Below, piece by piece: positions 1-64,000 of a stretch of DNA of 64,000 nt. The first letter of the stretch is position 1. Every line of letters starts with the position of its first letter. The translations under genes were made by a program, and so were the position numbers. This stretch comes from Marmoricola sp. (GTDB taxonomy: Bacteria; Actinomycetota; Actinomycetes; Propionibacteriales; Nocardioidaceae). The stretch is taken from contig JAOPYE010000010.1 in the NCBI GenBank assembly GCA_025964775.1, positions 62,001-126,000 on the forward strand, given 5' to 3'. Under the pieces are notes generated by a model. The model was not told the DNA's origin, ran no database searches, and was given only the letters and a program-made list of their open reading frames with translations.

Positions 1-1882
1 AGCACGGCGGCAGCCGGGTCGACCTGGGCCGAGGCGACCTGCCAGGCACGGCCCAGCCAGCGCTCGCCCTCGTCGAACTCGCCCATCCAGATCGCGGTGC
101 CGGCGATTGCGCCGAGCGCTGGCGCGATGATCGGTCGGTCGTCCAAGCCGTACCGCTCGGCCAGAGCTACCGCCTGATGGGCGCGCTCGCGGGCGGTCGT
201 CACCGAGATCAGCTTGGACGGGAAACCTTGGTGCGCGCGGCACGCTACTTCAAGGTAAGGCCTGTCGATCGTCCGGGCGAGCGCGGCTCCCTCAGACAGG
301 TGCCGTTCGGCGTCTACGAGTCGCCCCGACCAGGTCTCGACGATCCCGATATTGAGCAGTGCGACTCCGCGCAGCTCACTGCCCATCACGCTCGGTTCGC
401 TCGAGGGGTCGGCCATCGAGGTGTCCAGCAACCCCACCAGGTCGATGACTTCACTGAACTGACCGCTACGCCGGGCGAGTGCCAGCTGCAGCGAGGCGAC
501 GGCCACCGCCAGGCGTTGGCGGCGATCGGGTGGAGCGTTGTAGAGATGGGACTCGGCGAGCGCGAGCTGGGCAGTTGCCTCCTCCAATCGCCCTTGGTTC
601 AACTCGGCCGCGGCGTGTGCGAGAGCCAGGTCCGGATGGTCGACTGACGCGCCTTCGGGGAACGCCAGCAGGACCGCGTGAATTGTCCCTGCTTGCCCGT
701 CGAGCACCCACCTGAACGAGTGGTCGGCGACCAGCCGAGCGGCATCTGGCCAGTCGCCGGCCGCGACCAGGTGCCGCACGGCTTGGACGACGTCCCCATG
801 GTCGGCGAGCCATCCGGCGGCTCGGCGATGCAGGTCAGGCACCTCGGCGGCGAGTGTCCGGCGAAGTTCCAGGCGTAGGAACTCAGCCAGGAGCTGGTGG
901 CAACGGAACCAGGTGCGCTGAGCGTCGAGCGAGACGACGAACGCATTCGCTTCCTCAAGTGCCAGGAGCATCCGCTCGGAGTCCGAGCGGCCGGCCAGCA
1001 GATCCGCGAGCTCACCGTTCATCCGGTCGACGAGCGACGTCCGCAACAGCATGGTCTGTACCTCGCTCGGCTGGCGCTCGAGCATCTCGGCCATCAAATA
1101 CTCGCCGATCGCACGGTCGGTACCCGAGAACTCCGCCACGAAACGCTCCGGATCGGGATGGCCGTTCAGCGAGATCGCCGCCAGCCGCAAGCCGGCGGCC
1201 CATCCTTCGGTGCGTTGGTGCAGCGCTGCCACGCCGCGGTCGGAAAGATTGATCGCCGACCCCACAAGCAGCTCACGCGTCTCATGCTCGGTGAAGCGCA
1301 GATCGTCGGCTCGGATCTCGGCGACGTCGTCGGCAAGTCTGAGGTGGTGCAGCCTGATCGACGGGTCGCGGCGGGACGACAGCACCACGCGCGCGGAGCT
1401 CGGCAGCGTCGTCAGAAAGCTCTCGAGCTGCGCGAGCGCATCTGCTGACTTCAGCTCGTGCAGATCGTCGATGATCAGGACGACCGGTCCGACCAGCTCG
1501 GCGATCTCGGACCGGACGTCGTCGATCACCTGACCGACCTCGAGTCCGATCGGGGCGGGTGGCGGCGCAGCGTCGAACGGGCGCTCCGGGTTGCGGATCG
1601 CGTCCAGGACGGCGCACCAGAATCTCTGTTCGCTCTGCTGGTCGCGCTCGATGGTGACGAACGCGACCCGTGCAGGATTGGTCGAGCGTCCGGCCCAGGC
1701 ACGAAGCAGCGAGGTCTTGCCGCTCCCCGGGGGCGCTGAAATCACCGTCAGCCGTTTGCTGACCCCGTCATCTAGCAGGCGAAGGAGATCCTTCCGTTCG
1801 AGCAGGCCGCGAGCGCCTGAGACCCCGCGCCGGACCTGCTGCGGGACGTACGGCCCCCGCTCTCTGGTCGGCACTCTGGTCA
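1..1882 (-). CDS. MalT-like LuxR-family ATP-dependent transcriptional regulator (C-terminus beyond window)
   Basis: This reading frame starts at the ATG at 1880-1882 and runs open to the left edge, so about 627 N-terminal residues are visible and the expected C-terminal LuxR helix-turn-helix is missing only because the window ends. A Walker A motif (APPGSGKTS, about residue 47) is followed by a hydrophobic Walker B-like strand (VVLIIDDLHEL). The fold then continues into a winged-helix region and an alpha-helical TPR-like sensor, the order known for MalT/LAL regulators. Such proteins bind ATP and a small inducer and activate catabolic operons. It is divergent from the 2155 operon, so control of that operon is a reasonable inference. 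Confidence 0.85.
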
Positions 1883-2154
1883 TGAGGGAGCCACGACCGA
1901 TTTCTGCTGCTCGCTGCTCATCAGCACGTCTCCCATCTCGGAGTTGGCTGGCGCACACTGCTCCACGAGGCAAACCGATTGCGTGAGCAAGCATATGACG
2001 CAGAGCGCTCCTTGCAAACCGCGTCTCTGACCCGAATCACCGGGATCCGGCGATGACGTTCCGCCCAGGCGCTGGTGAAGATGAGGTTGCGAGCTGCCGA
2101 GCCGCGAGGACATCGACAGGCTCGCTCGAGGCTCACCGACGAGGAGGACAGACG

Positions 2155-2814
2155 ATGACGAATGACTTGGGTGTGTGGACCGCTGACGACTGTGCGCTGG
2201 TGTTGATCGACTACCAGAACGAGATGTTCGAGGTGATTCGTTCGGAGACGGACGCCGAACTGGTCGAGCTGCATGTGCGACTGCTGGCCAAGACCGCCAA
2301 GGCCTTCAATGTGCCGATCGTGCTGTCGACGGTCGGGGTGGGGTTCGGCTTCAACGGGCCGACGCTCGCATCGGTCCAGGCCGAACTCGACGGCATAGAC
2401 GCGATCGACCGCTCGTCGATGAACGCGTTCGAGGATGAGGCATTCCGGGCGGCAGTAGAGGCAACCGGGCGTAAGCGGTTGATCATCGCCGGGCTGCACA
2501 CGGAGATCTGCCTGACGTTCGCAACGGTCGAGGCGCTGAAGGCCGGCTACGAGGTGTTGTACGTGACCGACGCGGTCGGAGGTCGGTCCCAGGCGGCGCA
2601 TCGGACCGCTATCGACCGGCTGGCCCACGCTGGCGCAGTTCCGACCACGGCCCTCGCCGTCACCACAGAGCTGTTCCGGGAGTGGGCCGGCCCGCTGCGG
2701 GACCCGGCCCTCGGCGTCATCTACTGGTACTTCGGCGAAGTACCGAAGCACACCAACGAGGTCGGGGTGGCGGCAGCGGAGACGAAGGCGGCCGCAGCTT
2801 GGGCAGGAAACTGA
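2155..2814 (+). CDS. Isochorismatase-family cysteine hydrolase
   Basis: A 219-residue cytosolic hydrolase of the isochorismatase-like (YcaC/nicotinamidase-type) fold. The catalytic triad is visible: Asp19 in VLIDYQ, Lys107 in TGRKRLII, and nucleophile Cys119 in HTEICLTF. The ATG at 2155 is chosen over an upstream in-frame start because GAGGAGG lies at 2141-2147. Family members hydrolyse amides, N-carbamoyl compounds or isochorismate; the substrate cannot be read from sequence. It is the first gene of a tight operon, with the downstream SDR starting two bases after its stop, and it is divergent from the MalT-like regulator. Confidence 0.85.
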   Translation: MTNDLGVWTADDCALVLIDYQNEMFEVIRSETDAELVELHVRLLAKTAKAFNVPIVLSTVGVGFGFNGPTLASVQAELDGIDAIDRSSMNAFEDEAFRAAVEATGRKRLIIAGLHTEICLTFATVEALKAGYEVLYVTDAVGGRSQAAHRTAIDRLAHAGAVPTTALAVTTELFREWAGPLRDPALGVIYWYFGEVPKHTNEVGVAAAETKAAAAWAGN

Positions 2815-2815
2815 G

Positions 2816-3577
2816 TTGTCCGGCCGATTGGCGGGGAAGGTCTGCATCGTCACGGGCACCGGCGGGAGCATGGGCCGCGCGGCCGCTTTGGCGTTCGCAG
2901 CGGAGGGCGCGAAGGTCGTCGGCTGCGACGTGCTCGTGGAGCCGGCTGCCGAGACGGTCGCGTTGGTCCATGGCATCGGAGGCGAGATGGTGTCCCGGCA
3001 CCCGTGTCGTCTCAACGATCCCTCAGAATGCGCGAACCTCGTCGAGCTTTCGCTGAGCGAGTTCGGACAGATCGATGTGCTGTTCAACCTCGCTGCCAAG
3101 ACGCACTTCAGCTGGCTCGAGGATGTCACCGACGACGACTGGGACGCAGCACGCCGGGACGAGGTCGACCTGGTGCTCTACCTCACCCGAGCCGCCTGGC
3201 CGCACCTGAAGGCCACTCACGGAGTTGTCGTGAACATGGCCTCGCTCAACGGATCCCTCAGCTTCAAGCTCCTCCCGTCGCTGGCTCATACCACCAACAA
3301 GGCCGCGATCATCGGGATGACGCGCCAGCTCGCGATGGAGGGCGGTGAGCACGGGATCCGGGTCAACTCGATCTCACCGGGTCTGATCGAGAGCAATGCG
3401 ACCAAGGGCGAGCTCGAGGACGACGGCTTCGGACGTGAGATGCGAGACCGGACCCTTCTTGGCAGGCTCGGCCAACCGGAGGAAGTAGCGAAGACAGCTC
3501 TTTTCCTGGCTTCGGACGAGAGCTCGTACGTCACCGGGATCGACCTCGTGGTCGATGGCGGAATGAAGGTCTGGTAG
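2816..3577 (+). CDS. Short-chain dehydrogenase/reductase with altered active site
   Basis: A 253-residue classical-length SDR. The Rossmann glycine motif TGTGGSMG (residues 13-20), the NAG-like motif NLAAK and the SDR serine (Ser143 in NMASLNG) are present. The position expected for the catalytic tyrosine of YxxxK carries His158 (H-TT-N-K, Lys162), so the normal proton donor appears to be absent. The C-terminus (YVTGIDLVVDGG) is typical and intact. The start is a TTG directly after the hydrolase stop, which suggests translational coupling. It may be a divergent enzyme or a binding protein. Its place between a cysteine hydrolase and a transporter fits a small catabolic operon. Confidence 0.85.
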   Translation: MSGRLAGKVCIVTGTGGSMGRAAALAFAAEGAKVVGCDVLVEPAAETVALVHGIGGEMVSRHPCRLNDPSECANLVELSLSEFGQIDVLFNLAAKTHFSWLEDVTDDDWDAARRDEVDLVLYLTRAAWPHLKATHGVVVNMASLNGSLSFKLLPSLAHTTNKAAIIGMTRQLAMEGGEHGIRVNSISPGLIESNATKGELEDDGFGREMRDRTLLGRLGQPEEVAKTALFLASDESSYVTGIDLVVDGGMKVW

Positions 3578-4803
3578 TGACCGGAGCCGATCCGCAACGC
3601 GTCCGTCGCTCCGGTTTCTGGGCCGTCGCGTTCGCGTTCCTTGTCGTGATGGCGTTTGCGACGCTGCCCAGCCCGCTGTACGGCCTCTACCGAATCCGCG
3701 ACGACCTGTCCGCGCTGACGATCACGTTCGTCTATGCGATCTGGGCAGGCGGCACGATCGCCACGTTGTTGGCGAACCGCTTTGTTGCCGCCCGGTTCGG
3801 ACGCCGCGCCGTGATGGTGGCGGCGGTGCTGACGATGATGGTGGCCGCCGTACTGCTCGCGACATGGAAGGACCTGCCGGGGCTGCTCATCGGCCGCCTG
3901 CTCACCGGAGTGTCCGTCGGGCTCGCTGCGGGTACGGCGATCGTCTACCTCATCGAGCTGCGGTTGCGTGCCGACCCGACGGCATCGGTGATCAGAGCTC
4001 GAACCATCGGTACGTCGGTGAACGTGGGCGCGCTCGGGATCGGTCCGTTGATCGCCGGCAGCCTCGCCGAATGGGCGAAGTGGCCGCTGACCCTGCCCTA
4101 CCTCGTCGTCGTGGCATTGGGAGCGGTAGCCCTGGTCGGACTGGCCGCCGCGCCCGAAACCGCCGCGCCCCGGCAGGGAGGAAGATCCGGTTCTCGGCCG
4201 ACAGGCTCGCGGCCTACCGGTCGACTTCCGGTGCCGGCCGCTGCCGCGACGCTCGCCGCGTTCGCCGCCAACGGCTTGTTCGCGGGACTCTCCGGGCTGT
4301 TCCTGGCCACCACGCTGCACCATCCGTCGCATGCGCTTGCCGGGACAACGCTGTTCTTGGTGTTCTCTGCCGGAGTCGCTTCCCAGCTGGCTACGAGCAG
4401 GCTGCCCGCGTCACAGGTGCTCGGACTCGGCACGATCTCGATGCTCGTCGGCCTGGTGCTGCTCGTCGTCGCCGTACGTCTCTCATCGCCCAACCTGGCG
4501 TTGTTCCTCGTCGGCGGTGCGCTGATCGGCGCAGGTGCCGGGGCCGTCCTCAAGGGAACGACCGGGATCGTGCTGGAGGCCAGCGCGCCGGAGGAACGGG
4601 TGGCGATGACCTCAGCGCTGCTGGTCGCGCTCTTCGTCGGGCTCTCGGTCCCGGTGATCGGCGCCGGAATCGCATTGGACGAGGGTGCGAGTGCGCCCGA
4701 CACCGTCTTCGGGTTCGCCATAGTTGTCGCGCTCGGCGTTTCGGTGTCCGGGTGGGCACTGCTGACGAGTCGTGAAGGTGATGCCGCGACCGCGGTGAGC
4801 TAG
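3577..4803 (+). CDS. MFS transporter (about 12 TM)
   Basis: A 408-residue polytopic membrane protein with two blocks of roughly six hydrophobic helices separated by a Gly/Arg/Pro-rich loop around residue 200. The loop 2-3 region reads NRFVAARFGRRAV, a variant of the MFS signature, and helix 4 carries GRLLTGVSVGLAAGT. The GTG start overlaps the last base of the SDR stop codon, making this the third gene of the hydrolase-SDR operon and a likely importer or exporter for its substrate. Its stop codon overlaps that of the convergent aldo/keto reductase in the shared bases CTAG. Confidence 0.88.
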   Translation: MTGADPQRVRRSGFWAVAFAFLVVMAFATLPSPLYGLYRIRDDLSALTITFVYAIWAGGTIATLLANRFVAARFGRRAVMVAAVLTMMVAAVLLATWKDLPGLLIGRLLTGVSVGLAAGTAIVYLIELRLRADPTASVIRARTIGTSVNVGALGIGPLIAGSLAEWAKWPLTLPYLVVVALGAVALVGLAAAPETAAPRQGGRSGSRPTGSRPTGRLPVPAAAATLAAFAANGLFAGLSGLFLATTLHHPSHALAGTTLFLVFSAGVASQLATSRLPASQVLGLGTISMLVGLVLLVVAVRLSSPNLALFLVGGALIGAGAGAVLKGTTGIVLEASAPEERVAMTSALLVALFVGLSVPVIGAGIALDEGASAPDTVFGFAIVVALGVSVSGWALLTSREGDAATAVS

Positions 4804-5693
4804 CGTGCTCCAGCGTTGGGGAATTGCGCGAGCTCGGCGCGTGCCGCGTCGTCGAGCCGTACTCCGCCCGCGTGGATGTTCTCGGCCAGGTGCGCTCGGG
4901 TCCGGGTCCCGGGAATGAGCAGGATGTTCGGCGCCAGGTCCAACAGCCAGGCGAGTGCGATCTGAGCCGGCGACGCGTTCAGCCGGGTCGCGAGTGAGAC
5001 CACCGTGGGGTCGGTCAGGATCGTGTTCTGTGTCGCGCGTGGCCAGCCCAGCGGGCAGAACGGCACGAACGCGGTGCCGCGCGACGTGCACTCCTCAAGA
5101 ATGCCGAGTGAGCGCTGGTCGGCGAGGTTGAACAGGTTCTGGACGCAGACGATCTCGGTCTGGGCGACGCCTCTCAGCAGGTGTTCCAGCGAGATGTTGC
5201 TCAGGCCGATGCCGTCGATCAGCCCTTCGTCGCGGGCGGCGACGAGCGCGGCGAGCTGGGCATCGAACCGCGGCCCGGGCGCCGATCCGTCCATCAGCCG
5301 AAGGTTCACCGCGGCCAACCGTTCGATGCCGAGGGTTTCCAGGTTCTCCTCGATGCCGGCGCGCAGTTGATCCGGTTCGTCGTACGGCAACACGGCTCCG
5401 CGCTCATCACGACGCGCGGCCACCTTGCTCACGATCGCCAGGTCGCCCGGATAGGGAGAAAGCGCCTCCCGGATCAGCGCGTTGACGACACCGGGCCCGT
5501 AGTACTGCGCCGTATCAAGGTGGTTGATCCCGCTGTCGACCGCGGCACGCAGCACCAGCAGCGCCTCGTCACGATCACGTGGCGGTCCGAAGACGTTGTC
5601 GCCGGCCAGCTGCATCGCTCCGTAACCGAGCCGCTTGACCTGCCAGCGGCCGAGCGCGAACGATCCTGCGGCCTCCAGATCCGGATCGGTCAC
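4800..5693 (-). CDS. Aldo/keto reductase
   Basis: A 297-residue NADPH-dependent (beta/alpha)8-barrel oxidoreductase. The catalytic Asp and Tyr are in HLDTAQYYG and the Lys in AIVSKVAA. The strand that usually carries the catalytic His reads AAVNLRLMD, with Arg at that place. The NADP-binding C-terminal motif IPGTRTRAHLAEN is intact. The GTG start at 5691-5693 overlaps the stop of the upstream MarR gene by four bases, so regulator and enzyme are probably co-translated. A longer upstream reading frame exists but would run through the MarR gene in another frame. Confidence 0.88.
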   Translation of the reverse strand: MTDPDLEAAGSFALGRWQVKRLGYGAMQLAGDNVFGPPRDRDEALLVLRAAVDSGINHLDTAQYYGPGVVNALIREALSPYPGDLAIVSKVAARRDERGAVLPYDEPDQLRAGIEENLETLGIERLAAVNLRLMDGSAPGPRFDAQLAALVAARDEGLIDGIGLSNISLEHLLRGVAQTEIVCVQNLFNLADQRSLGILEECTSRGTAFVPFCPLGWPRATQNTILTDPTVVSLATRLNASPAQIALAWLLDLAPNILLIPGTRTRAHLAENIHAGGVRLDDAARAELAQFPNAGAR

Positions 5694-6166
5694 TTCGGCC
5701 GCCTCGTCGCTGTACGGTCCACGTTGGCGGCTAGAGCGTCCAGTACTCGCGCCGTCCGTACCTTGTCGGCCTCGTTGATCTGGTCCATGACCAAGCGACG
5801 GACGCTGGCGAGATGCTCCGGGTACGCCGATCGCAGTGCCGCGAGGCCATGCCGGGTCAGGCGAGCAATGTGTCCTCTGCCGTCGGTCTCGCTCCGTCGT
5901 TTGACGATCAGCCCGCGGGCCTGGAGATCGCCGAGCAAGCGGGACATTCGACTCACGGACAACGCTGACGCTGCCGCGAGCTCCGTGATGCCCATTTCTT
6001 GGGACGGGGCTTCGGAGAGATGCATCAACGTCGTGTAGTCGTTCGCTGTGATTCCTCGGGTCTGGACCAGGTCGTCGCCCAGCGCACGCGGCAAGGTGAT
6101 CACCAGCCGCATCAGTGACCGCCACAGAAGCTCTTCCGTGTCGGAAAGCGGGTCCGCCTTGACCAT
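5690..6166 (-). CDS. MarR-family transcriptional regulator
   Basis: A winged-helix DNA-binding protein of about 158 residues. The recognition region reads GITELAAASALSVSRMSRLLGDLQARG, followed by a wing with RSETDGRGHIARLT, both typical of MarR. The ATG at 6164-6166 is preferred; an in-frame upstream start at 6202 would add 12 residues. It precedes and overlaps the aldo/keto reductase gene, which it probably controls. A short inverted repeat (TTGC-N4-GCAA) just upstream of the start could be part of an operator, but it is weak. Confidence 0.87.
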   Translation of the reverse strand: MVKADPLSDTEELLWRSLMRLVITLPRALGDDLVQTRGITANDYTTLMHLSEAPSQEMGITELAAASALSVSRMSRLLGDLQARGLIVKRRSETDGRGHIARLTRHGLAALRSAYPEHLASVRRLVMDQINEADKVRTARVLDALAANVDRTATRRPK

Positions 6167-6342
6167 GACGACAACTCTACTTGCGTCAGCAACTATGACC
6201 ACGCCGGGCGTCGCGGGATCGAATCAGCCGGCGGACCCAGCAGTTTTCGGCAGGGATGTTGCGTCTAGTAGCCGCGGCCGTGATCTCTCGCACCGGACGC
6301 AAGCACGAAGCTCGACCTTCTGGATCGTGGTACCACTGCATC

Positions 6343-7008
6343 ATGTGCTTCTCCCCGCAGGCCGACCTCGTCAGCGGAGTCGTGATCGGGGCCATCGGAA
6401 TCGACTGTCTTCGTCATGTGCGCCACCGCCGCTCAGACCATCTGGCATTTGCAGCGCTACCGCTCCTTTTCGGTGTGCATCAGCTGACCGAGGCGCTGGT
6501 GTGGTGGGGACTGCGCGGCGATCTCCCGGCTGGGTGGACTCAGCCTGCGACGTGGGCCTACCTGTTGTTCGCCTTCGTGGTCCTACCTGTCTACGTTCCT
6601 GCGGCGATCCGGGCCCTGGAGCCCCGTGGTGTGCGACGAAACGTGATGGCGGCGTTCGTGGGGATCGGTGCGGCGGTATCGCTGGTGCTCCTGGTCGCCA
6701 TGATCCGCGGTCCGGTCACGGCACGCCTGGCTGACCATCACATTGCGTACTCCACCAACGAGAGTGCCGGGGTTCTGATCACTGTCGCCTATGTCGGCGC
6801 GACCTGCGGGTCCGCGCTGTTCGCGGGCTACCGCCACATCGCGGCCTTCGGCGTGCTCAACCTGGTCGCGGTCGGTGTCATCGCCTATCTCACTGTGGAC
6901 GGTTTCGCGTCCGTCTGGTGTGGCTGGGCAGCGATCACCAGCATCGCCATCGCGTGGCACCTGCGACGCACCAGCGAAACTCGCTCTGTTGCAGAAGCCC
7001 TGACCTGA
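6343..7008 (+). CDS. DUF6629-like integral membrane protein
   Basis: A 221-residue membrane protein with about seven hydrophobic segments. The ATG at 6343 is chosen because the start MCFSPQAD matches the conserved N-terminus of the actinobacterial DUF6629 family (MCFS-x-x-A/D); upstream in-frame codons encode an unlike, hydrophilic leader. No catalytic or transport motif is visible and no function is known to me. It stands alone between the MarR gene and the L,D-transpeptidase. Confidence 0.75.
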   Translation: MCFSPQADLVSGVVIGAIGIDCLRHVRHRRSDHLAFAALPLLFGVHQLTEALVWWGLRGDLPAGWTQPATWAYLLFAFVVLPVYVPAAIRALEPRGVRRNVMAAFVGIGAAVSLVLLVAMIRGPVTARLADHHIAYSTNESAGVLITVAYVGATCGSALFAGYRHIAAFGVLNLVAVGVIAYLTVDGFASVWCGWAAITSIAIAWHLRRTSETRSVAEALT

Positions 7009-7083
7009 AGTAGGCAACCACCTGATCGATGTATCCCTTTGCGCGGGTCAGCAGTGGCTGTGCACGCAAGGCCGAACGCAGTA

Positions 7084-8070
7084 TCAAGCCTTGGTCTGGA
7101 ACGGTCCCAAGGCGCTCCCGGCGAGCCACCGCTGCCAGGTCACGTTGTAGTCGGCGTAGCCGTTGTCGCCATCCGCATTTCCGCGCGGCGACCCGCTCAC
7201 GACCACCGGGTCGCCCGGCTTGGACAGGTTGTAGAACCACTTGGCATTCGCGTACGAGAGGTGCACGCACCCGTGAGACCCGTAGCTGTGTCCGGGTTGA
7301 GGGTCTCCGGAGGAGTAGTGCACGAACGTCCCGGACCACGTGAGCCGCACATCCCAGGGCAGACTGATGTTGTAGTAGTTCGGGCTGTGCGGGTCGCACG
7401 AGATCTCGACGGTGCACGAGTTCATCAGGACGGTCGGCAGCTTCTGGACGACCGCCATGGTGCCGTCCCACGACGCCCACTGCGGGCTGCCCGCATCGCT
7501 GGGCATCCGGCGCAGCACCCTTCCGTCACGTGTGACTACGGTGACGTGCTGGCGCACATAGACGTGTGTCTCGACGTCGGCGCCGACGGTGAAGCTGGTG
7601 CCGTACGCCTTGGTTCCGTAGCGGCCGTAGCCGTCTCCGATGTGGTCGAAGTGGGCGACCATCGAGACCTGGGTTCCGGTCTTCCAGAACGTGGTCGGGC
7701 GGAAGTCGACCCGACGCGAGCTGAACCAGTGCCACGCTCCCGTGACCGGCACCGACGTCGTCACCGTCATCTGGTGCTCGATCTGCTTACGCGCCGACGC
7801 TGCGACCGGTTGGCTGAAGACGATCGAGATCGGCATCGCTACGCCCACCGTCGTCCCGTCCAGTGGCGCGACGCTCTCCACGTGCATGGCCGGACCAGTC
7901 GGGTAGTGCTTCGGTCTGGGCTTGGGACTGGCGGCCGATGTGGGCGTCGGACGCGCCGACGAGGGCGGCGCCGCGCTCGGAGTTCTCGTGGCGCCGCATC
8001 CGGCAACGCACAGCACCACACCGGCCGCCACCGCGACCCAAGCCAGTCGATCCCACCAGCGATTGACCAC
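7084..8070 (-). CDS. L,D-transpeptidase lipoprotein (YkuD, Ig-like domain)
   Basis: A 328-residue envelope enzyme forming 3-3 peptidoglycan cross-links. The GTG at 8068-8070 is supported by GGAGGAG a few bases upstream. A signal helix ends in the lipobox VAGC, followed by a Ser/Pro/Thr-rich linker. An Ig-like domain (from about HVESVAPLDG) comes next, then a YkuD catalytic domain with SHGCVHLSYANAKWF; His and Cys of the catalytic motif are present. This domain order matches mycobacterial Ldt proteins such as LdtMt2. It is probably anchored outside the cell membrane. Confidence 0.93.
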   Translation of the reverse strand: MVNRWWDRLAWVAVAAGVVLCVAGCGATRTPSAAPPSSARPTPTSAASPKPRPKHYPTGPAMHVESVAPLDGTTVGVAMPISIVFSQPVAASARKQIEHQMTVTTSVPVTGAWHWFSSRRVDFRPTTFWKTGTQVSMVAHFDHIGDGYGRYGTKAYGTSFTVGADVETHVYVRQHVTVVTRDGRVLRRMPSDAGSPQWASWDGTMAVVQKLPTVLMNSCTVEISCDPHSPNYYNISLPWDVRLTWSGTFVHYSSGDPQPGHSYGSHGCVHLSYANAKWFYNLSKPGDPVVVSGSPRGNADGDNGYADYNVTWQRWLAGSALGPFQTKA

Positions 8071-8392
8071 CCGTACTCCTCCGCCGTCCGACCTTGAGTG
8101 TCGCAAGGACCGCCAAGAAGACGCCAACCGCACCTGGTGTGGGCTCCCAGCGGGCAACCCCGAGCCGCCGTTGAGTCTGAGACGGGCAGCCACCCGGATC
8201 CCGACTCACTGCGCCGTCGCAACCGTGACATACCCCGGAAAGGTCCGGCGAAACAGTTCGTTCTGGATACTAGACGCACCGACGAGTCCGGCCCGCTTGC
8301 ACGGTCCCGGACCCAGGGGTTAGAACTGCCTTGTCACGGGTCCAGCAACCGGCCCTCGGCTGACGAGTCACCGAGTACCTAGGACGTATCGC
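8071..8392 (+). other. Intergenic region, no gene seen
   Basis: This is a 322-base divergent spacer between the L,D-transpeptidase and the STAS-domain gene. It must hold both promoters. I see no convincing -35/-10 pair, strong hairpin or small coding frame with a good ribosome binding site. Confidence 0.5.
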
Positions 8393-8785
8393 ATGCCGAC
8401 GTTCGCCCAACCTCATGTCACGCAGAGCACCATCGGGGACGTCACGATCGTAGGCCCTGTCGGCGAGTTCGACATCGGCACGATCGACCTCCTGCGCGCC
8501 ACCCTCGCCGCCGCGATATCCCCGCACCGGACCAAGCTCGTCATCGATCTGGCAGGGACCAGGTTCCTGGATTCGATGGCGCTCGGAACGATCATCGGAG
8601 CCGGTCGAAGAGCATCCGGGTGGGGCGGGTGGCTACGGCTGGTGGCGCCACCGTCCAACATCCGCAAGGTCCTTCGCCTGACCGAGATCGACACCGTCTT
8701 CGGTCTCTACGACAACGTGGAACAAGCCCTTGGTCACAATCTCGAGTCCGCGACCAGGCCAACAGGACTACCCACGCCAGCCTGA
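8393..8785 (+). CDS. STAS-domain anti-sigma factor antagonist
   Basis: A 130-residue single-domain protein of the SpoIIAA/RsbV type. The conserved phosphorylatable serine is Ser61 in RFLDSMALGTII, preceded by the usual KLVIDLAG strand. Such proteins release a sigma factor by binding a kinase anti-sigma partner when dephosphorylated. No kinase or sigma gene is adjacent, so its partner must be elsewhere. The ATG at 8393 follows a weak Shine-Dalgarno. It sits near a GAF-ANTAR protein and a small HTH protein, which suggests a stress-signalling neighbourhood. Confidence 0.88.
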   Translation: MPTFAQPHVTQSTIGDVTIVGPVGEFDIGTIDLLRATLAAAISPHRTKLVIDLAGTRFLDSMALGTIIGAGRRASGWGGWLRLVAPPSNIRKVLRLTEIDTVFGLYDNVEQALGHNLESATRPTGLPTPA

Positions 8786-8996
8786 GCAGCGCAGCCGCTT
8801 CGAGCGCGCGTGGCCGTTGATTCCCGGTCCGTCGAATGAACCAGGTCGGTCATGGGTACAGGCGATGTGGAGGACCGTTGACCGAACCTGGCGAGGAGGC
8901 CGCCGTGACCTGCGATCCCGAGGCATCGCCTTGAGAGAACGTCGGATGTCCCGGCGCCGGGCGAATCAGTCCCCGATCAGTGGGCACAGGGAGGTC

Positions 8997-9239
8997 ATGG
9001 ACCGACGGACCACGATCGACGACCGTCTCAGGACGCGGCTGCGCAAAGCCGGTCGCAGGTTTCACGCGGCCGAGACCGAGCGCAGGGCCGCGATCCTGGA
9101 TCTCAAGCGAGCGGTGCTCGCCGCGGACGGCAGGTGCACCGTCTCGGATGCGGCGGAGCTGACGGGGATCTCGAGCCTGTTGCTCGAGGTGATAGCCCCG
9201 GACCTACTGACCGAAGAGTGGGAGAACCCACCATCGTGA
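8997..9239 (+). CDS. Small HTH-like hypothetical protein
   Basis: An 80-residue basic protein. The ATG at 8997 is preferred because GGGAGG precedes it closely; a longer in-frame extension upstream has an Arg-rich composition and overlaps the STAS gene. The N-terminal half is a charged helix (RKAGRRFHAAETERRAAIL). The C-terminal half (CTVSDAAELTGISSLLLEVI) resembles a helix-turn-helix of the type seen in small DNA-binding proteins. I do not recognise a family. It ends 20 bases before the 3' end of the convergent GAF-ANTAR gene. Confidence 0.6.
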   Translation: MDRRTTIDDRLRTRLRKAGRRFHAAETERRAAILDLKRAVLAADGRCTVSDAAELTGISSLLLEVIAPDLLTEEWENPPS

Positions 9240-9259
9240 CGAGGCGCATGCGCCGCAGG

Positions 9260-9943
9260 TCAATCGGGAAGTTCGCGGGTCTCGATCAGGGTCTCAGCGA
9301 CGACACGGAGCTTGATGTTGTTGTCCTGGGAGTAGCGCAGGAGTACGGCGAAGGCCTGGCTGTCGTTGAGGTCGAAGCGTTCCATCAGGATTCCCTGGGC
9401 CTGACCGATGCGTTTGCGCGCATCGACGGCCTGCCACAGGTTCTTGGCGTTCAGCGCTGACGCCAGTGCAACGGCTGCGTGACGAGCCAGGATCTGGGCG
9501 ACAGCGATGTCGTCAGCGTCGAAGGTGTCGGGCCCGTTGGCGTAGAGGTTCATGGTGCCGACCGTGGTGCCGGGGGTGTGCAGCCGCACTCCGACAAGGC
9601 TGCGGACGCCGGCCTGTGCCACCATCGCTGCCCAGGCCGGCCACCGCTGCTCGGTGTGCGTGTCGTTGACCAGGACGACCGGCTGATCTGACAGCACTGT
9701 CAGGTCCGGGCCCTCCCCGAGTTCCATCTCGATCTTGTCGAGTTCGGCGACCAGCGGGTCGGTGGCAGCAGCGGTCTCTATCGTTTCGCTGCCGTGGACC
9801 AGGATGACTCCGGCGTGGTCTGCGCTGGTTGCGTTGAGCGCGAAACTGAGGACCTTCTCGATCGTGTGCTCGATCGTCGGTTGGTCGTGAAGAGACGCTG
9901 CGAGTTCGGCGAAGTCGTGGGCGAGTTTCGGTACCGTCGTCAC
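9260..9943 (-). CDS. GAF and ANTAR domain-containing protein
   Basis: A 227-residue two-domain regulator. Residues about 20-150 form a GAF sensor domain (GEGPDLTVLSDQP, GVRSLVGVRLHTPG). The last 60 residues form an ANTAR RNA-binding domain (RKRIGQAQGILMERFDLNDSQAF), which in known proteins binds dual hairpins in nascent RNA and prevents termination. The GTG start at 9941-9943 is chosen for the GAGAGG about eight bases upstream. No dual-hairpin target was found next to it, so its targets are probably elsewhere. Confidence 0.88.
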   Translation of the reverse strand: MTTVPKLAHDFAELAASLHDQPTIEHTIEKVLSFALNATSADHAGVILVHGSETIETAAATDPLVAELDKIEMELGEGPDLTVLSDQPVVLVNDTHTEQRWPAWAAMVAQAGVRSLVGVRLHTPGTTVGTMNLYANGPDTFDADDIAVAQILARHAAVALASALNAKNLWQAVDARKRIGQAQGILMERFDLNDSQAFAVLLRYSQDNNIKLRVVAETLIETRELPD

Positions 9944-10035
9944 CTGAACACACCTCTCGGGTCGAGGTAGTTCCGGCACGTCTCTGAACCGGCGACGCCG
10001 ATCTTAGTCTGGCCGTCTCCGCATCACCATAGACG

Positions 10036-11256
10036 TCAGCTCCGGACGCTGACGGCGGCTAGGTCGTTCGATTCGTCTCGGAGCAGGTCCGGCGCGACCG
10101 TGGTGCCAACGATGCTCCGAATCTGGTCGATCGCATCCCAGTCGTTGACGTGCATGCCCGCCAGGACACGACCGTTCTTCAGCCAGAACGCGGTGAACCT
10201 TGCGTTGCGGTCACCGCGCACGATCACCTCGTCGTAGCCATCTGGCCCGATGTTTCCGACGTACTCCATCCCCAGGTCGTACTGGTCGGTGAAGAAGTAC
10301 GGCAGCCGCGTATAGGGCTCCGAGTCACCGAGCATGCTGCGCGCAGCTGCCTTGCCCTGCTCGATAGCCGTATCCCAGTGCTCGACCCGGATTCGTCGCT
10401 CGAGCACGGGGTGTCGTTGGTTGGCGACGTCGCCGGCGGCAAACACATGGGGGTCGGAGGTTTCCAACCTCTCGTCGACCAGGATGCCGTTCTCAACGCG
10501 GAGGCCTGCCGCGCGAGCCAGCTCGTCGTTGGGGCTGACGCCGATGCCGACGACGACGAGATCGGCGACGACTTCGGAACAGTCGTCGAGTCGCACGACA
10601 CTCGTGCGGCGCCCTTGTTCTGACGTCGTGAAGCTCGTGATGTTCACGCCGAGACGAAGGTCCACGCCGTGGGAGCGGTGCAGATCGGCAAAGACCGTGG
10701 CGACCTCGGGGCCGAGAACTCCCAGCAGCGGTAGATCTGCGTGCTCGACAACGGTGACCTTTGCGCCGGCCATCCGTGCCGCAGCGGCGACCTCGAGCCC
10801 GATCCACCCGGCTCCCACCACCAGGATGCGCGCTCCCGGACGCAACCGAGCGCGCAACGCTCGAGAGTCCTGCAAGGTGCGCAGATAGGCCACCGCGCCT
10901 GCATGGTCATCGGCATCACGGAGCCGTCGTGGGTTCGCGCCGGTGCACACGAGCAACCGGTCATAGCCGACGTCCTCGATCCCGGCCCGGATGCGGCGGC
11001 GATCGAGGTCAATGGAGGTGACGCGGGTGCCGAGGTGGAGGTCGACCGACGCGTCGGCGTACCACTGTTGGTCGTGGACGAAGATCGATGCTTCGTCTGC
11101 CTTGCCGAGCAGGTACTCCTTGGACAACGGCGGCCGGTTGTACGGCAGATGCGGCTCGACGCCGAAGACCTCAATGCTGTCGTCGTGCCCACGTCGGCGC
11201 AACTCCTCGACGGCGTTCGCGGCCACCAGGCCAGCGCCGACGATCACGATCCTCAT
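10036..11256 (-). CDS. FAD-dependent oxidoreductase, ferredoxin/rubredoxin reductase type
   Basis: A 406-residue NAD(P)H-dependent flavoprotein. The FAD-binding GxGxxxA motif is at the N-terminus (IVIVGAGLVAANA) and the NAD-binding motif in the middle (ILVVGAGWIGLEVAA). VFAAGDVAN marks the second FAD contact. A C-terminal reductase domain follows (FWLKNGRVLAGMHVND). This matches ferredoxin reductases that serve Rieske oxygenases or P450s. The ATG at 11254-11256 has GAGGAG upstream. No ferredoxin gene is adjacent, though a cytochrome P450 lies 2 kb away, so partnership is possible but unproven. Confidence 0.9.
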   Translation of the reverse strand: MRIVIVGAGLVAANAVEELRRRGHDDSIEVFGVEPHLPYNRPPLSKEYLLGKADEASIFVHDQQWYADASVDLHLGTRVTSIDLDRRRIRAGIEDVGYDRLLVCTGANPRRLRDADDHAGAVAYLRTLQDSRALRARLRPGARILVVGAGWIGLEVAAAARMAGAKVTVVEHADLPLLGVLGPEVATVFADLHRSHGVDLRLGVNITSFTTSEQGRRTSVVRLDDCSEVVADLVVVGIGVSPNDELARAAGLRVENGILVDERLETSDPHVFAAGDVANQRHPVLERRIRVEHWDTAIEQGKAAARSMLGDSEPYTRLPYFFTDQYDLGMEYVGNIGPDGYDEVIVRGDRNARFTAFWLKNGRVLAGMHVNDWDAIDQIRSIVGTTVAPDLLRDESNDLAAVSVRS

Positions 11257-11421
11257 GGCTGAACTCCTCGCTCGGGAATCACGATGTACCCATTTCCGGG
11301 CGAAGCACTCCCCCGGTCGCACCTGGCGATGACCGCGCGATCCACACGTTTGGACGTCCGATACCTGGGTACGTCAGCGGAACCCATCGCGGATCGGGCC
11401 GCGCCGAACGAAAGGCACGTC

Positions 11422-11646
11422 ATGGCAATCGGACTTGGTGTCGTACTGCTCGTCGCCGGGCTCATCCTCACGCTCGACGTCGTCACTGTGCACATGTCGT
11501 ACATCAATGTGGACGCTCTCGGAGGCATCCTCATCGCCGCCGGCATCCTTGCGATCCTGCTGTCGTTGATCGTGAACGCCCAACACACCCGGCGTACGAC
11601 CGTGGTGCAGGACGACCGGCCCGTCGAAGAGCGACGTATTCGCTGA
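11422..11646 (+). CDS. DUF6458-like small membrane protein
   Basis: A 74-residue protein with two hydrophobic helices (IGLGVVLLVAGLILTLDV and GGILIAAGILAILLSLIV) joined by a short loop, and a charged tail (QHTRRTTVVQDDRP). The pattern, with ING/YIN-VDALGGIL between the helices, matches the small actinobacterial DUF6458 family. Function is unknown. The ATG at 11422 follows GAAAGG; a longer upstream frame has no membrane character. It is divergent from the flavoprotein gene. Confidence 0.75.
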   Translation: MAIGLGVVLLVAGLILTLDVVTVHMSYINVDALGGILIAAGILAILLSLIVNAQHTRRTTVVQDDRPVEERRIR

Positions 11647-11667
11647 ACCGCGCGCGTTCCTCGTGAG

Positions 11668-12393
11668 TCAGCGCTTGCGGCGGCGGTACAGGGCGTAGCC
11701 GATGCCGGCTGCCGCGAGACCGCCGGCGATCAGTCCCGGGGTGTTGCGCAGCTGGCGGTACTTCTCGGAGATCGTCGGCCACACCGTCTGGTCCAGCAGC
11801 ATCCCGGCGTGCTCGGGCGTCGGCTCCAGATCGGTGACCGGGATCGGTTCGCCGAAGACGATCCGGACCTTGCGCGGCAGGTGCAGCCGACGCTTCTCGG
11901 TACCACTCAGGGCAGTCGGGATGATCACGGCGCCGGTCTCGATCGCCAGCCTGGTGGCGCCCCGTCGCGGGTTCCCCAGCTTGTCGGGATCAGCGACCCG
12001 GGTGCCCTCGGGGAACAGTGCGAGGACGTCGCCGCGCTCCAGGACCGCCCGTGCCGTACCGATGGCCAGCTCGTCGGACTCCCCGCGCAGGACCGGGAAC
12101 CCACCGAGCGCGACGAACAGCCGACCCCGCCAGCCACGGAACAGCTCGGCCTTGCCCATGAAGTGCAGCCGTCGCTTGACGACCGCTGCGATGAAGAACG
12201 CGTCCCAGAAGCTCTTGTGGTTCGGCGCGATCACGACCGGGCCGGTCTTCGGGATGTTCTCGAGGCCCTGGGCCTGCAGGCCGAAGAACACCTTCATCAC
12301 CGGGACCAGGATCACCCGCAGCAGGAAGTACAGGACCGGGTTGCTGCCCTTCTCGCGCGCCAGCTCGTGGGCCTCCTCATGGGTGAACTCCAT
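11668..12393 (-). CDS. 1-acylglycerol-3-phosphate O-acyltransferase (PlsC-like)
   Basis: A 241-residue membrane-associated acyltransferase of phospholipid synthesis. The catalytic HX4D motif is NHKSFWD (His59, Asp64), and the substrate-binding FPEGTR motif is at about 127-132, with spacing as in PlsC. A C-terminal hydrophobic segment followed by YRRRKR could anchor it. The ATG at 12391-12393 (MEFTHEEAHE) is chosen; the reading frame extends upstream but into the neighbouring gene. It lies directly downstream of a small SCO4848-like membrane gene, with 14 bases between. Confidence 0.92.
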   Translation of the reverse strand: MEFTHEEAHELAREKGSNPVLYFLLRVILVPVMKVFFGLQAQGLENIPKTGPVVIAPNHKSFWDAFFIAAVVKRRLHFMGKAELFRGWRGRLFVALGGFPVLRGESDELAIGTARAVLERGDVLALFPEGTRVADPDKLGNPRRGATRLAIETGAVIIPTALSGTEKRRLHLPRKVRIVFGEPIPVTDLEPTPEHAGMLLDQTVWPTISEKYRQLRNTPGLIAGGLAAAGIGYALYRRRKR

Positions 12394-12407
12394 GAGGCGA
12401 TCCTGCC

Positions 12408-12644
12408 CTAGTCGGAGGTCGCGAGCGAGGAAGTGCGCGTCGCCTTGAACGCCTGCCAGCCCCAGTTCCCGAGGACCCAGGCGATGATGAAGTTCCCGAC
12501 GATCAGCACGCTGTGGGCGACGTAGAACCCGGTCGGCTCGTTGCTCGCATCGACGAGGACCTTGATGAACCGGGCCCAGATGACGACGTTCCAGACAGCA
12601 ACGGCGAGCAGGACGACGGCGTGCTTGCGTTCGAACTTCACCAC
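12408..12644 (-). CDS. SCO4848-family small membrane protein
   Basis: A 78-residue protein with two predicted transmembrane helices (VVLLAVAVWNVVIWARFIK and VLIVGNFIIAWVLGNWGW). Composition, size and the FYVAH loop match the actinobacterial SCO4848 family, of unknown function. It lies between DUF2231 and PlsC genes on the same strand with short gaps, suggesting one transcript. Confidence 0.8.
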   Translation of the reverse strand: MVKFERKHAVVLLAVAVWNVVIWARFIKVLVDASNEPTGFYVAHSVLIVGNFIIAWVLGNWGWQAFKATRTSSLATSD

Positions 12645-12664
12645 CGGAGGTTACCCGGCCGCGC

Positions 12665-13144
12665 CTACTTGGGATTCGTCGAGTTGACGAAGTCCTTCCA
12701 CGACGCCGACGCGCCGGCATGGCCGATCAGTGCGACGTCGACCAGCACGGCACCAGCCGAGACCACGGCGAGGACCGCCACGATCACGACCACGGTCCTG
12801 CTCGCACCAGCGCGCCGCTCCAGGACGTAGGCGACGATCGAGATGATCGCCAGCGGGATCACGAACCAGATCAGCGTCCTGCCCAGCTGCCGGTGGTGCT
12901 GGATCGCCGCGCTGACCGGTCCCAGCTTGGCCCAGCGGTCGTAGAACTTCTGGCCCGACATCGTGGTCACCTGGGTCAGGAGCACCGACGCGACCCCGAG
13001 GATCGGAGGGATCGGTCCGACCCAGGCCCGGAATCGCGGATACACGGCAGCGAGCGCGACCGCCAGAGCAGTGGTCGGGACCAGCACGACCGTGGCATGC
13101 ACGATCAGCTCGTGGACAGGCAGTCCCTGGAAGGTGTCGAACAC
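12665..13144 (-). CDS. DUF2231 domain membrane protein
   Basis: A 159-residue integral membrane protein with about four hydrophobic segments. The N-terminal FQGLPVHELIVHATVVL, with two histidines in the first helix, is the hallmark of DUF2231, and a histidine-rich short loop (IQHHRQLGR) follows in the middle. Some family members occur with redox or copper proteins, but no function is established here. It lies downstream of the cytochrome P450 gene with an 18-base gap. Confidence 0.85.
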   Translation of the reverse strand: MFDTFQGLPVHELIVHATVVLVPTTALAVALAAVYPRFRAWVGPIPPILGVASVLLTQVTTMSGQKFYDRWAKLGPVSAAIQHHRQLGRTLIWFVIPLAIISIVAYVLERRAGASRTVVVIVAVLAVVSAGAVLVDVALIGHAGASASWKDFVNSTNPK

Positions 13145-13162
13145 GGGACCGACGGTACCGGG

Positions 13163-14560
13163 CTACCGGCGAGAGACGATGATCCGCGCGCCGTTCTTCG
13201 GCACCGAGGTGATGTTGCGGACCTTGGCCTCTTCCTTCGTGCCCGGCGGCAACGTGACGTCGTAGGTCGAGAGCACCTCGCGCAGCACGGCCACGCCTTC
13301 CATCAGCGAGAAGCCGGCTCCGATGCAACGACGAACGCCGCCTCCGAACGGGATCCAGGTGTTGGTGGCGACCCCGCCGTCGGCGAACCGCTCGGGGCGG
13401 AACTCGAGGTGATCGGGGTAGGAGTCCTCGGCCTCGTGGGCCAGGATGATCGACGCCGCGACGTTGGCACCCGCCGGCAGGTCGATGCCGCCGATGGTGA
13501 CCGGCTTCATCAGGTGGCGCACCACCATCGGGATCACCGGGTGCAGCCGCATCGACTCCTTGAGCACGGCTTCGAGGTAGTCGTTGTCACCGGCGCTGGC
13601 GGCCTCGCGAGCCTTCAGCTCGACGGCCGGGTTCTTGCCGAGCTCGTGCAACGCCCACGCCAGCGCGGTGGCAGTCGTCTCGTGGCCCGCGAGCAGCAGC
13701 GTGACCAGCTGATCACGCAGCTCCTCGTCGGTCAGGCCGGTGTCCGCAGGATCCTCGTCGTCGCGGACCAGCAGCAGCCGCGACAGGACATCGGTGCGGG
13801 TCTCGAGGTCGGCGGCCTGACGACGTTCGGCGATCTCGGCGTAGATGACGTGGTCGAGTGCAGCCTGGTTCTCGAAGGCGCGGCGCCACGGCCCCAGCTT
13901 CTGGACCCATGACCAGCCCCAGCCGAGGAACACGGCCGGGCTGACGTTGACGGTGCGGTTGACCAGCGGACGCAGCTGCGAAAGGCGGGCTTCGTCGGTG
14001 ACGCCGAACACAACCTGCAGGATGACCTCGAGGGTCAGCGCGTTCATCCGTTCCAGCGACTCGAAGGACTCCCCGGCGCGCCACGACCCGACCTCGGTCT
14101 TGGTGATGCCCTCGATCATCGATTCGTAGGACCGCAGCGCGTGGCCGTTGAACGCCGGCATCAGCAGCTTGCGTGCGCGCTTGTGCTGGCTCGAGTCGAC
14201 CAGCAGCAGGGAGTGTTCGCCCATGACCGGGCCGAGGATCGAGTTGCCCTTGCCTGCGTGGAAGATCTCGGGGTCACCGGCGAAGATCTCGCGGACGTGC
14301 TCGGGCTTGTGGAAGAAGACGATCCAGCGACCCTCAGGCAGGATCCGGATCGAGAACACGTCGCCGTACTTGCGGCGCAGGCTCGGGATCCAGGTGTGGC
14401 GGAACCGCATCAGCCGGATGCTCTGCAACAGACCCGAGTAGCGCGGTCCGTCGGGGATCTGGTCACCGGACACGGTCGAGGTGCTGCCCGAGCCCATCGG
14501 GCCCATCGGGCGCATCTTCTCGAAGCGGGCCTCGGTCCGAGGGTCAACGTCAATCGTCAT
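13163..14560 (-). CDS. Cytochrome P450
   Basis: A 465-residue soluble haem monooxygenase. The I-helix oxygen-activation motif is AGHETT, the K-helix ExxR is ESMRLHP, and the PERF motif is FRPERF. The haem-binding loop is FGGGVRRCIGAGF, with the axial Cys about residue 412. The N-terminus lacks a membrane anchor. The ATG at 14558-14560 follows GGAAGGGA; the frame extends slightly further upstream. Substrate cannot be predicted. A flavoprotein reductase of the ferredoxin-reductase type at 10036 could supply electrons through an unlinked ferredoxin. Confidence 0.95.
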   Translation of the reverse strand: MTIDVDPRTEARFEKMRPMGPMGSGSTSTVSGDQIPDGPRYSGLLQSIRLMRFRHTWIPSLRRKYGDVFSIRILPEGRWIVFFHKPEHVREIFAGDPEIFHAGKGNSILGPVMGEHSLLLVDSSQHKRARKLLMPAFNGHALRSYESMIEGITKTEVGSWRAGESFESLERMNALTLEVILQVVFGVTDEARLSQLRPLVNRTVNVSPAVFLGWGWSWVQKLGPWRRAFENQAALDHVIYAEIAERRQAADLETRTDVLSRLLLVRDDEDPADTGLTDEELRDQLVTLLLAGHETTATALAWALHELGKNPAVELKAREAASAGDNDYLEAVLKESMRLHPVIPMVVRHLMKPVTIGGIDLPAGANVAASIILAHEAEDSYPDHLEFRPERFADGGVATNTWIPFGGGVRRCIGAGFSLMEGVAVLREVLSTYDVTLPPGTKEEAKVRNITSVPKNGARIIVSRR

Positions 14561-14624
14561 GGTCACGTCCCTTCCCCGCCATCGTAGGAGCAATCCGGTG
14601 AGCGTGGATCCGCCCACGGTAGGA

Positions 14625-14664
14625 GGTTTCGCGACAGGAGCTGCCCGCCTGCCTCAACCACCGG
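14625..14664 (+). repeat. Dispersed palindromic repeat, copy 1 (GGTTTCG...CCTCAACCACCGG)
   Basis: A 40-base element in the spacer between the P450 start and the LuxR-type regulator stop. Its ends are GGTTTCGCGAC and GCCTCAACCACCGG, with a GC-rich centre. The same end sequences occur at 20994-21029, 21121-21152 and 43312-43351, in either orientation. Confidence 0.7.
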
Positions 14665-14673
14665 TCTGAGGGC

Positions 14674-17622
14674 CTAGAGCAGTCCCTTGCGACGACCGAT
14701 CGCGGCGGCCTCGGTGCGGCTGCTCGCGCCAAGCTTCCCGAGGATGTTGGACACGTGCACGCTGACCGTCTTGGTCGCGATGAAGAGCTGCTTGCCGATC
14801 TCACCGTTGGACCGTCCCTGGGCCACCAGGGCGAGGATCTCGGATTCACGTGCGGTCAGAGTGTTGCTGGCAGAACTCGCCCGCTGCCGGGGTGCGTTGC
14901 CGAGCCCGCGCAGCTCGGCGAGCAGCGGTTCGGCACCCATCCGCTTCGCCTCGGCGCGGGCGACGTCGGCGAGCGCGCGGGCGCGCGGCTGATCGCCGGC
15001 CGCCTGAAGGACAGCGGCCAACCGGGTCTGGGTCCGAGCGATCTCCCAGCGGTGGCCGAAATCAGTGACGGCCTCAAGCGCGCGTTCCCAGGCTTCGACG
15101 AGCTCCGACTCACCGGGCGGATCGATCCCCAGCAGCCAGCGGAAGCGCAGGTGCTCGGCCGACAACCTCGCCGCCCAGGCGATCCCCTCGGGTCCCCAGT
15201 GCGTGGCTTCCTCGGCCTGCAGGGTGAGGGTCCGCCGGCTGCCCTCGATGACCCGATCACCGATGGCCGCGAACCGCTCGCGTTCGGCGATCGACAGCTC
15301 ACCGACGCCCGAGGCGAGCGCGCCGAGCGTGACCGCCCCGAGCCGGACCCGGGCGTGGAAGAACTCGCGCCACAGCGTCGTCACGGCGTCGACGACGGCA
15401 TCGTGCTCGGCGATCACCCCGTCCAGATCACCGGCCTGGGAACGCAGCTCGATCACCGCCGGCCCGACCGTGATCGGGATCAGGCCGTCCTTGGTCCAGT
15501 GCGAGCGCAGCTGCGGCAGGACAGCGAGGACCGACTGGTCGCCACGGACTGCCTTCACGGTGGTCACGATCCCGGCGAGCAGGGTCTCCGGGATCGCCGG
15601 TGGCGCCTGGCCGCTCACATCGGCCAGTCTCAGCGCCTCGTCGTAGTCGGCAGTGATGGTGGCGATCTGCGCCTGCAGCAGGCGGCTGTCGAACGCGAAC
15701 GGCGCCCAGGGCTGACCGAGCTGGGCGGCGCGGGTGACGGCGCGCTCGAACATCTCGACCGCCGGTACGAAGGCCGCCCGGTCCTGGTGCCAGCGGCCGA
15801 GCAGGTACAGCGAGCGCAGCTCGGCGCCGCCGGCGCCGGTCTCCTGGGCACGGCGTACCGCCTCCTCCAGGCCCGACCTGACGTCCTCGGACCCCTTGGC
15901 GCCGAGCCCCGCGAGCGTCGTGATCACGTCGGTGGCAAGGCGCGGGAGGTCCTGCGATTCGGCCAGGGTCAGCGCCTCGGCGCCGAACTCGCGCGCGGCG
16001 TCGACGTTGTCGTTGAAGGCGTGCGCGCGGGCATGCGCCGCGAGCACGGTGGCACGCAGCCGGGACGGCTCGTCGGGGACGAGGGTGAGCGCCTCGGCGG
16101 TGAATTCCAGCGGATCCAGCCGGGTCTCGTCGACCATCACCGCAGTGGCCATCGCCACCAGCAACCGGCCACGCTGCTCCGGCGGCCAGTCCGGCGCAAG
16201 TCCCTGCAGCAGCTCGCGGACCACCATGATCGCCCGCCCCGGCCGACCCGACGCGATCAGCGCGTCGGCAACGCGGTGCCCGAGGTAGCCGATGTCGACG
16301 ATCTCGGTCTGGGCAGCCGGGTCGGCCAGCAGCTCCAACGCGGTCTGGAAGTGGTCGGCCGCCTCGTCCGGACCACCGACCGACATCGCCTCGTCGCCGG
16401 CACGGATGCTCGCGCTGACGGCCGTCGGCAGGTCGTGCGCCGCCCGGGCGTGGCGGGCCAGCTCGGCCGCGGTGCCGTTGGCGCGCCCGGAGGCGAGCGC
16501 GTCGACGTACGCCGCGTGCATCCGGACCCGCTCGCCGGGCAGCAGGTCGCCGTACACGGCCTCGGCGAGGAGCGCGTGCCGGAAGCGGTAGAAGTCGTTG
16601 CTGGTCGGGACCAGGATGTTGAGCTCGACCGCTTCGCGCAGCGCGGACTCGAGCTTGTTCGCGGCAACGGCGGCGACCTCGGCGAGCAGTCCGTGCGAGA
16701 CCCGGCGACCGGAGACCGACGCGGCCCGCACCGTCTGCTGGGCTTCCTCGGTGAGGCGATCCAGCCGGACCAGGAGCAGGTCGGCCAGGTCGTCAGGAAC
16801 GGCCTGTCCCATGGCCGAGGCAGCACCGACGAGCTCCTCGACGAAGAACGCGTTGCCCTCGGCCCGCGCGACGATGCCGGCGACCTCGCTCTCGCGCATC
16901 GGCTCGGGGTGCAGCTGCTTGACCAGGGACCGGACCGCACCGGGACCGAGCGGTTCGAGCTGCATCCGCGCCACCCCGGGCATCCGGGCCCACTCGGCGG
17001 TCGCGCGACGCAACGGGTGCCGCCGATGGAGGTCGTCGGACCGGTACGACGCCACGATCACGACCTGGTTGTCGAACGGACGCGAGAACAGGAAGCGGAT
17101 CAGGTCACGGGTCGACGTGTCGGCCCAGTGCACGTCCTCGATCACGAGGAGCAGGGGCGCCGTGGTCGCGACTTCGTCGAGCAGGGCGTGCACCGCGTCG
17201 AACAGGTCCCCCCGGCCGACTGCGGCGGCGGTGTCCTGCTCGGAGCCCTGCATCGTACGGCGACCGGGCTGGAGGGCGCGCAGGACGGGTCGCCGTCCGG
17301 CGATCTCCTCCAGCAGCTCAGGCTCGGCCGTCAACAGCCGGCCCATCACCTCGGAGAACGGAAGGTAGGGCAGTGCGCTGTCGCCGAAGTCGAGGCAGTG
17401 GCCGGCGACGACCTGCCACCCGGCGTCGAAGGCGACGTCGCGCAGCTCTGTCAGCAGGCGGGTCTTGCCCACGCCGGCGTCGCCGGAGAGCAGGACGGCA
17501 CGCTGGAGCGCAGCCGGTCCGGTGCGTACCCCGAGGGCCGAGGCGAGCTCGTCGAACTCGCTCTCACGACCGATCAGCTCCCGGACGTCGGCGGGGAACT
17601 CAGGCAGGGGCACGCCCCCCAT
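14674..17622 (-). CDS. LuxR-family regulator with AAA ATPase domain (LAL type)
   Basis: A 982-residue multidomain regulator. An N-terminal ATPase has Walker A GDAGVGKT (about residues 47-54) and Walker B LLLVIEDVHWAD. A long alpha-helical TPR-like region follows. The last 65 residues form a LuxR HTH (LTARESEILALVAQGRSNGE, then KTVSVHVSNILGKLGASSRT). The ATG at 17620-17622 (MGGVPLPEFP) is preferred over a longer upstream frame that is low-complexity and covers another small gene. Its target is not evident; the P450/DUF2231/PlsC genes lie downstream on the same strand. Confidence 0.92.
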   Translation of the reverse strand: MGGVPLPEFPADVRELIGRESEFDELASALGVRTGPAALQRAVLLSGDAGVGKTRLLTELRDVAFDAGWQVVAGHCLDFGDSALPYLPFSEVMGRLLTAEPELLEEIAGRRPVLRALQPGRRTMQGSEQDTAAAVGRGDLFDAVHALLDEVATTAPLLLVIEDVHWADTSTRDLIRFLFSRPFDNQVVIVASYRSDDLHRRHPLRRATAEWARMPGVARMQLEPLGPGAVRSLVKQLHPEPMRESEVAGIVARAEGNAFFVEELVGAASAMGQAVPDDLADLLLVRLDRLTEEAQQTVRAASVSGRRVSHGLLAEVAAVAANKLESALREAVELNILVPTSNDFYRFRHALLAEAVYGDLLPGERVRMHAAYVDALASGRANGTAAELARHARAAHDLPTAVSASIRAGDEAMSVGGPDEAADHFQTALELLADPAAQTEIVDIGYLGHRVADALIASGRPGRAIMVVRELLQGLAPDWPPEQRGRLLVAMATAVMVDETRLDPLEFTAEALTLVPDEPSRLRATVLAAHARAHAFNDNVDAAREFGAEALTLAESQDLPRLATDVITTLAGLGAKGSEDVRSGLEEAVRRAQETGAGGAELRSLYLLGRWHQDRAAFVPAVEMFERAVTRAAQLGQPWAPFAFDSRLLQAQIATITADYDEALRLADVSGQAPPAIPETLLAGIVTTVKAVRGDQSVLAVLPQLRSHWTKDGLIPITVGPAVIELRSQAGDLDGVIAEHDAVVDAVTTLWREFFHARVRLGAVTLGALASGVGELSIAERERFAAIGDRVIEGSRRTLTLQAEEATHWGPEGIAWAARLSAEHLRFRWLLGIDPPGESELVEAWERALEAVTDFGHRWEIARTQTRLAAVLQAAGDQPRARALADVARAEAKRMGAEPLLAELRGLGNAPRQRASSASNTLTARESEILALVAQGRSNGEIGKQLFIATKTVSVHVSNILGKLGASSRTEAAAIGRRKGLL

Positions 17623-17725
17623 GATCACAGGTACCACGGACAGGACGGGAGCTCCGACTCCCTCGTCGAGCTCGGTGATCGTGTGGACGGGCCGGATCCC
17701 GGCAACGTCCCGCGGACCGGCCAAC

Positions 17726-17881
17726 TCAGAAGGAGGAGTCCGTCGGCGTACCGGCCCGCTTCGCGCGGTCGCGCTCGGCAGTACGGGCCCTGCGGCGTGC
17801 CCTGATCGGGCGCCAGTCGCGCATGACCTGCTCGCGCCGGTAGTCCAGCTCGGCCTGGTAGAACGTAGGAAGGTTGTGCAT
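17726..17881 (-). CDS. 51-residue basic microprotein
   Basis: A short gene starting at the ATG at 17879-17881 with a strong GAGGAG Shine-Dalgarno eight bases upstream. The product begins MHNLPTFYQAELDYRREQ and continues with an Arg-rich amphipathic helix (RARRRARTAERDRAKR). It has no signal peptide. It lies about 100 bases upstream of the LuxR-family regulator on the same strand. Small basic proteins of this style are common in Nocardioides-like genomes, but I know no function. The good ribosome binding site is the main reason to call it real. Confidence 0.6.
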   Translation of the reverse strand: MHNLPTFYQAELDYRREQVMRDWRPIRARRRARTAERDRAKRAGTPTDSSF

Positions 17882-18060
17882 GGTCTTGCTCCTCGGTGCT
17901 CGCCCCGGGGCATCCACCCCGGTTCTCGATGACTCGAGGTTCGTCGACTGAGGTAGCCACGGACATCAGACAGGTGCCCTATTTCCCCGGGCGGCTACCT
18001 CAGGGCCGGGATCGCGACGCCCGGTTTGACCGGGATCGGTCGGACCAGCAGGCTTCGGGC

Positions 18061-18744
18061 ATGGTCCGCCGTCGCACCCACCTCGCCGTCGCCCTGGTCG
18101 CCGGTCTCTTGCTCCTCAGCGGGTGCGGAACGTCGAGCCCCACAAGCGTCCCGCCGCCTTCACCGACGAGTCCCACGTATGCCGCCGCGACACTGACACC
18201 GGAGACGCCGACGGCGCCGACCCCCAGCGCGACGGTGTCTGCTTCGTCGGTCCCCTGCCCCACGGTCGGCAGGGCACCGATTCCCACCGGCACCTGGCAC
18301 GGTGCCCTCAGGATCGACCTCACCGGGCGCGGTGCGGGCGCCACCTACGACACCACGCAGGACACCGGAACCCTGCGACTCACGATCGCGAACGGCCGGG
18401 TCACCGCGGGACGCTGGTCGGTCGGCTGGCACTCGCAGGGTCACGCCCACACCGGCACGGCATCCGCGACGATCGTCCTGCGCGGGACCCTGAACGGGAC
18501 CGTGTCCGGCTCGGCGACCACGCCGGTGCTGTCCGGGATCTGGGCGATCCACGGGACCGCCACCATCACCAGGCCGGTGCGCACCTCGGCTCCCGTCGAC
18601 GAGACCGGCCGCACGAGCGATCCGCTGAGGATCACCTCGACCTCGTGTGACCGCATCACGGGCACCTTCGCGCCGTCCTTCACCAGCAAGGACGCGCGCG
18701 CAACGTTCAGAGGCACCGCTCGCTGGGTCGCCGTACAGGACTAG
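18061..18744 (+). CDS. Secreted lipoprotein, hypothetical
   Basis: A 227-residue protein with a signal peptide ([20 protein letters not shown]) and lipobox LLSGC, so it is probably anchored to the outer face of the membrane. A Pro/Ser/Thr-rich linker of about 45 residues follows, then a beta-rich domain with repeated GTxxxGxxSG patterns. No enzyme motif is seen. The stop codon overlaps the stop of the convergent hutI gene. Confidence 0.75.
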
Positions 18745-19898
18745 CGGCCGACGGCCTCGAGCACCAACGGCACCCCGGGCCGGTACGCCAGGTGCACGTA
18801 CGACGGCGCGTCCAGGACGGCGTAGTGCGCCCGGGCGCCGGTGCTCAGCCGCCCGATGTCGACCCGTCCCAGCGCAGCCGCTCCCCCGGCCGTCGCCGCG
18901 TGCACGGCCTCGGCCGGCGTCATCCCCATCTCCCGCACTGCCAGCGCGATGCACAGCGGCAGCGAGGAGGAGTAGCACGATCCGGGGTTGCAGTCGCTGG
19001 CCAGGGCGACCCGGACCCCGGCGTCCAGGAGCCGCCGCGCATCCGGGTACGGCGACCGGGTGCTGAACTCGACGCCCGGCAACAACGTGGCGATCGTGCC
19101 GCTGCTCGCCAGCGCCTCGACGTCGGCGTCGTCGAGATACGTGCAGTGGTCGACGGCGACCAGCCCGAGCTCGCAGGCGAGCTGCACCCCTGGGCCCGGG
19201 CCGAGCTGGTTCGCGTGCAGGCGGCCACCGAGGCCCACCGCACCGCCAGCCGTGAGCACCGCGCGGGCCTGGTCGGCGTCGAACGCGCCGGTCTCGCAGA
19301 AGGCGTCGATCCAGCGGGCATGGGGAGCCGCAGCCTGCAACATCGGGCCGGTGACCAGGTCGACGTACCCGGCCGGATCCTCGGCGTACTCGGGCGGCAC
19401 GACATGGGCTCCGAGGAAGGTGGTCTCCTCGGTGAAGGCGCGCGCGATCGCCAGCGACCTGGCCTCATCGGTGACCGTGAGCCCGTAGCCGCTCTTGATC
19501 TCGACCGTCGTGGTCCCCTGTCTGCGCATCTCCGTGACGAGCCGGGCCACCTGGGCCGTCAGCTGTTCGTCGGTCGCAGCGCGGGTCGCACTCACCGTCG
19601 AGCCGATTCCCCCTGCGGCGTAGGGCTTTCCGGCCATCCGGGCGGTGAACTCGGAGGCCCGGTCACCGGCGAACACCAGGTGGGCGTGCGAGTCGACGAA
19701 GCCCGGGATCACAGCACGCCCGCCGAGGTCCTGGACGACGTCGGTGACCGGCGCAGAGGCTTGGGGTCCGACCCAGACGACGTGCCCGGCCTCGACGACC
19801 AGCGCCGCGTCGCGGATCAGTCCGAGCGCTGAGCCGTCGCCGAGAGCCGGGTCGTTCGTGACGAGCTCGCCGATGTTGCGCAGGAGCAGGTTGGTCAC
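18741..19898 (-). CDS. hutI: Imidazolonepropionase
   Basis: A 385-residue amidohydrolase-fold enzyme that opens 4-imidazolone-5-propionate to N-formimidoyl-L-glutamate, step three of histidine breakdown. The metal-binding HAHLVFAG motif, the substrate motifs KSGYG and HANQ, the third histidine site DHCTYL and the terminal ASDCNPGS are all present, as in characterised HutI. The GTG start at 19896-19898 overlaps the hutF stop by four bases (GTGA). A longer upstream reading frame exists but overlaps hutF in another frame. Confidence 0.96.
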
Positions 19899-21157
19899 GG
19901 CAACAACCGTACGTCTGCGGCAGTCGCCGAGAACACGATCGTTTCCGCACTGGCCCCGGTGCCCCGGGTCCGCCAGCTGCCCAGGTCGACGACGGCGAGG
20001 TCGGCGCGCTGACCGACGGCGATGCGACCCGTGTCGTCGAAGCCGAGGGACGCGTGACCGGTCGGACCGGCCGCGTCCAGCAGCTCCGCGGCACTCCAGT
20101 GACCGCGCACCTGCGAGCGCAGGCGTTCGTTCAGCTCGACGGCACGCATCTCCTCGAAGTGATCGATGACGGCATGGCTGTCCGAGCCGAGCGTGAGCCG
20201 GGCGCCGGCGTCGTGGAGCTCGCGCGACGGCCCGATCCCGTCGGCGAGGTCGCGCTCGGTGGTCGGGCAGAAGCACACGAACGACCGCGCCTGGCCGATC
20301 AGCGCGATGTCCTCGGGCGTGAGGTGGGTGGCGTGCACGAGGGTCGTCAGCGGCCCGAGCGCCCCGACCTCGGCCAGCAGCTGCGTCGGCGTCATCCCGT
20401 ACGCCGCCACGCACGCCGCGTTCTCGGCGACCTGCTCGGAGAGGTGGACGTGCAACGGCCGTTCGCGTTCGCGGGCCCAGTCCACGACCGTGCCGAGCTG
20501 GTCGCGCGGGACCGCCCTCACCGAGTGGATCGCGGCACCGACACGGTCGTCGTCGAACGCGGAGACCCGTTCCGCCCAGCGTTCAGCATCACCGTCGCTG
20601 AACCGGCGCTGGACTCCTTCGGGCGCCGTGCCGAACCCCGACGCGAGGTAGCAGGTGTCCAGCAACCGGATCCGGATACCCGCGGCGTCGGCTGCGGCCA
20701 GCAGGGCGCGACCCATCTCGTTGGGGTCGTCGTACGGCGTGCCGTCGGGTTGGTGGTGCAGGTAGTGGAACTCGCCGACCGCGCCGATGCCCGTCGCCAC
20801 CATCTCGGCGTACACGTCGAGGGCGAGCGCGTAGTAGCTGTCCGGTGTGAGCTCGGCAGCGGTCGCGTACATCTGCTCGCGCCAGGTCCAGAAAGTGCCG
20901 CGCTCGGTCTGGGTGTGGCCGCGCAAGGCCCGGTGGAAGGCGTGCGAGTGGCAGTTCGCGAACCGCGGGATCGTGATCCCCGAGACCGTCGCTGGCTGAG
21001 GAAGGGCCCCCGGGGCCGGTCTCGAAACCTCGGTGATCATGCCCGCTTCGACAGCCAGCCCGACGTCCTCAACCACGACCCCGTCCACCAGCGCATGCTC
21101 CAAGTGGTACCCGGCTTGTCCTGAGGAGGGCGGGCAGCGCCCGTCTCGAAGGGTCAC
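19895..21157 (-). CDS. hutF: Formimidoylglutamate deiminase
   Basis: A 420-residue amidohydrolase that converts N-formimidoyl-L-glutamate to N-formyl-L-glutamate and ammonia, the deiminase branch of histidine catabolism. Metal and active-site motifs are [18 protein letters not shown] and GSDSHA. The GTG start overlaps the stop of the upstream M20 gene by four bases. Residues 1-15 and about 44-54 are encoded by two copies of a dispersed palindromic repeat, which is unusual for a housekeeping enzyme. The first conserved block follows at about residue 62, so the core fold should be unaffected. Confidence 0.95.
20994..21029 (-). repeat. Dispersed palindromic repeat, copy 2, inside hutF
   Basis: Read on the minus strand it begins GGTTTCGAGACCGG and ends CCTTCCTCAGCC, with a GC-rich self-complementary centre (GGCCCCGGGGGCC). 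It is translated within hutF as part of [15 protein letters not shown]. Confidence 0.65.
21121..21152 (-). repeat. Dispersed palindromic repeat, copy 3, at the hutF start
   Basis: On the minus strand it begins CCTTCGAGACGGGCGC and ends CCCGCCCTCCTCAG. It supplies the first codons of hutF ([12 protein letters not shown]). It shares its ends with the copies at 43312 and 20994. Confidence 0.65.
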
Positions 21158-22365
21158 GAGACCAGCTCCGCCAGGCAGTCCGCGAGGGCCTCGACCCCGA
21201 GCAGGCAGTCGGCCATCCCCGCGTGCTCGGCCGGCGAGTGCGAGACGCCGGTGGGATTGCGGACGAAGAGCATCGCCGTCGGGATGCCTGCGGCTGCAAG
21301 CACCCCGGCGTCGTGCCCCGCCGCTGTCGGGATGACCGGCCGCCTCGGGTCCGTCAAGCTCGCGAGCCGTTCGGTCAGCGGCACGTCGAAGCGAACCGCG
21401 GGCGACACCGATTCGACGGTCAGCTCCAGAGCCGTCCCGTCGCGTCCGGCGCGATCGCGTGCCTGCTGCTCGATGGCCGCTACCAGCGTCGCCAGCGCCT
21501 CGTCGCTCGCGCTGCGCGCGTCCAGCCAGGCGGTGACCCTGGACGGAACAGCATTGGTCGCGTTCGGTCCGACGTCGATCCGGCCGAAGGTCGCGCGGGC
21601 ACCAGCCAGCCGGGCCTGCTTGTTGGCAGCCAGCGCGGTCATCGCGTAGGTGAGCATCGGGTCGTGACGATCCGGCATCGCGGTCGTGCCGGCATGGTTG
21701 GCCTGCCCGGTGAAGTCGAACCGGTAGCGACCGTGCGGCCAGATCGCCGACGCGAGACCGACCGGCTCGTCGCGCAGGTCGAGGTCGCGCCCCTGCTCGA
21801 CGTGCAGCTCGAGGTAGCAGCCGACCCGGTCCACCCAGCCCGACCGCCCGAGGCCCGGGTCCACGCCGGCCGCGATCATCGCGTCCAGGAGCGCGACACC
21901 GTCGGGATCACGGAGCTCAGCTGCCCGCTCGGGGGTCGTCGTACCGACGGCGAGCCGGGATCCCAGGCAGGCCAGCCCGAAGCGTGAGCCTTCCTCCTCG
22001 GCGAACACGGCGACCCCGATCGCGCGACCGGGCTGCACGCCGCGATCCCGCAGGACGTCGATCGCGGCGAGCGCCGAGACCACCCCGAGCGGGCCGTCGT
22101 ACGCGCCACCGTCCACGACCGAGTCGAGGTGCGAACCGGTGAGCACCGCCGGCTCTCCGGTGTCGAGCGCCGGCTCCCACCATCCGAGGGTGTTGCCGTT
22201 GCCGTCGTGCTCGACGCGCAGGCCACGTCGTTCGCACTGCTCGACGAACCAGGCGTGGCACTCTCGTTCCGCCGAGGTGAAGGGCTGCCGGAAGTAGCCC
22301 GTGGTCCGGGCCGACCTGCCCACCGGGTCGAGATCGGCCCACATCCGCTCGAAGTCCTCAGGCAT
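21154..22365 (-). CDS. M20-family amidohydrolase (allantoate/N-carbamoyl-amino acid hydrolase type)
   Basis: A 403-residue zinc-dependent amidase. M20 metal ligands are visible: TGSHLDSVVDGGAYDGPLG (His, Asp), FAEEEGSRFG (Glu-Glu), LELHVEQG (His) and VSHSPAEHAG (His). Length and motifs match allantoate amidohydrolase and beta-ureidopropionase. No allantoin genes are nearby; instead the gene is translationally coupled to hutF and hutI. No hutG is present in the window. An inferred role is therefore removal of the formyl group from N-formylglutamate. The ATG at 22363-22365 has GGGAGG just upstream. Confidence 0.9.
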   Translation of the reverse strand: MPEDFERMWADLDPVGRSARTTGYFRQPFTSAERECHAWFVEQCERRGLRVEHDGNGNTLGWWEPALDTGEPAVLTGSHLDSVVDGGAYDGPLGVVSALAAIDVLRDRGVQPGRAIGVAVFAEEEGSRFGLACLGSRLAVGTTTPERAAELRDPDGVALLDAMIAAGVDPGLGRSGWVDRVGCYLELHVEQGRDLDLRDEPVGLASAIWPHGRYRFDFTGQANHAGTTAMPDRHDPMLTYAMTALAANKQARLAGARATFGRIDVGPNATNAVPSRVTAWLDARSASDEALATLVAAIEQQARDRAGRDGTALELTVESVSPAVRFDVPLTERLASLTDPRRPVIPTAAGHDAGVLAAAGIPTAMLFVRNPTGVSHSPAEHAGMADCLLGVEALADCLAELVS

Positions 22366-22399
22366 CCTCGGCCTCCCGGGCACTCGCTAGGCTCGCCGC

Positions 22400-23011
22400 G
22401 TGGAGTTCCAGGACGTGGTCGACCGCCGCAGGATGATCCGCAACTACGCCGATCGCGGAGTCGATCCCGAGATCGTCGAACGGGCTCTGCGCAACGCCAC
22501 CCACGCGCCCAGCGCCGGCTTCAGCCAGGGGTGGGGATTCCTGCTGCTGGACACTCCCGAGGACGTACGTCGCTGGTGGAGCGTCACCACCGATCCGGAG
22601 GCGCTGGCCGACCCCGATGACTGGCTGACCGGGATGATGCGGGCGCCGGTCGTGATCGTGCCGTGCTCGAGCAAGGCGGCTTACCTGAGTCGCTATGCCG
22701 AGGACGACAAGGGGTGGGCGGACCGGGCCGAGAGCCGGTGGCCGGTGCCGTTCTGGCACATGGACGCCGCGATGGCCTCGCTGCTGATCCTCCAGACCGC
22801 GGTCGACGAGGGCCTGGGCGCCTGCTTCTTCGGGATCCCGGTCGAGCGGGTGTCCGCGGTGCGGTCCGAGTTCGCGATCGCCGATGAGTTCGACCCGGTC
22901 GGCGTGATCACGCTCGGCCATCGCGTGACCGATGCCGGCAACCCCGGGTCGCCGGCACGTCGAGCCCGGAAGTCGCTCGACGACATCGTTCACCGCGGCA
23001 CCTGGACCTGA
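22400..23011 (+). CDS. Nitroreductase-family flavoprotein
   Basis: A 203-residue FMN-dependent oxidoreductase. The N-terminal RRRMIRNYADRGVDPEIVER and the loop APSAGFSQGWGFLLL correspond to FMN phosphate- and ring-contacting segments of the family. GLGACFFGIP matches the second flavin segment. The GTG start at 22400 is 34 bases from the divergent M20 gene start. The substrate (quinone, nitro-compound or other) is unknown. Confidence 0.88.
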   Translation: MEFQDVVDRRRMIRNYADRGVDPEIVERALRNATHAPSAGFSQGWGFLLLDTPEDVRRWWSVTTDPEALADPDDWLTGMMRAPVVIVPCSSKAAYLSRYAEDDKGWADRAESRWPVPFWHMDAAMASLLILQTAVDEGLGACFFGIPVERVSAVRSEFAIADEFDPVGVITLGHRVTDAGNPGSPARRARKSLDDIVHRGTWT

Positions 23012-23208
23012 CACCCGTCCAGTGCACCGTCCCGGGGTAGCCGGGTCAACGCACCGGGCCGTCGGCCCGTCTCGCATCCGAGATCGCCGCAACGGCCCGA
23101 CCTCTGCGTTGCGGTCTCGGGCACGCCGACAACCTCTTAGGCTGGGGGGGTGCGCCTGTCCGACCGACCCGTGAGGCAGCCGTCCGCCACACCTGTGGGG
23201 GACGGCCG

Positions 23209-23859
23209 ATGACCGACCGGCTGCGCAAGCGCTCGGCCCTGGTTGCAGCGGTCGTGGCCACCGTGATCGTCGGGATCTGGGCGTTCTGGCCCCACGGCGG
23301 CAGCACTGCTCCCGCGCCGTACCGGCCACCGGCCGCGCAGGCGGTCGTTCCGGGCTCGGTGTTCAAGCCGACGGTCTGCGGCACGATGGTCACCCACACG
23401 TTCCGGCCGCGCACGATCTCGGCGACGCTCATCGCTCGCGACGCCAACGTGCTGGCGCTCCCGCGCGACGCCAACAACGTCCCGCAGGCACCGCCGCTGT
23501 CCTCGGTCGGCAAGACCGAGTTCGCCTGGGACGAGCCGACGCTGGCGCCGGGAAGTCCCCGCGGCAACGTCCTGTTCAACGCGCACACCTGGCCGGATGA
23601 CAGTGCGATGGGCAACCGCCTGCTCGACCACCTGCACGTCGGCGGCCAGATCATCGTGCGCGGCAAGAACGCCGAGCTCTGCTATCGCGTGACCAAGCGG
23701 ATCGTCATCGAGGCCGCGAACGGATCACCGGCGTACTACGCGAAGGACGGGCCGCCACAACTCGCGCTGATCGTGTGCTCCCCACCACGGCTCGGGCCCG
23801 GTGACTGGCAGAACCGGACGATCTGGTTCGCCTCGCCCGAGAACCAGGCGACCAGCTAA
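23209..23859 (+). CDS. Sortase (class F-like)
   Basis: A 216-residue membrane-anchored transpeptidase. It has an N-terminal signal-anchor helix (ALVAAVVATVIVGIWAF) and a compact sortase domain. The catalytic His126 (LFNAHTWP), Cys190 (LALIVCS) and Arg203 (QNRTIWFA) are all in place. Spacing and the short single-domain form resemble actinobacterial class F sortases, which attach LPxTG-type proteins to the wall. Its stop overlaps that of a convergent small secreted protein with a C-terminal helix and Arg tail. No pilin genes are adjacent. Confidence 0.88.
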   Translation: MTDRLRKRSALVAAVVATVIVGIWAFWPHGGSTAPAPYRPPAAQAVVPGSVFKPTVCGTMVTHTFRPRTISATLIARDANVLALPRDANNVPQAPPLSSVGKTEFAWDEPTLAPGSPRGNVLFNAHTWPDDSAMGNRLLDHLHVGGQIIVRGKNAELCYRVTKRIVIEAANGSPAYYAKDGPPQLALIVCSPPRLGPGDWQNRTIWFASPENQATS

Positions 23860-24086
23860 CTGACGTCGCCGTCGGTACGGCGGCGCAGCGGACGCTCGCT
23901 GAGCGTGCGTCGCAGGACGGCGACGCCGCAGAGAACCAGCACGACGCCGACGAACAGCGCCCAGAGCGGGAACGGCACGTGATCCGGGGATGGCGCCAGC
24001 GACGCAGCTCCGGCACTGGACGTCGCCACGATGCTCGCGAATGCGACCAGGACTGCGACCACAAGAGTTTGACGCGCGCGACTCAT
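23856..24086 (-). CDS. Small secreted protein with C-terminal membrane helix
   Basis: A 76-residue protein starting at the ATG at 24084-24086, with GGAGGA upstream. It has an N-terminal signal peptide (RQTLVVAVLVAFASIVATSS, then AGA), a very short exposed segment (ASLAPSPDHVPFP), a hydrophobic helix (LWALFVGVVLVLCGVAVL) and an Arg-rich tail. The overall plan is like a sortase substrate, but there is no LPxTG motif. It is convergent with the sortase gene. Function is unknown. Confidence 0.65.
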   Translation of the reverse strand: MSRARQTLVVAVLVAFASIVATSSAGAASLAPSPDHVPFPLWALFVGVVLVLCGVAVLRRTLSERPLRRRTDGDVS

Positions 24087-24179
24087 GATGAGTTCCTCCG
24101 AAGTTCCCATGGCGGCCTGCGCGAGCGCGCAGGCGTCACTGGTGTGACGATGGTGCCCGCGATCACTGACGCCGAAACC

Positions 24180-24194
24180 AGAAGAATTTCTTCT
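24180..24194. promoter_or_regulatory. Perfect 15-base palindrome upstream of the DUF1992 gene
   Basis: AGAAGAA-T-TTCTTCT lies 36 bases upstream of the DUF1992 start. It is AT-rich against a GC-rich background and looks like an operator. No regulator is identified. Confidence 0.4.
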
Positions 24195-24230
24195 CCGACT
24201 TCCCGATATCCTCGGTACCAGGTGAACGCG

Positions 24231-24689
24231 ATGAGCCAGGACGGGACCAGCGAACAATCCGAGCCGGGGCGCGGGACCGATCCCCGCACCGGTGAGTCGG
24301 CCGCTGCGCTGCGGATGCGGCACCAGGCCCGGTGGGTCGACCTGCAGATCCAGCAAGCCATGGCGCGTGGCGAGTTCGACGATCTCCCGGGCGCCGGGAA
24401 ACCGCTCGAATCCCTCGACAGCGACCCGGACTGGTGGCTCAAGCGCCTCATCGAGCGCGAACGGATCACCGGCGTCCTGCCCGAAGCGCTCCAGCTGCGC
24501 AAGGACGACGCCGAGCTCGACGCGATTCTCGACCGGGAGACCTCGGAGTCCGTCGTACGGGACCTGCTCGAGCAGTTCAACCGACGAATCATCAACGCCC
24601 GGCGCCAGCTCCAGGGTGGTCCGCCGGTGATCACCCCGCTGCGCGACACCGACGCGGACGTTACCTCTTGGACGGCGCGGAGGCGGTAG
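24231..24689 (+). CDS. DnaJ-homologue DUF1992 domain protein
   Basis: A 152-residue soluble protein. The segment WVDLQIQQAMARGEFDDLPG, then GKPLE, is the signature of DUF1992 (DnaJ homologue subfamily C member 28 type), though there is no J domain. The C-terminus is helical and charged. The ATG at 24231 follows AGGTGA. The last base triplet, its TAG stop, is the first three bases of the palindromic repeat at 24687-24745. Confidence 0.85.
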   Translation: MSQDGTSEQSEPGRGTDPRTGESAAALRMRHQARWVDLQIQQAMARGEFDDLPGAGKPLESLDSDPDWWLKRLIERERITGVLPEALQLRKDDAELDAILDRETSESVVRDLLEQFNRRIINARRQLQGGPPVITPLRDTDADVTSWTARRR

Positions 24690-24745
24690 TCCGGCACGTT
24701 TTGGCCCCCAATGGCGCTGATTTGGGGCGAGAACGTGCCGGACTA
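24687..24745. repeat. 59-base palindromic repeat, copy A, flanking the nuclease gene
   Basis: Left arm TAGTCCGGCACGTT and right arm AACGTGCCGGACTA are exact complements; the inner stem continues with a few mismatches through GGCCCC and GGGGC. It supplies a TAG stop to the DUF1992 gene on the plus strand and another to the nuclease gene on the minus strand. A related copy is at 25816-25873. It could also act as a bidirectional terminator. Confidence 0.85.
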
Positions 24746-25723
24746 TCGGTCTTGGAACCAGGGCGGAGCGTCGAGGGTCCAAGATCGCCGCGATGCCGGA
24801 AGGAACAGGGCGCGATTTCGGGCTGCGCGCATACGGCGTACGACGCGATCAGGGTCGCGGAGGTCCCCTCGCACGACGGTGAAGTACTCGAATCCATGGT
24901 CGCGGAACCGCTGTTCGCGTTCGATGTCACCTCGTCGACGGTCTCGCTCGAGGTGATCGACGCCGTCGTATTCGCCGATCACCCCAGCCACGGGATCCAA
25001 CAGGTCGGGATAGCCGAGAAGTTGACCCGCGAGGTCGAACACCGGGCTGTTGCACAGAGGTGGGGGCAAACCGGCGTCGAGAATCCAGACGAGCCTCATT
25101 CGGCTCTCCTGAGGCGACCGGCTGTGGTCGTGAGCAAGCGAGAGCGCCTGACGGACCAACGGCACACCCCGCCAGGCCGGCCGAATCGCGACGTAGCCGG
25201 CGAACGACTCGACCGCCGTCAAGCCGGCAGCTATCGCCATGTCGATCGCAACAGCGCCTTCGCGTTTCGTTCCGATGGCGCGGACCTCGTCGAACAGGGC
25301 ACGCGCCACGATCGAGCACCTCAAGCCGTCGACCTCCTCCATCTCCGCGGGAGGAAACTGCTCCTTGGTCACCGCCACACCGACGCTCGATCGGATGTTG
25401 TCCCCGGCACCGCCCAGCAGCATGGGCACTGGTCTGACAGAGCCGTCCAGAGAAAGACCCGTGAAGTACGAAGCGCCACGCCAGCGCAGCGAGGCCCAGC
25501 CGCTGACGGCCCCGCCGAGTGGCAGGCGAACCGCCTGGTCCACGATCCGTTGCTCCGCGGAGTCGGGCGCGCTGACCGGAACGAACCATCCCCGGCAGGC
25601 GCGCCGCCATTGTGGACCTCTCGCCTGCTTCGGCGTGGGCCCGCGAGCGCCTTCCCGGTCCGCCTTGACCGGATGGACGACCCGGATCGGCGCGCACCAC
25701 GGATCCCATTTTTCGCCTGCCAC
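24743..25723 (-). CDS. AbiEi-like/DUF559 protein with Vsr-type PD-(D/E)xK nuclease domain
   Basis: A protein of about 326 residues if started at the GTG at 25721-25723; the frame stays open upstream to 25825, so the true start is uncertain. The N-terminal part (RRACRGWFVP, GGAVSGWASLRWRGA) resembles AbiEi-type antitoxin-like proteins. The C-terminal domain has LLGYPDLLDPVAGVIGEYDG, then H, RGDIERE and a GFEYFTVV strand. These fit the Asp, Glu, Asp/His and Arg positions of DUF559/Vsr-like endonucleases, so it looks catalytically intact. The gene is bracketed by two copies of a palindrome and separates two parts of the hut region. Confidence 0.75.
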   Translation of the reverse strand: MAGEKWDPWCAPIRVVHPVKADREGARGPTPKQARGPQWRRACRGWFVPVSAPDSAEQRIVDQAVRLPLGGAVSGWASLRWRGASYFTGLSLDGSVRPVPMLLGGAGDNIRSSVGVAVTKEQFPPAEMEEVDGLRCSIVARALFDEVRAIGTKREGAVAIDMAIAAGLTAVESFAGYVAIRPAWRGVPLVRQALSLAHDHSRSPQESRMRLVWILDAGLPPPLCNSPVFDLAGQLLGYPDLLDPVAGVIGEYDGVDHLERDRRRGDIEREQRFRDHGFEYFTVVRGDLRDPDRVVRRMRAARNRALFLPASRRSWTLDAPPWFQDR

Positions 25724-25815
25724 TGATCCAAGATCGAAGAGGCTTTGGTGCGGCACATGGTGATGTCGCACGACAGTGGAAACGGCCGCTGATCGAGAGC
25801 CTGTGCGTGACCGAC

Positions 25816-25873
25816 AGTCCGGCACGAATTGGCCCCCGGATGGCCAATTTCAGGGCTAAAACGTGCCGGACTA
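25816..25873. repeat. Palindromic repeat, copy B, flanking the nuclease gene
   Basis: Outer arms AGTCCGGCACG and CGTGCCGGACT are exact complements, with an imperfect inner stem (GGCCC with GGGCT). The right end continues CTATCGCTC, close to CTATCGGTC after copy A. The bases CTA at 25871-25873 are the TAG stop codon of hutU on the minus strand. Confidence 0.85.
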
Positions 25874-27532
25874 TCGCTCCGTCATCGGCACCCGCACACC
25901 ACGGTCAGCGGCAACCTCGGCGGCCAGGTCGTACCCCGCGTCGACGTGCCGGATGACGCCCATGCCCGGGTCGTTGGTCAGCACCCGCTCGATCTTCTCG
26001 GCCGCGAGGGCGGTGCCGTCGGCGACGCAGACCTGGCCGGCGTGGATCGATCGACCCATGCCGACCCCGCCACCGTGGTGGATCGAGACCCAGGTCGCGC
26101 CGGAGGCGGTGTTGACCAGGGCGTTCAGCAGGGCCCAGTCCGCGATGGCGTCCGAGCCGTCCAGCATCGCCTCGGTCTCCCTGTACGGCGACGCGACCGA
26201 TCCGCAGTCGAGGTGGTCGCGGCCGATCACGATCGGTGCCGACAGCTCGCCCGAGGCGACCATCTCGTTGAACTTCAGCCCCGCGAGGTGCCGTTCGCCG
26301 TACCCGAGCCAGCAGATCCGCGCGGGCAGCCCCTGGAACTGGACGCGCTCCTGGGCCATCCGGATCCACTTCTGCAGCCGCGCGTTCTCGGGAAAGAGCT
26401 CAAGGATCGCTTCGTCGGTCTTGCGGATGTCCTCGGGATCACCGGAGAGCGCGGCCCAGCGGAAGGGTCCCTTGCCCTCGCAGAACAGTGGCCGGATGTA
26501 CGCCGGCACGAAACCCGGGAAGTCGAACGCACGGTCGTAGCCGCCCTTGCGGGCCTCGTCGCGGATCGAGTTGCCGTAGTCGAAGACCTCCGCACCGGCG
26601 TCGGCGAATTCGACCATCGCGCGGACGTGCGTCGCCATCGAGGCCTGCGCCTCCTTGGTGAACCCGGCAGGGTCGGCGGCTGCCGCGTCGTGCCAGTCCT
26701 CGAACGCGATCCCGGCCGGCAGGTAGGACAACGGGTCGTGCGCCGAGGTCTGGTCGGTGACGATGTCGATGGGCGCCCCGGACTCGAGCAGGGCACCGAA
26801 GCCGATGGCCGCGTTGCCCAGAACCCCGATGGACAGGGGCTTTCGGGCATCGCGCGCCTCGACTGCCAGCGACACTGCATGCGCGAGCGAGTCCGCCTGG
26901 ACGTCGAGGTAGCGGTGCTCGATCCGGCGCGTGATCCTGGACTGGTCGACGTCGATGCAGATCGCGACACCGTCGTTCATCGTGACCGCGAGCGGCTGCG
27001 CGCCGCCCATGCCGCCCAGGCCTGCGGTCAGGGTGATGGTGCCGGCCAGGGTCCCGCCGAACCTCTTGTCAGCGACGGCCGCAAAGGTCTCGAAGGTGCC
27101 CTGCAGGATGCCCTGGGTGCCGATGTAGATCCACGACCCTGCGGTCATCTGTCCGTACATCGTCAGGCCGAGGTCCTCGAGACGCCGGAACTCCTCCCAG
27201 TTGGCCCAGTCCCCGACCAGGTTGGAGTTGGCGATCAGGACGCGCGGGGCCCAGGGATGGGTGCGCATCACCCCCACGGGCTTGCCGGACTGGACGAGCA
27301 TCGTCTCGTCGTCCGCGAGGGTCGTCAGCGTGCGGACCAGGGCGTCGTACGACTCCCAGTTGCGTGCGGCCTTGCCGGTTCCGCCGTACACGACCAGGTC
27401 TTCCGGGCGTTCGGCGTTCTCGGGGTCGAGGTTGTTCATCAGCATCCGCAGGGGTGCTTCGGTCTGCCAGGAGCGTGCCGTGAGCGTGGTGCCGCGAGCG
27501 GCACGGATGGGCAGGCGTGGGTTGTCGTTCAT
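25871..27532 (-). CDS. hutU: Urocanate hydratase
   Basis: A 553-residue NAD-dependent lyase converting urocanate to 4-imidazolone-5-propionate, step two of histidine catabolism. The full length and conserved blocks are present: [42 protein letters not shown] (NAD site) and the central [19 protein letters not shown] segment. Its start overlaps the hutH stop by four bases (ATGA), so the two are translationally coupled. Its own stop codon is contributed by palindromic repeat copy B. Confidence 0.97.
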
Positions 27533-29076
27533 CGAAGTTCTCCGATCACTTCTTCGGCGGCCGCGACGACGGCGCCGCTGCGGACGAGGTCGACCGCCCG
27601 CTCGATTTCCGGGGACAGGTGGCGATCCGGGCCGGGGCCCTCGATCCCGGCACCTCGCAGCAGCGCGACCACGGCCGCTGTCGCGGGGGACGGCGCCAGC
27701 GGTGCGCGCAGGTCGAGAGCCCGCGCGGCAGTCAGCACCTCGATCGCCAGCACCCGGGTCAGGCCGTCCACCGACCGGCGGAGCTTGCGGGCAGCCGACC
27801 AGCCCATCGACACGTGGTCCTCCTGCATCGCCGAGGACGGGATCGAGTCGACGGAAGCGGGCGCGGCAAGCCGCTTCATCTCCGAGACGATGGCGGCCTG
27901 GGTGTACTGGGCGATCATGTGGCCGCTGTCCACGCCCGGGTCGTGGGCCAGGAACGGCGGCAGGCCGGCGTTGCGGGCCTTGTCCAGGAAGCGATCGGTA
28001 CGGCGCTCGCTGATCGAGGCGACATCGGCGGCGACGATCGCAGCGAAGTCGAGCACGTAGGCGACCGGCGCTCCGTGGAAGTTGCCGTTGGACTCGACCA
28101 TGTCGCCGACGACGACGGGGTTGTCGACGGCCGAGGCGAGCTCCCTCCCGGCAACCGCGGCACAGTGCGCCAGGGTGTCCCGGGCCGCACCGTGCACCTG
28201 GGGTGAGCAGCGCAGCGAGTAGGCGTCCTGGACGCGGTTGCAGTCGGGCCCGCGATGCGACGCGACCACACCTGAACCGGCCAGCAGCGCGACCAGGTTG
28301 GCTGCCGCCGCCGCCTGGCCCGGATGCGGGCGGATCGCCTGCAGCTCGGGAGCGAACACGCGGTCGGTGCCGAGCTGGCCCTCCACCGACATCGCAGCAG
28401 CGACATCGGCCGTGCGCATCAGGACCTCGAGGTCGTGCAAGGCCATCACGAGCATGCCCAGCATCCCGTCGGTGCCGTTGATCAGCGCGAGCCCTTCCTT
28501 CGCCGCGAGCTCGACCGGCTTCAACCCGGCCGCCGCGATGGCCTGCGCTGCCGGCATCAGGACGCCCTCCGCGTCACGGACAGTTCCTTCACCCATCAGC
28601 GCCAGCGCACAGTGCGAGAGCGGCGCCAGGTCACCGGAGCAACCCAGCGATCCGTACTCGTGCACCACCGGCGTGATCCCCGCGGTCAGGAACGCGGCGA
28701 TGAGCTCGGCGGTCTCGCGACGGATGCCGGTGTGTCCGGTGGCCAGCGTCGAGAGACGCAGCAGCATCAGGGCGCGGACCACCTCGCGCTCGACCTCTGG
28801 TCCCGATCCGGCGGCGTGCGAGCGGACGAGTGACTTCTGCAGCTGAGCGCGCATCTCGGTGGGGATGTGCCGGGTCGCCAGGGCACCGAAGCCCGTCGAG
28901 ATCCCGTACGCCGGGGTCGGCTCGGCGGCCAGGCGATCAACCACGCCCCGCGCCCGATCGATCGCGACCAGTGCGTCGGGAGCGAGCTCGACGGCGGCCT
29001 CGCCGCGGGTGACCGCCAGGACCTCGGCGAACGACACCGGGCCTACGCCGACCTGGACAGTGGGTGGTGTGCTCAT
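27529..29076 (-). CDS. hutH: Histidine ammonia-lyase
   Basis: A 515-residue enzyme that deaminates L-histidine to trans-urocanate, the first step of the pathway. The MIO-cofactor loop reads [15 protein letters not shown], so the self-cyclising triad is Cys146-Ser147-Gly148 rather than Ala-Ser-Gly. The active-site blocks [30 protein letters not shown] and MQEDHVSMG are conserved. The ATG at 29074-29076 is chosen by family length; the frame extends far upstream without homology. It leads the hutHU operon, divergent from an MFS transporter, with an IclR-type operator in between. Confidence 0.97.
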
Positions 29077-29126
29077 GGGTCCATCCAACGTCGGACGAGG
29101 TGCCGGCGGCCATGGCCGAGAGCCCG

Positions 29127-29152
29127 GAGCCGTCTCATATGCGAGACGGCTC
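29127..29152. promoter_or_regulatory. Probable IclR-type operator in the hutH-MFS divergent promoter
   Basis: A perfect inverted repeat, GAGCCGTCTC-atatgc-GAGACGGCTC, lies 51 bases upstream of hutH. Its core GTCTC-N6-GAGAC resembles known IclR-family operators, and a similar box precedes the iclR gene at 30432-30447. A likely -10 element (TAATAT, 29194-29199) for the divergent transporter lies nearby. Confidence 0.65.
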
Positions 29153-29235
29153 GGCCACGATGATTCATCCGTAATGTGAGACAAATCATCTCGTAATATG
29201 GACTCACGCTCGAAATCACGCGTACCGTTGGAGCT

Positions 29236-30426
29236 GTGGCCACCGTCATCGACCCTGCGAGCGTCACGGCTGCACGCCGCTGGACGATGCTCGCGGTCGG
29301 CGTCCTGGCCCAAGGCACGTCGGCCATCACGATCAACGGGCCGGCCTTCCTGATCCCGACCCTGGCCCGCCGTGACGGGCTGAGCCTGACCGACGCCGCC
29401 ATCGTGGCAGCAGCCCCGACGATCGGCGTGATGCTCACCCTGATCGCGTGGGGCTACGCCGTCGACCGGTACGGCGAGCGCTTCGTGCTCGCCGTCGGAC
29501 TCGCCGGCGCCACAGCGGCCAGCGCGCTCGCCACCCAGGTCCACGGAACCCTCGCCCTGGCTGCCGCGCTGTTCGTCGCCGGAGCCTTCGCCTCGTCGAC
29601 CGCCTCGGCCAGCGGACGGGTCGTCGTCGGCTGGTTCCCGGCACACCGCCGCGGTCTGGCGATGGGCATCCGGCAGATGGCCCAGCCGCTCGGCGTCGGC
29701 ATCGCGGCGATCTCGATCGCCGTCCTGGCCGACAGGCACGGCGTCGCCACAGCCCTGCTGGTGCCGTGCCTCGCGACCGGCATCGCACTGGTCGCGGTCC
29801 TCGTCGTCGTCCTCGACCCGCCGCGCCCGGAGCGCACCCTGGCCGCGTCGCCGAACCCGTACCGCACCGACTTCCTCTGGCGGGTGCACGCCGTCTCGGT
29901 CCTGCTGGTCATCCCGCAGTTCGCCGTCTGGACCTTCGGGCTGGTCTGGCTGGTCGACGAGCGTGGCTGGAGCGCCGGAGCCGCGGGAGCACTGATCGCG
30001 CTGAGCCAGGTCCCGGGGGCGATCGGCCGCATCGTGGCCGGGTACGTGTCGGACCGGGTCGGCAGCCGGATGAGGCCGCTGCGCTGGGTAGCCGTCGCCG
30101 CGGGGCTCACGATGCTGCTGCTCGGCCTGACCGCCCAGAGCGGCTGGTGGGTGGCGATCGCGCTCCTGGTCATCGCCACCACCGTGACCGTCGCGGACAA
30201 CGGCCTGGCCTTCACGGCCGTTGCCGAACGCGCCGGCCCGTTCTGGTCGGGCCGCGCCCTCGGCGTCCAGAACACCGCGCAGTTCCTCACCGCAGCGGTC
30301 GCCGCCCCGCTCGCCGGAGCCGCCATCTCCCACTGGGGCTACACCGTGGCCTTCTCGCTGACCGCTCTCGGGCCCCTGATCGCCGTACCGCTGATCCCAC
30401 GCAACGAGGGCGAGCTGCCCGACTGA
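29236..30426 (+). CDS. MFS transporter next to hutHU
   Basis: A 396-residue membrane protein with 12 predicted helices. MFS signatures are visible in the loop after helix 2 (YAVDRYGERFVL) and in the second half (GYVSDRVGSRMRPLR). The GTG start at 29236 is used. It is divergent from hutH and directly upstream of an IclR regulator, which makes histidine or urocanate uptake a reasonable inference. Export or another substrate cannot be excluded. Confidence 0.85.
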   Translation: MATVIDPASVTAARRWTMLAVGVLAQGTSAITINGPAFLIPTLARRDGLSLTDAAIVAAAPTIGVMLTLIAWGYAVDRYGERFVLAVGLAGATAASALATQVHGTLALAAALFVAGAFASSTASASGRVVVGWFPAHRRGLAMGIRQMAQPLGVGIAAISIAVLADRHGVATALLVPCLATGIALVAVLVVVLDPPRPERTLAASPNPYRTDFLWRVHAVSVLLVIPQFAVWTFGLVWLVDERGWSAGAAGALIALSQVPGAIGRIVAGYVSDRVGSRMRPLRWVAVAAGLTMLLLGLTAQSGWWVAIALLVIATTVTVADNGLAFTAVAERAGPFWSGRALGVQNTAQFLTAAVAAPLAGAAISHWGYTVAFSLTALGPLIAVPLIPRNEGELPD

Positions 30427-30431
30427 GGCTG

Positions 30432-30447
30432 GTCTCGGATCCCAGAC
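30432..30447. promoter_or_regulatory. Second IclR-like box, upstream of the iclR gene
   Basis: GTCTCGGATCCCAGAC is an imperfect palindrome with the GTCT and AGAC ends of the 29127 operator. It lies 18 bases before the iclR start codon, where it would allow autoregulation. Confidence 0.5.
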
Positions 30448-30465
30448 GCCCCTACGCTCTGCGGC

Positions 30466-31218
30466 ATGAGTCAGGTGCCGGCCGCGACGAAGGCCATGCG
30501 GGTCCTCAAGTTCCTCGCCAGCCAGCCCGACCCGGTCCCCCTGGACCGGATCATGCGCGCCTGCGGCCTGCCCCGCTCGACGGCGTACCACCTGATGACG
30601 GCGATGACCGAGGAGGGCTTCGTCACCCACCTGCCCGATGAGCGCCGTTACGGCCTCGGGGTCGCGGCGTTCGAGGTGGGCAGCGGGTACACCCGGCAGG
30701 CACCGCTCCAGCGACTGGCCCGGCGACCCCTCGCGACCCTGGCCGACAAGGTCGGTGAGTCCGCCCATCTCGCGGTCCCGCACGGGCGCGACGTCCTGTA
30801 CGTCGTAGAGGAGCGCGCACCCGGCAGGCCCCCGCTGGTGACCGACGTCGGCGTCCGGCTCCCGGCCCATCTCACCGCCAGCGGCCGGGCCATCCTGGCC
30901 GCCCTGCCGTCGGCACAGGTCCGAGCGCTCTACCCGGACAAGGAGGCCTTCGTCGAGCGGACCGGCATCGGTCCCAGCTCGCTGAGTGCGCTGCGCACGG
31001 TCCTCGGCGAGGCCCGCCAGCGCGGGTACGCCGTGGAGAACGGCGAGATCACCCCCGGCCTGGCCTCGATCGCCGCACCGGTCCTGGACCACAACGGCCT
31101 TCCACTCGCAGGAGTCGCGGTCACCTATCCGGTCGACGCCGGGACGGATGTCGCTGCTGTGGCCGCTGCGGTCCAGGCGACGGCAGCGGCGCTGAGTCGG
31201 CGCCTCGGCGGGCACTGA
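30466..31218 (+). CDS. IclR-family transcriptional regulator
   Basis: A 250-residue repressor-type protein. The N-terminal winged HTH reads PLDRIMRACGLPRSTAYHLM, followed by DERRYGLG. The C-terminal effector domain carries SAHLAVPHGRDVLYVVEE and TASGRAILAALP, both typical of IclR. It starts at the ATG at 30466, 39 bases after the MFS stop, and probably senses a histidine pathway intermediate and controls hutHU and the transporter. Confidence 0.93.
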   Translation: MSQVPAATKAMRVLKFLASQPDPVPLDRIMRACGLPRSTAYHLMTAMTEEGFVTHLPDERRYGLGVAAFEVGSGYTRQAPLQRLARRPLATLADKVGESAHLAVPHGRDVLYVVEERAPGRPPLVTDVGVRLPAHLTASGRAILAALPSAQVRALYPDKEAFVERTGIGPSSLSALRTVLGEARQRGYAVENGEITPGLASIAAPVLDHNGLPLAGVAVTYPVDAGTDVAAVAAAVQATAAALSRRLGGH

Positions 31219-31235
31219 TCGGGCACACTCAGCAC

Positions 31236-31580
31236 ATGACCGAGTCCGACCAGATCGAGGAGGCTGCCGAGACCGGCAGCCGGCGCAAGCTGCGGACCCG
31301 GGCGCGAACCCTGCTGACGGTCGACGAGACCGTCGAGCAGATCGGCCACATCACGCACGACCTCGCCGGTGCGCTCGCGGACTTCAGCACCGCCCTGGAC
31401 CGGTTCAACGACTCCCTGGACCGGTTCTCGCACGCCGCGGACCAGCTCAACAAGGTGGCGGCCCGGCTCGACGACATCGTCGACAAGATCGAGCCGCTGC
31501 TCAACCTGGCCCTGTCGCCGCTGGCGATGGCGCGCCGCCTGGTGCCCGGCCTGGACCGCGAGGGCCGCAGCAGGATGTGA
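31236..31580 (+). CDS. Coiled-coil hypothetical protein
   Basis: A 114-residue hydrophilic protein. The middle (ALADFSTALDRFNDSLDRFS, then HAADQLNKVAARLDDIVDKI) has a heptad-like pattern consistent with a coiled coil. A short, less polar stretch follows (EPLLNLALSPLAMARRLVPG). It begins 18 bases after the iclR stop and could be co-transcribed with it. I do not recognise a family. Confidence 0.65.
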   Translation: MTESDQIEEAAETGSRRKLRTRARTLLTVDETVEQIGHITHDLAGALADFSTALDRFNDSLDRFSHAADQLNKVAARLDDIVDKIEPLLNLALSPLAMARRLVPGLDREGRSRM

Positions 31581-31651
31581 CACATCTCGACCGTGACCCG
31601 GTGCACCGGGCGCTCGTTGAGGGGAGCAGACGCACTCACTGTGGGAAAGAG

Positions 31652-34228
31652 ATGGCCCTGCGCGCACACCTCCGGCTCGTCCTCGTCACGTTGACCTCGA
31701 TCGCCGTGGTCGCCGCGGCCTTCGCCCTCAACCGGGGCAGCGGCACGTCCGGACCACCCCAGGCCGACGGGCTCAAGAAGGTGTACGCGGCGTCGGTCAG
31801 GAACGCCGTCGCGAAGGCAAGCGGCGACAGGACCCGCTACGCCGCCGACGGCACCCATGTCGATTACCCGGGTGGGCCACCCCACAACGACCACGACCCG
31901 AGAACCAAGAACTGGCTATCCCGCGCAGCCCTGTCCCCGGGCTCAGACACCGCCGACCCGACCACACCGGCCAAGGCGGTCGCCGACGAGCGCGCCGCTG
32001 CGACGCAGCGACGCCAGCGGCCGGTCCTGCTGCGCCACGTGCGGGTGAATCCCGTCCAGCCGAGCATCCCGACGAGCCGCTACAACCTGTTCAACGCCTG
32101 CTACGGGCTCAGGTCGACCACCACCGGCCGCTACCTCGATGGTGCCGACCCGGAGTTCGCCGCCAGGACCCTGACCGGCGCCGCTCCCCTGTACTTCAAG
32201 CCCAGCTCGCTCGGCCACTACCTGCTCTACAGCAAGGCCGCGGCGTTCCTCAGTGGCAGCGACGGCCACGTGGCCTACGCGGCTGCGCCGGGTCCGGCCG
32301 TCAACTGGACGGTGACCCGGGCGGGCCCCGGCAGGTTCCGGTTGTTCCTTCCGGGCTCGGGCTACCTGTCCGCGAAAGGCGGCAACGGGGCCGGATTCGC
32401 AGCAGCACCCGACGGCAGGACCCAGTTCACGCCGTACCGGCGCGCAGGCTGTACGCCGTTCCCGGAGATCGGCACGAACGTCGTGGGCGACCCGACCGCC
32501 GGAATGAGCAGCTTCGCCGAGGTCCGCGGCCTGGTTGACGGCCACATGCACGGCATGGCCTTCGAGTTCCTCGGCGGCGACCTGCACTGCGGCCGACCCT
32601 GGTCGCCGTGGGGCGTCACCGTCGCGCTCGCAGGGTGCCAGGGCGCCGATGCGGTCGCAAGCGGCGTTGTCGGAGGCTTCCTCTCCGGCAAACCCGGCGC
32701 CGACCCCGTCGGCTGGCCGGCCTTCAAGGACTGGCCGGCGCCGGACGCGCTCACCCAGGAAGGCACGTACTACAAGTGGATCGAGCGCAACTGGCGCGCG
32801 GGCCAGCGGATCATGGTGAACCTGCTCGTCGAGAACAACCAGCTCTGCATGGTCTACCCGCTCAAGCGCAACTCCTGCGACGACATGACCTCGCTGCGGC
32901 TGCAGGCTCACGACATGCACCTGCTCGAGAACTACATCGACGCCCAGCACGGGGGCCCGGGCAAGGGCTTCTACCGGATCGTGACCAACCCCGAGCAGGC
33001 CCGCAAGGTCATCAACTCCGGCAAGATGGCCGTCGTCATGGGCATCGAGACCTCGGTGCTCTTCGGGTGCCACGACCACTTCGGCCAGGCGTCTTCAGGC
33101 TGCACCCCGGCATCGATCGACCGCCAGCTGACCCAGGTCCGCGAGATGGGCGTCACGCAGATGGAGCTGGTGAACAAGTTCGACAACGCACTGGCGGGCG
33201 TCGCCGGCGACTCGGGCACAACCGGCGACCTGGTCAACGCTGCGAACATCCTGGAGACCGGCTCCGCGTGGCACATGGTCACCTGCAGCCCGAACGATCC
33301 TGAAGTCCACGACAAGGACCAGGCGCTGGCCGGCTTCCCGTCGCAGGATGCCCTGTTCGGCGCCGTCCTCAAGGAAGCGCCGGTGAGCGTGCTGAGTCTG
33401 CTTCCGGCGCTTCCGCTGTATCCGGCCCCGCACCACTGCAACACCCTCGGGCTGAGTGGGCTCGGTGCCGACACGATCGAGGGCATGGTCAAGCGACACA
33501 TGCTGTTCGACCCGGATCACATGAGCGTCAAGGCTCGCCAGGCGTCGCTCGACCTGATCGACCAGCTCGGGTACCCGGGCGTCATCTCCAGCCACTCGTG
33601 GTCCACGCCGGACGCGTACCCGCGGATCTACTCCGAGCAGGGCTTCATCACGCCGTACGCCGGTGACAGCGTCGGCTTCGTCGCCAAGTGGAAGCGCCAC
33701 CTGACCTGGGCCAACCCGAGGATCTACTGGGGCTTCGGGTTCGGGTCGGACATCAACGGGCTCGGTGCGCAGGCGAATCCGCGACCGGGCGCCTCGGCGA
33801 ACCCGGTGACCTACCCGTTCACCGCCCTCGGCGGTGTCCGGGTCTTCCGGCAGGTCAGCGGCACCCATGTGTACGACATCAACAAGGACGGCGTCGCGCA
33901 CTACGGCCTGTACCCCGACTGGATCCAGGATCTCTCCAAGATCGCCGGGCCGAGCATCGTGGCGGACATGTACCGCGGCCCCGAGGCGTACCTGGAGATG
34001 TGGGAGCGCGCGTACGGCGCCAAGCCGGACGCCTGCACGAACGCGGGCCTGAGGCACTCGACGACCTTCTTCCGAGCCCGGTTGCACCCGGGCATGTCGT
34101 GGTGGAAGGTCCTGATGAGGGCCGGGCAGCCGCACCGACGGATCAACCAGCACTTCACCTACTGCACGAAGGGCGGACCCATGACGGTCAACTTCTCCCA
34201 GGCCGGAAAGCTGGTCTCGGTCGCATGA
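31652..34228 (+). CDS. Exported M19-like metal-dependent hydrolase
   Basis: An 858-residue protein with an N-terminal signal/anchor helix (LRLVLVTLTSIAVVAAAFAL). After a linker and a beta-rich region of about 200 residues comes a metallohydrolase domain. Its sites correspond to membrane dipeptidase (M19) sites: VDGHMHGM (about 295), MGIETS, FDPDHMSVKA, ISSHSW and GFGSDINGLG. The enzyme is much longer than M19 dipeptidases, and the substrate is unknown. The ATG at 31652 follows GGGAAAGAG. Its stop overlaps the start of the GH1 gene, implying coupled expression. Confidence 0.75.
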   Translation: MALRAHLRLVLVTLTSIAVVAAAFALNRGSGTSGPPQADGLKKVYAASVRNAVAKASGDRTRYAADGTHVDYPGGPPHNDHDPRTKNWLSRAALSPGSDTADPTTPAKAVADERAAATQRRQRPVLLRHVRVNPVQPSIPTSRYNLFNACYGLRSTTTGRYLDGADPEFAARTLTGAAPLYFKPSSLGHYLLYSKAAAFLSGSDGHVAYAAAPGPAVNWTVTRAGPGRFRLFLPGSGYLSAKGGNGAGFAAAPDGRTQFTPYRRAGCTPFPEIGTNVVGDPTAGMSSFAEVRGLVDGHMHGMAFEFLGGDLHCGRPWSPWGVTVALAGCQGADAVASGVVGGFLSGKPGADPVGWPAFKDWPAPDALTQEGTYYKWIERNWRAGQRIMVNLLVENNQLCMVYPLKRNSCDDMTSLRLQAHDMHLLENYIDAQHGGPGKGFYRIVTNPEQARKVINSGKMAVVMGIETSVLFGCHDHFGQASSGCTPASIDRQLTQVREMGVTQMELVNKFDNALAGVAGDSGTTGDLVNAANILETGSAWHMVTCSPNDPEVHDKDQALAGFPSQDALFGAVLKEAPVSVLSLLPALPLYPAPHHCNTLGLSGLGADTIEGMVKRHMLFDPDHMSVKARQASLDLIDQLGYPGVISSHSWSTPDAYPRIYSEQGFITPYAGDSVGFVAKWKRHLTWANPRIYWGFGFGSDINGLGAQANPRPGASANPVTYPFTALGGVRVFRQVSGTHVYDINKDGVAHYGLYPDWIQDLSKIAGPSIVADMYRGPEAYLEMWERAYGAKPDACTNAGLRHSTTFFRARLHPGMSWWKVLMRAGQPHRRINQHFTYCTKGGPMTVNFSQAGKLVSVA

Positions 34229-35574
34229 GGGCTCGCACCGCGCTGGTCGCGATCGCCCTCGCCCTGACGGTCCCGCTGATCGCGAACGGCTCGCCCGCGG
34301 CTGCCGAGGCCGCCCCGGCCCCGGACAGCACCAGCTCGGGCAACGTCGCACCGTTGGGCCCCGACTTCCTCTGGGGGGTGGCCACGGCCGGCTTCCAGTC
34401 CGAGGGTTCCTCGCCCGACAGCAACTGGACCCGCTACGTCGCGGCGAGCTCGAAGGACGACCCGATCGGCACCTCGGTCGACTTCCTGCACCGCTACGCC
34501 TCCGACATCCAGCTCGCCGCCAACCTCGGCGTGAAGGTGTACCGGGTCAGCGTCGAGTGGGCACGCGTCGAACCCCAGCCGGGCGTCTGGGACCCGACGG
34601 CGTTGGCGTTCTACGACCACGTGTTCGCCGCCATCAAGGCCGCCGGCATGCGACCGATGATCACCCTGGACCACTGGGTGTACCCGGGCTGGGAGGCCGC
34701 CCAGGGCGGCTGGTCGCGCCCGGGGATGCTCGATGACTGGCTGGTCAACGCCAAGAAGGTCGTCGACCGGTACGCGTCGTACAACCCGCTGTGGATCACG
34801 ATCAACGAGCCGACGGCGTACATGCTGATGGAGCTCCAGAACAGCGGCCTCAACCCGCTGCTGATCCCGTACTTCATGGGCCAGCTGGTCAAGGCGCACG
34901 ACGCGATCTACGACTACATCCACCGCGTCCAGCCAGGCGCGATGGTCTCCTCGAACGTCTCCTACATCCCGACCGCCGAACCCCTCCTGGACACGCTCTT
35001 CCTCGATCAGGTCGCCAAGCGGCTCGACTACATCGGGATCGACTACTACTACCCGGTCGCCGTCACCGACGTGCTGAGCCCGACCACCACCGCGCTCAAC
35101 GCCTTCATCGGGACGCAGTGGAACGCCAACCTGGCCCCGGAGGGCATCTACTACGCCCTGCGGCACTACGCCGACCAGTTCCCCGGCAAGCCCCTGTACG
35201 TCGTGGAGAACGGGATGCCGACCGACAACGGCCTGCCCCGTGCCGACGGGTACACCCGCGCCGCCAACCTCCGCGACACCGTCTACTGGCTCCAGCGCGC
35301 GAAGGCCGACGGCATGAACGTGATCGGCTACAACTACTGGAGCCTGACCGATAACTACGAGTGGGGCAGCTACGAGCCGCGCTTCGGGCTGTACACCGTC
35401 GACGTCCTGCACGACCCGACGCTCACCCGCAAGCCCACCGACGCATTGGCCGCGTACCAGGCGATCACCGCCGCCCAGGGTGACCCGCCGTCGTACCGGC
35501 CGACGAAGGCGCCGCAGTTCTGCTCGCTGGTCGACTTCCTGGACAGCTGCCTGAACCCGGTCAAGGTCAACTAG
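34225..35574 (+). CDS. Secreted GH1-family glycoside hydrolase
   Basis: A 449-residue secreted enzyme with a signal peptide (ALVAIALALTVPLIANGSPA). The GH1 barrel begins at FLWGVATAGFQSEG. The acid/base Glu195 is in ITINEPTAY and the nucleophile Glu328 in VVENGMPTDN; the aglycone strand HWVYPGW is also present. GH1 family members are beta-glucosidases or related beta-glycosidases. The ATG start overlaps the stop of the M19-like gene (ATGA), a pairing I do not recognise from known systems. Confidence 0.9.
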   Translation: MRARTALVAIALALTVPLIANGSPAAAEAAPAPDSTSSGNVAPLGPDFLWGVATAGFQSEGSSPDSNWTRYVAASSKDDPIGTSVDFLHRYASDIQLAANLGVKVYRVSVEWARVEPQPGVWDPTALAFYDHVFAAIKAAGMRPMITLDHWVYPGWEAAQGGWSRPGMLDDWLVNAKKVVDRYASYNPLWITINEPTAYMLMELQNSGLNPLLIPYFMGQLVKAHDAIYDYIHRVQPGAMVSSNVSYIPTAEPLLDTLFLDQVAKRLDYIGIDYYYPVAVTDVLSPTTTALNAFIGTQWNANLAPEGIYYALRHYADQFPGKPLYVVENGMPTDNGLPRADGYTRAANLRDTVYWLQRAKADGMNVIGYNYWSLTDNYEWGSYEPRFGLYTVDVLHDPTLTRKPTDALAAYQAITAAQGDPPSYRPTKAPQFCSLVDFLDSCLNPVKVN

Positions 35575-35700
35575 AGCGTTGTTACCCCCGGGTAGCGTTT
35601 CTCACACGCTCTCCGGGTGCTCGGCAGCGCTGGGGACCAATAGTCTGTGGCCACGACTGCCCGCTCGACCGGCGACGCCGGAAGTTTGGAGTGACTTTCC

Positions 35701-38442
35701 TTGAGTACGACGACGACCCTGATCCTCGGTCTGATCCTGAACATCGTCATCCTGCCGCTGGCGCTGAAGAGGGTCATCTTCCTGGTCCGGTTGATCACCA
35801 GCGGCAAGCCGGCGCCGGACCGGATCGCCGGCGTCACCGGCCGGGTCAGCCAGGCACTCAAGAACCAGCTGGTCGAGGTCCTCGGCCAGCGGAAGCTGCT
35901 CAAGTGGTCGATCCCGGGCGTCGCGCACTCGTTCGTGATGTATGCGTTCCTGATCCTCGCGTCCGTGTACGTCGAGGCGTACGGCGCGATGATCTCGCGC
36001 AACCCGGACTGGCACTTCCTCTTCATCGGCACGTGGGGTCCGCTCGGCTTCCTGCAGGACCTGATTGCCGTCCTCTGCCTCGTCGGCCTCGTCATCTTCT
36101 ACTTCATCCGGATGCGCAACCAGCCCGCCAAGCTGGGCCGCAAGTCCCGGTTCTCCGGCTCGCACCTCGGCGGCGCCTACCTCGTCCTCTTCATGATCTT
36201 CAACGTCATCTGGACGATGTTCCTCTTCCGTGGCGCCGTCCAGGCGCACGTCCAGGCGGTCGGTTCGGGTGAGGGCTACGGCAAGTGGGCGTTCGTCTCC
36301 TACGCGCTCGGCAAGGTGCTTCCCGACAACTCGACGCTGATCGGCATCGGCCTGCTGCTGCACATCGGCGTCATGCTGGTCTTCCTCATCGACGTGCTGC
36401 ACAGCAAGCACCTGCACATCTTCATCGCGCCGATCAACGTCATGTTCAAGCGGAACCCGGTCGCACTCGGCGCGGTCAAGCCGATGATGTCCGACGGCAA
36501 GCCGATCACCCTGGACGACGTCGACGACCTGGACGAGGACACGGTCCTCGGCATCGGGTCGATCGAGGACTTCAGCTGGAAGGGCCTGCTCGACATGGCC
36601 AGCTGCACCGAGTGCGGCCGCTGCCAGTCCCAGTGCCCGGCGTGGAACACCGAGAAGCCGCTCTCGCCGAAGATGCTGATCATGGGCCTGCGCGACCACG
36701 CGTTCGCGAAGGCGCCGTACCTGATGGCCGGTGGTGCCGAGGGTGACCAGTCCAAGACGTCGCCGGTCGCGCTGGCCGAGGCCGAGCGTCCGCTCGTCGG
36801 CACCTCCGAGGGCGACTACCTGTGGCACCCCGACGGTGGCGCCGTCATCGACAACGACGTGCTGTGGTCCTGCACCTCGTGCGGTGCGTGCGTCCAGCAG
36901 TGCCCGGTGGACATCGAGCACGTCGACCACATCATCGACATGCGCCGCTACCAGGTGCTCGTCGAGTCGAACTTCCCGGCCGAGCTCAACGGGTTGTTCA
37001 AGGGCCTGGAGAACAAGGGCAACCCCTGGAACATGAACCCGAACGCCCGGATGGAGTGGGCCCAGGGACTCGACTTCGACGTCAAGGTCGTCGGCGAGGA
37101 CGTGCAGGACCTGACCGAGGTCGACTGGCTGTTCTGGGTCGGCTGCGCCGGCGCCTACGAGGACCGAGCCAAGAAGACCACCCGTGCGGTCGCCGAGCTG
37201 CTCGACATGGCGGGCGTCTCCTTCGCCGTGCTGGGCAACGGCGAGACCTGCACCGGCGACTCTGCCCGACGCGCAGGCAACGAGTTCGTCTTCCAGGCGC
37301 TGGCGCAGCAGAACATCGAGACCTTCAAGGAGCACAAGGTCAAGAAGGTCGTCTCGACCTGCGCGCACTGCTTCAACACCCTCAAGAACGAGTACGCCGA
37401 GTTCGGCATCGAGCTCGAGGTCGTGCACCACACCCAGCTGCTCAACCGACTGGTGCGGGAGAAGAAGCTGACCCCGGTGGCAGCCCCCGGCCCGACGCGC
37501 CAGATCACCTACCACGACCCGTGCTACCTGGGTCGTCACAACCAGGTCTACTCGCCGCCGCGCGAGCTGCTCCAGGTCATCCCGGGCGCCGAGTTCACCG
37601 AGATGCCGCGCAACTCGGAGCGCTCCTTCTGCTGTGGCGCCGGTGGTGCCCGGATGTGGATGGAGGAGACGATCGGCGAGCGGATCAACGTCAACCGGAC
37701 CGTCGAGGCCGTCGAGACCGGTGCCGATCAGATCGCCGTCGGTTGCCCGTTCTGCCGCACGATGCTCGAGGACGGCCTGACCAGCGAGCAGGACGCCGGG
37801 CGCGCCCGCGAGGAGGTCGAGGTCCTCGATGTCGCCCAGCTGCTGCTGGCGTCGGTCAAGGGCGAGGGCAAGCGGGTCAAGGTCGCCGAGCCGAAGGCCA
37901 AGCCGGCAGCCCCTGCCGCCGAGCCGACGCCGGCACCTGCCGCGGAGGCACCGGCGCCTGCCGCCAGCGGCGGCTCGCTCTTCGACACCCCTGCCCCGGC
38001 AGCCCCGGCTTCGCCGGCCCCGGCCTCGGGTGGTTCGCTGTTCGACACCCCGGCGCCCGAGCCGGCGAAGCCAGCAGCCGCCCCTGCGTCGGGCGGATCC
38101 CTGTTCGACGTCGCACCGACCCAGGCTGCTTCACCGGCCCCGGTCGTCGAGACGCCGGCCGAGACGCCCGCGCCGGAGAAGCCGGCACCCGCGGCTGACC
38201 TCGGCGGCGGTTCCCTCTTCGACATCGCAGCCCCAGCCGAAGCCCCGAAGGCCGCGGCACCGGCCCCCGCGGAGGCGGAACCAACCTCGGACGCAGAAGC
38301 AACCCCGGTGGTCGAGCCCTTCGAGACGGTTGCTGCGCAACCTCCTCAGGAGCCACCTGTCGAAACCCCTGCGCCCGAGAAGCCCGCCGAGCCCAAGACC
38401 GACAAGCCGATCAGCGAGACTGGGTCGCTCTTCGACCTCTGA
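35701..38442 (+). CDS. etfD: EtfD-type membrane Fe-S oxidoreductase with SLFD-repeat tail
   Basis: A 913-residue protein. The first 250 residues hold about five membrane helices of the nitrate reductase gamma/haem type. Two 4Fe-4S clusters follow (CTECGRCQSQCP about 302, CTSCGACVQQCP about 391), then two CCG domains with CAGAYEDRAKK, YHDPCYLGRHN, SFCCGAGGARM and VGCPFCRTM. This matches mycobacterial EtfD (Rv0338c), which passes electrons from acyl-CoA dehydrogenases via EtfAB to menaquinone. After about residue 735 there is an Ala/Pro/Glu-rich tail with five SLFD motifs. The TTG start has GGAGTGA upstream. Confidence 0.88.
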   Translation: MSTTTTLILGLILNIVILPLALKRVIFLVRLITSGKPAPDRIAGVTGRVSQALKNQLVEVLGQRKLLKWSIPGVAHSFVMYAFLILASVYVEAYGAMISRNPDWHFLFIGTWGPLGFLQDLIAVLCLVGLVIFYFIRMRNQPAKLGRKSRFSGSHLGGAYLVLFMIFNVIWTMFLFRGAVQAHVQAVGSGEGYGKWAFVSYALGKVLPDNSTLIGIGLLLHIGVMLVFLIDVLHSKHLHIFIAPINVMFKRNPVALGAVKPMMSDGKPITLDDVDDLDEDTVLGIGSIEDFSWKGLLDMASCTECGRCQSQCPAWNTEKPLSPKMLIMGLRDHAFAKAPYLMAGGAEGDQSKTSPVALAEAERPLVGTSEGDYLWHPDGGAVIDNDVLWSCTSCGACVQQCPVDIEHVDHIIDMRRYQVLVESNFPAELNGLFKGLENKGNPWNMNPNARMEWAQGLDFDVKVVGEDVQDLTEVDWLFWVGCAGAYEDRAKKTTRAVAELLDMAGVSFAVLGNGETCTGDSARRAGNEFVFQALAQQNIETFKEHKVKKVVSTCAHCFNTLKNEYAEFGIELEVVHHTQLLNRLVREKKLTPVAAPGPTRQITYHDPCYLGRHNQVYSPPRELLQVIPGAEFTEMPRNSERSFCCGAGGARMWMEETIGERINVNRTVEAVETGADQIAVGCPFCRTMLEDGLTSEQDAGRAREEVEVLDVAQLLLASVKGEGKRVKVAEPKAKPAAPAAEPTPAPAAEAPAPAASGGSLFDTPAPAAPASPAPASGGSLFDTPAPEPAKPAAAPASGGSLFDVAPTQAASPAPVVETPAETPAPEKPAPAADLGGGSLFDIAAPAEAPKAAAPAPAEAEPTSDAEATPVVEPFETVAAQPPQEPPVETPAPEKPAEPKTDKPISETGSLFDL

Positions 38443-38511
38443 GCCAGGTCGCTTGTAACCAGAACCTGTGCGGGATCGTTGATCTCCCGACACACCGGGA
38501 GGATCCACTCA

Positions 38512-40554
38512 ATGCGCCTGCTCACCCTCACCGCCGCCGTGGCGACGACGCTCACCCTGACCGCCGGAAGCTTCGCGGCGACCGCCACGGCAGCTCCGAG
38601 GTCGGCCTCGGTCGTCCCGGCCAGGACGGCGTCGGCGTGGACCGCTCGCCCGGCGACGTACCCGAAGACGGTCACGGTGGCGAACCTGCCGATCCGGATG
38701 GACGACGGCGTGATCCTGCGCGGCGACCTGATCCTCCCCGCGGACGCGAACGGGAACCGGATCCCGGGCCGCTTCCCGGTCATCGCGACCATCACGGCGT
38801 ACAACAAGGGCGTCCAGCAGTACGCCGGCGGGCTGGCCGGCGGCGATCCGACGTACCTGGTCGAACGCGGCTACGCCCAGCTCACCGTCGATGCCCGCGG
38901 GACCGGCACGTCCAGTGGCCAGTGGTGCGCGTTCTGCACCCGCGAGGACACGGACTTCACCGAGGTCATGACGTGGGCGCACTCGCAGCCCTGGAGCAAC
39001 GGCAGCACGGCGATGGACGGTCCGTCCTACATGGGCATTGCGCAGATGTTCGCGGCCGCCGGCCAGCCGCCGGGCCTCAAGGCCATCTTCCCGCAGGTCC
39101 CGGGCGCCGATGTCTACCGCGATGTCGTGGCTTCCGGCGGCCAGATCGACGCCGGCTTCATCCCGCTGTGGCTGGGGCTGGTCAACTTCACCGGCCTGAT
39201 CCCGCCCACCACCGTCCCGACCGACCTCAGCCCGATCAGCGTCCTGGCCGAGCACCTGATCGGCGGCGGCAACTTCACGCTCCCACTGCTGCTCCAGGCG
39301 TTCGGAGGTGGTGATCCGGCGTACGACGGACCGTTCTACAGCCAGCGCTCGCCGATCAACGTGGTCGACAAGGTCAAGGTCCCGACGTTCTTCATCAGCG
39401 GCGAGTACGACCTCTTCCAGCGCGGCACCCCGCTGCTGTTCGAGAACCTGCAGAAGCGCGGCGTTCCGACCAAGATGATCATCGGGCCGTGGAACCACCT
39501 GCAGGCCTCCGCCGGTACCAACGTCGGCAACGCCGGCCTCGGCTCGCTCGACGAGCTGAAGCTGCGCTGGTTCGATCACTACGTCAAGGGCATCGCCGAC
39601 CCGACGCTGAACAGCGACATCGCCCCGATCACCTACTACGAGCAGGGCACCGGGGCCTGGAAGACGGCCCAGTCCTGGGTCGGCAACCGGCACGCGGTCA
39701 GCTACCGCCTCTCCGGATCGAGCCGGACCGCTCTGGTCGACGGCGACCTGACCACCGGTGCCGTCACCGGCGGCACCTCGGACATCTACCCGATCCCGGT
39801 CGCGGGCCTCTGCACGCGCTCGGCCGACCAGTGGACCGCGGGCCTGCTCAGCACGCTCGGGGACCAGAGCCCGTGCTTCACCAACAACAAGGCCAACGAC
39901 CTGACCGGGATCGTCTTCCGGACGGCACCGGTGTCCAGTCCGATCACGCTCCAGGGCCCGATCAACGCCCACCTCTTCGTCTCCAGCACCAGCGGTGACG
40001 GGATGCTCTCGGTCGCGGTCGAGGACGAGGCACCCGACGGGACCGTCTCCCGGCTCACCGGAGGCTGGCAGGTGATCTCGGACCGAGCGCTGGACACCTC
40101 GCGGTCGCGCTACCTCGACGGCCAGTTGATCCAGCCGTACCACCCGTTCACCAAGGCTGCCCAGGTCACCCTGCCCACCGGAGCCGTGGCGCCGGTGGAC
40201 GTGGAGGTGTTCCCGACCGGGGCGAAGATCCTGCCGGGCCACCGGTTGCGGATCGCGATCCAGGCGTTCGACATCCCGCACCTCCTGCCGACCCTGGCGC
40301 AGCTGGCCGGCGCGCTGACCGTCATCACCGTGCACAACTCGGCGCAGTACCCCTCCGTGCTGACCATCCCGGAAGTCGGCCCGGCAGGGTCGCCGGAGGC
40401 CGCAAGCACCGCGACCGGCGCGGCGACCGCCGGCCAGGGCCGGGCAGCAGCGACCAGGGCCGTCGCCGCCCGCCACCGCGCCCTCGCCGCCCGGGTCGAG
40501 AAGCTGCACGACGGACACCTGGCCGCACCGAGCGGGTTCCTGCAGGCGAACTGA
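38512..40554 (+). CDS. Secreted CocE/NonD-family alpha/beta hydrolase
   Basis: A 680-residue enzyme with a signal peptide (LLTLTAAVATTLTLTAGSFA). The X-Pro dipeptidyl peptidase/CocE-type alpha/beta hydrolase domain has nucleophile Ser in DGPSYMGIA (about residue 169), the Asp region FISGEYDLFQRG and the His in GPWNHLQAS. A C-terminal jelly-roll domain (LQGPINAHLFVSSTSGDGML) completes the family architecture. Substrates may be esters or acylated peptides. The ATG at 38512 has GGGAGG upstream. Confidence 0.9.
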   Translation: MRLLTLTAAVATTLTLTAGSFAATATAAPRSASVVPARTASAWTARPATYPKTVTVANLPIRMDDGVILRGDLILPADANGNRIPGRFPVIATITAYNKGVQQYAGGLAGGDPTYLVERGYAQLTVDARGTGTSSGQWCAFCTREDTDFTEVMTWAHSQPWSNGSTAMDGPSYMGIAQMFAAAGQPPGLKAIFPQVPGADVYRDVVASGGQIDAGFIPLWLGLVNFTGLIPPTTVPTDLSPISVLAEHLIGGGNFTLPLLLQAFGGGDPAYDGPFYSQRSPINVVDKVKVPTFFISGEYDLFQRGTPLLFENLQKRGVPTKMIIGPWNHLQASAGTNVGNAGLGSLDELKLRWFDHYVKGIADPTLNSDIAPITYYEQGTGAWKTAQSWVGNRHAVSYRLSGSSRTALVDGDLTTGAVTGGTSDIYPIPVAGLCTRSADQWTAGLLSTLGDQSPCFTNNKANDLTGIVFRTAPVSSPITLQGPINAHLFVSSTSGDGMLSVAVEDEAPDGTVSRLTGGWQVISDRALDTSRSRYLDGQLIQPYHPFTKAAQVTLPTGAVAPVDVEVFPTGAKILPGHRLRIAIQAFDIPHLLPTLAQLAGALTVITVHNSAQYPSVLTIPEVGPAGSPEAASTATGAATAGQGRAAATRAVAARHRALAARVEKLHDGHLAAPSGFLQAN

Positions 40555-41109
40555 TCAGCAGGTCTCGCGGCTGAGTCGCAACGACTCCGTCATCACTGCG
40601 ACCCCGTCGAGGCCGGCGTCGGTGCGGTACCTGACGTCAGCCGTGTCGAGGTGCCCGTCGGGCTGCGCGTTCACGTGGATCAGCGGGAGCACCACCTGCC
40701 CGGCCTTCAGGTGCACGCCGATCAGTCCCTTCCTCGCAGACCAGTTCACCTCATGACGCAGCTCGCCCGGTCCCGACATCGGCCAGTGAGCGATCCCGGC
40801 GGAGACCGCCGACCCTGTCAGGGCCAGAGCCAGGCCGCCGTGCACCGTCACGTCCGCTCCGGCGCCGACGCCGACCCCCGTGATGCGGAGACTCTGCGTC
40901 GCCGTCAGCACAGCGCGCCAGTAGCCGAAGTCGGTCGGAACGGTCACCGACTGGAGGCAGATCCCGGCGCCGCCGTCCTGGACCCGGAGCGCCGCGACTG
41001 GCGTGGTCGACGGCGAGGAGGGCGGCTTGGCGCCAGGCGTCGCCGACGAGCCGCATCCGGCGACGACGACGGCTCCGAGGACTCCGGCGGCGATCACGGC
41101 GGTACGCAT
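40555..41109 (-). CDS. Small lipoprotein, hypothetical
   Basis: A 184-residue protein with a signal peptide and lipobox VVVAGC, then a short Ser/Pro linker. The remaining domain is beta-rich with two cysteines, no known motif. The ATG at 41107-41109 is chosen because the signal peptide starts there; the frame stays open upstream over the divergent genes. Its stop abuts the stop of the convergent CocE-type gene. Confidence 0.75.
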   Translation of the reverse strand: MRTAVIAAGVLGAVVVAGCGSSATPGAKPPSSPSTTPVAALRVQDGGAGICLQSVTVPTDFGYWRAVLTATQSLRITGVGVGAGADVTVHGGLALALTGSAVSAGIAHWPMSGPGELRHEVNWSARKGLIGVHLKAGQVVLPLIHVNAQPDGHLDTADVRYRTDAGLDGVAVMTESLRLSRETC

Positions 41110-41165
41110 GGACGGACTGTAGTGGGAACGGCTCGCGGTCACGCTGACGTCAGAACAGTGTTGAC

Positions 41166-41186
41166 ATGACACTACTTTGATGTCAT
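41166..41186. promoter_or_regulatory. Inverted repeat upstream of the HicB-like gene
   Basis: ATGACA-N9-TGTCAT lies immediately upstream of the GTG/ATG starts and overlaps a TTGACA that could be a -35 element. A second short palindrome, CTGACGTCAG, is at 41144-41153. Autoregulation by the RHH protein encoded next is a reasonable inference. Confidence 0.5.
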
Positions 41187-41196
41187 CGTGGTGCAC

Positions 41197-41727
41197 ATGG
41201 ACATCACCCCCTACGTCGAGCGCCTGCGACAGGACCTCGCGCAGAGTGCCGCCGCCGGCGACGACCGGATCCGTGACGCCGCCGAGCGCCTCACGATGGC
41301 ACTCGACCCGAGCATGCGGCTCGCCCTGATGGAGGCCTTGTCGCAGGCCGCGGCCGAGATCACCACCGAGATGCGCACCGGGTCCGTCGACGTACGACTG
41401 GTCGGCCGCGAGCTCGAGTTCGTCGTCGAACAACCAGCCCCGGCCGCCCCTCCAGCCGCCGCGACAGCGGGTCCGGCTGACGAGGACGACGACTCGGACG
41501 CCGCGACAGCGCGGATCACCCTGCGGTTGCCCGAGAGCGTCAAGGCGCGCGCCGAGGAGCTCGCCAACAAGCACGGCAGCTCGCTGAACACCTGGATCGT
41601 CAACGTGCTCCGGGCCGCCACCCGCGAGAACGCGATCAACATCGACATCGACCTCTCCAGCATCCCGTTCGACAGCTTCGGCACCGGCAAGGCCCGCGCC
41701 TCCAAGCGGATGACCGGCTGGGTCTGA
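41197..41727 (+). CDS. HicB-like ribbon-helix-helix protein
   Basis: A 176-residue protein (179 from the GTG at 41188). The N-terminal 80 residues form an alpha/beta domain (ITPYVERLRQDLAQSAAAGD). An acidic Ala/Pro linker follows, then a ribbon-helix-helix DNA-binding segment (RITLRLPESVKARAEELANK, HGSSLNTWIVNVLRAAT). This is like actinobacterial HicB-type proteins. No HicA toxin is adjacent; instead the DUF4097 gene follows after 27 bases. It probably represses its own operon. Confidence 0.8.
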   Translation: MDITPYVERLRQDLAQSAAAGDDRIRDAAERLTMALDPSMRLALMEALSQAAAEITTEMRTGSVDVRLVGRELEFVVEQPAPAAPPAAATAGPADEDDDSDAATARITLRLPESVKARAEELANKHGSSLNTWIVNVLRAATRENAINIDIDLSSIPFDSFGTGKARASKRMTGWV

Positions 41728-41754
41728 GACCCACCTCTGAGAAGGAGCACCACC

Positions 41755-42570
41755 ATGCAGAAGACCTTCAGCACGCCCGACCCGATCACCCTGTACGTCG
41801 AGCTCGGAGCCGGCACCCTCAAAGCCGTCGCCACCGAGACCGGCGAGGCGGTCGTGGAGATCAACGGCCCGAACGCCGACGAGTTCGCCGTGGACCTGAG
41901 CGGCACCCACCTCGCGATCGTCGCTCCGCACGGCCGGTTCTTCAGCCGCGGCGGCTCGCACGACGTCACCGTCACCCTCCCGCACGGAAGCGATCTGGTG
42001 ACCAAGATGGGCTCGGCGGACACCGCGACCACCGGCGTCTTCGGCACCGTCAAGATGAAGACCGGATCCGGCGACATCGAGATCGACCGCGCCGAAGGCC
42101 CCGTCGTGATCGAGAGCGGCTCGGGTGACGTCAAGGGCTACGAACTCGGTGCCGAGGTACGGATCAAGAGCGGCTCGGGTGACATCGACCTGGGCGACGT
42201 ACGGGGCACGACCGGGATCTCGACCGGCTCCGGCGACGTGGTCCTGGGCCTGGTGCACTCCGCCGCGGTGATCAAGACCGGCTCGGGCGATCTCCAGGTC
42301 AAGCGGTCCGAGGCCGACGTCTCACTGACGACTGCGTCCGGCGACCTCACCATCGGCGTGGCGCCGCGCGGCAAGGTCACCGCCAGGAACGTCTCCGGCG
42401 ACGTCCACGTCGGCATCCCGAGCGGCACGCCGGTGTGGACCGACATCAACACCGTCAGCGGCTCGGTCCGCAGCACCCTGACCAGCACCGGCAAGCCGGC
42501 CGAGGGTCAGGACTTCGTCGAGCTCCGGGCCACCACGGTCAGCGGAGACGTCCACCTCCAACAGGTATGA
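41755..42570 (+). CDS. DUF4097 beta-strand repeat protein
   Basis: A 271-residue protein made of repeated short beta strands with a recurrent motif, (K/E)(T/S)GSGD(I/V), seen at least six times between residues 100 and 200. This is the DUF4097 right-handed beta-helix-like family. It has no signal peptide, so it is probably cytosolic. AAGGAGC... precedes the ATG. It is downstream of the RHH protein gene, a pairing repeatedly seen in actinobacteria, but function is unknown. Confidence 0.85.
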   Translation: MQKTFSTPDPITLYVELGAGTLKAVATETGEAVVEINGPNADEFAVDLSGTHLAIVAPHGRFFSRGGSHDVTVTLPHGSDLVTKMGSADTATTGVFGTVKMKTGSGDIEIDRAEGPVVIESGSGDVKGYELGAEVRIKSGSGDIDLGDVRGTTGISTGSGDVVLGLVHSAAVIKTGSGDLQVKRSEADVSLTTASGDLTIGVAPRGKVTARNVSGDVHVGIPSGTPVWTDINTVSGSVRSTLTSTGKPAEGQDFVELRATTVSGDVHLQQV

Positions 42571-42595
42571 AAACCCTCAAGGCAAGGAGAATCCG

Positions 42596-42718
42596 ATGTG
42601 GCAGAACCTTCAGAACACCGAGCTCGCGAACGTGATCATCACCGAACGGGTGCGCAAGGCGCGCCAGCACGAGCGGGTACGCCGGGTGCGGGAAGGCTGG
42701 CGCAGCCTTCCCTGCTAG
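42596..42718 (+). CDS. 40-residue basic microprotein
   Basis: A short gene 25 bases after the DUF4097 stop, starting at the ATG at 42596 with AAGGAG seven bases upstream, an excellent Shine-Dalgarno. The product is [20 protein letters not shown], then a strongly basic Arg-rich helix ending RSLPC. Its stop overlaps that of the convergent dcd gene by two bases. It is probably the third gene of the RHH-DUF4097 operon. No function is known. Confidence 0.65.
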
Positions 42719-43290
42719 ATCTGGGTGCGGTGGAAGTTGGCGTAGGAGCGCGACGGCGTCGGGCCTCGCTGGCCCTGGTACCGCGAGCCGTACTTCTCGG
42801 AACCGTAGGGGTGCTCGGCCGGCGAGGACAGCCGGAAGAAGCAGAGCTGGCCGATCTTCATCCCCGGGTAGAGCTTGATCGGCAACGTCGCGACGTTGGC
42901 CAGCTCGAGGGTGACGTGGCCGCTGAACCCAGGGTCCACGAACCCGGCGGTCGCGTGGGTGAGCAGGCCGAGACGGCCGAGCGACGACTTCCCCTCGACC
43001 CGGGCCGCGATGTCGTCGGGAAGCGACACCACCTCGTACGTCGACCCCAGCACGAACTCCCCCGGGTGCAGGATGAACGGCTCGTCGCCCTCGGGCTCGA
43101 CCTGGCGGGTCAGGTCCGACTGGTCGGAGGCCGGGTCGATGTGGGGGTAGCGGTGGTTCTCGAAGACGCGGAAGAACCGGTCGAGGCGGAAGTCGATGCT
43201 CGACGGCTGGATCATCGTCGCGTCGTACGGCTCGACGCTGATCCGCTTGGCGTCGATCTCGGCGAGGATGTCGCGGTCTGAGAGCAGCAC
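42715..43290 (-). CDS. dcd: dCTP deaminase
   Basis: A 191-residue nucleotide-pool enzyme. The conserved [31 protein letters not shown] and the nucleotide-binding C-terminus ([15 protein letters not shown]) match the actinobacterial form. In Mycobacterium this form acts as a dCTP deaminase with dUTPase activity. The start MLLSDRDI is typical. It is convergent with the 40-residue gene. Confidence 0.97.
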
Positions 43291-43311
43291 GCGGACAACC
43301 TATCCGCTGGC

Positions 43312-43351
43312 CCGGTGGTTGAGGAGGGCCGTCCCGGCCCGTCTCGAAACC
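43312..43351 (-). repeat. Dispersed palindromic repeat, copy 4
   Basis: On the minus strand it begins GGTTTCGAGACGGGCC and ends CCTCCTCAACCACCGG, with a self-complementary centre (GGGCCGGGACGGCCC). It lies in the short dcd-SGNH divergent spacer. It is the most complete copy of the family in the window. Confidence 0.8.
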
Positions 43352-43379
43352 TTCAGCACCCAGCAGGCAGAATCGCTCC

Positions 43380-44150
43380 ATGCCGTTCCACCGTTACGTC
43401 GCCCTGGGCGACTCGTTCACCGAAGGCGTCGGCGATCCCGACCTCGACCGGCCCAACGGGCTGAGGGGCTGGGCCGACCGGGTCGCCGAGGTCCTCGCCT
43501 CCGAGGCCGGCGACGAGTTCGGGTATGCCAACCTCGCCATCCGCGGGCGCAAGCTCAAGCCGATCGTTGCCGAGCAGGTCGGCCCGGCCCTGGACCTCGA
43601 GCCCGACCTGGTCACGATCCACGCCGGCGCGAACGACGTCCTTCGCCCACGCGTCGACCTCGACGACCTGGCGGCGACGTACGACGAGGCGGTCGGCCGG
43701 CTCGCCGCCAGCGGCGCGAGGGTCGTGATGTTCACGATCTTCGACCCCGGCGCCTCGGGGATCTACGCGGCCGTACGCGGCCGGATGGCGATCTTCAACG
43801 AGTGGGCGCGCGAGATCAGCGACCGGCACGGGACCACGCTCGTGGACATGTGGCGGATGCGCGACGGCAACCATGCCGAGGTGTTCGACACCGACCGGAT
43901 GCACCTGAACGCGTACGGCCACCAGTACGTCGCGTTCGCGGTCCTGGACGCGCTCGGTGTCGAGCACGAGGTCGAACCGCTCCCCCGGCCCACCGTGCCC
44001 ACGATGTCAACGGTCGAGAAGGTCAGCGCCAACGCGACCTGGACGCGCGAGTTCCTCGGCCCGTGGGTGCACCGCCGCCTGACCGGGCGTTCCTCCGGCG
44101 ACTCGATCGAGCCGAAGCGTCCGGGCCTGCTGCCGATCACGCCGGCCTGA
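43380..44150 (+). CDS. SGNH/GDSL hydrolase
   Basis: A 256-residue esterase-type enzyme without a signal peptide. Block I is VALGDSFTEG (nucleophile Ser), block III is HAGANDVLRP (Asn), and block V is DRMHLNAYGHQYVA (Asp, His). The two tandem SGNH genes at 54315-55947 share its start (F-x-R(Y/F)VALGDSxTEG) and its C-terminal PKRP segment, so the three are paralogues. The substrate is unknown. Confidence 0.9.
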   Translation: MPFHRYVALGDSFTEGVGDPDLDRPNGLRGWADRVAEVLASEAGDEFGYANLAIRGRKLKPIVAEQVGPALDLEPDLVTIHAGANDVLRPRVDLDDLAATYDEAVGRLAASGARVVMFTIFDPGASGIYAAVRGRMAIFNEWAREISDRHGTTLVDMWRMRDGNHAEVFDTDRMHLNAYGHQYVAFAVLDALGVEHEVEPLPRPTVPTMSTVEKVSANATWTREFLGPWVHRRLTGRSSGDSIEPKRPGLLPITPA

Positions 44151-44156
44151 AACGAC

Positions 44157-44188
44157 GACAGGCCCGACCCCGCGGGGTCGGGCCTGTC
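44157..44188. terminator. Strong bidirectional hairpin terminator
   Basis: GACAGGCCCGACCCC and its exact complement GGGGTCGGGCCTGTC enclose only two bases. It lies between the convergent SGNH hydrolase and FKBP lipoprotein genes. There is no long T-run, as is common for high-GC actinobacterial terminators. Confidence 0.85.
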
Positions 44189-44196
44189 GCTCGGCA

Positions 44197-45195
44197 TCAC
44201 TTGGCGGCAGGGACCGTCCGCTGGATCTCGATGACGAACACGAGCGTCTGGCCGGACAGTGCCTGGCCCGAGCCCTTGTCGCCGTACGCGTACTTCGGCG
44301 GGATCGTGACGATCAGGCGGGTACCGACCTTCTGGCCGACCAGGGCAGCGCCGAAGCCCGGCACGACCGCGGTCGTGGCGAAGGTCGCCGGCGACTTGCC
44401 GTAGCTCTGGTCGAAGATCTTGCGGGTATCCCAGCTGGTGCCCTGGTAGTTCAGGGTGACCGAGTCGCCCGTGCCGACGACGGCGCCGGTGCCCTTGCGC
44501 AGGATCTTGATCTCGAGGTCGGGCGACGGCTTGCCGGCGGGCAGGGTGACCTTCGGGACGCCTTGGCCGTTGAAGGTGACCTTCGGGACGTTGGTCGTCC
44601 AGGGCTTCGCCGTGAGCGGCTTGGTGATGCCGATGACGTCGGTCACGATCACCATCGTGTCGGTGCCCTGGATGCCCAGGTTCGGATTGCCGGCCGCGCC
44701 GTAGACGTCCTTGGCGGGGACCGCGACGACCACGCGCGAGCCGAGCGGTACGCACGAGGCACCGTCGTTGAACGCTGGGATCATCTGGGAGTCGTCGACG
44801 GTCAGCGGGACCGCCTGGGCAGCGAGCACGCTCTTGCCCGTGGAACCGAGGAAGACCGAGATCACGGTGTCGACCTTCTGGCCCTTGGCAGTCGTCGCGC
44901 CGGTACCCGTCGTGACGACGCTGCGCTGCAGCGAGCTGGCTGTCAGCGGCTTGCTGAAGGTCGCCGTCACGGCCTTGCCGAACGCGCCGGCGATGGTGAC
45001 GCCGCCGCTGGCGCTCCCCGACTTGAGCGAGCACGGGTCGGCGGGGGTGGTCGCTGTCGGCGACGTAGTGGGCGACGTGGTCGGGGGCTTTGCGTCCGCC
45101 TTCTTGGCGCTCCCGCAGCCGGCGAGGATCAGCGCCGCGGAGGCAAGGAGGGCGATCGGGAGCATCCGGCGCGAAGTGAGCGAACTCAACATCAT
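44197..45195 (-). CDS. FKBP-type peptidyl-prolyl isomerase lipoprotein with two FKBP domains
   Basis: A 332-residue exported folding catalyst. A signal peptide (MLPIALLASAALILAGC) ends in a lipobox, followed by a Thr/Pro/Ala linker. Two FKBP-like domains follow. The first is divergent; the second has the FKBP pattern GTGDSVTLNYQG, FDQSYGKSP, VPGFGAALVGQKVGTRLIVT and IPPKYAYGDKG. It probably folds proteins on the outer membrane face. The ATG at 45193-45195 has AGGAAGAG upstream; an adjacent ATG two codons away is also possible. Confidence 0.92.
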   Translation of the reverse strand: MMLSSLTSRRMLPIALLASAALILAGCGSAKKADAKPPTTSPTTSPTATTPADPCSLKSGSASGGVTIAGAFGKAVTATFSKPLTASSLQRSVVTTGTGATTAKGQKVDTVISVFLGSTGKSVLAAQAVPLTVDDSQMIPAFNDGASCVPLGSRVVVAVPAKDVYGAAGNPNLGIQGTDTMVIVTDVIGITKPLTAKPWTTNVPKVTFNGQGVPKVTLPAGKPSPDLEIKILRKGTGAVVGTGDSVTLNYQGTSWDTRKIFDQSYGKSPATFATTAVVPGFGAALVGQKVGTRLIVTIPPKYAYGDKGSGQALSGQTLVFVIEIQRTVPAAK

Positions 45196-45355
45196 TGACT
45201 CTTCCTGGGAGGACGTGCGTTCGACCCCGCGGCGGAGTCCCGGACAGTCTGCCAAGTCCCGGCAAGCGGTGAAACGGCGGCCCACGTCCGTGGACGGTTC
45301 TGTCCGGTATCGCCGTCGGCTACGATCTCTCCTCGTCGCCGTACTTCGGTGGTGC

Positions 45356-45428
45356 GCGGATGTAGCTCAGCTGGTAGAGCGCGACCTTCCCAAGGTCGAT
45401 GTCGCGAGTTCGAATCTCGTCATCCGCT
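45356..45428 (+). tRNA. tRNA-Gly (anticodon CCC), CCA encoded
   Basis: A 73-base cloverleaf. The acceptor stem GCGGATG pairs with CATCCGC, with T as discriminator and CCA encoded at 45429-45431. The D-arm is GCTCAGCTGGTAGAGC. The anticodon stem-loop GACCTTCCCAAGGTC gives anticodon CCC. The T-arm is GCGAGTTCGAATCTCGT. A TACGAT at 45321-45326 could be its -10 box. It reads GGG glycine codons. Confidence 0.97.
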
Positions 45429-45514
45429 CCAATCTCCCCCGTTTGCCCCCGCGGAGCCGTAGCGTGTGAGCGGCGCAGGGGTCCCCGCTGCGCACGGATC
45501 TCTTGGGAGTCCCC

Positions 45515-46711
45515 ATGCGTACTCGTCTTCTCGCCCTGCTCGCCATTGCCGCGATGGTCACCGGTACCGCGCTCGTCGTGACCGCATCGCCAGGCACCGC
45601 CGCCACCTTCACCTTCACCGAGCGCTGGTGCAGCGGTTTAGTGCAAGCGCCTTGCGTCATCTCGGCGACGCGCAACGGCGTCTCCATGCATGCCGGGGAC
45701 CCGATCCAGATCCAGATGATCCCGACCCAGTCCCAGACCGACTTCAACTACACCGAGTTCATCGTGGGCGACCCGACGGACACCGTACACCTGGCCACGA
45801 CCGACATCGTCTCGGTGTACATGAACCTCGGCACGCTCAGGCCCGACTACACCGAGGGGTACGCCGGACGCCCGACGGTGCACCGGATCAGCAGCGGCGG
45901 GGGCACCTACAAGGCCGTCTACACCGGTCACCCGGTCCTCCTGACGTCCGGCTGCACCGACACCTACCCGAACTACTGCAAGGACACCGCCCAGACGCAG
46001 AGCGTCGTGTTCAACGCGGAGATCCACCAGCTCAAGACGGACCACTCGTTCACGGGCTTCGACCGGTCGCAGAGCGCCGACACCGTGGACGGGGTGTACC
46101 TGGTCTCCACGCCGACGGGTGACTACCTCGAGTCGCACTGGGACAACTCCCGGTACCAGACCGACGGCAGCACGATTGTCACGGCTCAGGCACGGTTCCG
46201 GATCCCGTACTCGATGCTGATCAGCGACTTCAAGATCCCGAACCCGGGCACGATGGTCGCGTCCAGCCTGGTCGGCACCGTCAACGGATCCCCGGCGACG
46301 TACTCGTTCAGCCAGGACCCGCTGGGCGGCGCAGTGTTCGTCGACATCAGCCGCGTCACCTTCCCGCCGGGCAACGCCCGCGTGGCGGAGGGCGGACAGG
46401 TCGCGTCGCATCCCCGGGACATCCGGGTCAAGCGCGGAGCCATCACGCCGACCCGTCCGGTGCTCACGCACGTCACGCGGGTGGCGGGCACCCGGGCACG
46501 GGTCACGTTCTCCCGCGCGAGGGCGCGCGGCGCGATCATCACCGGCTACCAGGCCCGTTGCCAGTCGGCCGGCCACCGGACCTTGACGGCGTCGGGACAC
46601 TACCCGACCGTGGTCGTCACCGGGCTCACCCGTGGGCGCAGGTACCTGTGCTCGGTGCGCGCGAAGTCCCGAGCCGGATATGGAGCCTGGAGCCTCCGCA
46701 TCCGGATCTGA
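45515..46711 (+). CDS. Secreted protein with C-terminal fibronectin type III-like domain
   Basis: A 398-residue protein with a signal peptide (LLALLAIAAMVTGTALVVTA, then SPGTAA). The body is a long beta-rich domain with four or more cysteines near the start and middle (ERWCSG, APCVIS, SGCTDTYPNYCKD), possibly disulphide-bonded. The last 90 residues (ITPTRPVLTHVTRVAGTRAR, then GYQARCQSAG and GRRYLCSVRA) look like a fibronectin type III fold. No catalytic motif is seen. The ATG at 45515 has GGGAG upstream. Confidence 0.7.
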   Translation: MRTRLLALLAIAAMVTGTALVVTASPGTAATFTFTERWCSGLVQAPCVISATRNGVSMHAGDPIQIQMIPTQSQTDFNYTEFIVGDPTDTVHLATTDIVSVYMNLGTLRPDYTEGYAGRPTVHRISSGGGTYKAVYTGHPVLLTSGCTDTYPNYCKDTAQTQSVVFNAEIHQLKTDHSFTGFDRSQSADTVDGVYLVSTPTGDYLESHWDNSRYQTDGSTIVTAQARFRIPYSMLISDFKIPNPGTMVASSLVGTVNGSPATYSFSQDPLGGAVFVDISRVTFPPGNARVAEGGQVASHPRDIRVKRGAITPTRPVLTHVTRVAGTRARVTFSRARARGAIITGYQARCQSAGHRTLTASGHYPTVVVTGLTRGRRYLCSVRAKSRAGYGAWSLRIRI

Positions 46712-46727
46712 GAAAGGAGGTGTGCTG

Positions 46728-47144
46728 ATGAGCGACTTCAACGCCCAGGTGATCGAGGAGTTCCGCACCCACCAGGGCCGCGTGTCCGGACCCTTCGAGG
46801 GTGCCCCGGTGGCGCTCGTGCACCACGTCGGCCGTCGTACCGGTCAGGCGCACGTGAACCCGATGATGTACCTCGCGGGGGACGACGGCGTGATCTACGT
46901 GTTCGCCTCCAAGAGCGGCGCCCCGACCAATCCCGACTGGTACTACAACCTCGTCGCAGCGGGCTCGACCCAGGTCGAGGTCGGCACCGAGACCTACGCG
47001 GTCGAGGTGACCGAGGAGACCGGTGCCGAGCGTGACCGGGTCTACGCGGAGCAGGCGAGCCGCTACCCGGGCTTCGCCGAGTACGCCGAGAAGACAGCCG
47101 GCATCCGCACGATCCCGGTGCTGCGCCTGACGCGTACCGCGTGA
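46728..47144 (+). CDS. Deazaflavin (F420)-dependent nitroreductase-family protein
   Basis: A 138-residue split-barrel protein of the Ddn-like family. Conserved features are VALVHHVGRRTGQAHVNPMM, FASKSGAPTNPDWYYNL and AEQASRYPGFAEYAEKT, which form the F420-binding groove in relatives. The Shine-Dalgarno AGAAAGGAGG (46711-46720) is near-perfect. Relatives reduce quinones or nitro compounds. It stands between a secreted protein gene and a convergent TetR gene. Confidence 0.88.
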   Translation: MSDFNAQVIEEFRTHQGRVSGPFEGAPVALVHHVGRRTGQAHVNPMMYLAGDDGVIYVFASKSGAPTNPDWYYNLVAAGSTQVEVGTETYAVEVTEETGAERDRVYAEQASRYPGFAEYAEKTAGIRTIPVLRLTRTA

Positions 47145-47170
47145 GCTGAGCGGCGGCCCGAGCTGCCTGC

Positions 47171-47881
47171 TCAGGCTCCGGCCTGCAGGCGCAGGCCCGC
47201 CAGGGTCAGCTCCAGCCCGGCGAGGAACTGGTCCTTGTCGTCGTGCCCCTCGAACTCGTCGACGATCTCGTGCATGAACGGGAACTCCTCCGGGTCCAGA
47301 CGGCGCCACCTCTCGGCCCACTGACCGAGGTACTCGTCGCGGCCCACGGTGCCGTCGAGGACCTCCGGGGGAGGTTCCTGTCCGAGGTCGGCTGCCGTGC
47401 CGACCACGACGCTGATGATCGCGGAGGCCGCGTGGAACCGCTGTCGTGGCGTGAGGTCGAGGCGAAGAGTCTGCTGGCCGAGCTGCTCGTACAGCCGCAA
47501 CGAGTTGCCCTGCAGGTCGGTGTTGCGCATGAAGTAGGCCGCCAGCCACGGCCGGACCACGATCGCGTCGAACAACGTCACTGCCATGACTCGCAGATCG
47601 TCGATCGGGTCGTCACTGCCGGTCTGGCTCTCGATAGCGGTCAACACCCCACCGAGCACGTGATCGGTGGCGCGGTCGAGCAGCTCGTCCTTGCTCGCCA
47701 CGTACCAGTAGATGCTCGCCACACCACCGCCGAGACGGCTGGCCAGAGCCCGGAACGTGAGGGCCGGCTCCCCGGCCTCGTCGAGCAGTGCCACGGCCTC
47801 GGTCAGCACCGCCTCCATCGAGTGCGAGGCACGGCGGCGGCCTTCCGGGGGGCGGGATCGGGTGCCTGCCATGTCTGACAT
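47171..47881 (-). CDS. TetR-family transcriptional regulator
   Basis: A 236-residue repressor. The HTH is LTFRALASRLGGGVASIYWYV, as in TetR/AcrR, preceded by the N-terminal helix MEAVLTEAVALLDEAG. The ligand-binding domain is alpha-helical (TDHVLGGVLTAIE onward). It is divergent from a DHA2-type MFS exporter, with three operator-like boxes between them, and so probably represses that pump. The start may be at 47881 or three codons in at 47872. Confidence 0.9.
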   Translation of the reverse strand: MSDMAGTRSRPPEGRRRASHSMEAVLTEAVALLDEAGEPALTFRALASRLGGGVASIYWYVASKDELLDRATDHVLGGVLTAIESQTGSDDPIDDLRVMAVTLFDAIVVRPWLAAYFMRNTDLQGNSLRLYEQLGQQTLRLDLTPRQRFHAASAIISVVVGTAADLGQEPPPEVLDGTVGRDEYLGQWAERWRRLDPEEFPFMHEIVDEFEGHDDKDQFLAGLELTLAGLRLQAGA

Positions 47882-47914
47882 CCAATCAGAGATCTGCTGA
47901 GGAATTTGCGCAAC

Positions 47915-47970
47915 ATCGAACGTTGTTCTATCGTATCAAACGTTGTTCGATAACCGAACCGCGTTCGATA
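47915..47970. promoter_or_regulatory. Three TetR-type operator boxes
   Basis: Three imperfect palindromes of form ATCGAAC-N3-GTTCGAT occur in a row. Box 1 is centred at 47923 (right half GTTCTAT), box 2 at 47943 (left half ATCAAAC) and box 3 at 47961 (CGAAC-CGC-GTTCGATA). Centre spacing is 20 and 18 bases, about two helical turns, which suits cooperative repressor binding. Confidence 0.75.
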
Positions 47971-47981
47971 GGAGGGTCACC

Positions 47982-49442
47982 ATGACCACCACCCAAACTT
48001 CTGCCTCGTCGCACACCTACCCGTCACTGCGCGCCGCCTGGATCCCGCTGACCGCTCTCTGCCTGGCCTTCTTCGTCGAGATGGTCGACAACACGCTGCT
48101 CTCGATAGCGCTGCCCACGATCGGTCGTGACCTCGGCAGCGGCACGACCGCGCTGCAATGGGTCACCGGTGCGTACTCGCTGACCTTCGGCGGCCTGCTG
48201 CTCACGTCGGGATCGCTGGCCGACCGACTCGGTCGCCGACGTGTCCTGCTGGTCGGCCTCACCGTGTTCGGGCTGCTGAGCCTGTGCGTCGTGGCCGTCT
48301 CCACCGCTGGAGAGCTCATCGCCCTGCGGGCTGGACTCGGCATCGCCGCTGCTGCCATGGCGCCCATCACCAACTCGCTGGTCTTCCGGCTGTTCGACGA
48401 CACCGCGCTGCGCATGCGTGCGATGACCGTGATGATCGTCGTCGGGATGGCCGGCTTCGTCCTCGGTCCCGTGCTGGGTGGCACCGCCCTGGCTCACGTG
48501 CGGTGGGAGTGGCTCCTGGTCGTCAATGCTCCGATCGCCCTGATCGCCGGCATCGGCGTGCGCCTCGGCGTTGCGGCCGACCGGCGTGAAGACCTCACCG
48601 ACGACGTCCTCGACCTGCCGGGCGCTCTGCTGAGCGTCACCACCATCGGCCTGGCCTGCTACTCGCTGACCAGCGGCGTCGAGCACGGGTGGCTCTCCGC
48701 ACCGACGCTCGCGTCGATCGTCGGCTCGGTGGCTGCGCTCATCCTGTTCGTCCGGCACGAGCGCCGCAGCGCATCACCCATGCTCGACCTCAGCCTGTTC
48801 TCCAGCGGCACCGTGCGGGGAGCCGCGATCGCGCAGATCGGGACGTCGATCGCGATGGCCAGCGTGATGTTCGGCCTGATCCTGCACTTCCAGTACGCGT
48901 ACGGGTGGAGTCCGATGCGGGCCGGACTCGCGAACCTGCCGATCATCGTGACGATGATCGCCGCGACTCCCTTCTCCGAGTGGCTCGCGACGCGATTCGG
49001 TCACCGCACGGCGTGCCTGACGGGCGCGGTCTTCTTGGCCGGCTCACTGGCCGGTCTGTCCTGGGGCGTTGACCACGGCTATCCGGCTATCGCGGTGTCG
49101 ATGGTCGTGATGACGGTCGGGCTACGCACCGTCATGACGATCTGCGCGGTCGCCCTCGTCAACGCGATGCCCGGCAACCGCACCTCGATCGGTGCGGCGC
49201 TCAACGACACCGCGCAAGAGGTCGGCACGAGCATCGGCACCGCGGTGGTCGGCACCCTGATCGCAGCGCTGGTCACCACCCGGCTGCCTGCGGGCACCTG
49301 GAGTAGCGCCCTGGTGGCGTCGTTCTTCCACGGCGAACGGATCACCTACGCCGTGCTGGCTGTGATCGTCGGGATCGTCGCGGCCGGCGGCGCGCTCACC
49401 CTCACCGACTCCCGCGCCACCGAAGATGCGATGGCAGCCTGA
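47982..49442 (+). CDS. DHA2-type MFS drug exporter (EmrB/QacA-like, 14 TM)
   Basis: A 486-residue proton-coupled efflux pump with about 14 hydrophobic helices. Motif A is GSLADRLGRRRVLLVGL, and the proton-coupling Asp occurs in the first helix (AFFVEMVDNTLLSIALPTI). Motif C-like VIVVGMAGFVLGPVLGGT marks antiporters. The ATG at 47982 has GGAGGG upstream. The divergent TetR gene and operator boxes indicate induced resistance or metabolite export. Confidence 0.93.
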   Translation: MTTTQTSASSHTYPSLRAAWIPLTALCLAFFVEMVDNTLLSIALPTIGRDLGSGTTALQWVTGAYSLTFGGLLLTSGSLADRLGRRRVLLVGLTVFGLLSLCVVAVSTAGELIALRAGLGIAAAAMAPITNSLVFRLFDDTALRMRAMTVMIVVGMAGFVLGPVLGGTALAHVRWEWLLVVNAPIALIAGIGVRLGVAADRREDLTDDVLDLPGALLSVTTIGLACYSLTSGVEHGWLSAPTLASIVGSVAALILFVRHERRSASPMLDLSLFSSGTVRGAAIAQIGTSIAMASVMFGLILHFQYAYGWSPMRAGLANLPIIVTMIAATPFSEWLATRFGHRTACLTGAVFLAGSLAGLSWGVDHGYPAIAVSMVVMTVGLRTVMTICAVALVNAMPGNRTSIGAALNDTAQEVGTSIGTAVVGTLIAALVTTRLPAGTWSSALVASFFHGERITYAVLAVIVGIVAAGGALTLTDSRATEDAMAA

Positions 49443-49461
49443 GGGCCGCTCGTGGCGGTTC

Positions 49462-50250
49462 TCAGTAACCAGGGAAGACGGCGCGCAGCTCGTCGAGCGT
49501 GACGTTGCCCGTGACCGCCAGGTCGCTCGGCGTGTACGCCGGCCCGAGGCGGCCCGAGATCAGCCGAAGTCCGGCTTCCAGCGGGCCGGACAACGTGGCC
49601 GTGGCGGTCCCGGACGCAGACTGCAGGGACACGCTGTCAGCGATCACGATGTCGTAACCGGTGTCGCCCACGGCGAGCACCACCTCGTCGGTGACCCGAT
49701 CAGCCTTGCCGATGAACCCGAGGAGAAAGCCGAGATCACCCGCGAGGTGCTCGGCGAGCACTGCCGTGCTGCTGTCGAGCAGCGCGGTTCCGGCATCGAG
49801 CGCAGTCCGGACGTCCCACCCGTGGTGCGCGACCTCGTTCAGGCGCATCCCGGCGTACGAGGCCGCCGTCAGCGGCGCAGGGAGGAAACTGACGGTGACC
49901 TCCAACGAGTCCTGCTGGTCCGGGGTGAGGGCCTCCCACGCCTCGACCAGGGCACCGTTGTGCTGCACGAACCCGGCGCGCTGGTCCGTGGGCGTCATCG
50001 CGTTCCACCGGTCCCACACCGACTGGTTGAAGCTGTCCTCGGGTGCCTCGCGTTCGCCCAGGGCGGCCTGCAGGGTCGCCAGGTTGATCTCCGAGCCACT
50101 GCCGAGGTGCGAGAGCACCTGGGCGACCGACCACTCGCTGGCGCCGGACGGGCCGTCCAGCTGATCGGTCGTCAAGGACGTCGCGACTGCAGACAGGTCG
50201 TCGTGCTCGTGGCGCAGGGCGTCGATGGTGCGGGAGGCAAGGGTGCTCAT
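49462..50250 (-). CDS. Maleylpyruvate isomerase-family mycothiol-dependent enzyme
   Basis: A 262-residue protein of the DinB-like, mycothiol-dependent isomerase superfamily. The N-terminal helix pair carries SEWSVAQVLSHLGSG and the metal-binding helix reads RLNEVAHHGWDVRTALD. A small C-terminal domain follows (GTATATLSGPLEAGLRLISG). Relatives isomerise or transfer groups using mycothiol. The ATG at 50248-50250 is chosen by homology. A paralogue is at 56713. Confidence 0.83.
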   Translation of the reverse strand: MSTLASRTIDALRHEHDDLSAVATSLTTDQLDGPSGASEWSVAQVLSHLGSGSEINLATLQAALGEREAPEDSFNQSVWDRWNAMTPTDQRAGFVQHNGALVEAWEALTPDQQDSLEVTVSFLPAPLTAASYAGMRLNEVAHHGWDVRTALDAGTALLDSSTAVLAEHLAGDLGFLLGFIGKADRVTDEVVLAVGDTGYDIVIADSVSLQSASGTATATLSGPLEAGLRLISGRLGPAYTPSDLAVTGNVTLDELRAVFPGY

Positions 50251-50310
50251 GAGGGGCCCAACCCCGACACCCGGCCCGATGTTCCCGACCACCGCGCCTA
50301 GGCTTCGGGC

Positions 50311-50946
50311 ATGTCGGAGTTCCAAGGGTTCCCTGAAGCCGCCCTCGACTTCTACGACGACCTGGAGATGGACAACACCAAGTCGTACTGGGAGGCGCAC
50401 AAGGCCGTCTACACCGAGTCGGTGAAGGCGCCGATGACGGCGCTCACCGATGCGCTCGCCGCGGAGTTCGGCACCCCGAAGGTGTTCAGGCCGTTCCGGG
50501 ACGTCCGCTTCGCCAAGGACAAGACGCCGTACAAGACGAACCAGGGCGCCTTCGTCGCGGCCGGTCCGGCGTGCGGCTGGTACGTCGAGATCTCGGCCCG
50601 CGGCGTACGTACCGGCGGCGGCTTCTACGACGCGAGCAGCACCGACCTGGCCAGGGTCCGGACCTCCATCGACTCCGAAGCGACCGGCAAGCAGCTCGAG
50701 AGGATCCTCGCGAAGCTGCGCAAGGCGGGCTTCGAGATCGGTGGCGTCAAACTCAAGACGACACCGCGCGGGTACGACGCCGAGCACCCCCGGATCGACC
50801 TGCTGCGCCACAAGTCCCTGACGGTTGGGCGCTCGTACGGGTTCGAGCCGGTGATCCACTCACCCGCGCTCGTCGAGGTGATCCGCAAGGACTGGCGCGC
50901 CACCCGCCCGCTCATCGAGTGGGTCGCAGAACGCCTCGGCGACTGA
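50311..50946 (+). CDS. DUF2461 (TIGR02453) protein
   Basis: A 211-residue soluble protein. The N-terminus EFQGFPEAALDFYDDLEMDN, the block KVFRPFRDVRFAKDKTPYKT and GWYVEISARGVRTGGGFYDA define the DUF2461 family. Function is unknown. It is divergent from the mycothiol-type enzyme and upstream of an alpha/beta hydrolase, with a 34-base gap. Confidence 0.92.
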   Translation: MSEFQGFPEAALDFYDDLEMDNTKSYWEAHKAVYTESVKAPMTALTDALAAEFGTPKVFRPFRDVRFAKDKTPYKTNQGAFVAAGPACGWYVEISARGVRTGGGFYDASSTDLARVRTSIDSEATGKQLERILAKLRKAGFEIGGVKLKTTPRGYDAEHPRIDLLRHKSLTVGRSYGFEPVIHSPALVEVIRKDWRATRPLIEWVAERLGD

Positions 50947-50980
50947 GCCACGAGCCCGGTCCAACGGATACGGTCGGGAC

Positions 50981-51808
50981 ATGACCCTCGTGACGGTGAA
51001 CGGGATCCAGCTCAACATCAGTGACACTGGCGCACCGGCCGGGCGTCCGGGTGCGCCGGTCGTCGTCCTGGGCCACGGCCTGCTGTTCAGTACGACGATG
51101 TGGCGCCACCAGGTCGAGGCGCTCAGGTCGACGTACCGGTGCGTCGCGGTGGACTGGCGCGGGCAGGGAGCGACTCCCCCGACGGCCGACGGCTACGACA
51201 TGGACACCCTGACGGCAGACCTGATCGCACTGATCGAGCACCTCGAGCTCGGTCCGGTGCACTACGCGGGACTGTCGATGGGCGGATTCGTCGGCCAGCG
51301 ACTGGCGGCCCGTCGCCCGGACCTCGTGCGCAGCCTGATCCTGATCGACACGAGCGCCGGTCCCGAGGACCCGGACAAGATCTCGCGCTACCGCCTGCTC
51401 GCCGCCGTCTACGGGGTGCTCGGGATGAAGCCGCTGCTCGGCCAGGTGGCCCCGATCATGTTCACGCCGGCGTTCATCACCACCCCGGGAGGCACCGCCA
51501 CGGTGTCGACCTGGGTGGCTGAGCTGAAGTCCAACAACCGCCGCGGGGTCAAGAAGGCGATCCGTGGCGTGACCGACCGCCTCGCGATCGAGGACGAGAT
51601 CGGCACCATCACTGCTCCGACCCTCGTCCTGGTCGGCGCCGAGGACGTGGCTACTCCCGTGGCCAAGGCCGAGAAGATCGCCCAGGGCATCCCGGGCGCC
51701 CAGCTGAGGGTGATGCCGGGCATCGGCCACGTCAGCACGCTGGAGTCACCCGGGCTCGTCACCGGCCTGATGACGGAGTTCCTCGCGGCTCAGCCGTCTG
51801 TCGGGTAA
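50981..51808 (+). CDS. Alpha/beta hydrolase
   Basis: A 275-residue alpha/beta hydrolase. The nucleophile elbow is AGLSMGGF (Ser) and the oxyanion region GHGLLFSTTMWRHQ. The acid position is in LVLVGAEDVATP and the catalytic His in MPGIGHVSTLE. The fold resembles haloalkane dehalogenase/esterase relatives, and the substrate is open. Its last 50 bases overlap the 3' end of the convergent CBS gene. Confidence 0.92.
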   Translation: MTLVTVNGIQLNISDTGAPAGRPGAPVVVLGHGLLFSTTMWRHQVEALRSTYRCVAVDWRGQGATPPTADGYDMDTLTADLIALIEHLELGPVHYAGLSMGGFVGQRLAARRPDLVRSLILIDTSAGPEDPDKISRYRLLAAVYGVLGMKPLLGQVAPIMFTPAFITTPGGTATVSTWVAELKSNNRRGVKKAIRGVTDRLAIEDEIGTITAPTLVLVGAEDVATPVAKAEKIAQGIPGAQLRVMPGIGHVSTLESPGLVTGLMTEFLAAQPSVG

Positions 51809-52217
51809 GCCGCGAAGAGATCTCCCTCACGGTCACCAGCCCGAGGGGCGCGCGCTCGGCGTCGACGATCGGGATGCACCCGATCGCGTGATCACGGAAC
51901 GCGGCCACCAGCTCGGCCACCGGAGTGTCCGCAGTGGCGACGAGCGGCCGGTGCGCCATCACCTGGTGCACCCGCTTGGACAGCGTCGCGACGTCGCGCG
52001 AGGTCTCGCTGAGGGTCCGCAGGTGCGGGCTCAGGGCACGCAGGACGTCACGCTCGGAGAGCACGCCGACCACCTCGCGCCCGTCGAGTACGGTGAGGTG
52101 GTGGACCCCGGCGGCACCGTCGAACCGGTGCTGGACCCTGCCCAGGGTCTCGTCCATCCCGATCGTCGGCGGATCCGGAACCATCACGTCGGCCGCAGTC
52201 AGGGGCAGGTGCTGCAT
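51759..52217 (-). CDS. CBS-domain protein
   Basis: A 152-residue protein (160 from the GTG at 52239-52241) made of two CBS domains and nothing else. Signatures are MVPDPPTIGMDETLGRVQHR, then VLDGREVVGVLSERDVLRAL, and the second copy MAHRPLVATADTPVAELVAA, then IPIVDAERAPLGLVTVREIS. Such proteins bind adenosyl ligands as energy sensors. Its 3' end overlaps the convergent hydrolase gene by 50 bases. Confidence 0.9.
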   Translation of the reverse strand: MQHLPLTAADVMVPDPPTIGMDETLGRVQHRFDGAAGVHHLTVLDGREVVGVLSERDVLRALSPHLRTLSETSRDVATLSKRVHQVMAHRPLVATADTPVAELVAAFRDHAIGCIPIVDAERAPLGLVTVREISSRLTRQTAEPRGTPSSGR

Positions 52218-52347
52218 CGCATCAGCGTAGGGGTGCGGCACCGGAACGGCAGATGAGTGCCGAAACCCTTGCCCAGCAGCGGATTGGGCCCTTCGTCACA
52301 CCTGCGGCCGTTCTGCTTGCACCGTCAACCATCGAGGCGCATACTTG

Positions 52348-52367
52348 TTGTTACTGGCCGGTAGCAA
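52348..52367. promoter_or_regulatory. Palindrome upstream of the acyl-CoA dehydrogenase
   Basis: TTGTTACTGGCCGGTAGCAA has arms TTGTTAC and GTAGCAA (six of seven pairs) around TGGCCG. It lies 40 bases upstream of the GTG start, in the right place for a repressor of fatty acid oxidation genes. The regulator is not identified. Confidence 0.5.
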
Positions 52368-52407
52368 ACCTGACGGCCACGACATTCAAGAGCGAAAAGG
52401 GTGGGTT

Positions 52408-54285
52408 GTGAGCCACTACAAGAGCAACATGCGCGACATCGAGTTCAACCTCTTCGAGGTCCTGAACCGCGACGAGGTCCTGGGCACCGGCGCCTTCGAG
52501 GCCATCGACAGCGAGACTGCGCGCACGATCCTGGGCGAGATGGACCGGATGGCGCGTGAGGACCTCGCCGCGTCGTACGAGGACAGCGACCGCAACCCGC
52601 CGGTCTTCGACCCGAAGACCAACTCCGCGCCGTTGCCGGCCGCGTTCAAGAAGAGCTACAAGACCTACATGGACTCCGAGTACTGGCGTCTGCAGATCAA
52701 CGAGGACCTCGGCGGCACGCCGGCCCCGTCCTCGCTGATCTGGGCGATGGGTGAGCTCATCCTCGGTTCCAACGCGCCGATCTGGATGTACGCCGCCGGC
52801 CCGATGTTCGCCGGCGTGGTCTGGAACAACGGCACCGAGCGCGACAAGAAGATCGCCCAGTTCATGGTCGACAAGGAGTGGGGCGCCACCATGGTGCTCA
52901 CCGAGCCGGACGCCGGTTCCGACGTCGGCGCCGGCCGCACCAAGGCGACCCTGAACGACGACGGCTCGTGGAACATCACCGGCGTCAAGCGTTTCATCAC
53001 CTCGGCCGCCAACGACATGACCGAGAACGTGATCCACCTCGTCCTCGCCCGCCCCCAGGGCATCGACGGCGTCGGCGGCCCCGGCACCAAGGGCCTGAGC
53101 ATGTTCATCGTGCCCGAGCACCGCTTCGACCTCGAGACCGGCGAGCTGACCGGCGAGCGCAACGGCGCCTACGTCACCAACGTCGAGCACAAGATGGGCA
53201 TCAAGGTCTCCAACACCTGCGAGGTCACCTTCGGCGACTCCTCGGTCGGTGGCGGCGAGGCCGCTCAGGGATGGCTCGTCGGTGAGGTGCACAACGGCAT
53301 CGCGCAGATGTTCCAGGTGATCGAGAACGCCCGGATGATGGTCGGCACCAAGGCCATCGCGACGCTCTCGACCGGTTACCTCAACGCCCTCGAGTACGCC
53401 AAGACGCGTGAGCAGGGTGCGGACCTGACCGAGTCGGCCAACAAGGCGGCGCCCCGGGTCACGATCACCCACCACCCCGACGTACGCCGGTCGCTGATGA
53501 CCCAGAAGGCGTTCGCCGAGGCGATGCGCTCGCTGGTGCTCTACACCGCATCGTGGCAGGACCAGATCCAGATCGCCGAGCACACCGGTGAGCGCAACGA
53601 GCTGGCCGAGCGGATCAACGACCTGCTGCTGCCGATCGTCAAGGGCTACGGCTCGGAGCGGTCCTGGGTGCTGCTCGGCACCGAGTCGCTGCAGACGCTC
53701 GGTGGCTCGGGCTTCCTCCAGGAGTACCCGATCGAGCAGTACGTGCGCGACGCGAAGATCGACACCCTGTACGAAGGCACCACCGCGATCCAGGGCCAGG
53801 ACTTCTTCTTCCGCAAGATCGTCAAGGACCAGGCCAAGGCGCTGGGCTACATCAACAACGAGATCGACGCCTTCATCAAGAGCGAGGCCGGCAACGGTCG
53901 CCTCAAGGTCGAGCGCGAACTGCTCGCCAAGGCGCTCGAGGACGGCGGCGCGCTGGTCAACCACATGATCGGCACCCTGATGAGCGCCGACGAGTCGGCC
54001 GAGGGCGGCAACATCAAGAACATCTACAAGGTGGGGCTCAACACCTCCCGCCTGCTGATGGTCCTCGGTGACATCGTCTGCGCCTGGCTCCTGCTCCGCG
54101 GTGCGGACGTCGCCCTGCAGAAGCTGTCGGGCGAGGTCTCGGCGTCGGACAAGGCGTTCTACGAGGGCAAGGTGGCCGCGGCGCAGTTCTTCGCCCGCAC
54201 CAACCTGCCCAAGCTCACCGCCGAGCTGGCGATCGCCGAGGCGACCGACCTCTCGATCATGGAGCTCGACGAAGCCTCGTTCTGA
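52408..54285 (+). CDS. FadE5-like acyl-CoA dehydrogenase
   Basis: A 625-residue flavoenzyme that oxidises acyl-CoA in beta-oxidation. It is longer than the classic 380-residue type, like mycobacterial FadE5 and other broad-range dehydrogenases. FAD-binding segments are visible ([32 protein letters not shown]), with the base-loop region [22 protein letters not shown]-terminal helical extension follows. The GTG start at 52408 is preferred over the upstream frame. EtfD at 35701 is its likely electron route through EtfAB. Confidence 0.95.
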
Positions 54286-54301
54286 GGTCTGCCTGACTGC
54301 G

Positions 54302-54345
54302 GGTTTCGACAGGCTCAGCCACTGGTGGTTGAGCCTGTCGAGACC
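54302..54345. repeat. Palindromic repeat between convergent genes
   Basis: The arms GGTTTCGACAGGCTCA and TGAGCCTGTCGAGACC are complementary apart from one base, around a CCACTGGTGG-like centre. It lies between the fadE-like and SGNH genes and encodes the last residues of the latter (STGSTTSG). It may also terminate both transcripts. Confidence 0.8.
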
Positions 54346-55124
54346 CCTTTCTCGTTCCTGGGGTCGACCGGGCGCAGCGTCGGCCGCTTGGGCTGCGCCG
54401 TCGAGCCCGCAGCTCCGCGCCACTGCCGGTAGAGGAACGGGCCCACGAAGCTGACCAGCCAGGTGGCATCGCGCGCGACCACGCGCAGCGGCGAGAGGCC
54501 CTCGACGTCGATCTCGGCCCAGGAGTGGTCGGAGCCCGGCAGGCCCATCACCTCGGCCATGCCGGCCGCGGTCCGCGCATGCCCCTCGCTGCTCCCGTGG
54601 ATCCGGTCGTGGCTCCACATCCGCGGATCGGCGGCCAGGCGGGTCCCGAAGAGGTCCAGCATCAGTACGTCGTGCCGCGAGGCCGCCTCGACCAACCTCG
54701 CGTTCAGCTCTTCCTCGCGCGACCGCAGCCACCCCATCACCGGCAGCATCTGGGCGACGTCGGGGAACGTCATCGACACCACGTCGGAGCCGGCGGCCCG
54801 CAGCGCCGCGAAGGTCTGCTCGACCTGGTCGACGGTTTCGTCGAGGTCGTAGTCGTGGCGCAGCAGGTCGTTCATGCCGACGACCACGGAGGCCAGATCC
54901 GGCTCGAGCGCCAGCGCCGCAGGGAGCTGGACCTCCAGCACGTGCCGGGCCCGACGGCCACGCACGGCGAGGTTGGCGTAGGTCAGGTCCGGACTGGTCG
55001 TGGTGGCGAGCAGCGCCGCGAACCGGTCCGCCCATCCGCGGAGCTCGCCGTTCTCCTCGCGGTCACTGAGCCCTTCGGTCTGGGAGTCACCGAGCGCGAC
55101 GAACCGCTGGTACGCCGTTGCCAT
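54315..55124 (-). CDS. SGNH/GDSL hydrolase (tandem copy 1)
   Basis: A 269-residue hydrolase. Block I is FVALGDSQTEGL (Ser), block III is VVVGMNDLLRHDYDLDE (Asn) and block V is DRIHGSSEGHARTA (Asp, His). No signal peptide is seen. It is about half identical by eye to the copy at 55138 and more distant from 43380. Its last ten residues are encoded by the palindromic repeat at 54302-54345, so the original C-terminus may have been extended or replaced. Confidence 0.9.
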   Translation of the reverse strand: MATAYQRFVALGDSQTEGLSDREENGELRGWADRFAALLATTTSPDLTYANLAVRGRRARHVLEVQLPAALALEPDLASVVVGMNDLLRHDYDLDETVDQVEQTFAALRAAGSDVVSMTFPDVAQMLPVMGWLRSREEELNARLVEAASRHDVLMLDLFGTRLAADPRMWSHDRIHGSSEGHARTAAGMAEVMGLPGSDHSWAEIDVEGLSPLRVVARDATWLVSFVGPFLYRQWRGAAGSTAQPKRPTLRPVDPRNEKGVSTGSTTSG

Positions 55125-55137
55125 GGCCCGACCCTAC

Positions 55138-55947
55138 TCAGCCGGACAACCCCACCGGCACCAGCTGACGGACCGGTGCCGGCAGCACCCGGACGAGCTC
55201 CGGACGCTTGGGCAGCCTGCCGACGCCGGAGCCGCGACCGCGCATCTGCCGGATCAGGAACGGGGTCACGAACGTCGCGATCCACCAGAGATCCAGCCCG
55301 ACCTCGCGCGGCTCGCGCAGGCCCGGGTGCTCGGTCTGCGACCACAGGTGGTTCGAGCCCGGGAGCTCCATGAGCTCGGCCATCCCGGCCGCGATCCGGG
55401 CGTGGCCCTCGCTGCTGCCGTGGATCCGGTCGTGGCTCCACATCCGGGGATCACCCATCAGGGCCAGCCCACGGAGCTCGAGCACCTCGACGCCCTGGCG
55501 CTGGGCGGCCGCGATCAAACCCTGGTTCAGCTTGCCCTGACGGGTGTGCAGCCAGCTCAGCACGGGAAGCAGCTGGCCCAGATCGGGAAAGGTCATCGTC
55601 AGCACGCGGCACCCGGTGGCGCGCAGCGCGGCGTACACGGTCTCCATCTGCTCGACCGTCTCGTCCAGGTCGTAGTTGTGCCGGAACAGGTCGTTCATGC
55701 CGGCCGAGACGACGGCAAGATCGGGCCGCATCGCCAGCGCCGCTGGCAGCTGACGTTCCAGCACGTGGTGGGACCGGTAACCGCGCACCGCCAGGTTCGC
55801 GTAGGCCAGATCGGGACTGGTGCTCGAGGCGAGCATCTCGGCCAGCCGGTCGGCCCAACCGCAGAAGCCGGTCACGTCGTCGCCGTCGTTGAGACCTTCG
55901 GTCTGGGAATCACCGAGTGCCACGAACCGCCGGTACGCGCGCGCCAT
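55138..55947 (-). CDS. SGNH/GDSL hydrolase (tandem copy 2)
   Basis: A 269-residue paralogue of the downstream gene, with block I FVALGDSQTEGL, block III VSAGMNDLFRHNYDLDE and block V DRIHGSSEGHARIA. It has no signal peptide. The two genes are 13 bases apart, consistent with tandem duplication and co-transcription. The C-terminus is proline- and arginine-rich (RLPKRPELVRVLPAPVR). The substrate is unknown. Confidence 0.9.
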   Translation of the reverse strand: MARAYRRFVALGDSQTEGLNDGDDVTGFCGWADRLAEMLASSTSPDLAYANLAVRGYRSHHVLERQLPAALAMRPDLAVVSAGMNDLFRHNYDLDETVEQMETVYAALRATGCRVLTMTFPDLGQLLPVLSWLHTRQGKLNQGLIAAAQRQGVEVLELRGLALMGDPRMWSHDRIHGSSEGHARIAAGMAELMELPGSNHLWSQTEHPGLREPREVGLDLWWIATFVTPFLIRQMRGRGSGVGRLPKRPELVRVLPAPVRQLVPVGLSG

Positions 55948-56046
55948 GGCTCTGAAAATATCGACGCGCCCACCGGATCAGATGGGCTCCACGGGAGTGT
56001 TGGGTGAACACCGCCTGACACCTTGGGTCGTGCCGACCGGCTGCGC

Positions 56047-56622
56047 TCAGGCTGCGGGCCGTGCGCGGGGACGCGAACCGAGTGCCTCCAGGAAGCTGTC
56101 GAGCACCCGCCCGAGAGCAGGTGCCGCATCCGCGTGGATGTTCACCGGTGCCTCGGTCGGCGACGGCTCGACGGGTGTCGGCGACTCGATGAACCTGTCC
56201 AGGACCAGGTAGCCGTTGACCACGTGGCGCGCCTCCATCGACGTCAGCACCGGCCGCAGGGCGTAGTCCAGAGCCAGTGCGTGGGCGGCGCTTCCGCCGG
56301 TGGCGAGCGGGAGGACGGCCTTGCCAGAGAGGCCGAACTGCGGCATCAGATCCAGCCACGCCTTGAGCAGCCCGGAGAACGCCGCCTTGTAGACCGGGGT
56401 CGCCACCACGACTCCGTCAGCAACCTCGAGCCGCTCGATCGTGTCGCGGATCGCCGGGTCGGAGAAGTCGGCGTGCAGGAGTGCCGCGGGGGGCAGGTCC
56501 CGTACGGCGAGAAGGTCGACGGTGTGGCCGTGCCCCTCCAGGATGCGGGCGACGTGACCGAGGAGCACCGCACTGCGCGAGACCTCCATCGGACTGCCGG
56601 AGATGCCGAGGACGTGAGCCAT
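56047..56622 (-). CDS. NADPH-dependent FMN reductase (SsuE-like)
   Basis: A 191-residue flavodoxin-fold protein. The FMN phosphate loop is LGISGSPMEVSRSAVLL, and the segment GVVVATPVYKAAFSGLLKAWLD is the second flavin contact, both as in SsuE-type reductases. Such proteins supply reduced FMN to monooxygenases, often for sulphur release, but no monooxygenase is adjacent. An AT-rich promoter-like region with an inverted repeat precedes it. Confidence 0.88.
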   Translation of the reverse strand: MAHVLGISGSPMEVSRSAVLLGHVARILEGHGHTVDLLAVRDLPPAALLHADFSDPAIRDTIERLEVADGVVVATPVYKAAFSGLLKAWLDLMPQFGLSGKAVLPLATGGSAAHALALDYALRPVLTSMEARHVVNGYLVLDRFIESPTPVEPSPTEAPVNIHADAAPALGRVLDSFLEALGSRPRARPAA

Positions 56623-56634
56623 GATTTAACTGTA

Positions 56635-56646
56635 CTATTTTGATAG
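56635..56646. promoter_or_regulatory. Inverted repeat upstream of the FMN reductase gene
   Basis: CTAT-TTTG-ATAG lies 12 bases upstream of the start, in an AT-rich stretch unlike the surrounding DNA. It is a possible operator. No regulator is adjacent. Confidence 0.4.
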
Positions 56647-56712
56647 ACAATCGCCAAGTCGGGTCCTGCTTCGGCGGAAGCGCCCGTGCGAGGCAGCCTC
56701 TAGGCTGCCCCC

Positions 56713-57528
56713 ATGACCGATGCATCCCGCCTGGCCGCGTACGTCGACACGTGGCGCGAGGCCGTCGCCGAGTTCGTCGCGCTGGCCCGCGACATCCCCG
56801 AGGACCAGTGGGACACACCCACCGACCTGGAGGGCTGGAGCGTCAAGGACAACGTCGCGCACACCGCTCATCTCGAAGCCGTGCTGGCCGGCACCCCCGA
56901 GGACCCGGTGCAGGTTGCCGAGGCGCCGCACATCAAGAGCCTGACCGGTTACTACACCGAGTCGGGCGTCCTCGCCCGTCGCGGGCGGCCGATGGCCGAG
57001 CTCGCCGACGAGATCGAGCAGGCCGCCGCTACCAGGTCGGCCGAGCTCGACGCCGCCCCGCCGCTCGACGCCGCCGCCGCGCCGCCGCGCACCCCCGGCG
57101 GGGTGCCGTGGAACAACGAGACGTTGCTGGGCAACCGGCCCCTCGACGTCTGGATGCACGAGCAGGACATCCGTCGTGCGATCGGACGACCGGGCGGCTA
57201 CGACGGGGCGCCCGCGCACCACGCGATCACCCGGCTCGCCGCGGGTCTTCCGATGGTGCTGGGCAAGCGGGTGGGCCCGCCTGCGGGCACCAGCGTGCGG
57301 CTCGACGTACCGGACCCGGCGCTGAGCTGGGGTGTGGCCATCGGTGACGACGGCCGGGCCATCCCGGTCCAGGACCTGACCGACCCGACGGTGCTGATCA
57401 GCTTGTCGGCCGAGGACTTCGTCGTGCTTGCCGGTGGCCGGCGCCCGCTCGAGCAGACCTCGCCCACCTTCGCCGGCGATGCCGGGCTGGGCCGCTCGGT
57501 GCTGAGCAACCTGCGAGTGACCCCTTGA
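56713..57528 (+). CDS. Maleylpyruvate isomerase-family mycothiol-dependent enzyme
   Basis: A 271-residue member of the same superfamily as the 49462 gene. The N-terminal block has LEGWSVKDNVAHTAHLEAVL (metal His) and the second helix RPLDVWMHEQDIRRAI. A small C-terminal sterol-carrier-like domain follows (DVPDPALSWGVAIGDDGRAI). The gene's stop is inside a three-copy 12-base tandem repeat and overlaps the downstream SDR start. Confidence 0.85.
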   Translation: MTDASRLAAYVDTWREAVAEFVALARDIPEDQWDTPTDLEGWSVKDNVAHTAHLEAVLAGTPEDPVQVAEAPHIKSLTGYYTESGVLARRGRPMAELADEIEQAAATRSAELDAAPPLDAAAAPPRTPGGVPWNNETLLGNRPLDVWMHEQDIRRAIGRPGGYDGAPAHHAITRLAAGLPMVLGKRVGPPAGTSVRLDVPDPALSWGVAIGDDGRAIPVQDLTDPTVLISLSAEDFVVLAGGRRPLEQTSPTFAGDAGLGRSVLSNLRVTP

Positions 57529-57552
57529 GTGACCCCCTGAGTGACCCCGTGA
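57517..57552 (+). repeat. Three-copy 12-base tandem repeat at a gene junction
   Basis: GTGACCCCTTGA, GTGACCCCCTGA and GTGACCCCGTGA follow each other without gaps. The array holds the stop of the upstream mycothiol-type gene and the alternative starts of the SDR. Confidence 0.85.
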
Positions 57553-58463
57553 GCGGTCGCTGGACCCTGGCTGAGATGCCCGACGTGACGGGCAAGCGCG
57601 TCGTGGTCACCGGCGTCACCGCCGGGATCGGGACCCAGACAGCCCTCGAGCTCGCCCGGGCCGGAGCCGAGGTCGTCCTGGTCGCCCGCTCCGAGGACAA
57701 GCTGGCCGCCACCACCGCCCGCTTGCTCGCCGGGGTGCCCACGGCGCAGCTGCACAGCGTCCGGGTCGACCTGGCCGACCTCACCTCGGTGCGTCGCGGT
57801 GCAGCGGCAGCCGCCGAGCTGGGTCCGATCGACATCCTGATCAACAACGCCGGCGTGATGGCGTTGCCCTACAGCCGCACGGTCGACGGCTTCGAGATGC
57901 AGTTCGGCACCAACCACCTCGGGCCTTTCCTGCTCACCGGTCTGCTTCTCCCGCAGGTCCTCGAGTCCGGGAACGGACGCATCGTGGCGGTCGCCTCGCA
58001 GGCGCACCGGTTCGCACGACGGGTGCCGCTCGATGACCCCCGCACCCTGACCCGGCGGTACTCACGCTGGGGCAGCTACGCGGAGTCCAAGCTGGCCAAC
58101 CTGATGTTCACCTACGAGCTCGACCGCCGGCTCAAGGCTGCTGGTGCTCCCGCCAAGGCGCTTGTCGCGCACCCGGGCTACTCGGCCACCGAGCTCGTCG
58201 GCAAGACCGGATCGTTCGGCGGCTCGATCATGACCGTGGCAACCCGCGTGATCGGGCAGCCGGCAGAGTTCGGAGCCCTCCCGACGCTCATGGCGGCGGT
58301 TGCCGATCTCCCGGGATCGACCTACGTAGGACCGCGCGGCCCGGGCCAGTTGAGCGGCCTGCCCAAGGTGGTCCAGCCGCGACGCGGCCTCGTCCGGGAC
58401 CCGCAGGCGCAGGCGAAGCTGTGGGCGCTGAGTGAGGACGCCACCGGGATCCGCTACCCGTGA
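57525..58463 (+). CDS. Short-chain dehydrogenase/reductase (light-dependent protochlorophyllide reductase/WWOX-like)
   Basis: A 312-residue SDR from the TTG at 57525; TTG 57525, CTG 57537 and GTG 57549 are all possible and all lie in the tandem repeat. The cofactor motif is TGVTAGIG, with NNAGVM next. The catalytic Ser is in VASQAHR, and Tyr-Lys in SYAESKLAN. The C-terminus (TYVGPRGPGQLSGLP) fits the retinol-dehydrogenase-like subfamily. The stop overlaps the GNAT start (GTGA). Confidence 0.9.
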   Translation: MSDPLSDPVSGRWTLAEMPDVTGKRVVVTGVTAGIGTQTALELARAGAEVVLVARSEDKLAATTARLLAGVPTAQLHSVRVDLADLTSVRRGAAAAAELGPIDILINNAGVMALPYSRTVDGFEMQFGTNHLGPFLLTGLLLPQVLESGNGRIVAVASQAHRFARRVPLDDPRTLTRRYSRWGSYAESKLANLMFTYELDRRLKAAGAPAKALVAHPGYSATELVGKTGSFGGSIMTVATRVIGQPAEFGALPTLMAAVADLPGSTYVGPRGPGQLSGLPKVVQPRRGLVRDPQAQAKLWALSEDATGIRYP

Positions 58464-58960
58464 GCTCACTCCCCGCATTCCAGCTCCGCCCGATCCTCGC
58501 GGCCGACCATGCCGCCGTACTGGCCTGGAACGCCGAGCACGTCGAGCTGCTCTCGCCGCTGGACGCCGACGGTCTGCGCGAGCTGCTCGCGCTCGCCGAC
58601 CAGGGACTGGTGATCAGCCACAACGGAGCCGACATCGGATTCGTGATCACCTTCGCCGCGGGGTCGGCGTACCAGTCGCCGAACTTCCGGTGGTTCTCTG
58701 CTCGTCGCGATGCCTTCGGGTACCTCGACCGGATCGTCGTCGAACCGGCGGTACGGCGAGCCGGGATCGCGACGCGGGTCTACGACGCCCTCGAGGAACG
58801 TGCTCGCGACCTGGGTCCGGTGATGTGCCTCGAGGTCAACCTCGAACCGCCGAACGACGCGTCCCTGGCGTTCCACGCCCGCCGCGGCTACGTCGAGGTC
58901 GGACGCCAGGAGGCCCACGGGCATGTCGTGGCTCTGCTGGAGAAGGACCTCACAGCCTGA
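58460..58960 (+). CDS. GNAT-family N-acetyltransferase
   Basis: A 166-residue acyltransferase. The acetyl-CoA loop is DRIVVEPAVRRAGIATRVYD, with Q/RxxGxG/A in the form RRAGIA. The C-terminal strand FHARRGYVEVGRQ is also typical. The GTG start overlaps the SDR stop, making a three-gene operon (mycothiol-type enzyme, SDR, GNAT). The substrate is unknown. Confidence 0.9.
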   Translation: MSSLPAFQLRPILAADHAAVLAWNAEHVELLSPLDADGLRELLALADQGLVISHNGADIGFVITFAAGSAYQSPNFRWFSARRDAFGYLDRIVVEPAVRRAGIATRVYDALEERARDLGPVMCLEVNLEPPNDASLAFHARRGYVEVGRQEAHGHVVALLEKDLTA

Positions 58961-58969
58961 GCGAGGTAG

Positions 58970-59476
58970 TCACCGGCGCCAGGGAAGTCGCGTATTCGTC
59001 GGGCCGAGCTCGATGCCCTGGAGAACGGTCTCGTAGATCTCGCCCAGGGCGAGGACCTGTTCAGGGCTGAGCTTTCCGAAGACTGCCTGCTTGACGGTTC
59101 GCGCGTGGCCCGGAGCCACCCGCACGAGCTCGTCGTTGCCGGCAGCTGTCAGCTGCACGAGGTGGCTGCGGCCGTCCTCGGGGTGGCCGGTGCGGGTGAC
59201 CCACCCGTGTTTCTCCATCTGCTGGATCACGTAGGTCAGGCGCGTACGGGTGATGGTCAGCTGGGCGGCGAGATCGGTCATCCGCAGGCACCGATCAGGG
59301 GAGTCCGAGAGGACCACCAGGACCGAGAAGTGCTGGTGGGTGATCCCGGACTCCGAGCGGAGCTGCTGCTCGAGGATGTCCTCGACGAGCAGGACCACCG
59401 AACGGTAGAGCCGCCAGGTCGTCAGCTCGTCAGCCGAGAGCCACGGATCGTCGTCGGCATTCCGCTGTGAAGTCAC
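58970..59476 (-). CDS. MarR-family transcriptional regulator
   Basis: A 168-residue winged-helix repressor. The recognition region is LRMTDLAAQLTITRTRLTYV, and the wing is HPEDGRSHLVQLT. The GTG start at 59474-59476 has GGGAGAG upstream. It is divergent from an ECF sigma factor. Two copies of a TCCAAACTTGGA-type box between them are its likely operators. Confidence 0.92.
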   Translation of the reverse strand: MTSQRNADDDPWLSADELTTWRLYRSVVLLVEDILEQQLRSESGITHQHFSVLVVLSDSPDRCLRMTDLAAQLTITRTRLTYVIQQMEKHGWVTRTGHPEDGRSHLVQLTAAGNDELVRVAPGHARTVKQAVFGKLSPEQVLALGEIYETVLQGIELGPTNTRLPWRR

Positions 59477-59535
59477 ATCTCTCCCGTCTGTCCGTCGTGG
59501 TCTCGTCCCCGAGACGGACCCTACCCCCGGAACGT

Positions 59536-59584
59536 TCCAAGTTTGGAGTTCCTTTGCGTATTCTCATAGTACTCCAAACTTGGA
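59536..59584. promoter_or_regulatory. Paired MarR-type operators in the marR-sigma divergent region
   Basis: TCCAAGTTTGGA at 59536-59547 and TCCAAACTTGGA at 59573-59584 are exact complements of each other, and each is itself nearly palindromic. Their centres are 37 bases apart. Together they can also form a long hairpin (AGTTTGGAGT with ACTCCAAACT). Confidence 0.7.
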
Positions 59585-59646
59585 GTAACGAGGAGTTACA
59601 GGTCTCGTAAATCGTTAGACCCGTTATTGCCAGGGGGATCCCACTC

Positions 59647-60261
59647 GTGTTCACCATGACTGACCGCACCGACCTGGAGCTGCTCGAGGAGGCTCGTGGC
59701 GGCAACACCGGCGCATTTTCTGAGCTGTACTGCCGACACCGACCGGCGATGTTGGGCGTTGCTCGCCGGCTCGGTGGCCCCGGCCTGGCCGAGGATCTCG
59801 TCTCGGAGTCCGTGACGAAGATCTGGCTCAAGCTGCAGCAGGGAGAGGGTCCCCGGACCAGCTTTGTCGGCTACGCCAGCGCCGCGATTCGCAACGAGTT
59901 CTTCACCGAGGTCCGGCGCGCTCAGCGTCTGAGCTTCGTCGGCGATTCCGAGGACTGGATCCAGATCACCGACAGCGCCGTCGTCGCGCGGATCCCGTCG
60001 ACGGAGACATCGGTGCTGCACACCCTCGACGAAACGCGTATTCACCGGGCCATCGATGCCCTGCAGCCCCGTTGGCGCCATGTTCTTGTGCGGATCTACT
60101 TCGACGACGCCTCCTCGGAGCAGGTCGCCGCGGAGCTCGGATTACAGGTCAACGCGATCCACCAGCTGGCTTTCCGTGCGCGCCGCGGACTTCGCCGGTC
60201 ACTCGTGAACCAGCCCGAGCCCGTCGACCGGTCAGAGTGGTCTCGTACGATCAGCCGATGA
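59647..60261 (+). CDS. ECF-type RNA polymerase sigma factor
   Basis: A 204-residue sigma factor (201 from the ATG at 59656). Region 2 is NTGAFSELYCRHRPAMLGVA with AEDLVSESVTKIWLKL. Region 4 is RIYFDDASSEQVAAELGLQV, followed by NAIHQLAFRARRGLRRSL. No anti-sigma gene follows; instead the stop overlaps the start of a carboxyltransferase gene, so the two are co-translated. It is divergent from a MarR gene, a plausible control. Confidence 0.9.
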   Translation: MFTMTDRTDLELLEEARGGNTGAFSELYCRHRPAMLGVARRLGGPGLAEDLVSESVTKIWLKLQQGEGPRTSFVGYASAAIRNEFFTEVRRAQRLSFVGDSEDWIQITDSAVVARIPSTETSVLHTLDETRIHRAIDALQPRWRHVLVRIYFDDASSEQVAAELGLQVNAIHQLAFRARRGLRRSLVNQPEPVDRSEWSRTISR

Positions 60262-61748
60262 CCTCCCCCGGAGCGCGGCTCAGCGCCCTCGAGCTGATCA
60301 CGCTGGTGCTCGACGAGGGTTCGTGGATCTCCTGGGACGTACCGCCGAGATACGGCGCGATCAGTACGGCGTACGCCGCTGAACTGGACGCCGCGCGCGC
60401 GAAGTCCGGCGTCGACGAATCCGTGGTGACCGGCGAGGGCCTGATGCACGGGCGTCGGGTCGCGGTCATCGCCTGCGAGTTCGCCTTCCTCGCCGGCTCC
60501 GTCGGTCAGGCCGCGGCGACCCGCCTCGTGGCCGGCATCGAACGTGCCACGGCCGAAGGCATCCCGCTGCTGGCGGCGCCGGTCAGCGGCGGTACCCGGA
60601 TGCAGGAAGGCACTCCCGCGTTCGTGCACATGATCGGCATCTCGGCAGCGATCGCGGCGCACAAGTCGGCCGGCCATCCCTACCTCGTCTACCTGCGCAA
60701 CCCGACCACCGGCGGCGTGATGGCCTCCTGGGGATCACTCGGCCATGTGACCATCGCCGAGCCCGGGGCCCTGGTCGGCTTCCTCGGCCCGCGCGTCTTC
60801 GAGGCTCTCTACGGGCAGCCGTTCCCGGCCGACGTACAGACGTCGGAGAACCTGTACGCGCACGGGATCATCGACGGTGTCGTCCCGCCCGAGGGCATCG
60901 CGGACCTGCTGGACCGGACGCTCTCTATCCTGCTCGCCCGGCCCGCGCTGCCCGGACCGCATACCCCCGACGAGGACGTACCGGACGTCGACACCTGGGA
61001 CGCTGTCGTGCGCTCGCGGCGTCCGGACCGGCCCGGCGTACGACGACTGCTGCGGTACGCCGCCGCTGACGTCGTCCCGCTCAACGGCACCGGGCAGGGC
61101 GAGGCGGACCCCGGCCTGATGATCGCGCTGGCCCGCTTCGGCGAGGCGCCGTGCGTGTTCCTGGGACAGGACCGGCGCGGCCAGACCACCGACCGGCCGA
61201 TGGGACCCGGCGCCCTGCGCGAGGCTCGTCGCGGCATGCGACTGGCGGTCGACCTGGGCATCCCGCTGCTCACGGTGATCGACACTCCCGGTGCTGCGCT
61301 GAGTCCCGAGGCGGAAGAGGGTGGGCTGGCCGGCGAGATCGCCCGCAGCCTGGCCGAGCTGGTGACGCTGGAGGCACCCACCGTGTGCCTGATGCTCGGA
61401 CAGGGAAACGGGGGCGGCGCCCTGGCCCTGCTGCCGGCCGACCGGGTGATCGCCGCCCAGCACGCGTGGCTCTCGCCGCTTCCTCCGGAGGGCGCGAGCG
61501 CGATCGTCCACCGCGACACCGAGCACGCCCCGGAGATGGCCAGGTCCCAGCGGATCCGGGCGATCGACCTGGCTGAGGTCGGCGTGGTCGACCGGATCGT
61601 CGCCGAGCACCCCGACGCCGCCGAGGAGGCCGAGGCGTTCTGCCACCGGGTCGGCGCGGTGCTCGAGTTCGAGCTCTCGACCCTGTTCCACCAGGACCCG
61701 GCCGAGCTCGTCGCCGTACGGGCTCGGCGCTTCGCGACAGGCGTCTGA
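60258..61748 (+). CDS. Acyl-CoA carboxylase carboxyltransferase subunit (AccD-like)
   Basis: A 496-residue carboxyltransferase that carries both the beta and alpha halves. The N-terminal half has the acyl-CoA site AAPVSGGTRMQEG and TTGGVMASWGSLGHV. The second half has DTPGAALSPEAEEGGLAGEI and GQGNGGGALALLPADRV. The single-chain layout is like actinobacterial AccD proteins such as AccD3. No biotin carboxylase subunit is adjacent. The ATG start overlaps the sigma factor stop. Confidence 0.88.
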   Translation: MTSPGARLSALELITLVLDEGSWISWDVPPRYGAISTAYAAELDAARAKSGVDESVVTGEGLMHGRRVAVIACEFAFLAGSVGQAAATRLVAGIERATAEGIPLLAAPVSGGTRMQEGTPAFVHMIGISAAIAAHKSAGHPYLVYLRNPTTGGVMASWGSLGHVTIAEPGALVGFLGPRVFEALYGQPFPADVQTSENLYAHGIIDGVVPPEGIADLLDRTLSILLARPALPGPHTPDEDVPDVDTWDAVVRSRRPDRPGVRRLLRYAAADVVPLNGTGQGEADPGLMIALARFGEAPCVFLGQDRRGQTTDRPMGPGALREARRGMRLAVDLGIPLLTVIDTPGAALSPEAEEGGLAGEIARSLAELVTLEAPTVCLMLGQGNGGGALALLPADRVIAAQHAWLSPLPPEGASAIVHRDTEHAPEMARSQRIRAIDLAEVGVVDRIVAEHPDAAEEAEAFCHRVGAVLEFELSTLFHQDPAELVAVRARRFATGV

Positions 61749-61767
61749 AGCCGGCGGGGGTAGACAC

Positions 61768-61781
61768 TAGAACGTGTTTCA
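61768..61781. promoter_or_regulatory. KstR-type box upstream of the SDR
   Basis: TAGAACGTGTTTCA fits the TnnAACnnGTTnnA consensus known for KstR, the mycobacterial repressor of sterol catabolism genes. It lies 15 bases upstream of the SDR start. The match is by consensus only. Confidence 0.45.
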
Positions 61782-61795
61782 GTTCCAATAGCGCG

Positions 61796-62611
61796 GTGAG
61801 AACTTACGTCGTCACCGGTGCCGCGTCCGGGATCGGTGCCGCCACCGCCGCGCGCCTCGAGCGGGACGGGCACCGGGTCATCGGCATCGACCTGGCCGGA
61901 GCCGACATCGACGTGGACCTGAGCTCTGCCACCGGTCGAGCGGAAGCCGTGGGCAGGGTCGGTGAACTCTGCCCCGACGGGATCGACGGACTCGTGCCCT
62001 GCGCCGGCATCGCGGGCTACACCGGCACCGACCCGGCGCTGCTGATCTCCGTGAACTACTTCGGCGCCATCGCGCTCGCCACCGGCCTGCACCCGCTGCT
62101 CGCGAAGTCGGGGGCGGCCTCGGTGGTGCTGATCGCCTCGAACTCGGTGACGTGCCAGCCCGGTTGGACCAGTGACGGCGTCGTCGAGGCCTGTCTGGCC
62201 GATGACGAGGAGACCGCGCGCACACTGGCGGCCGGACACGAGGCCGTGATGATGTACCCGGTCTCGAAGTTCGCCCTGGCCTCGTGGGCGCGCCGGGAAG
62301 GGGTGCGGCCCGAGTGGGGCGGCGCCGGGATCCGGATCAACGCGATCGCACCGGGTCTGATCGCCACCCCGATGACCGACGCCCTGCGCAGGGACCCCGT
62401 GTTCGGACCGTTCGCCGACGTGTACCCGAACGCGCTCGGCCGCCCCGGCGAGCCCGAGGAGGTCGCCGCACTGATCGCGTTCCTGCTCTCGACCGAAGCG
62501 AGCCTGCTGGTCGGCACGATGATCCTCGTCGACGGCGGCACCGACGCGATCCTCAACACGGCACCCCCGCGCAGCACCGACCTGACGACCTTCCCGTTGG
62601 AGATTCCATGA
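61796..62611 (+). CDS. Short-chain dehydrogenase, hydroxysteroid dehydrogenase-like
   Basis: A 271-residue SDR. The cofactor motif is TGAASGIG; the catalytic Ser is in LIASNSVTC, and Tyr-Lys in MYPVSKFALASW. The shortened segment after the cofactor site and the long loop before the active Tyr resemble 3-alpha-hydroxysteroid dehydrogenase/carbonyl reductases. The GTG start follows a possible KstR box. The stop overlaps the start of the next gene. Confidence 0.88.
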   Translation: MRTYVVTGAASGIGAATAARLERDGHRVIGIDLAGADIDVDLSSATGRAEAVGRVGELCPDGIDGLVPCAGIAGYTGTDPALLISVNYFGAIALATGLHPLLAKSGAASVVLIASNSVTCQPGWTSDGVVEACLADDEETARTLAAGHEAVMMYPVSKFALASWARREGVRPEWGGAGIRINAIAPGLIATPMTDALRRDPVFGPFADVYPNALGRPGEPEEVAALIAFLLSTEASLLVGTMILVDGGTDAILNTAPPRSTDLTTFPLEIP

Positions 62612-64000
62612 ACCGCGTTCGCCTGATCGCCATCACCGTCATCGCCGCGCTGGCGGTCCTCGTGCCGGCGCAGATCGGTGCCGCCGACGGACTGCTGCCG
62701 ATCCCGTCGCTGCCGACCGACTTCCTCACCGAGTCGTTCACCGGCACCGCGGCAACCGCGAACCCGTTGCCGCACGACCCGATCCCGCAGAACCCGTACC
62801 TGTCGCCCAACGGCACGAACTCGATGCACAACGACGCCTACGGCTCGAACGCCTACGAGGTCAGCGGCCCGCTCGGGGTCCACCTCTCGGTGCGCTCCGC
62901 GTCGTACGGCGTCTCGGAGTGCGCCACCATGGCCTTCGACTCGCGGGGCAACATCGTCGGTCTGTGCGGCGGCCTGCCGGGCTTCGCACTCCGGTTGATC
63001 GACCCCACCACCTTGCGCACCCTGGGCCCGGACCTCACGACGTCGAACCGTTCGCTCTACCCGCTGACGAATCCGTTCACCGACATCTGCGGGGGTACCT
63101 ACTTCTCGCTGAACAGCTCTCCGGGCCAGGACGACATCGCGTACGTCGTCACCTCGGCCCGCCAGGTGCTGAAGGTCCGCGTCGACCCGAACGGGTTCAC
63201 CACCCTGGGCACCTACGACGTCTCTGGCGTCGTTGCCTCCGACGACTGCCTCGTCGCCACCCTCCCGGACTGGTCGGGTCGAACCTTCTTCGTGACCCAG
63301 AACGGCGTGGTCGGCGCCATCGACCCGACCACCGGAGCAGTCAGGACCCTGCAGCTGCCTGCAGGCGAGGGGATCTACAACTCGATCTCCGGTGACCAGA
63401 CCGGCGCGATCTACCTGGTCACCGACCACAAGCTGTACGCCGTCGCCGCCGACGCAAGCGGAACGCCGGTGATCCGCTGGTCCGCGGCGTACGACCGCGG
63501 CAGCGTGCAGAAGCCCGGCCAGCTCTCCCAGGGTTCGGGCACGACGCCGACCCTGATCGGCCAGCACATCGTCGCGATCACCGACAACGCTGACCCGCGG
63601 ATGCACGTGCAGTTCTACCAGCGCGACGGAGCCGACGCCGGCAAGCTCCTGTGCCAGGCACCCGTCTTCGGCGATGGAGCCTCGGACACCGAGAACAGCC
63701 TCGCCTACGCGGGCGGCAGCGGAGGCAGTGCGTCGGTGATCGTCGAGAACAACTACGGCTACGCCGGCGTGCAGAGCACCGAACTCGGCGCGACGACGAC
63801 CGGCGGCGTCGCGAAGGTGACCCTGAACGCCGACCACACCTGCCAGGTCGACTGGACCAACCCGATCGTCTCGCCGACGACCGTGCCCAAGCTGTCGCTC
63901 GCCAACGGCCTGCTGTACCTCTACGCGAAGCCGAAGTCCTGGCTGCTCGACGACAGCTGGTACTTCTCAGCTGTGGACATCCGCACCGGTAAGACGAAGT
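62608..64000 (+). CDS. Secreted beta-propeller-like protein (C-terminus beyond window)
   Basis: At least 464 residues, open to the right edge. A signal peptide is clear (LIAITVIAALAVLVPAQIGA). The rest is beta-rich with recurrent short repeats such as GVVGAIDPTTGAVRTLQL and AIYLVTDHKLYAVAAD, which look like propeller blades, and several cysteines. The ATG overlaps the SDR stop (ATGA). I do not recognise a specific family; co-expression with a steroid-type SDR suggests an extracellular binding or PQQ-like enzyme role. Confidence 0.75.
   Translation, partial: MNRVRLIAITVIAALAVLVPAQIGAADGLLPIPSLPTDFLTESFTGTAATANPLPHDPIPQNPYLSPNGTNSMHNDAYGSNAYEVSGPLGVHLSVRSASYGVSECATMAFDSRGNIVGLCGGLPGFALRLIDPTTLRTLGPDLTTSNRSLYPLTNPFTDICGGTYFSLNSSPGQDDIAYVVTSARQVLKVRVDPNGFTTLGTYDVSGVVASDDCLVATLPDWSGRTFFVTQNGVVGAIDPTTGAVRTLQLPAGEGIYNSISGDQTGAIYLVTDHKLYAVAADASGTPVIRWSAAYDRGSVQKPGQLSQGSGTTPTLIGQHIVAITDNADPRMHVQFYQRDGADAGKLLCQAPVFGDGASDTENSLAYAGGSGGSASVIVENNYGYAGVQSTELGATTTGGVAKVTLNADHTCQVDWTNPIVSPTTVPKLSLANGLLYLYAKPKSWLLDDSWYFSAVDIRTGKTK

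Follow-up and report, generated by a model that had tools for sequence, protein, structure and literature searches.

The nuclease gene and its neighbours

The window, that is the whole stretch of 64,000 nucleotides analysed, carries a gene for a predicted AbiEi-like and EDxHD/Vsr-like nuclease (24743-25723, minus strand) within the hut region of a Marmoricola genome. The left neighbour encodes a protein with a DnaJ homologue subfamily C member 28 domain (PF09350; 23979-24689, plus strand, 5′ end uncertain). The right neighbour is the urocanase gene hutU (25871-27532, minus strand), which served both as flank and as control gene. The mechanical open reading frame of the nuclease (24743-25825, minus strand) runs into the palindrome on its right side. 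Judging from homologues, the start is likely the GTG at 25723, giving a protein of 326 aa.

The preliminary description named the product an AbiEi-like/DUF559 protein. This reading is based on its homologues and predicted fold, and not on family matches of the window protein itself, which had no Pfam or NCBIfam match at E 0.1 and matched AbiEi in PADLOC weakly (E 0.002). Foldseek on its own returned no PDB match at E 0.001, and the statement on the fold comes from a second-look alignment. The protein is predicted to consist of an AbiEi-like N-terminal part and a C-terminal nuclease of the Vsr/I-Bth0305I (EDxHD) type. Residues of the nuclease part are conserved across homologues; alignment A2 comprises the protein of the window and those of 35 of the 42 other loci, with L121 and L122 dropped because they are split between frames, and L125-L129 because they are weak. 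The dN/dS values of two orthologous nuclease pairs, 0.21 and 0.25, indicate purifying selection on the protein.

Relatives of the nuclease number 480 at E 1e-10. Among the best 120 of these, the named ones are annotated as hypothetical or as DUF559 proteins, and every entry with a stated organism comes from Nocardioides or Nocardioidaceae. The genome of the window encodes a third AbiEi-nuclease homologue (L350, G000:C34), found without bracketing repeats. One genus (G188, G134, G415 and others) contains at least 5 homologues per genome, the best 5 candidates of each having been scored. Some of them have in-frame stops, and this is possibly a lineage with expanded, decaying copies.

The palindromes of the window and its genome

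Two copies of a palindrome flank the nuclease gene, at the positions first described. Copy A spans 24683-24749 (core 24689-24743) and copy B spans 25811-25877 (core 25817-25871); both are of the type termed alpha, with no strand assigned. The length of 59 bases given at first was too short: the cores measure 55 bases, and outer CGATA/TATCG-like bases extend each to a palindrome of 67 bases. The AGTCCGGCACG/CGTGCCGGACT arms are exact in both copies; inside these outer arms each copy has a GGCCCC/GGGGC-like inner arm and a loop that varies. The flanking CTATCG, described as shared, matches cleanly on the right side of both copies, but the left outer ends differ (GCGGTAG in copy A, CCGACAG in copy B). 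Copy A holds two stop codons, that of the left gene (24687-24689) and that of the nuclease, and the stop codon of hutU (25871-25873) lies inside copy B.

A two-arm pattern occurs at 6 places in the same genome (3.93 Mb in 53 contigs), with none for the reversed control. A covariance model built from these 6 places finds 14 at E below 1e-5. Eleven, including copies A and B, are of the alpha type with arms TCCGGCACG and three are of a sister type, beta, with arms TCCGGAGC. By arithmetic, two of 14 places would be expected within 1.2 kb of each other about 0.05 times, and the closeness of copies A and B is not due to chance. The sites in this genome, read by eye, are mostly extragenic; one (L018) may be inside a gene. 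REP palindromes are preceded by a GTAG head; here many copies have GATAG/GTAG at their outer ends, though as part of the palindrome itself, and other lineages lack it. Frequent occurrence of the palindrome away from the nuclease gene had been named as evidence against a link between the two. It is literally the case (12 of the 14 places), yet it is also expected of a REP-like element.

Bracketing of nuclease genes in other genomes

A homologue of the nuclease was found at E 1e-5 in 32 of the 39 genomes searched. For 42 such loci and the one in the window, the 350 bases upstream were compared with the 350 bases downstream. The threshold score of 49 is the maximum of 1294 overlapping shifted window pairs of equal spacing at the same loci (99th percentile 36), so that none of the 1294 exceeds it. 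Bracketing of the nuclease by a matched pair of repeats, as seen in the window, extends to other genomes at 30 of 43 loci above all controls, and 13 are not above the threshold. Of the 29 hutU loci in the same genomes, 26 were scored, the other three being truncated at contig ends, and none of the 26 exceeded 49. In 28 of the 30 bracketed loci the partner flank of the locus itself is a better match than the downstream flank of any of the 42 others.

The bracketing repeats are mostly palindromes or imperfect hairpins with a lineage-specific sequence, the classes being a TAGTCC-class, GGCAGTTTCACCGG, CTCACAAACTGTGGGG, GAGAAGGAG and others. At some nuclease loci inverted repeats are present; in an IS-type transposon they would be terminal and accompanied by a target-site duplication, which was not evident at the one clean site. 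Three sets of more distant homologues were bracketed at 6/8, 16/28 (including one long non-palindromic duplication and several tandem repeats) and another 6/8 loci (one of low complexity). The cross-locus control for the 28-locus set has a 99th percentile of 36 and a maximum of 558, the latter because some loci share long sequence. Among the distant homologues, L072, L075, L129, L336 and L340 are flanked by tandem units of about 20 bases or more in place of palindromes.

A search that began from palindromes in genome G009 located a pair 1.24 kb apart which encloses an AbiEi_4 gene missed by the protein search. The arrangement of an AbiEi_4 gene between two GGCAGTTTCACCGG hairpin copies is seen at L190 (1514-2784, G009) and at L205 (G010).

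Dispersed copies and the nuclease of the same genome

In G009 and G010 the hairpin next to the orthologous nucleases is found 22 and 17 times, respectively, and G002 has it once. It is absent from the 36 other genomes and the reversed control was zero; the pattern counts a hairpin common to two longer element types. Many dispersed GGCAGTTTCACCGG copies in these two genomes run on into a longer body, about 100 bases in all, that includes a half copy, GGGCAGTTTC. The palindrome of G037, a genome of another family in the same order, has 80 strand matches at about 40 places there (40 of 56 candidates scored), and none in two members of its family that lack a nuclease hit.

At the level of the genus, 67 dispersed palindromes were read in 12 genomes. 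Of these, 60 lie in the 10 genomes where a nuclease flank was recognised; for 42 of the 60 the best match was a flank of the same genome, with one tie. Permutation of the genome labels (20000 draws) gave a mean of 5.8 and a maximum of 40. The copies of G004, a sister species, had originally been picked through sites of the window's genome (G000). Leaving out G004 gives 36 of 54 and one tie, against a permutation maximum of 34, and leaving out both genomes gives 28 of 42, which was reached by 1 of 20000 draws. Outside this comparison were L109 (no palindrome recognised), L045 and L211 (unrecognised by the script), 7 copies from G001 and G014, for which no flank was recognised, and the G004 beta copies L258 and L260; L261 has only a degenerate copy. 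L211, an alpha copy in G004, is evidence against the matching of types.

Taken from the sequences compared, palindrome type and nuclease change together between lineages. In G008 (L121, G008:C46) the nuclease is split over two frames, while the palindrome model still has 30 strand matches there, at about 15 places; this population of palindromes lacks an evident intact enzyme.

The hut site and the palindrome sites in relatives

G004 is the closest relative seen, its hutU being 95% identical over 1356 bases. At the same hut site the flanks are 93 and 96% identical and the enclosed nuclease only 50.5%; a beta palindrome adjoins hutU, and a remnant lies at the opposite end. A second homologue common to both genomes is 91.8% identical, and the nuclease at the hut site is thus more likely to have been exchanged than to have diverged slowly. 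Nucleases 58 and 55% identical occupy the site in G015 and G017, with yet other palindromes. The presence of the nuclease at this place in relatives without flanking copies had been named as an argument against a link; G015, G017 and G004 were instead found to have palindromes of their own, clear on one side only in G015 and G004.

A hut locus without the gene and with a single palindrome of the same class was not found among the few relatives in which the neighbours are adjacent or one gene apart. That of G013 has no nuclease and no palindrome was found there. The locus of G018 also lacks the nuclease and has one palindrome, similar to that beside nuclease L106 of G016. Another gene occupies the site in G010 and G020.

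The orthologous places in G004 were compared for the 12 other sites of the window's genome (3 beta and 9 alpha, of which L012, at a contig end, is uninformative). All three beta sites are intact in G004, and none of the 8 testable alpha sites is. At one of these the palindrome is absent with two bases left, and at another a beta palindrome stands in its place with identical 12-base outer ends. The remainder comprise one decayed alpha, one internal deletion, one 12-base remnant and three cases of other sequence. G001 carries alpha at two of the 8 sites (L018 and L019), so alpha is likely the older type there. One intact alpha copy is retained elsewhere in G004, and its other copies read are beta.

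One site, maybe intragenic, has alpha in the window's genome (L018) and in G001 (L246, L214, G001:C71) and beta in G004 (L225, G004:C184), the outer ends being identical in the window's genome and G004. At another alpha site (L244, G004:C132) G004 contains a palindrome of a different family, CTAGG..TTTCGAGAC..GTCTCGAAACCTAG, which hints at other hairpin families at gene ends.

A probable REP-like system of nuclease and repeat

The palindrome brackets the gene, is scattered through the genome and changes with the gene, and the nuclease therefore likely spreads or maintains its own repeat, comparable to the presumed role of unrelated transposases for REP repeats. The reading preferred here is a two-part REP-like system, in which the enzyme probably binds and cuts its own palindrome of about 60 bases and repair would copy the palindrome between sites. 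The analogy with REP elements and RAYT transposases drawn in the preliminary description holds in the comparisons of bracketing, dispersal, joint change of type and altered old-type sites. The comparative basis, taken from sequence, further includes the matching of copies to their own genome, the other nuclease block at the G004 hut site, the one in-place difference of type and the absence or alteration of old-type copies in G004.

The AbiEi-like part raises the possibility of a regulator. AbiEi is reported to bind inverted repeats and to autoregulate through them (PMC7319586), and the N-terminal part of the nuclease protein matches AbiEi. As a DNA-binding protein of this kind, it would use the adjacent palindromes as autoregulatory operators and the scattered copies, several of which lie at gene ends, as regulon sites or terminator-regulators, its nuclease domain serving elsewhere. 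Operators are needed on the promoter side, however, and matched copies stand on both sides. Conservation of residues in the nuclease part is a further point against it, as are the G004 orthologues of the sites, which are absent, deleted or of another type, unlike those of a conserved regulon. This account is unlikely.

It is similarly doubtful that the palindromes are the ends and the non-autonomous copies of a miniature transposon, with the nuclease as a TnsA-like transposase responsible for excision and insertion. The one clean site, compared with G004, shows no evident target duplication, and where the type differs in place the outer ends are retained, in better agreement with conversion. 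No match to a phage or a plasmid was found at E 1e-5.

Bidirectional terminators of a locally favoured sequence, with the gene merely between convergent or tandem genes that need them, are very improbable. In their favour, strong hairpins adjoin stop codons, the genes on the two sides of copy A converge, and Rfam gave just three weak matches, all well short of the gathering score, which leaves room for an undescribed terminator. Against them, hutU in the same genomes has no matched pairs (0/26), the T run outside the arms is lacking at copies A and B, and the matching to nuclease type is left unexplained. Mobilisation of the palindromes as REPs by RAYT was rejected, as the Y1 HUH (RAYT-type) transposase PF01797 was not found in the 39 genomes (5 of 14 control genomes were positive), and cargo of a phage or plasmid was rejected, as tblastn gave no match at E 1e-5.

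Under the REP-like system with its own nuclease, a dimer would read both arms of the palindrome through the AbiEi-like parts, and the EDxHD parts would cut within the loop or close to it. For I-Bth0305I, dimerization on nearly 60 base pairs has been described (PMC3943268). The break would be repaired from other copies, amounting to break-induced gene conversion of palindromes, and at the nuclease locus conversion could exchange the nuclease cassette between the palindrome ends. Such cutting and repair by a dimer would explain conversion at fixed sites, exchange of cassettes and loss on a change of type. The whole block may also move to new places. The arrival of palindromes at wholly new sites is the part that this model explains least.

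A wider proposal is made more tentatively, and could well hold across the Actinomycetota. Orphan AbiEi-DUF559/Vsr-like genes would form a second, independently evolved class of REP system, encoding homing-type endonucleases that cut their own palindrome genome-wide and spread its types by gene conversion, the hairpins being kept, converted or lost with the type of the enzyme. To our knowledge, the only dedicated enzymes for REP-type repeats are the RAYT transposases, and the open-licence literature searched yielded no description of the pairing of nuclease and palindrome. The pairing of a lineage-specific palindrome with an unrelated nuclease would answer the long-standing puzzle of REP repeats in a second way. 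It would give a role to proteins now called hypothetical or DUF559, help to explain the hairpin repeats found in actinobacteria and provide dozens of natural pairs of enzyme and target, the targets being up to about 60-70 bases long.

Comparison with known systems

The hallmarks of REP/RAYT systems described in PMC2817692 are a gene bracketed by two palindromes, dispersed copies, a type that follows the gene and an abundance tied to the gene; the REPIN layout is described in PMC8049555. The flanking palindrome pair and the dispersed cognate copies resemble these systems, and the hallmarks, as given in PMC2817692, are largely present here. Unlike REP/RAYT, the predicted enzyme combines an EDxHD/Vsr-like nuclease fold and an AbiEi-like part in place of a Y1 HUH transposase, the copy numbers seen are in the tens, and cutting of double-stranded DNA would be a different chemistry. 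With no Y1 transposase found in the 39 genomes and a different fold predicted for the enzyme, the system is not a member of the REP/RAYT group.

The predicted EDxHD/Vsr-type catalytic domain is shared with the homing endonuclease I-Bth0305I, and the different nuclease block at the hut site of G004 would be compatible with homing-type copying. In contrast to I-Bth0305I, no intron or intein was recognised; the gene is free-standing between palindromes, the putative target exists in many scattered copies, and the N-terminal part is AbiEi-like. With respect to the AbiE type IV toxin-antitoxin system, the neighbours are the PF09350 DnaJ-domain protein and urocanase, with no AbiEii toxin gene, and the AbiEi-like part is fused to a nuclease. 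The system is set apart from Vsr very-short-patch-repair endonucleases and DUF559 proteins by this AbiEi-like part and by bracketing palindromes of its own.
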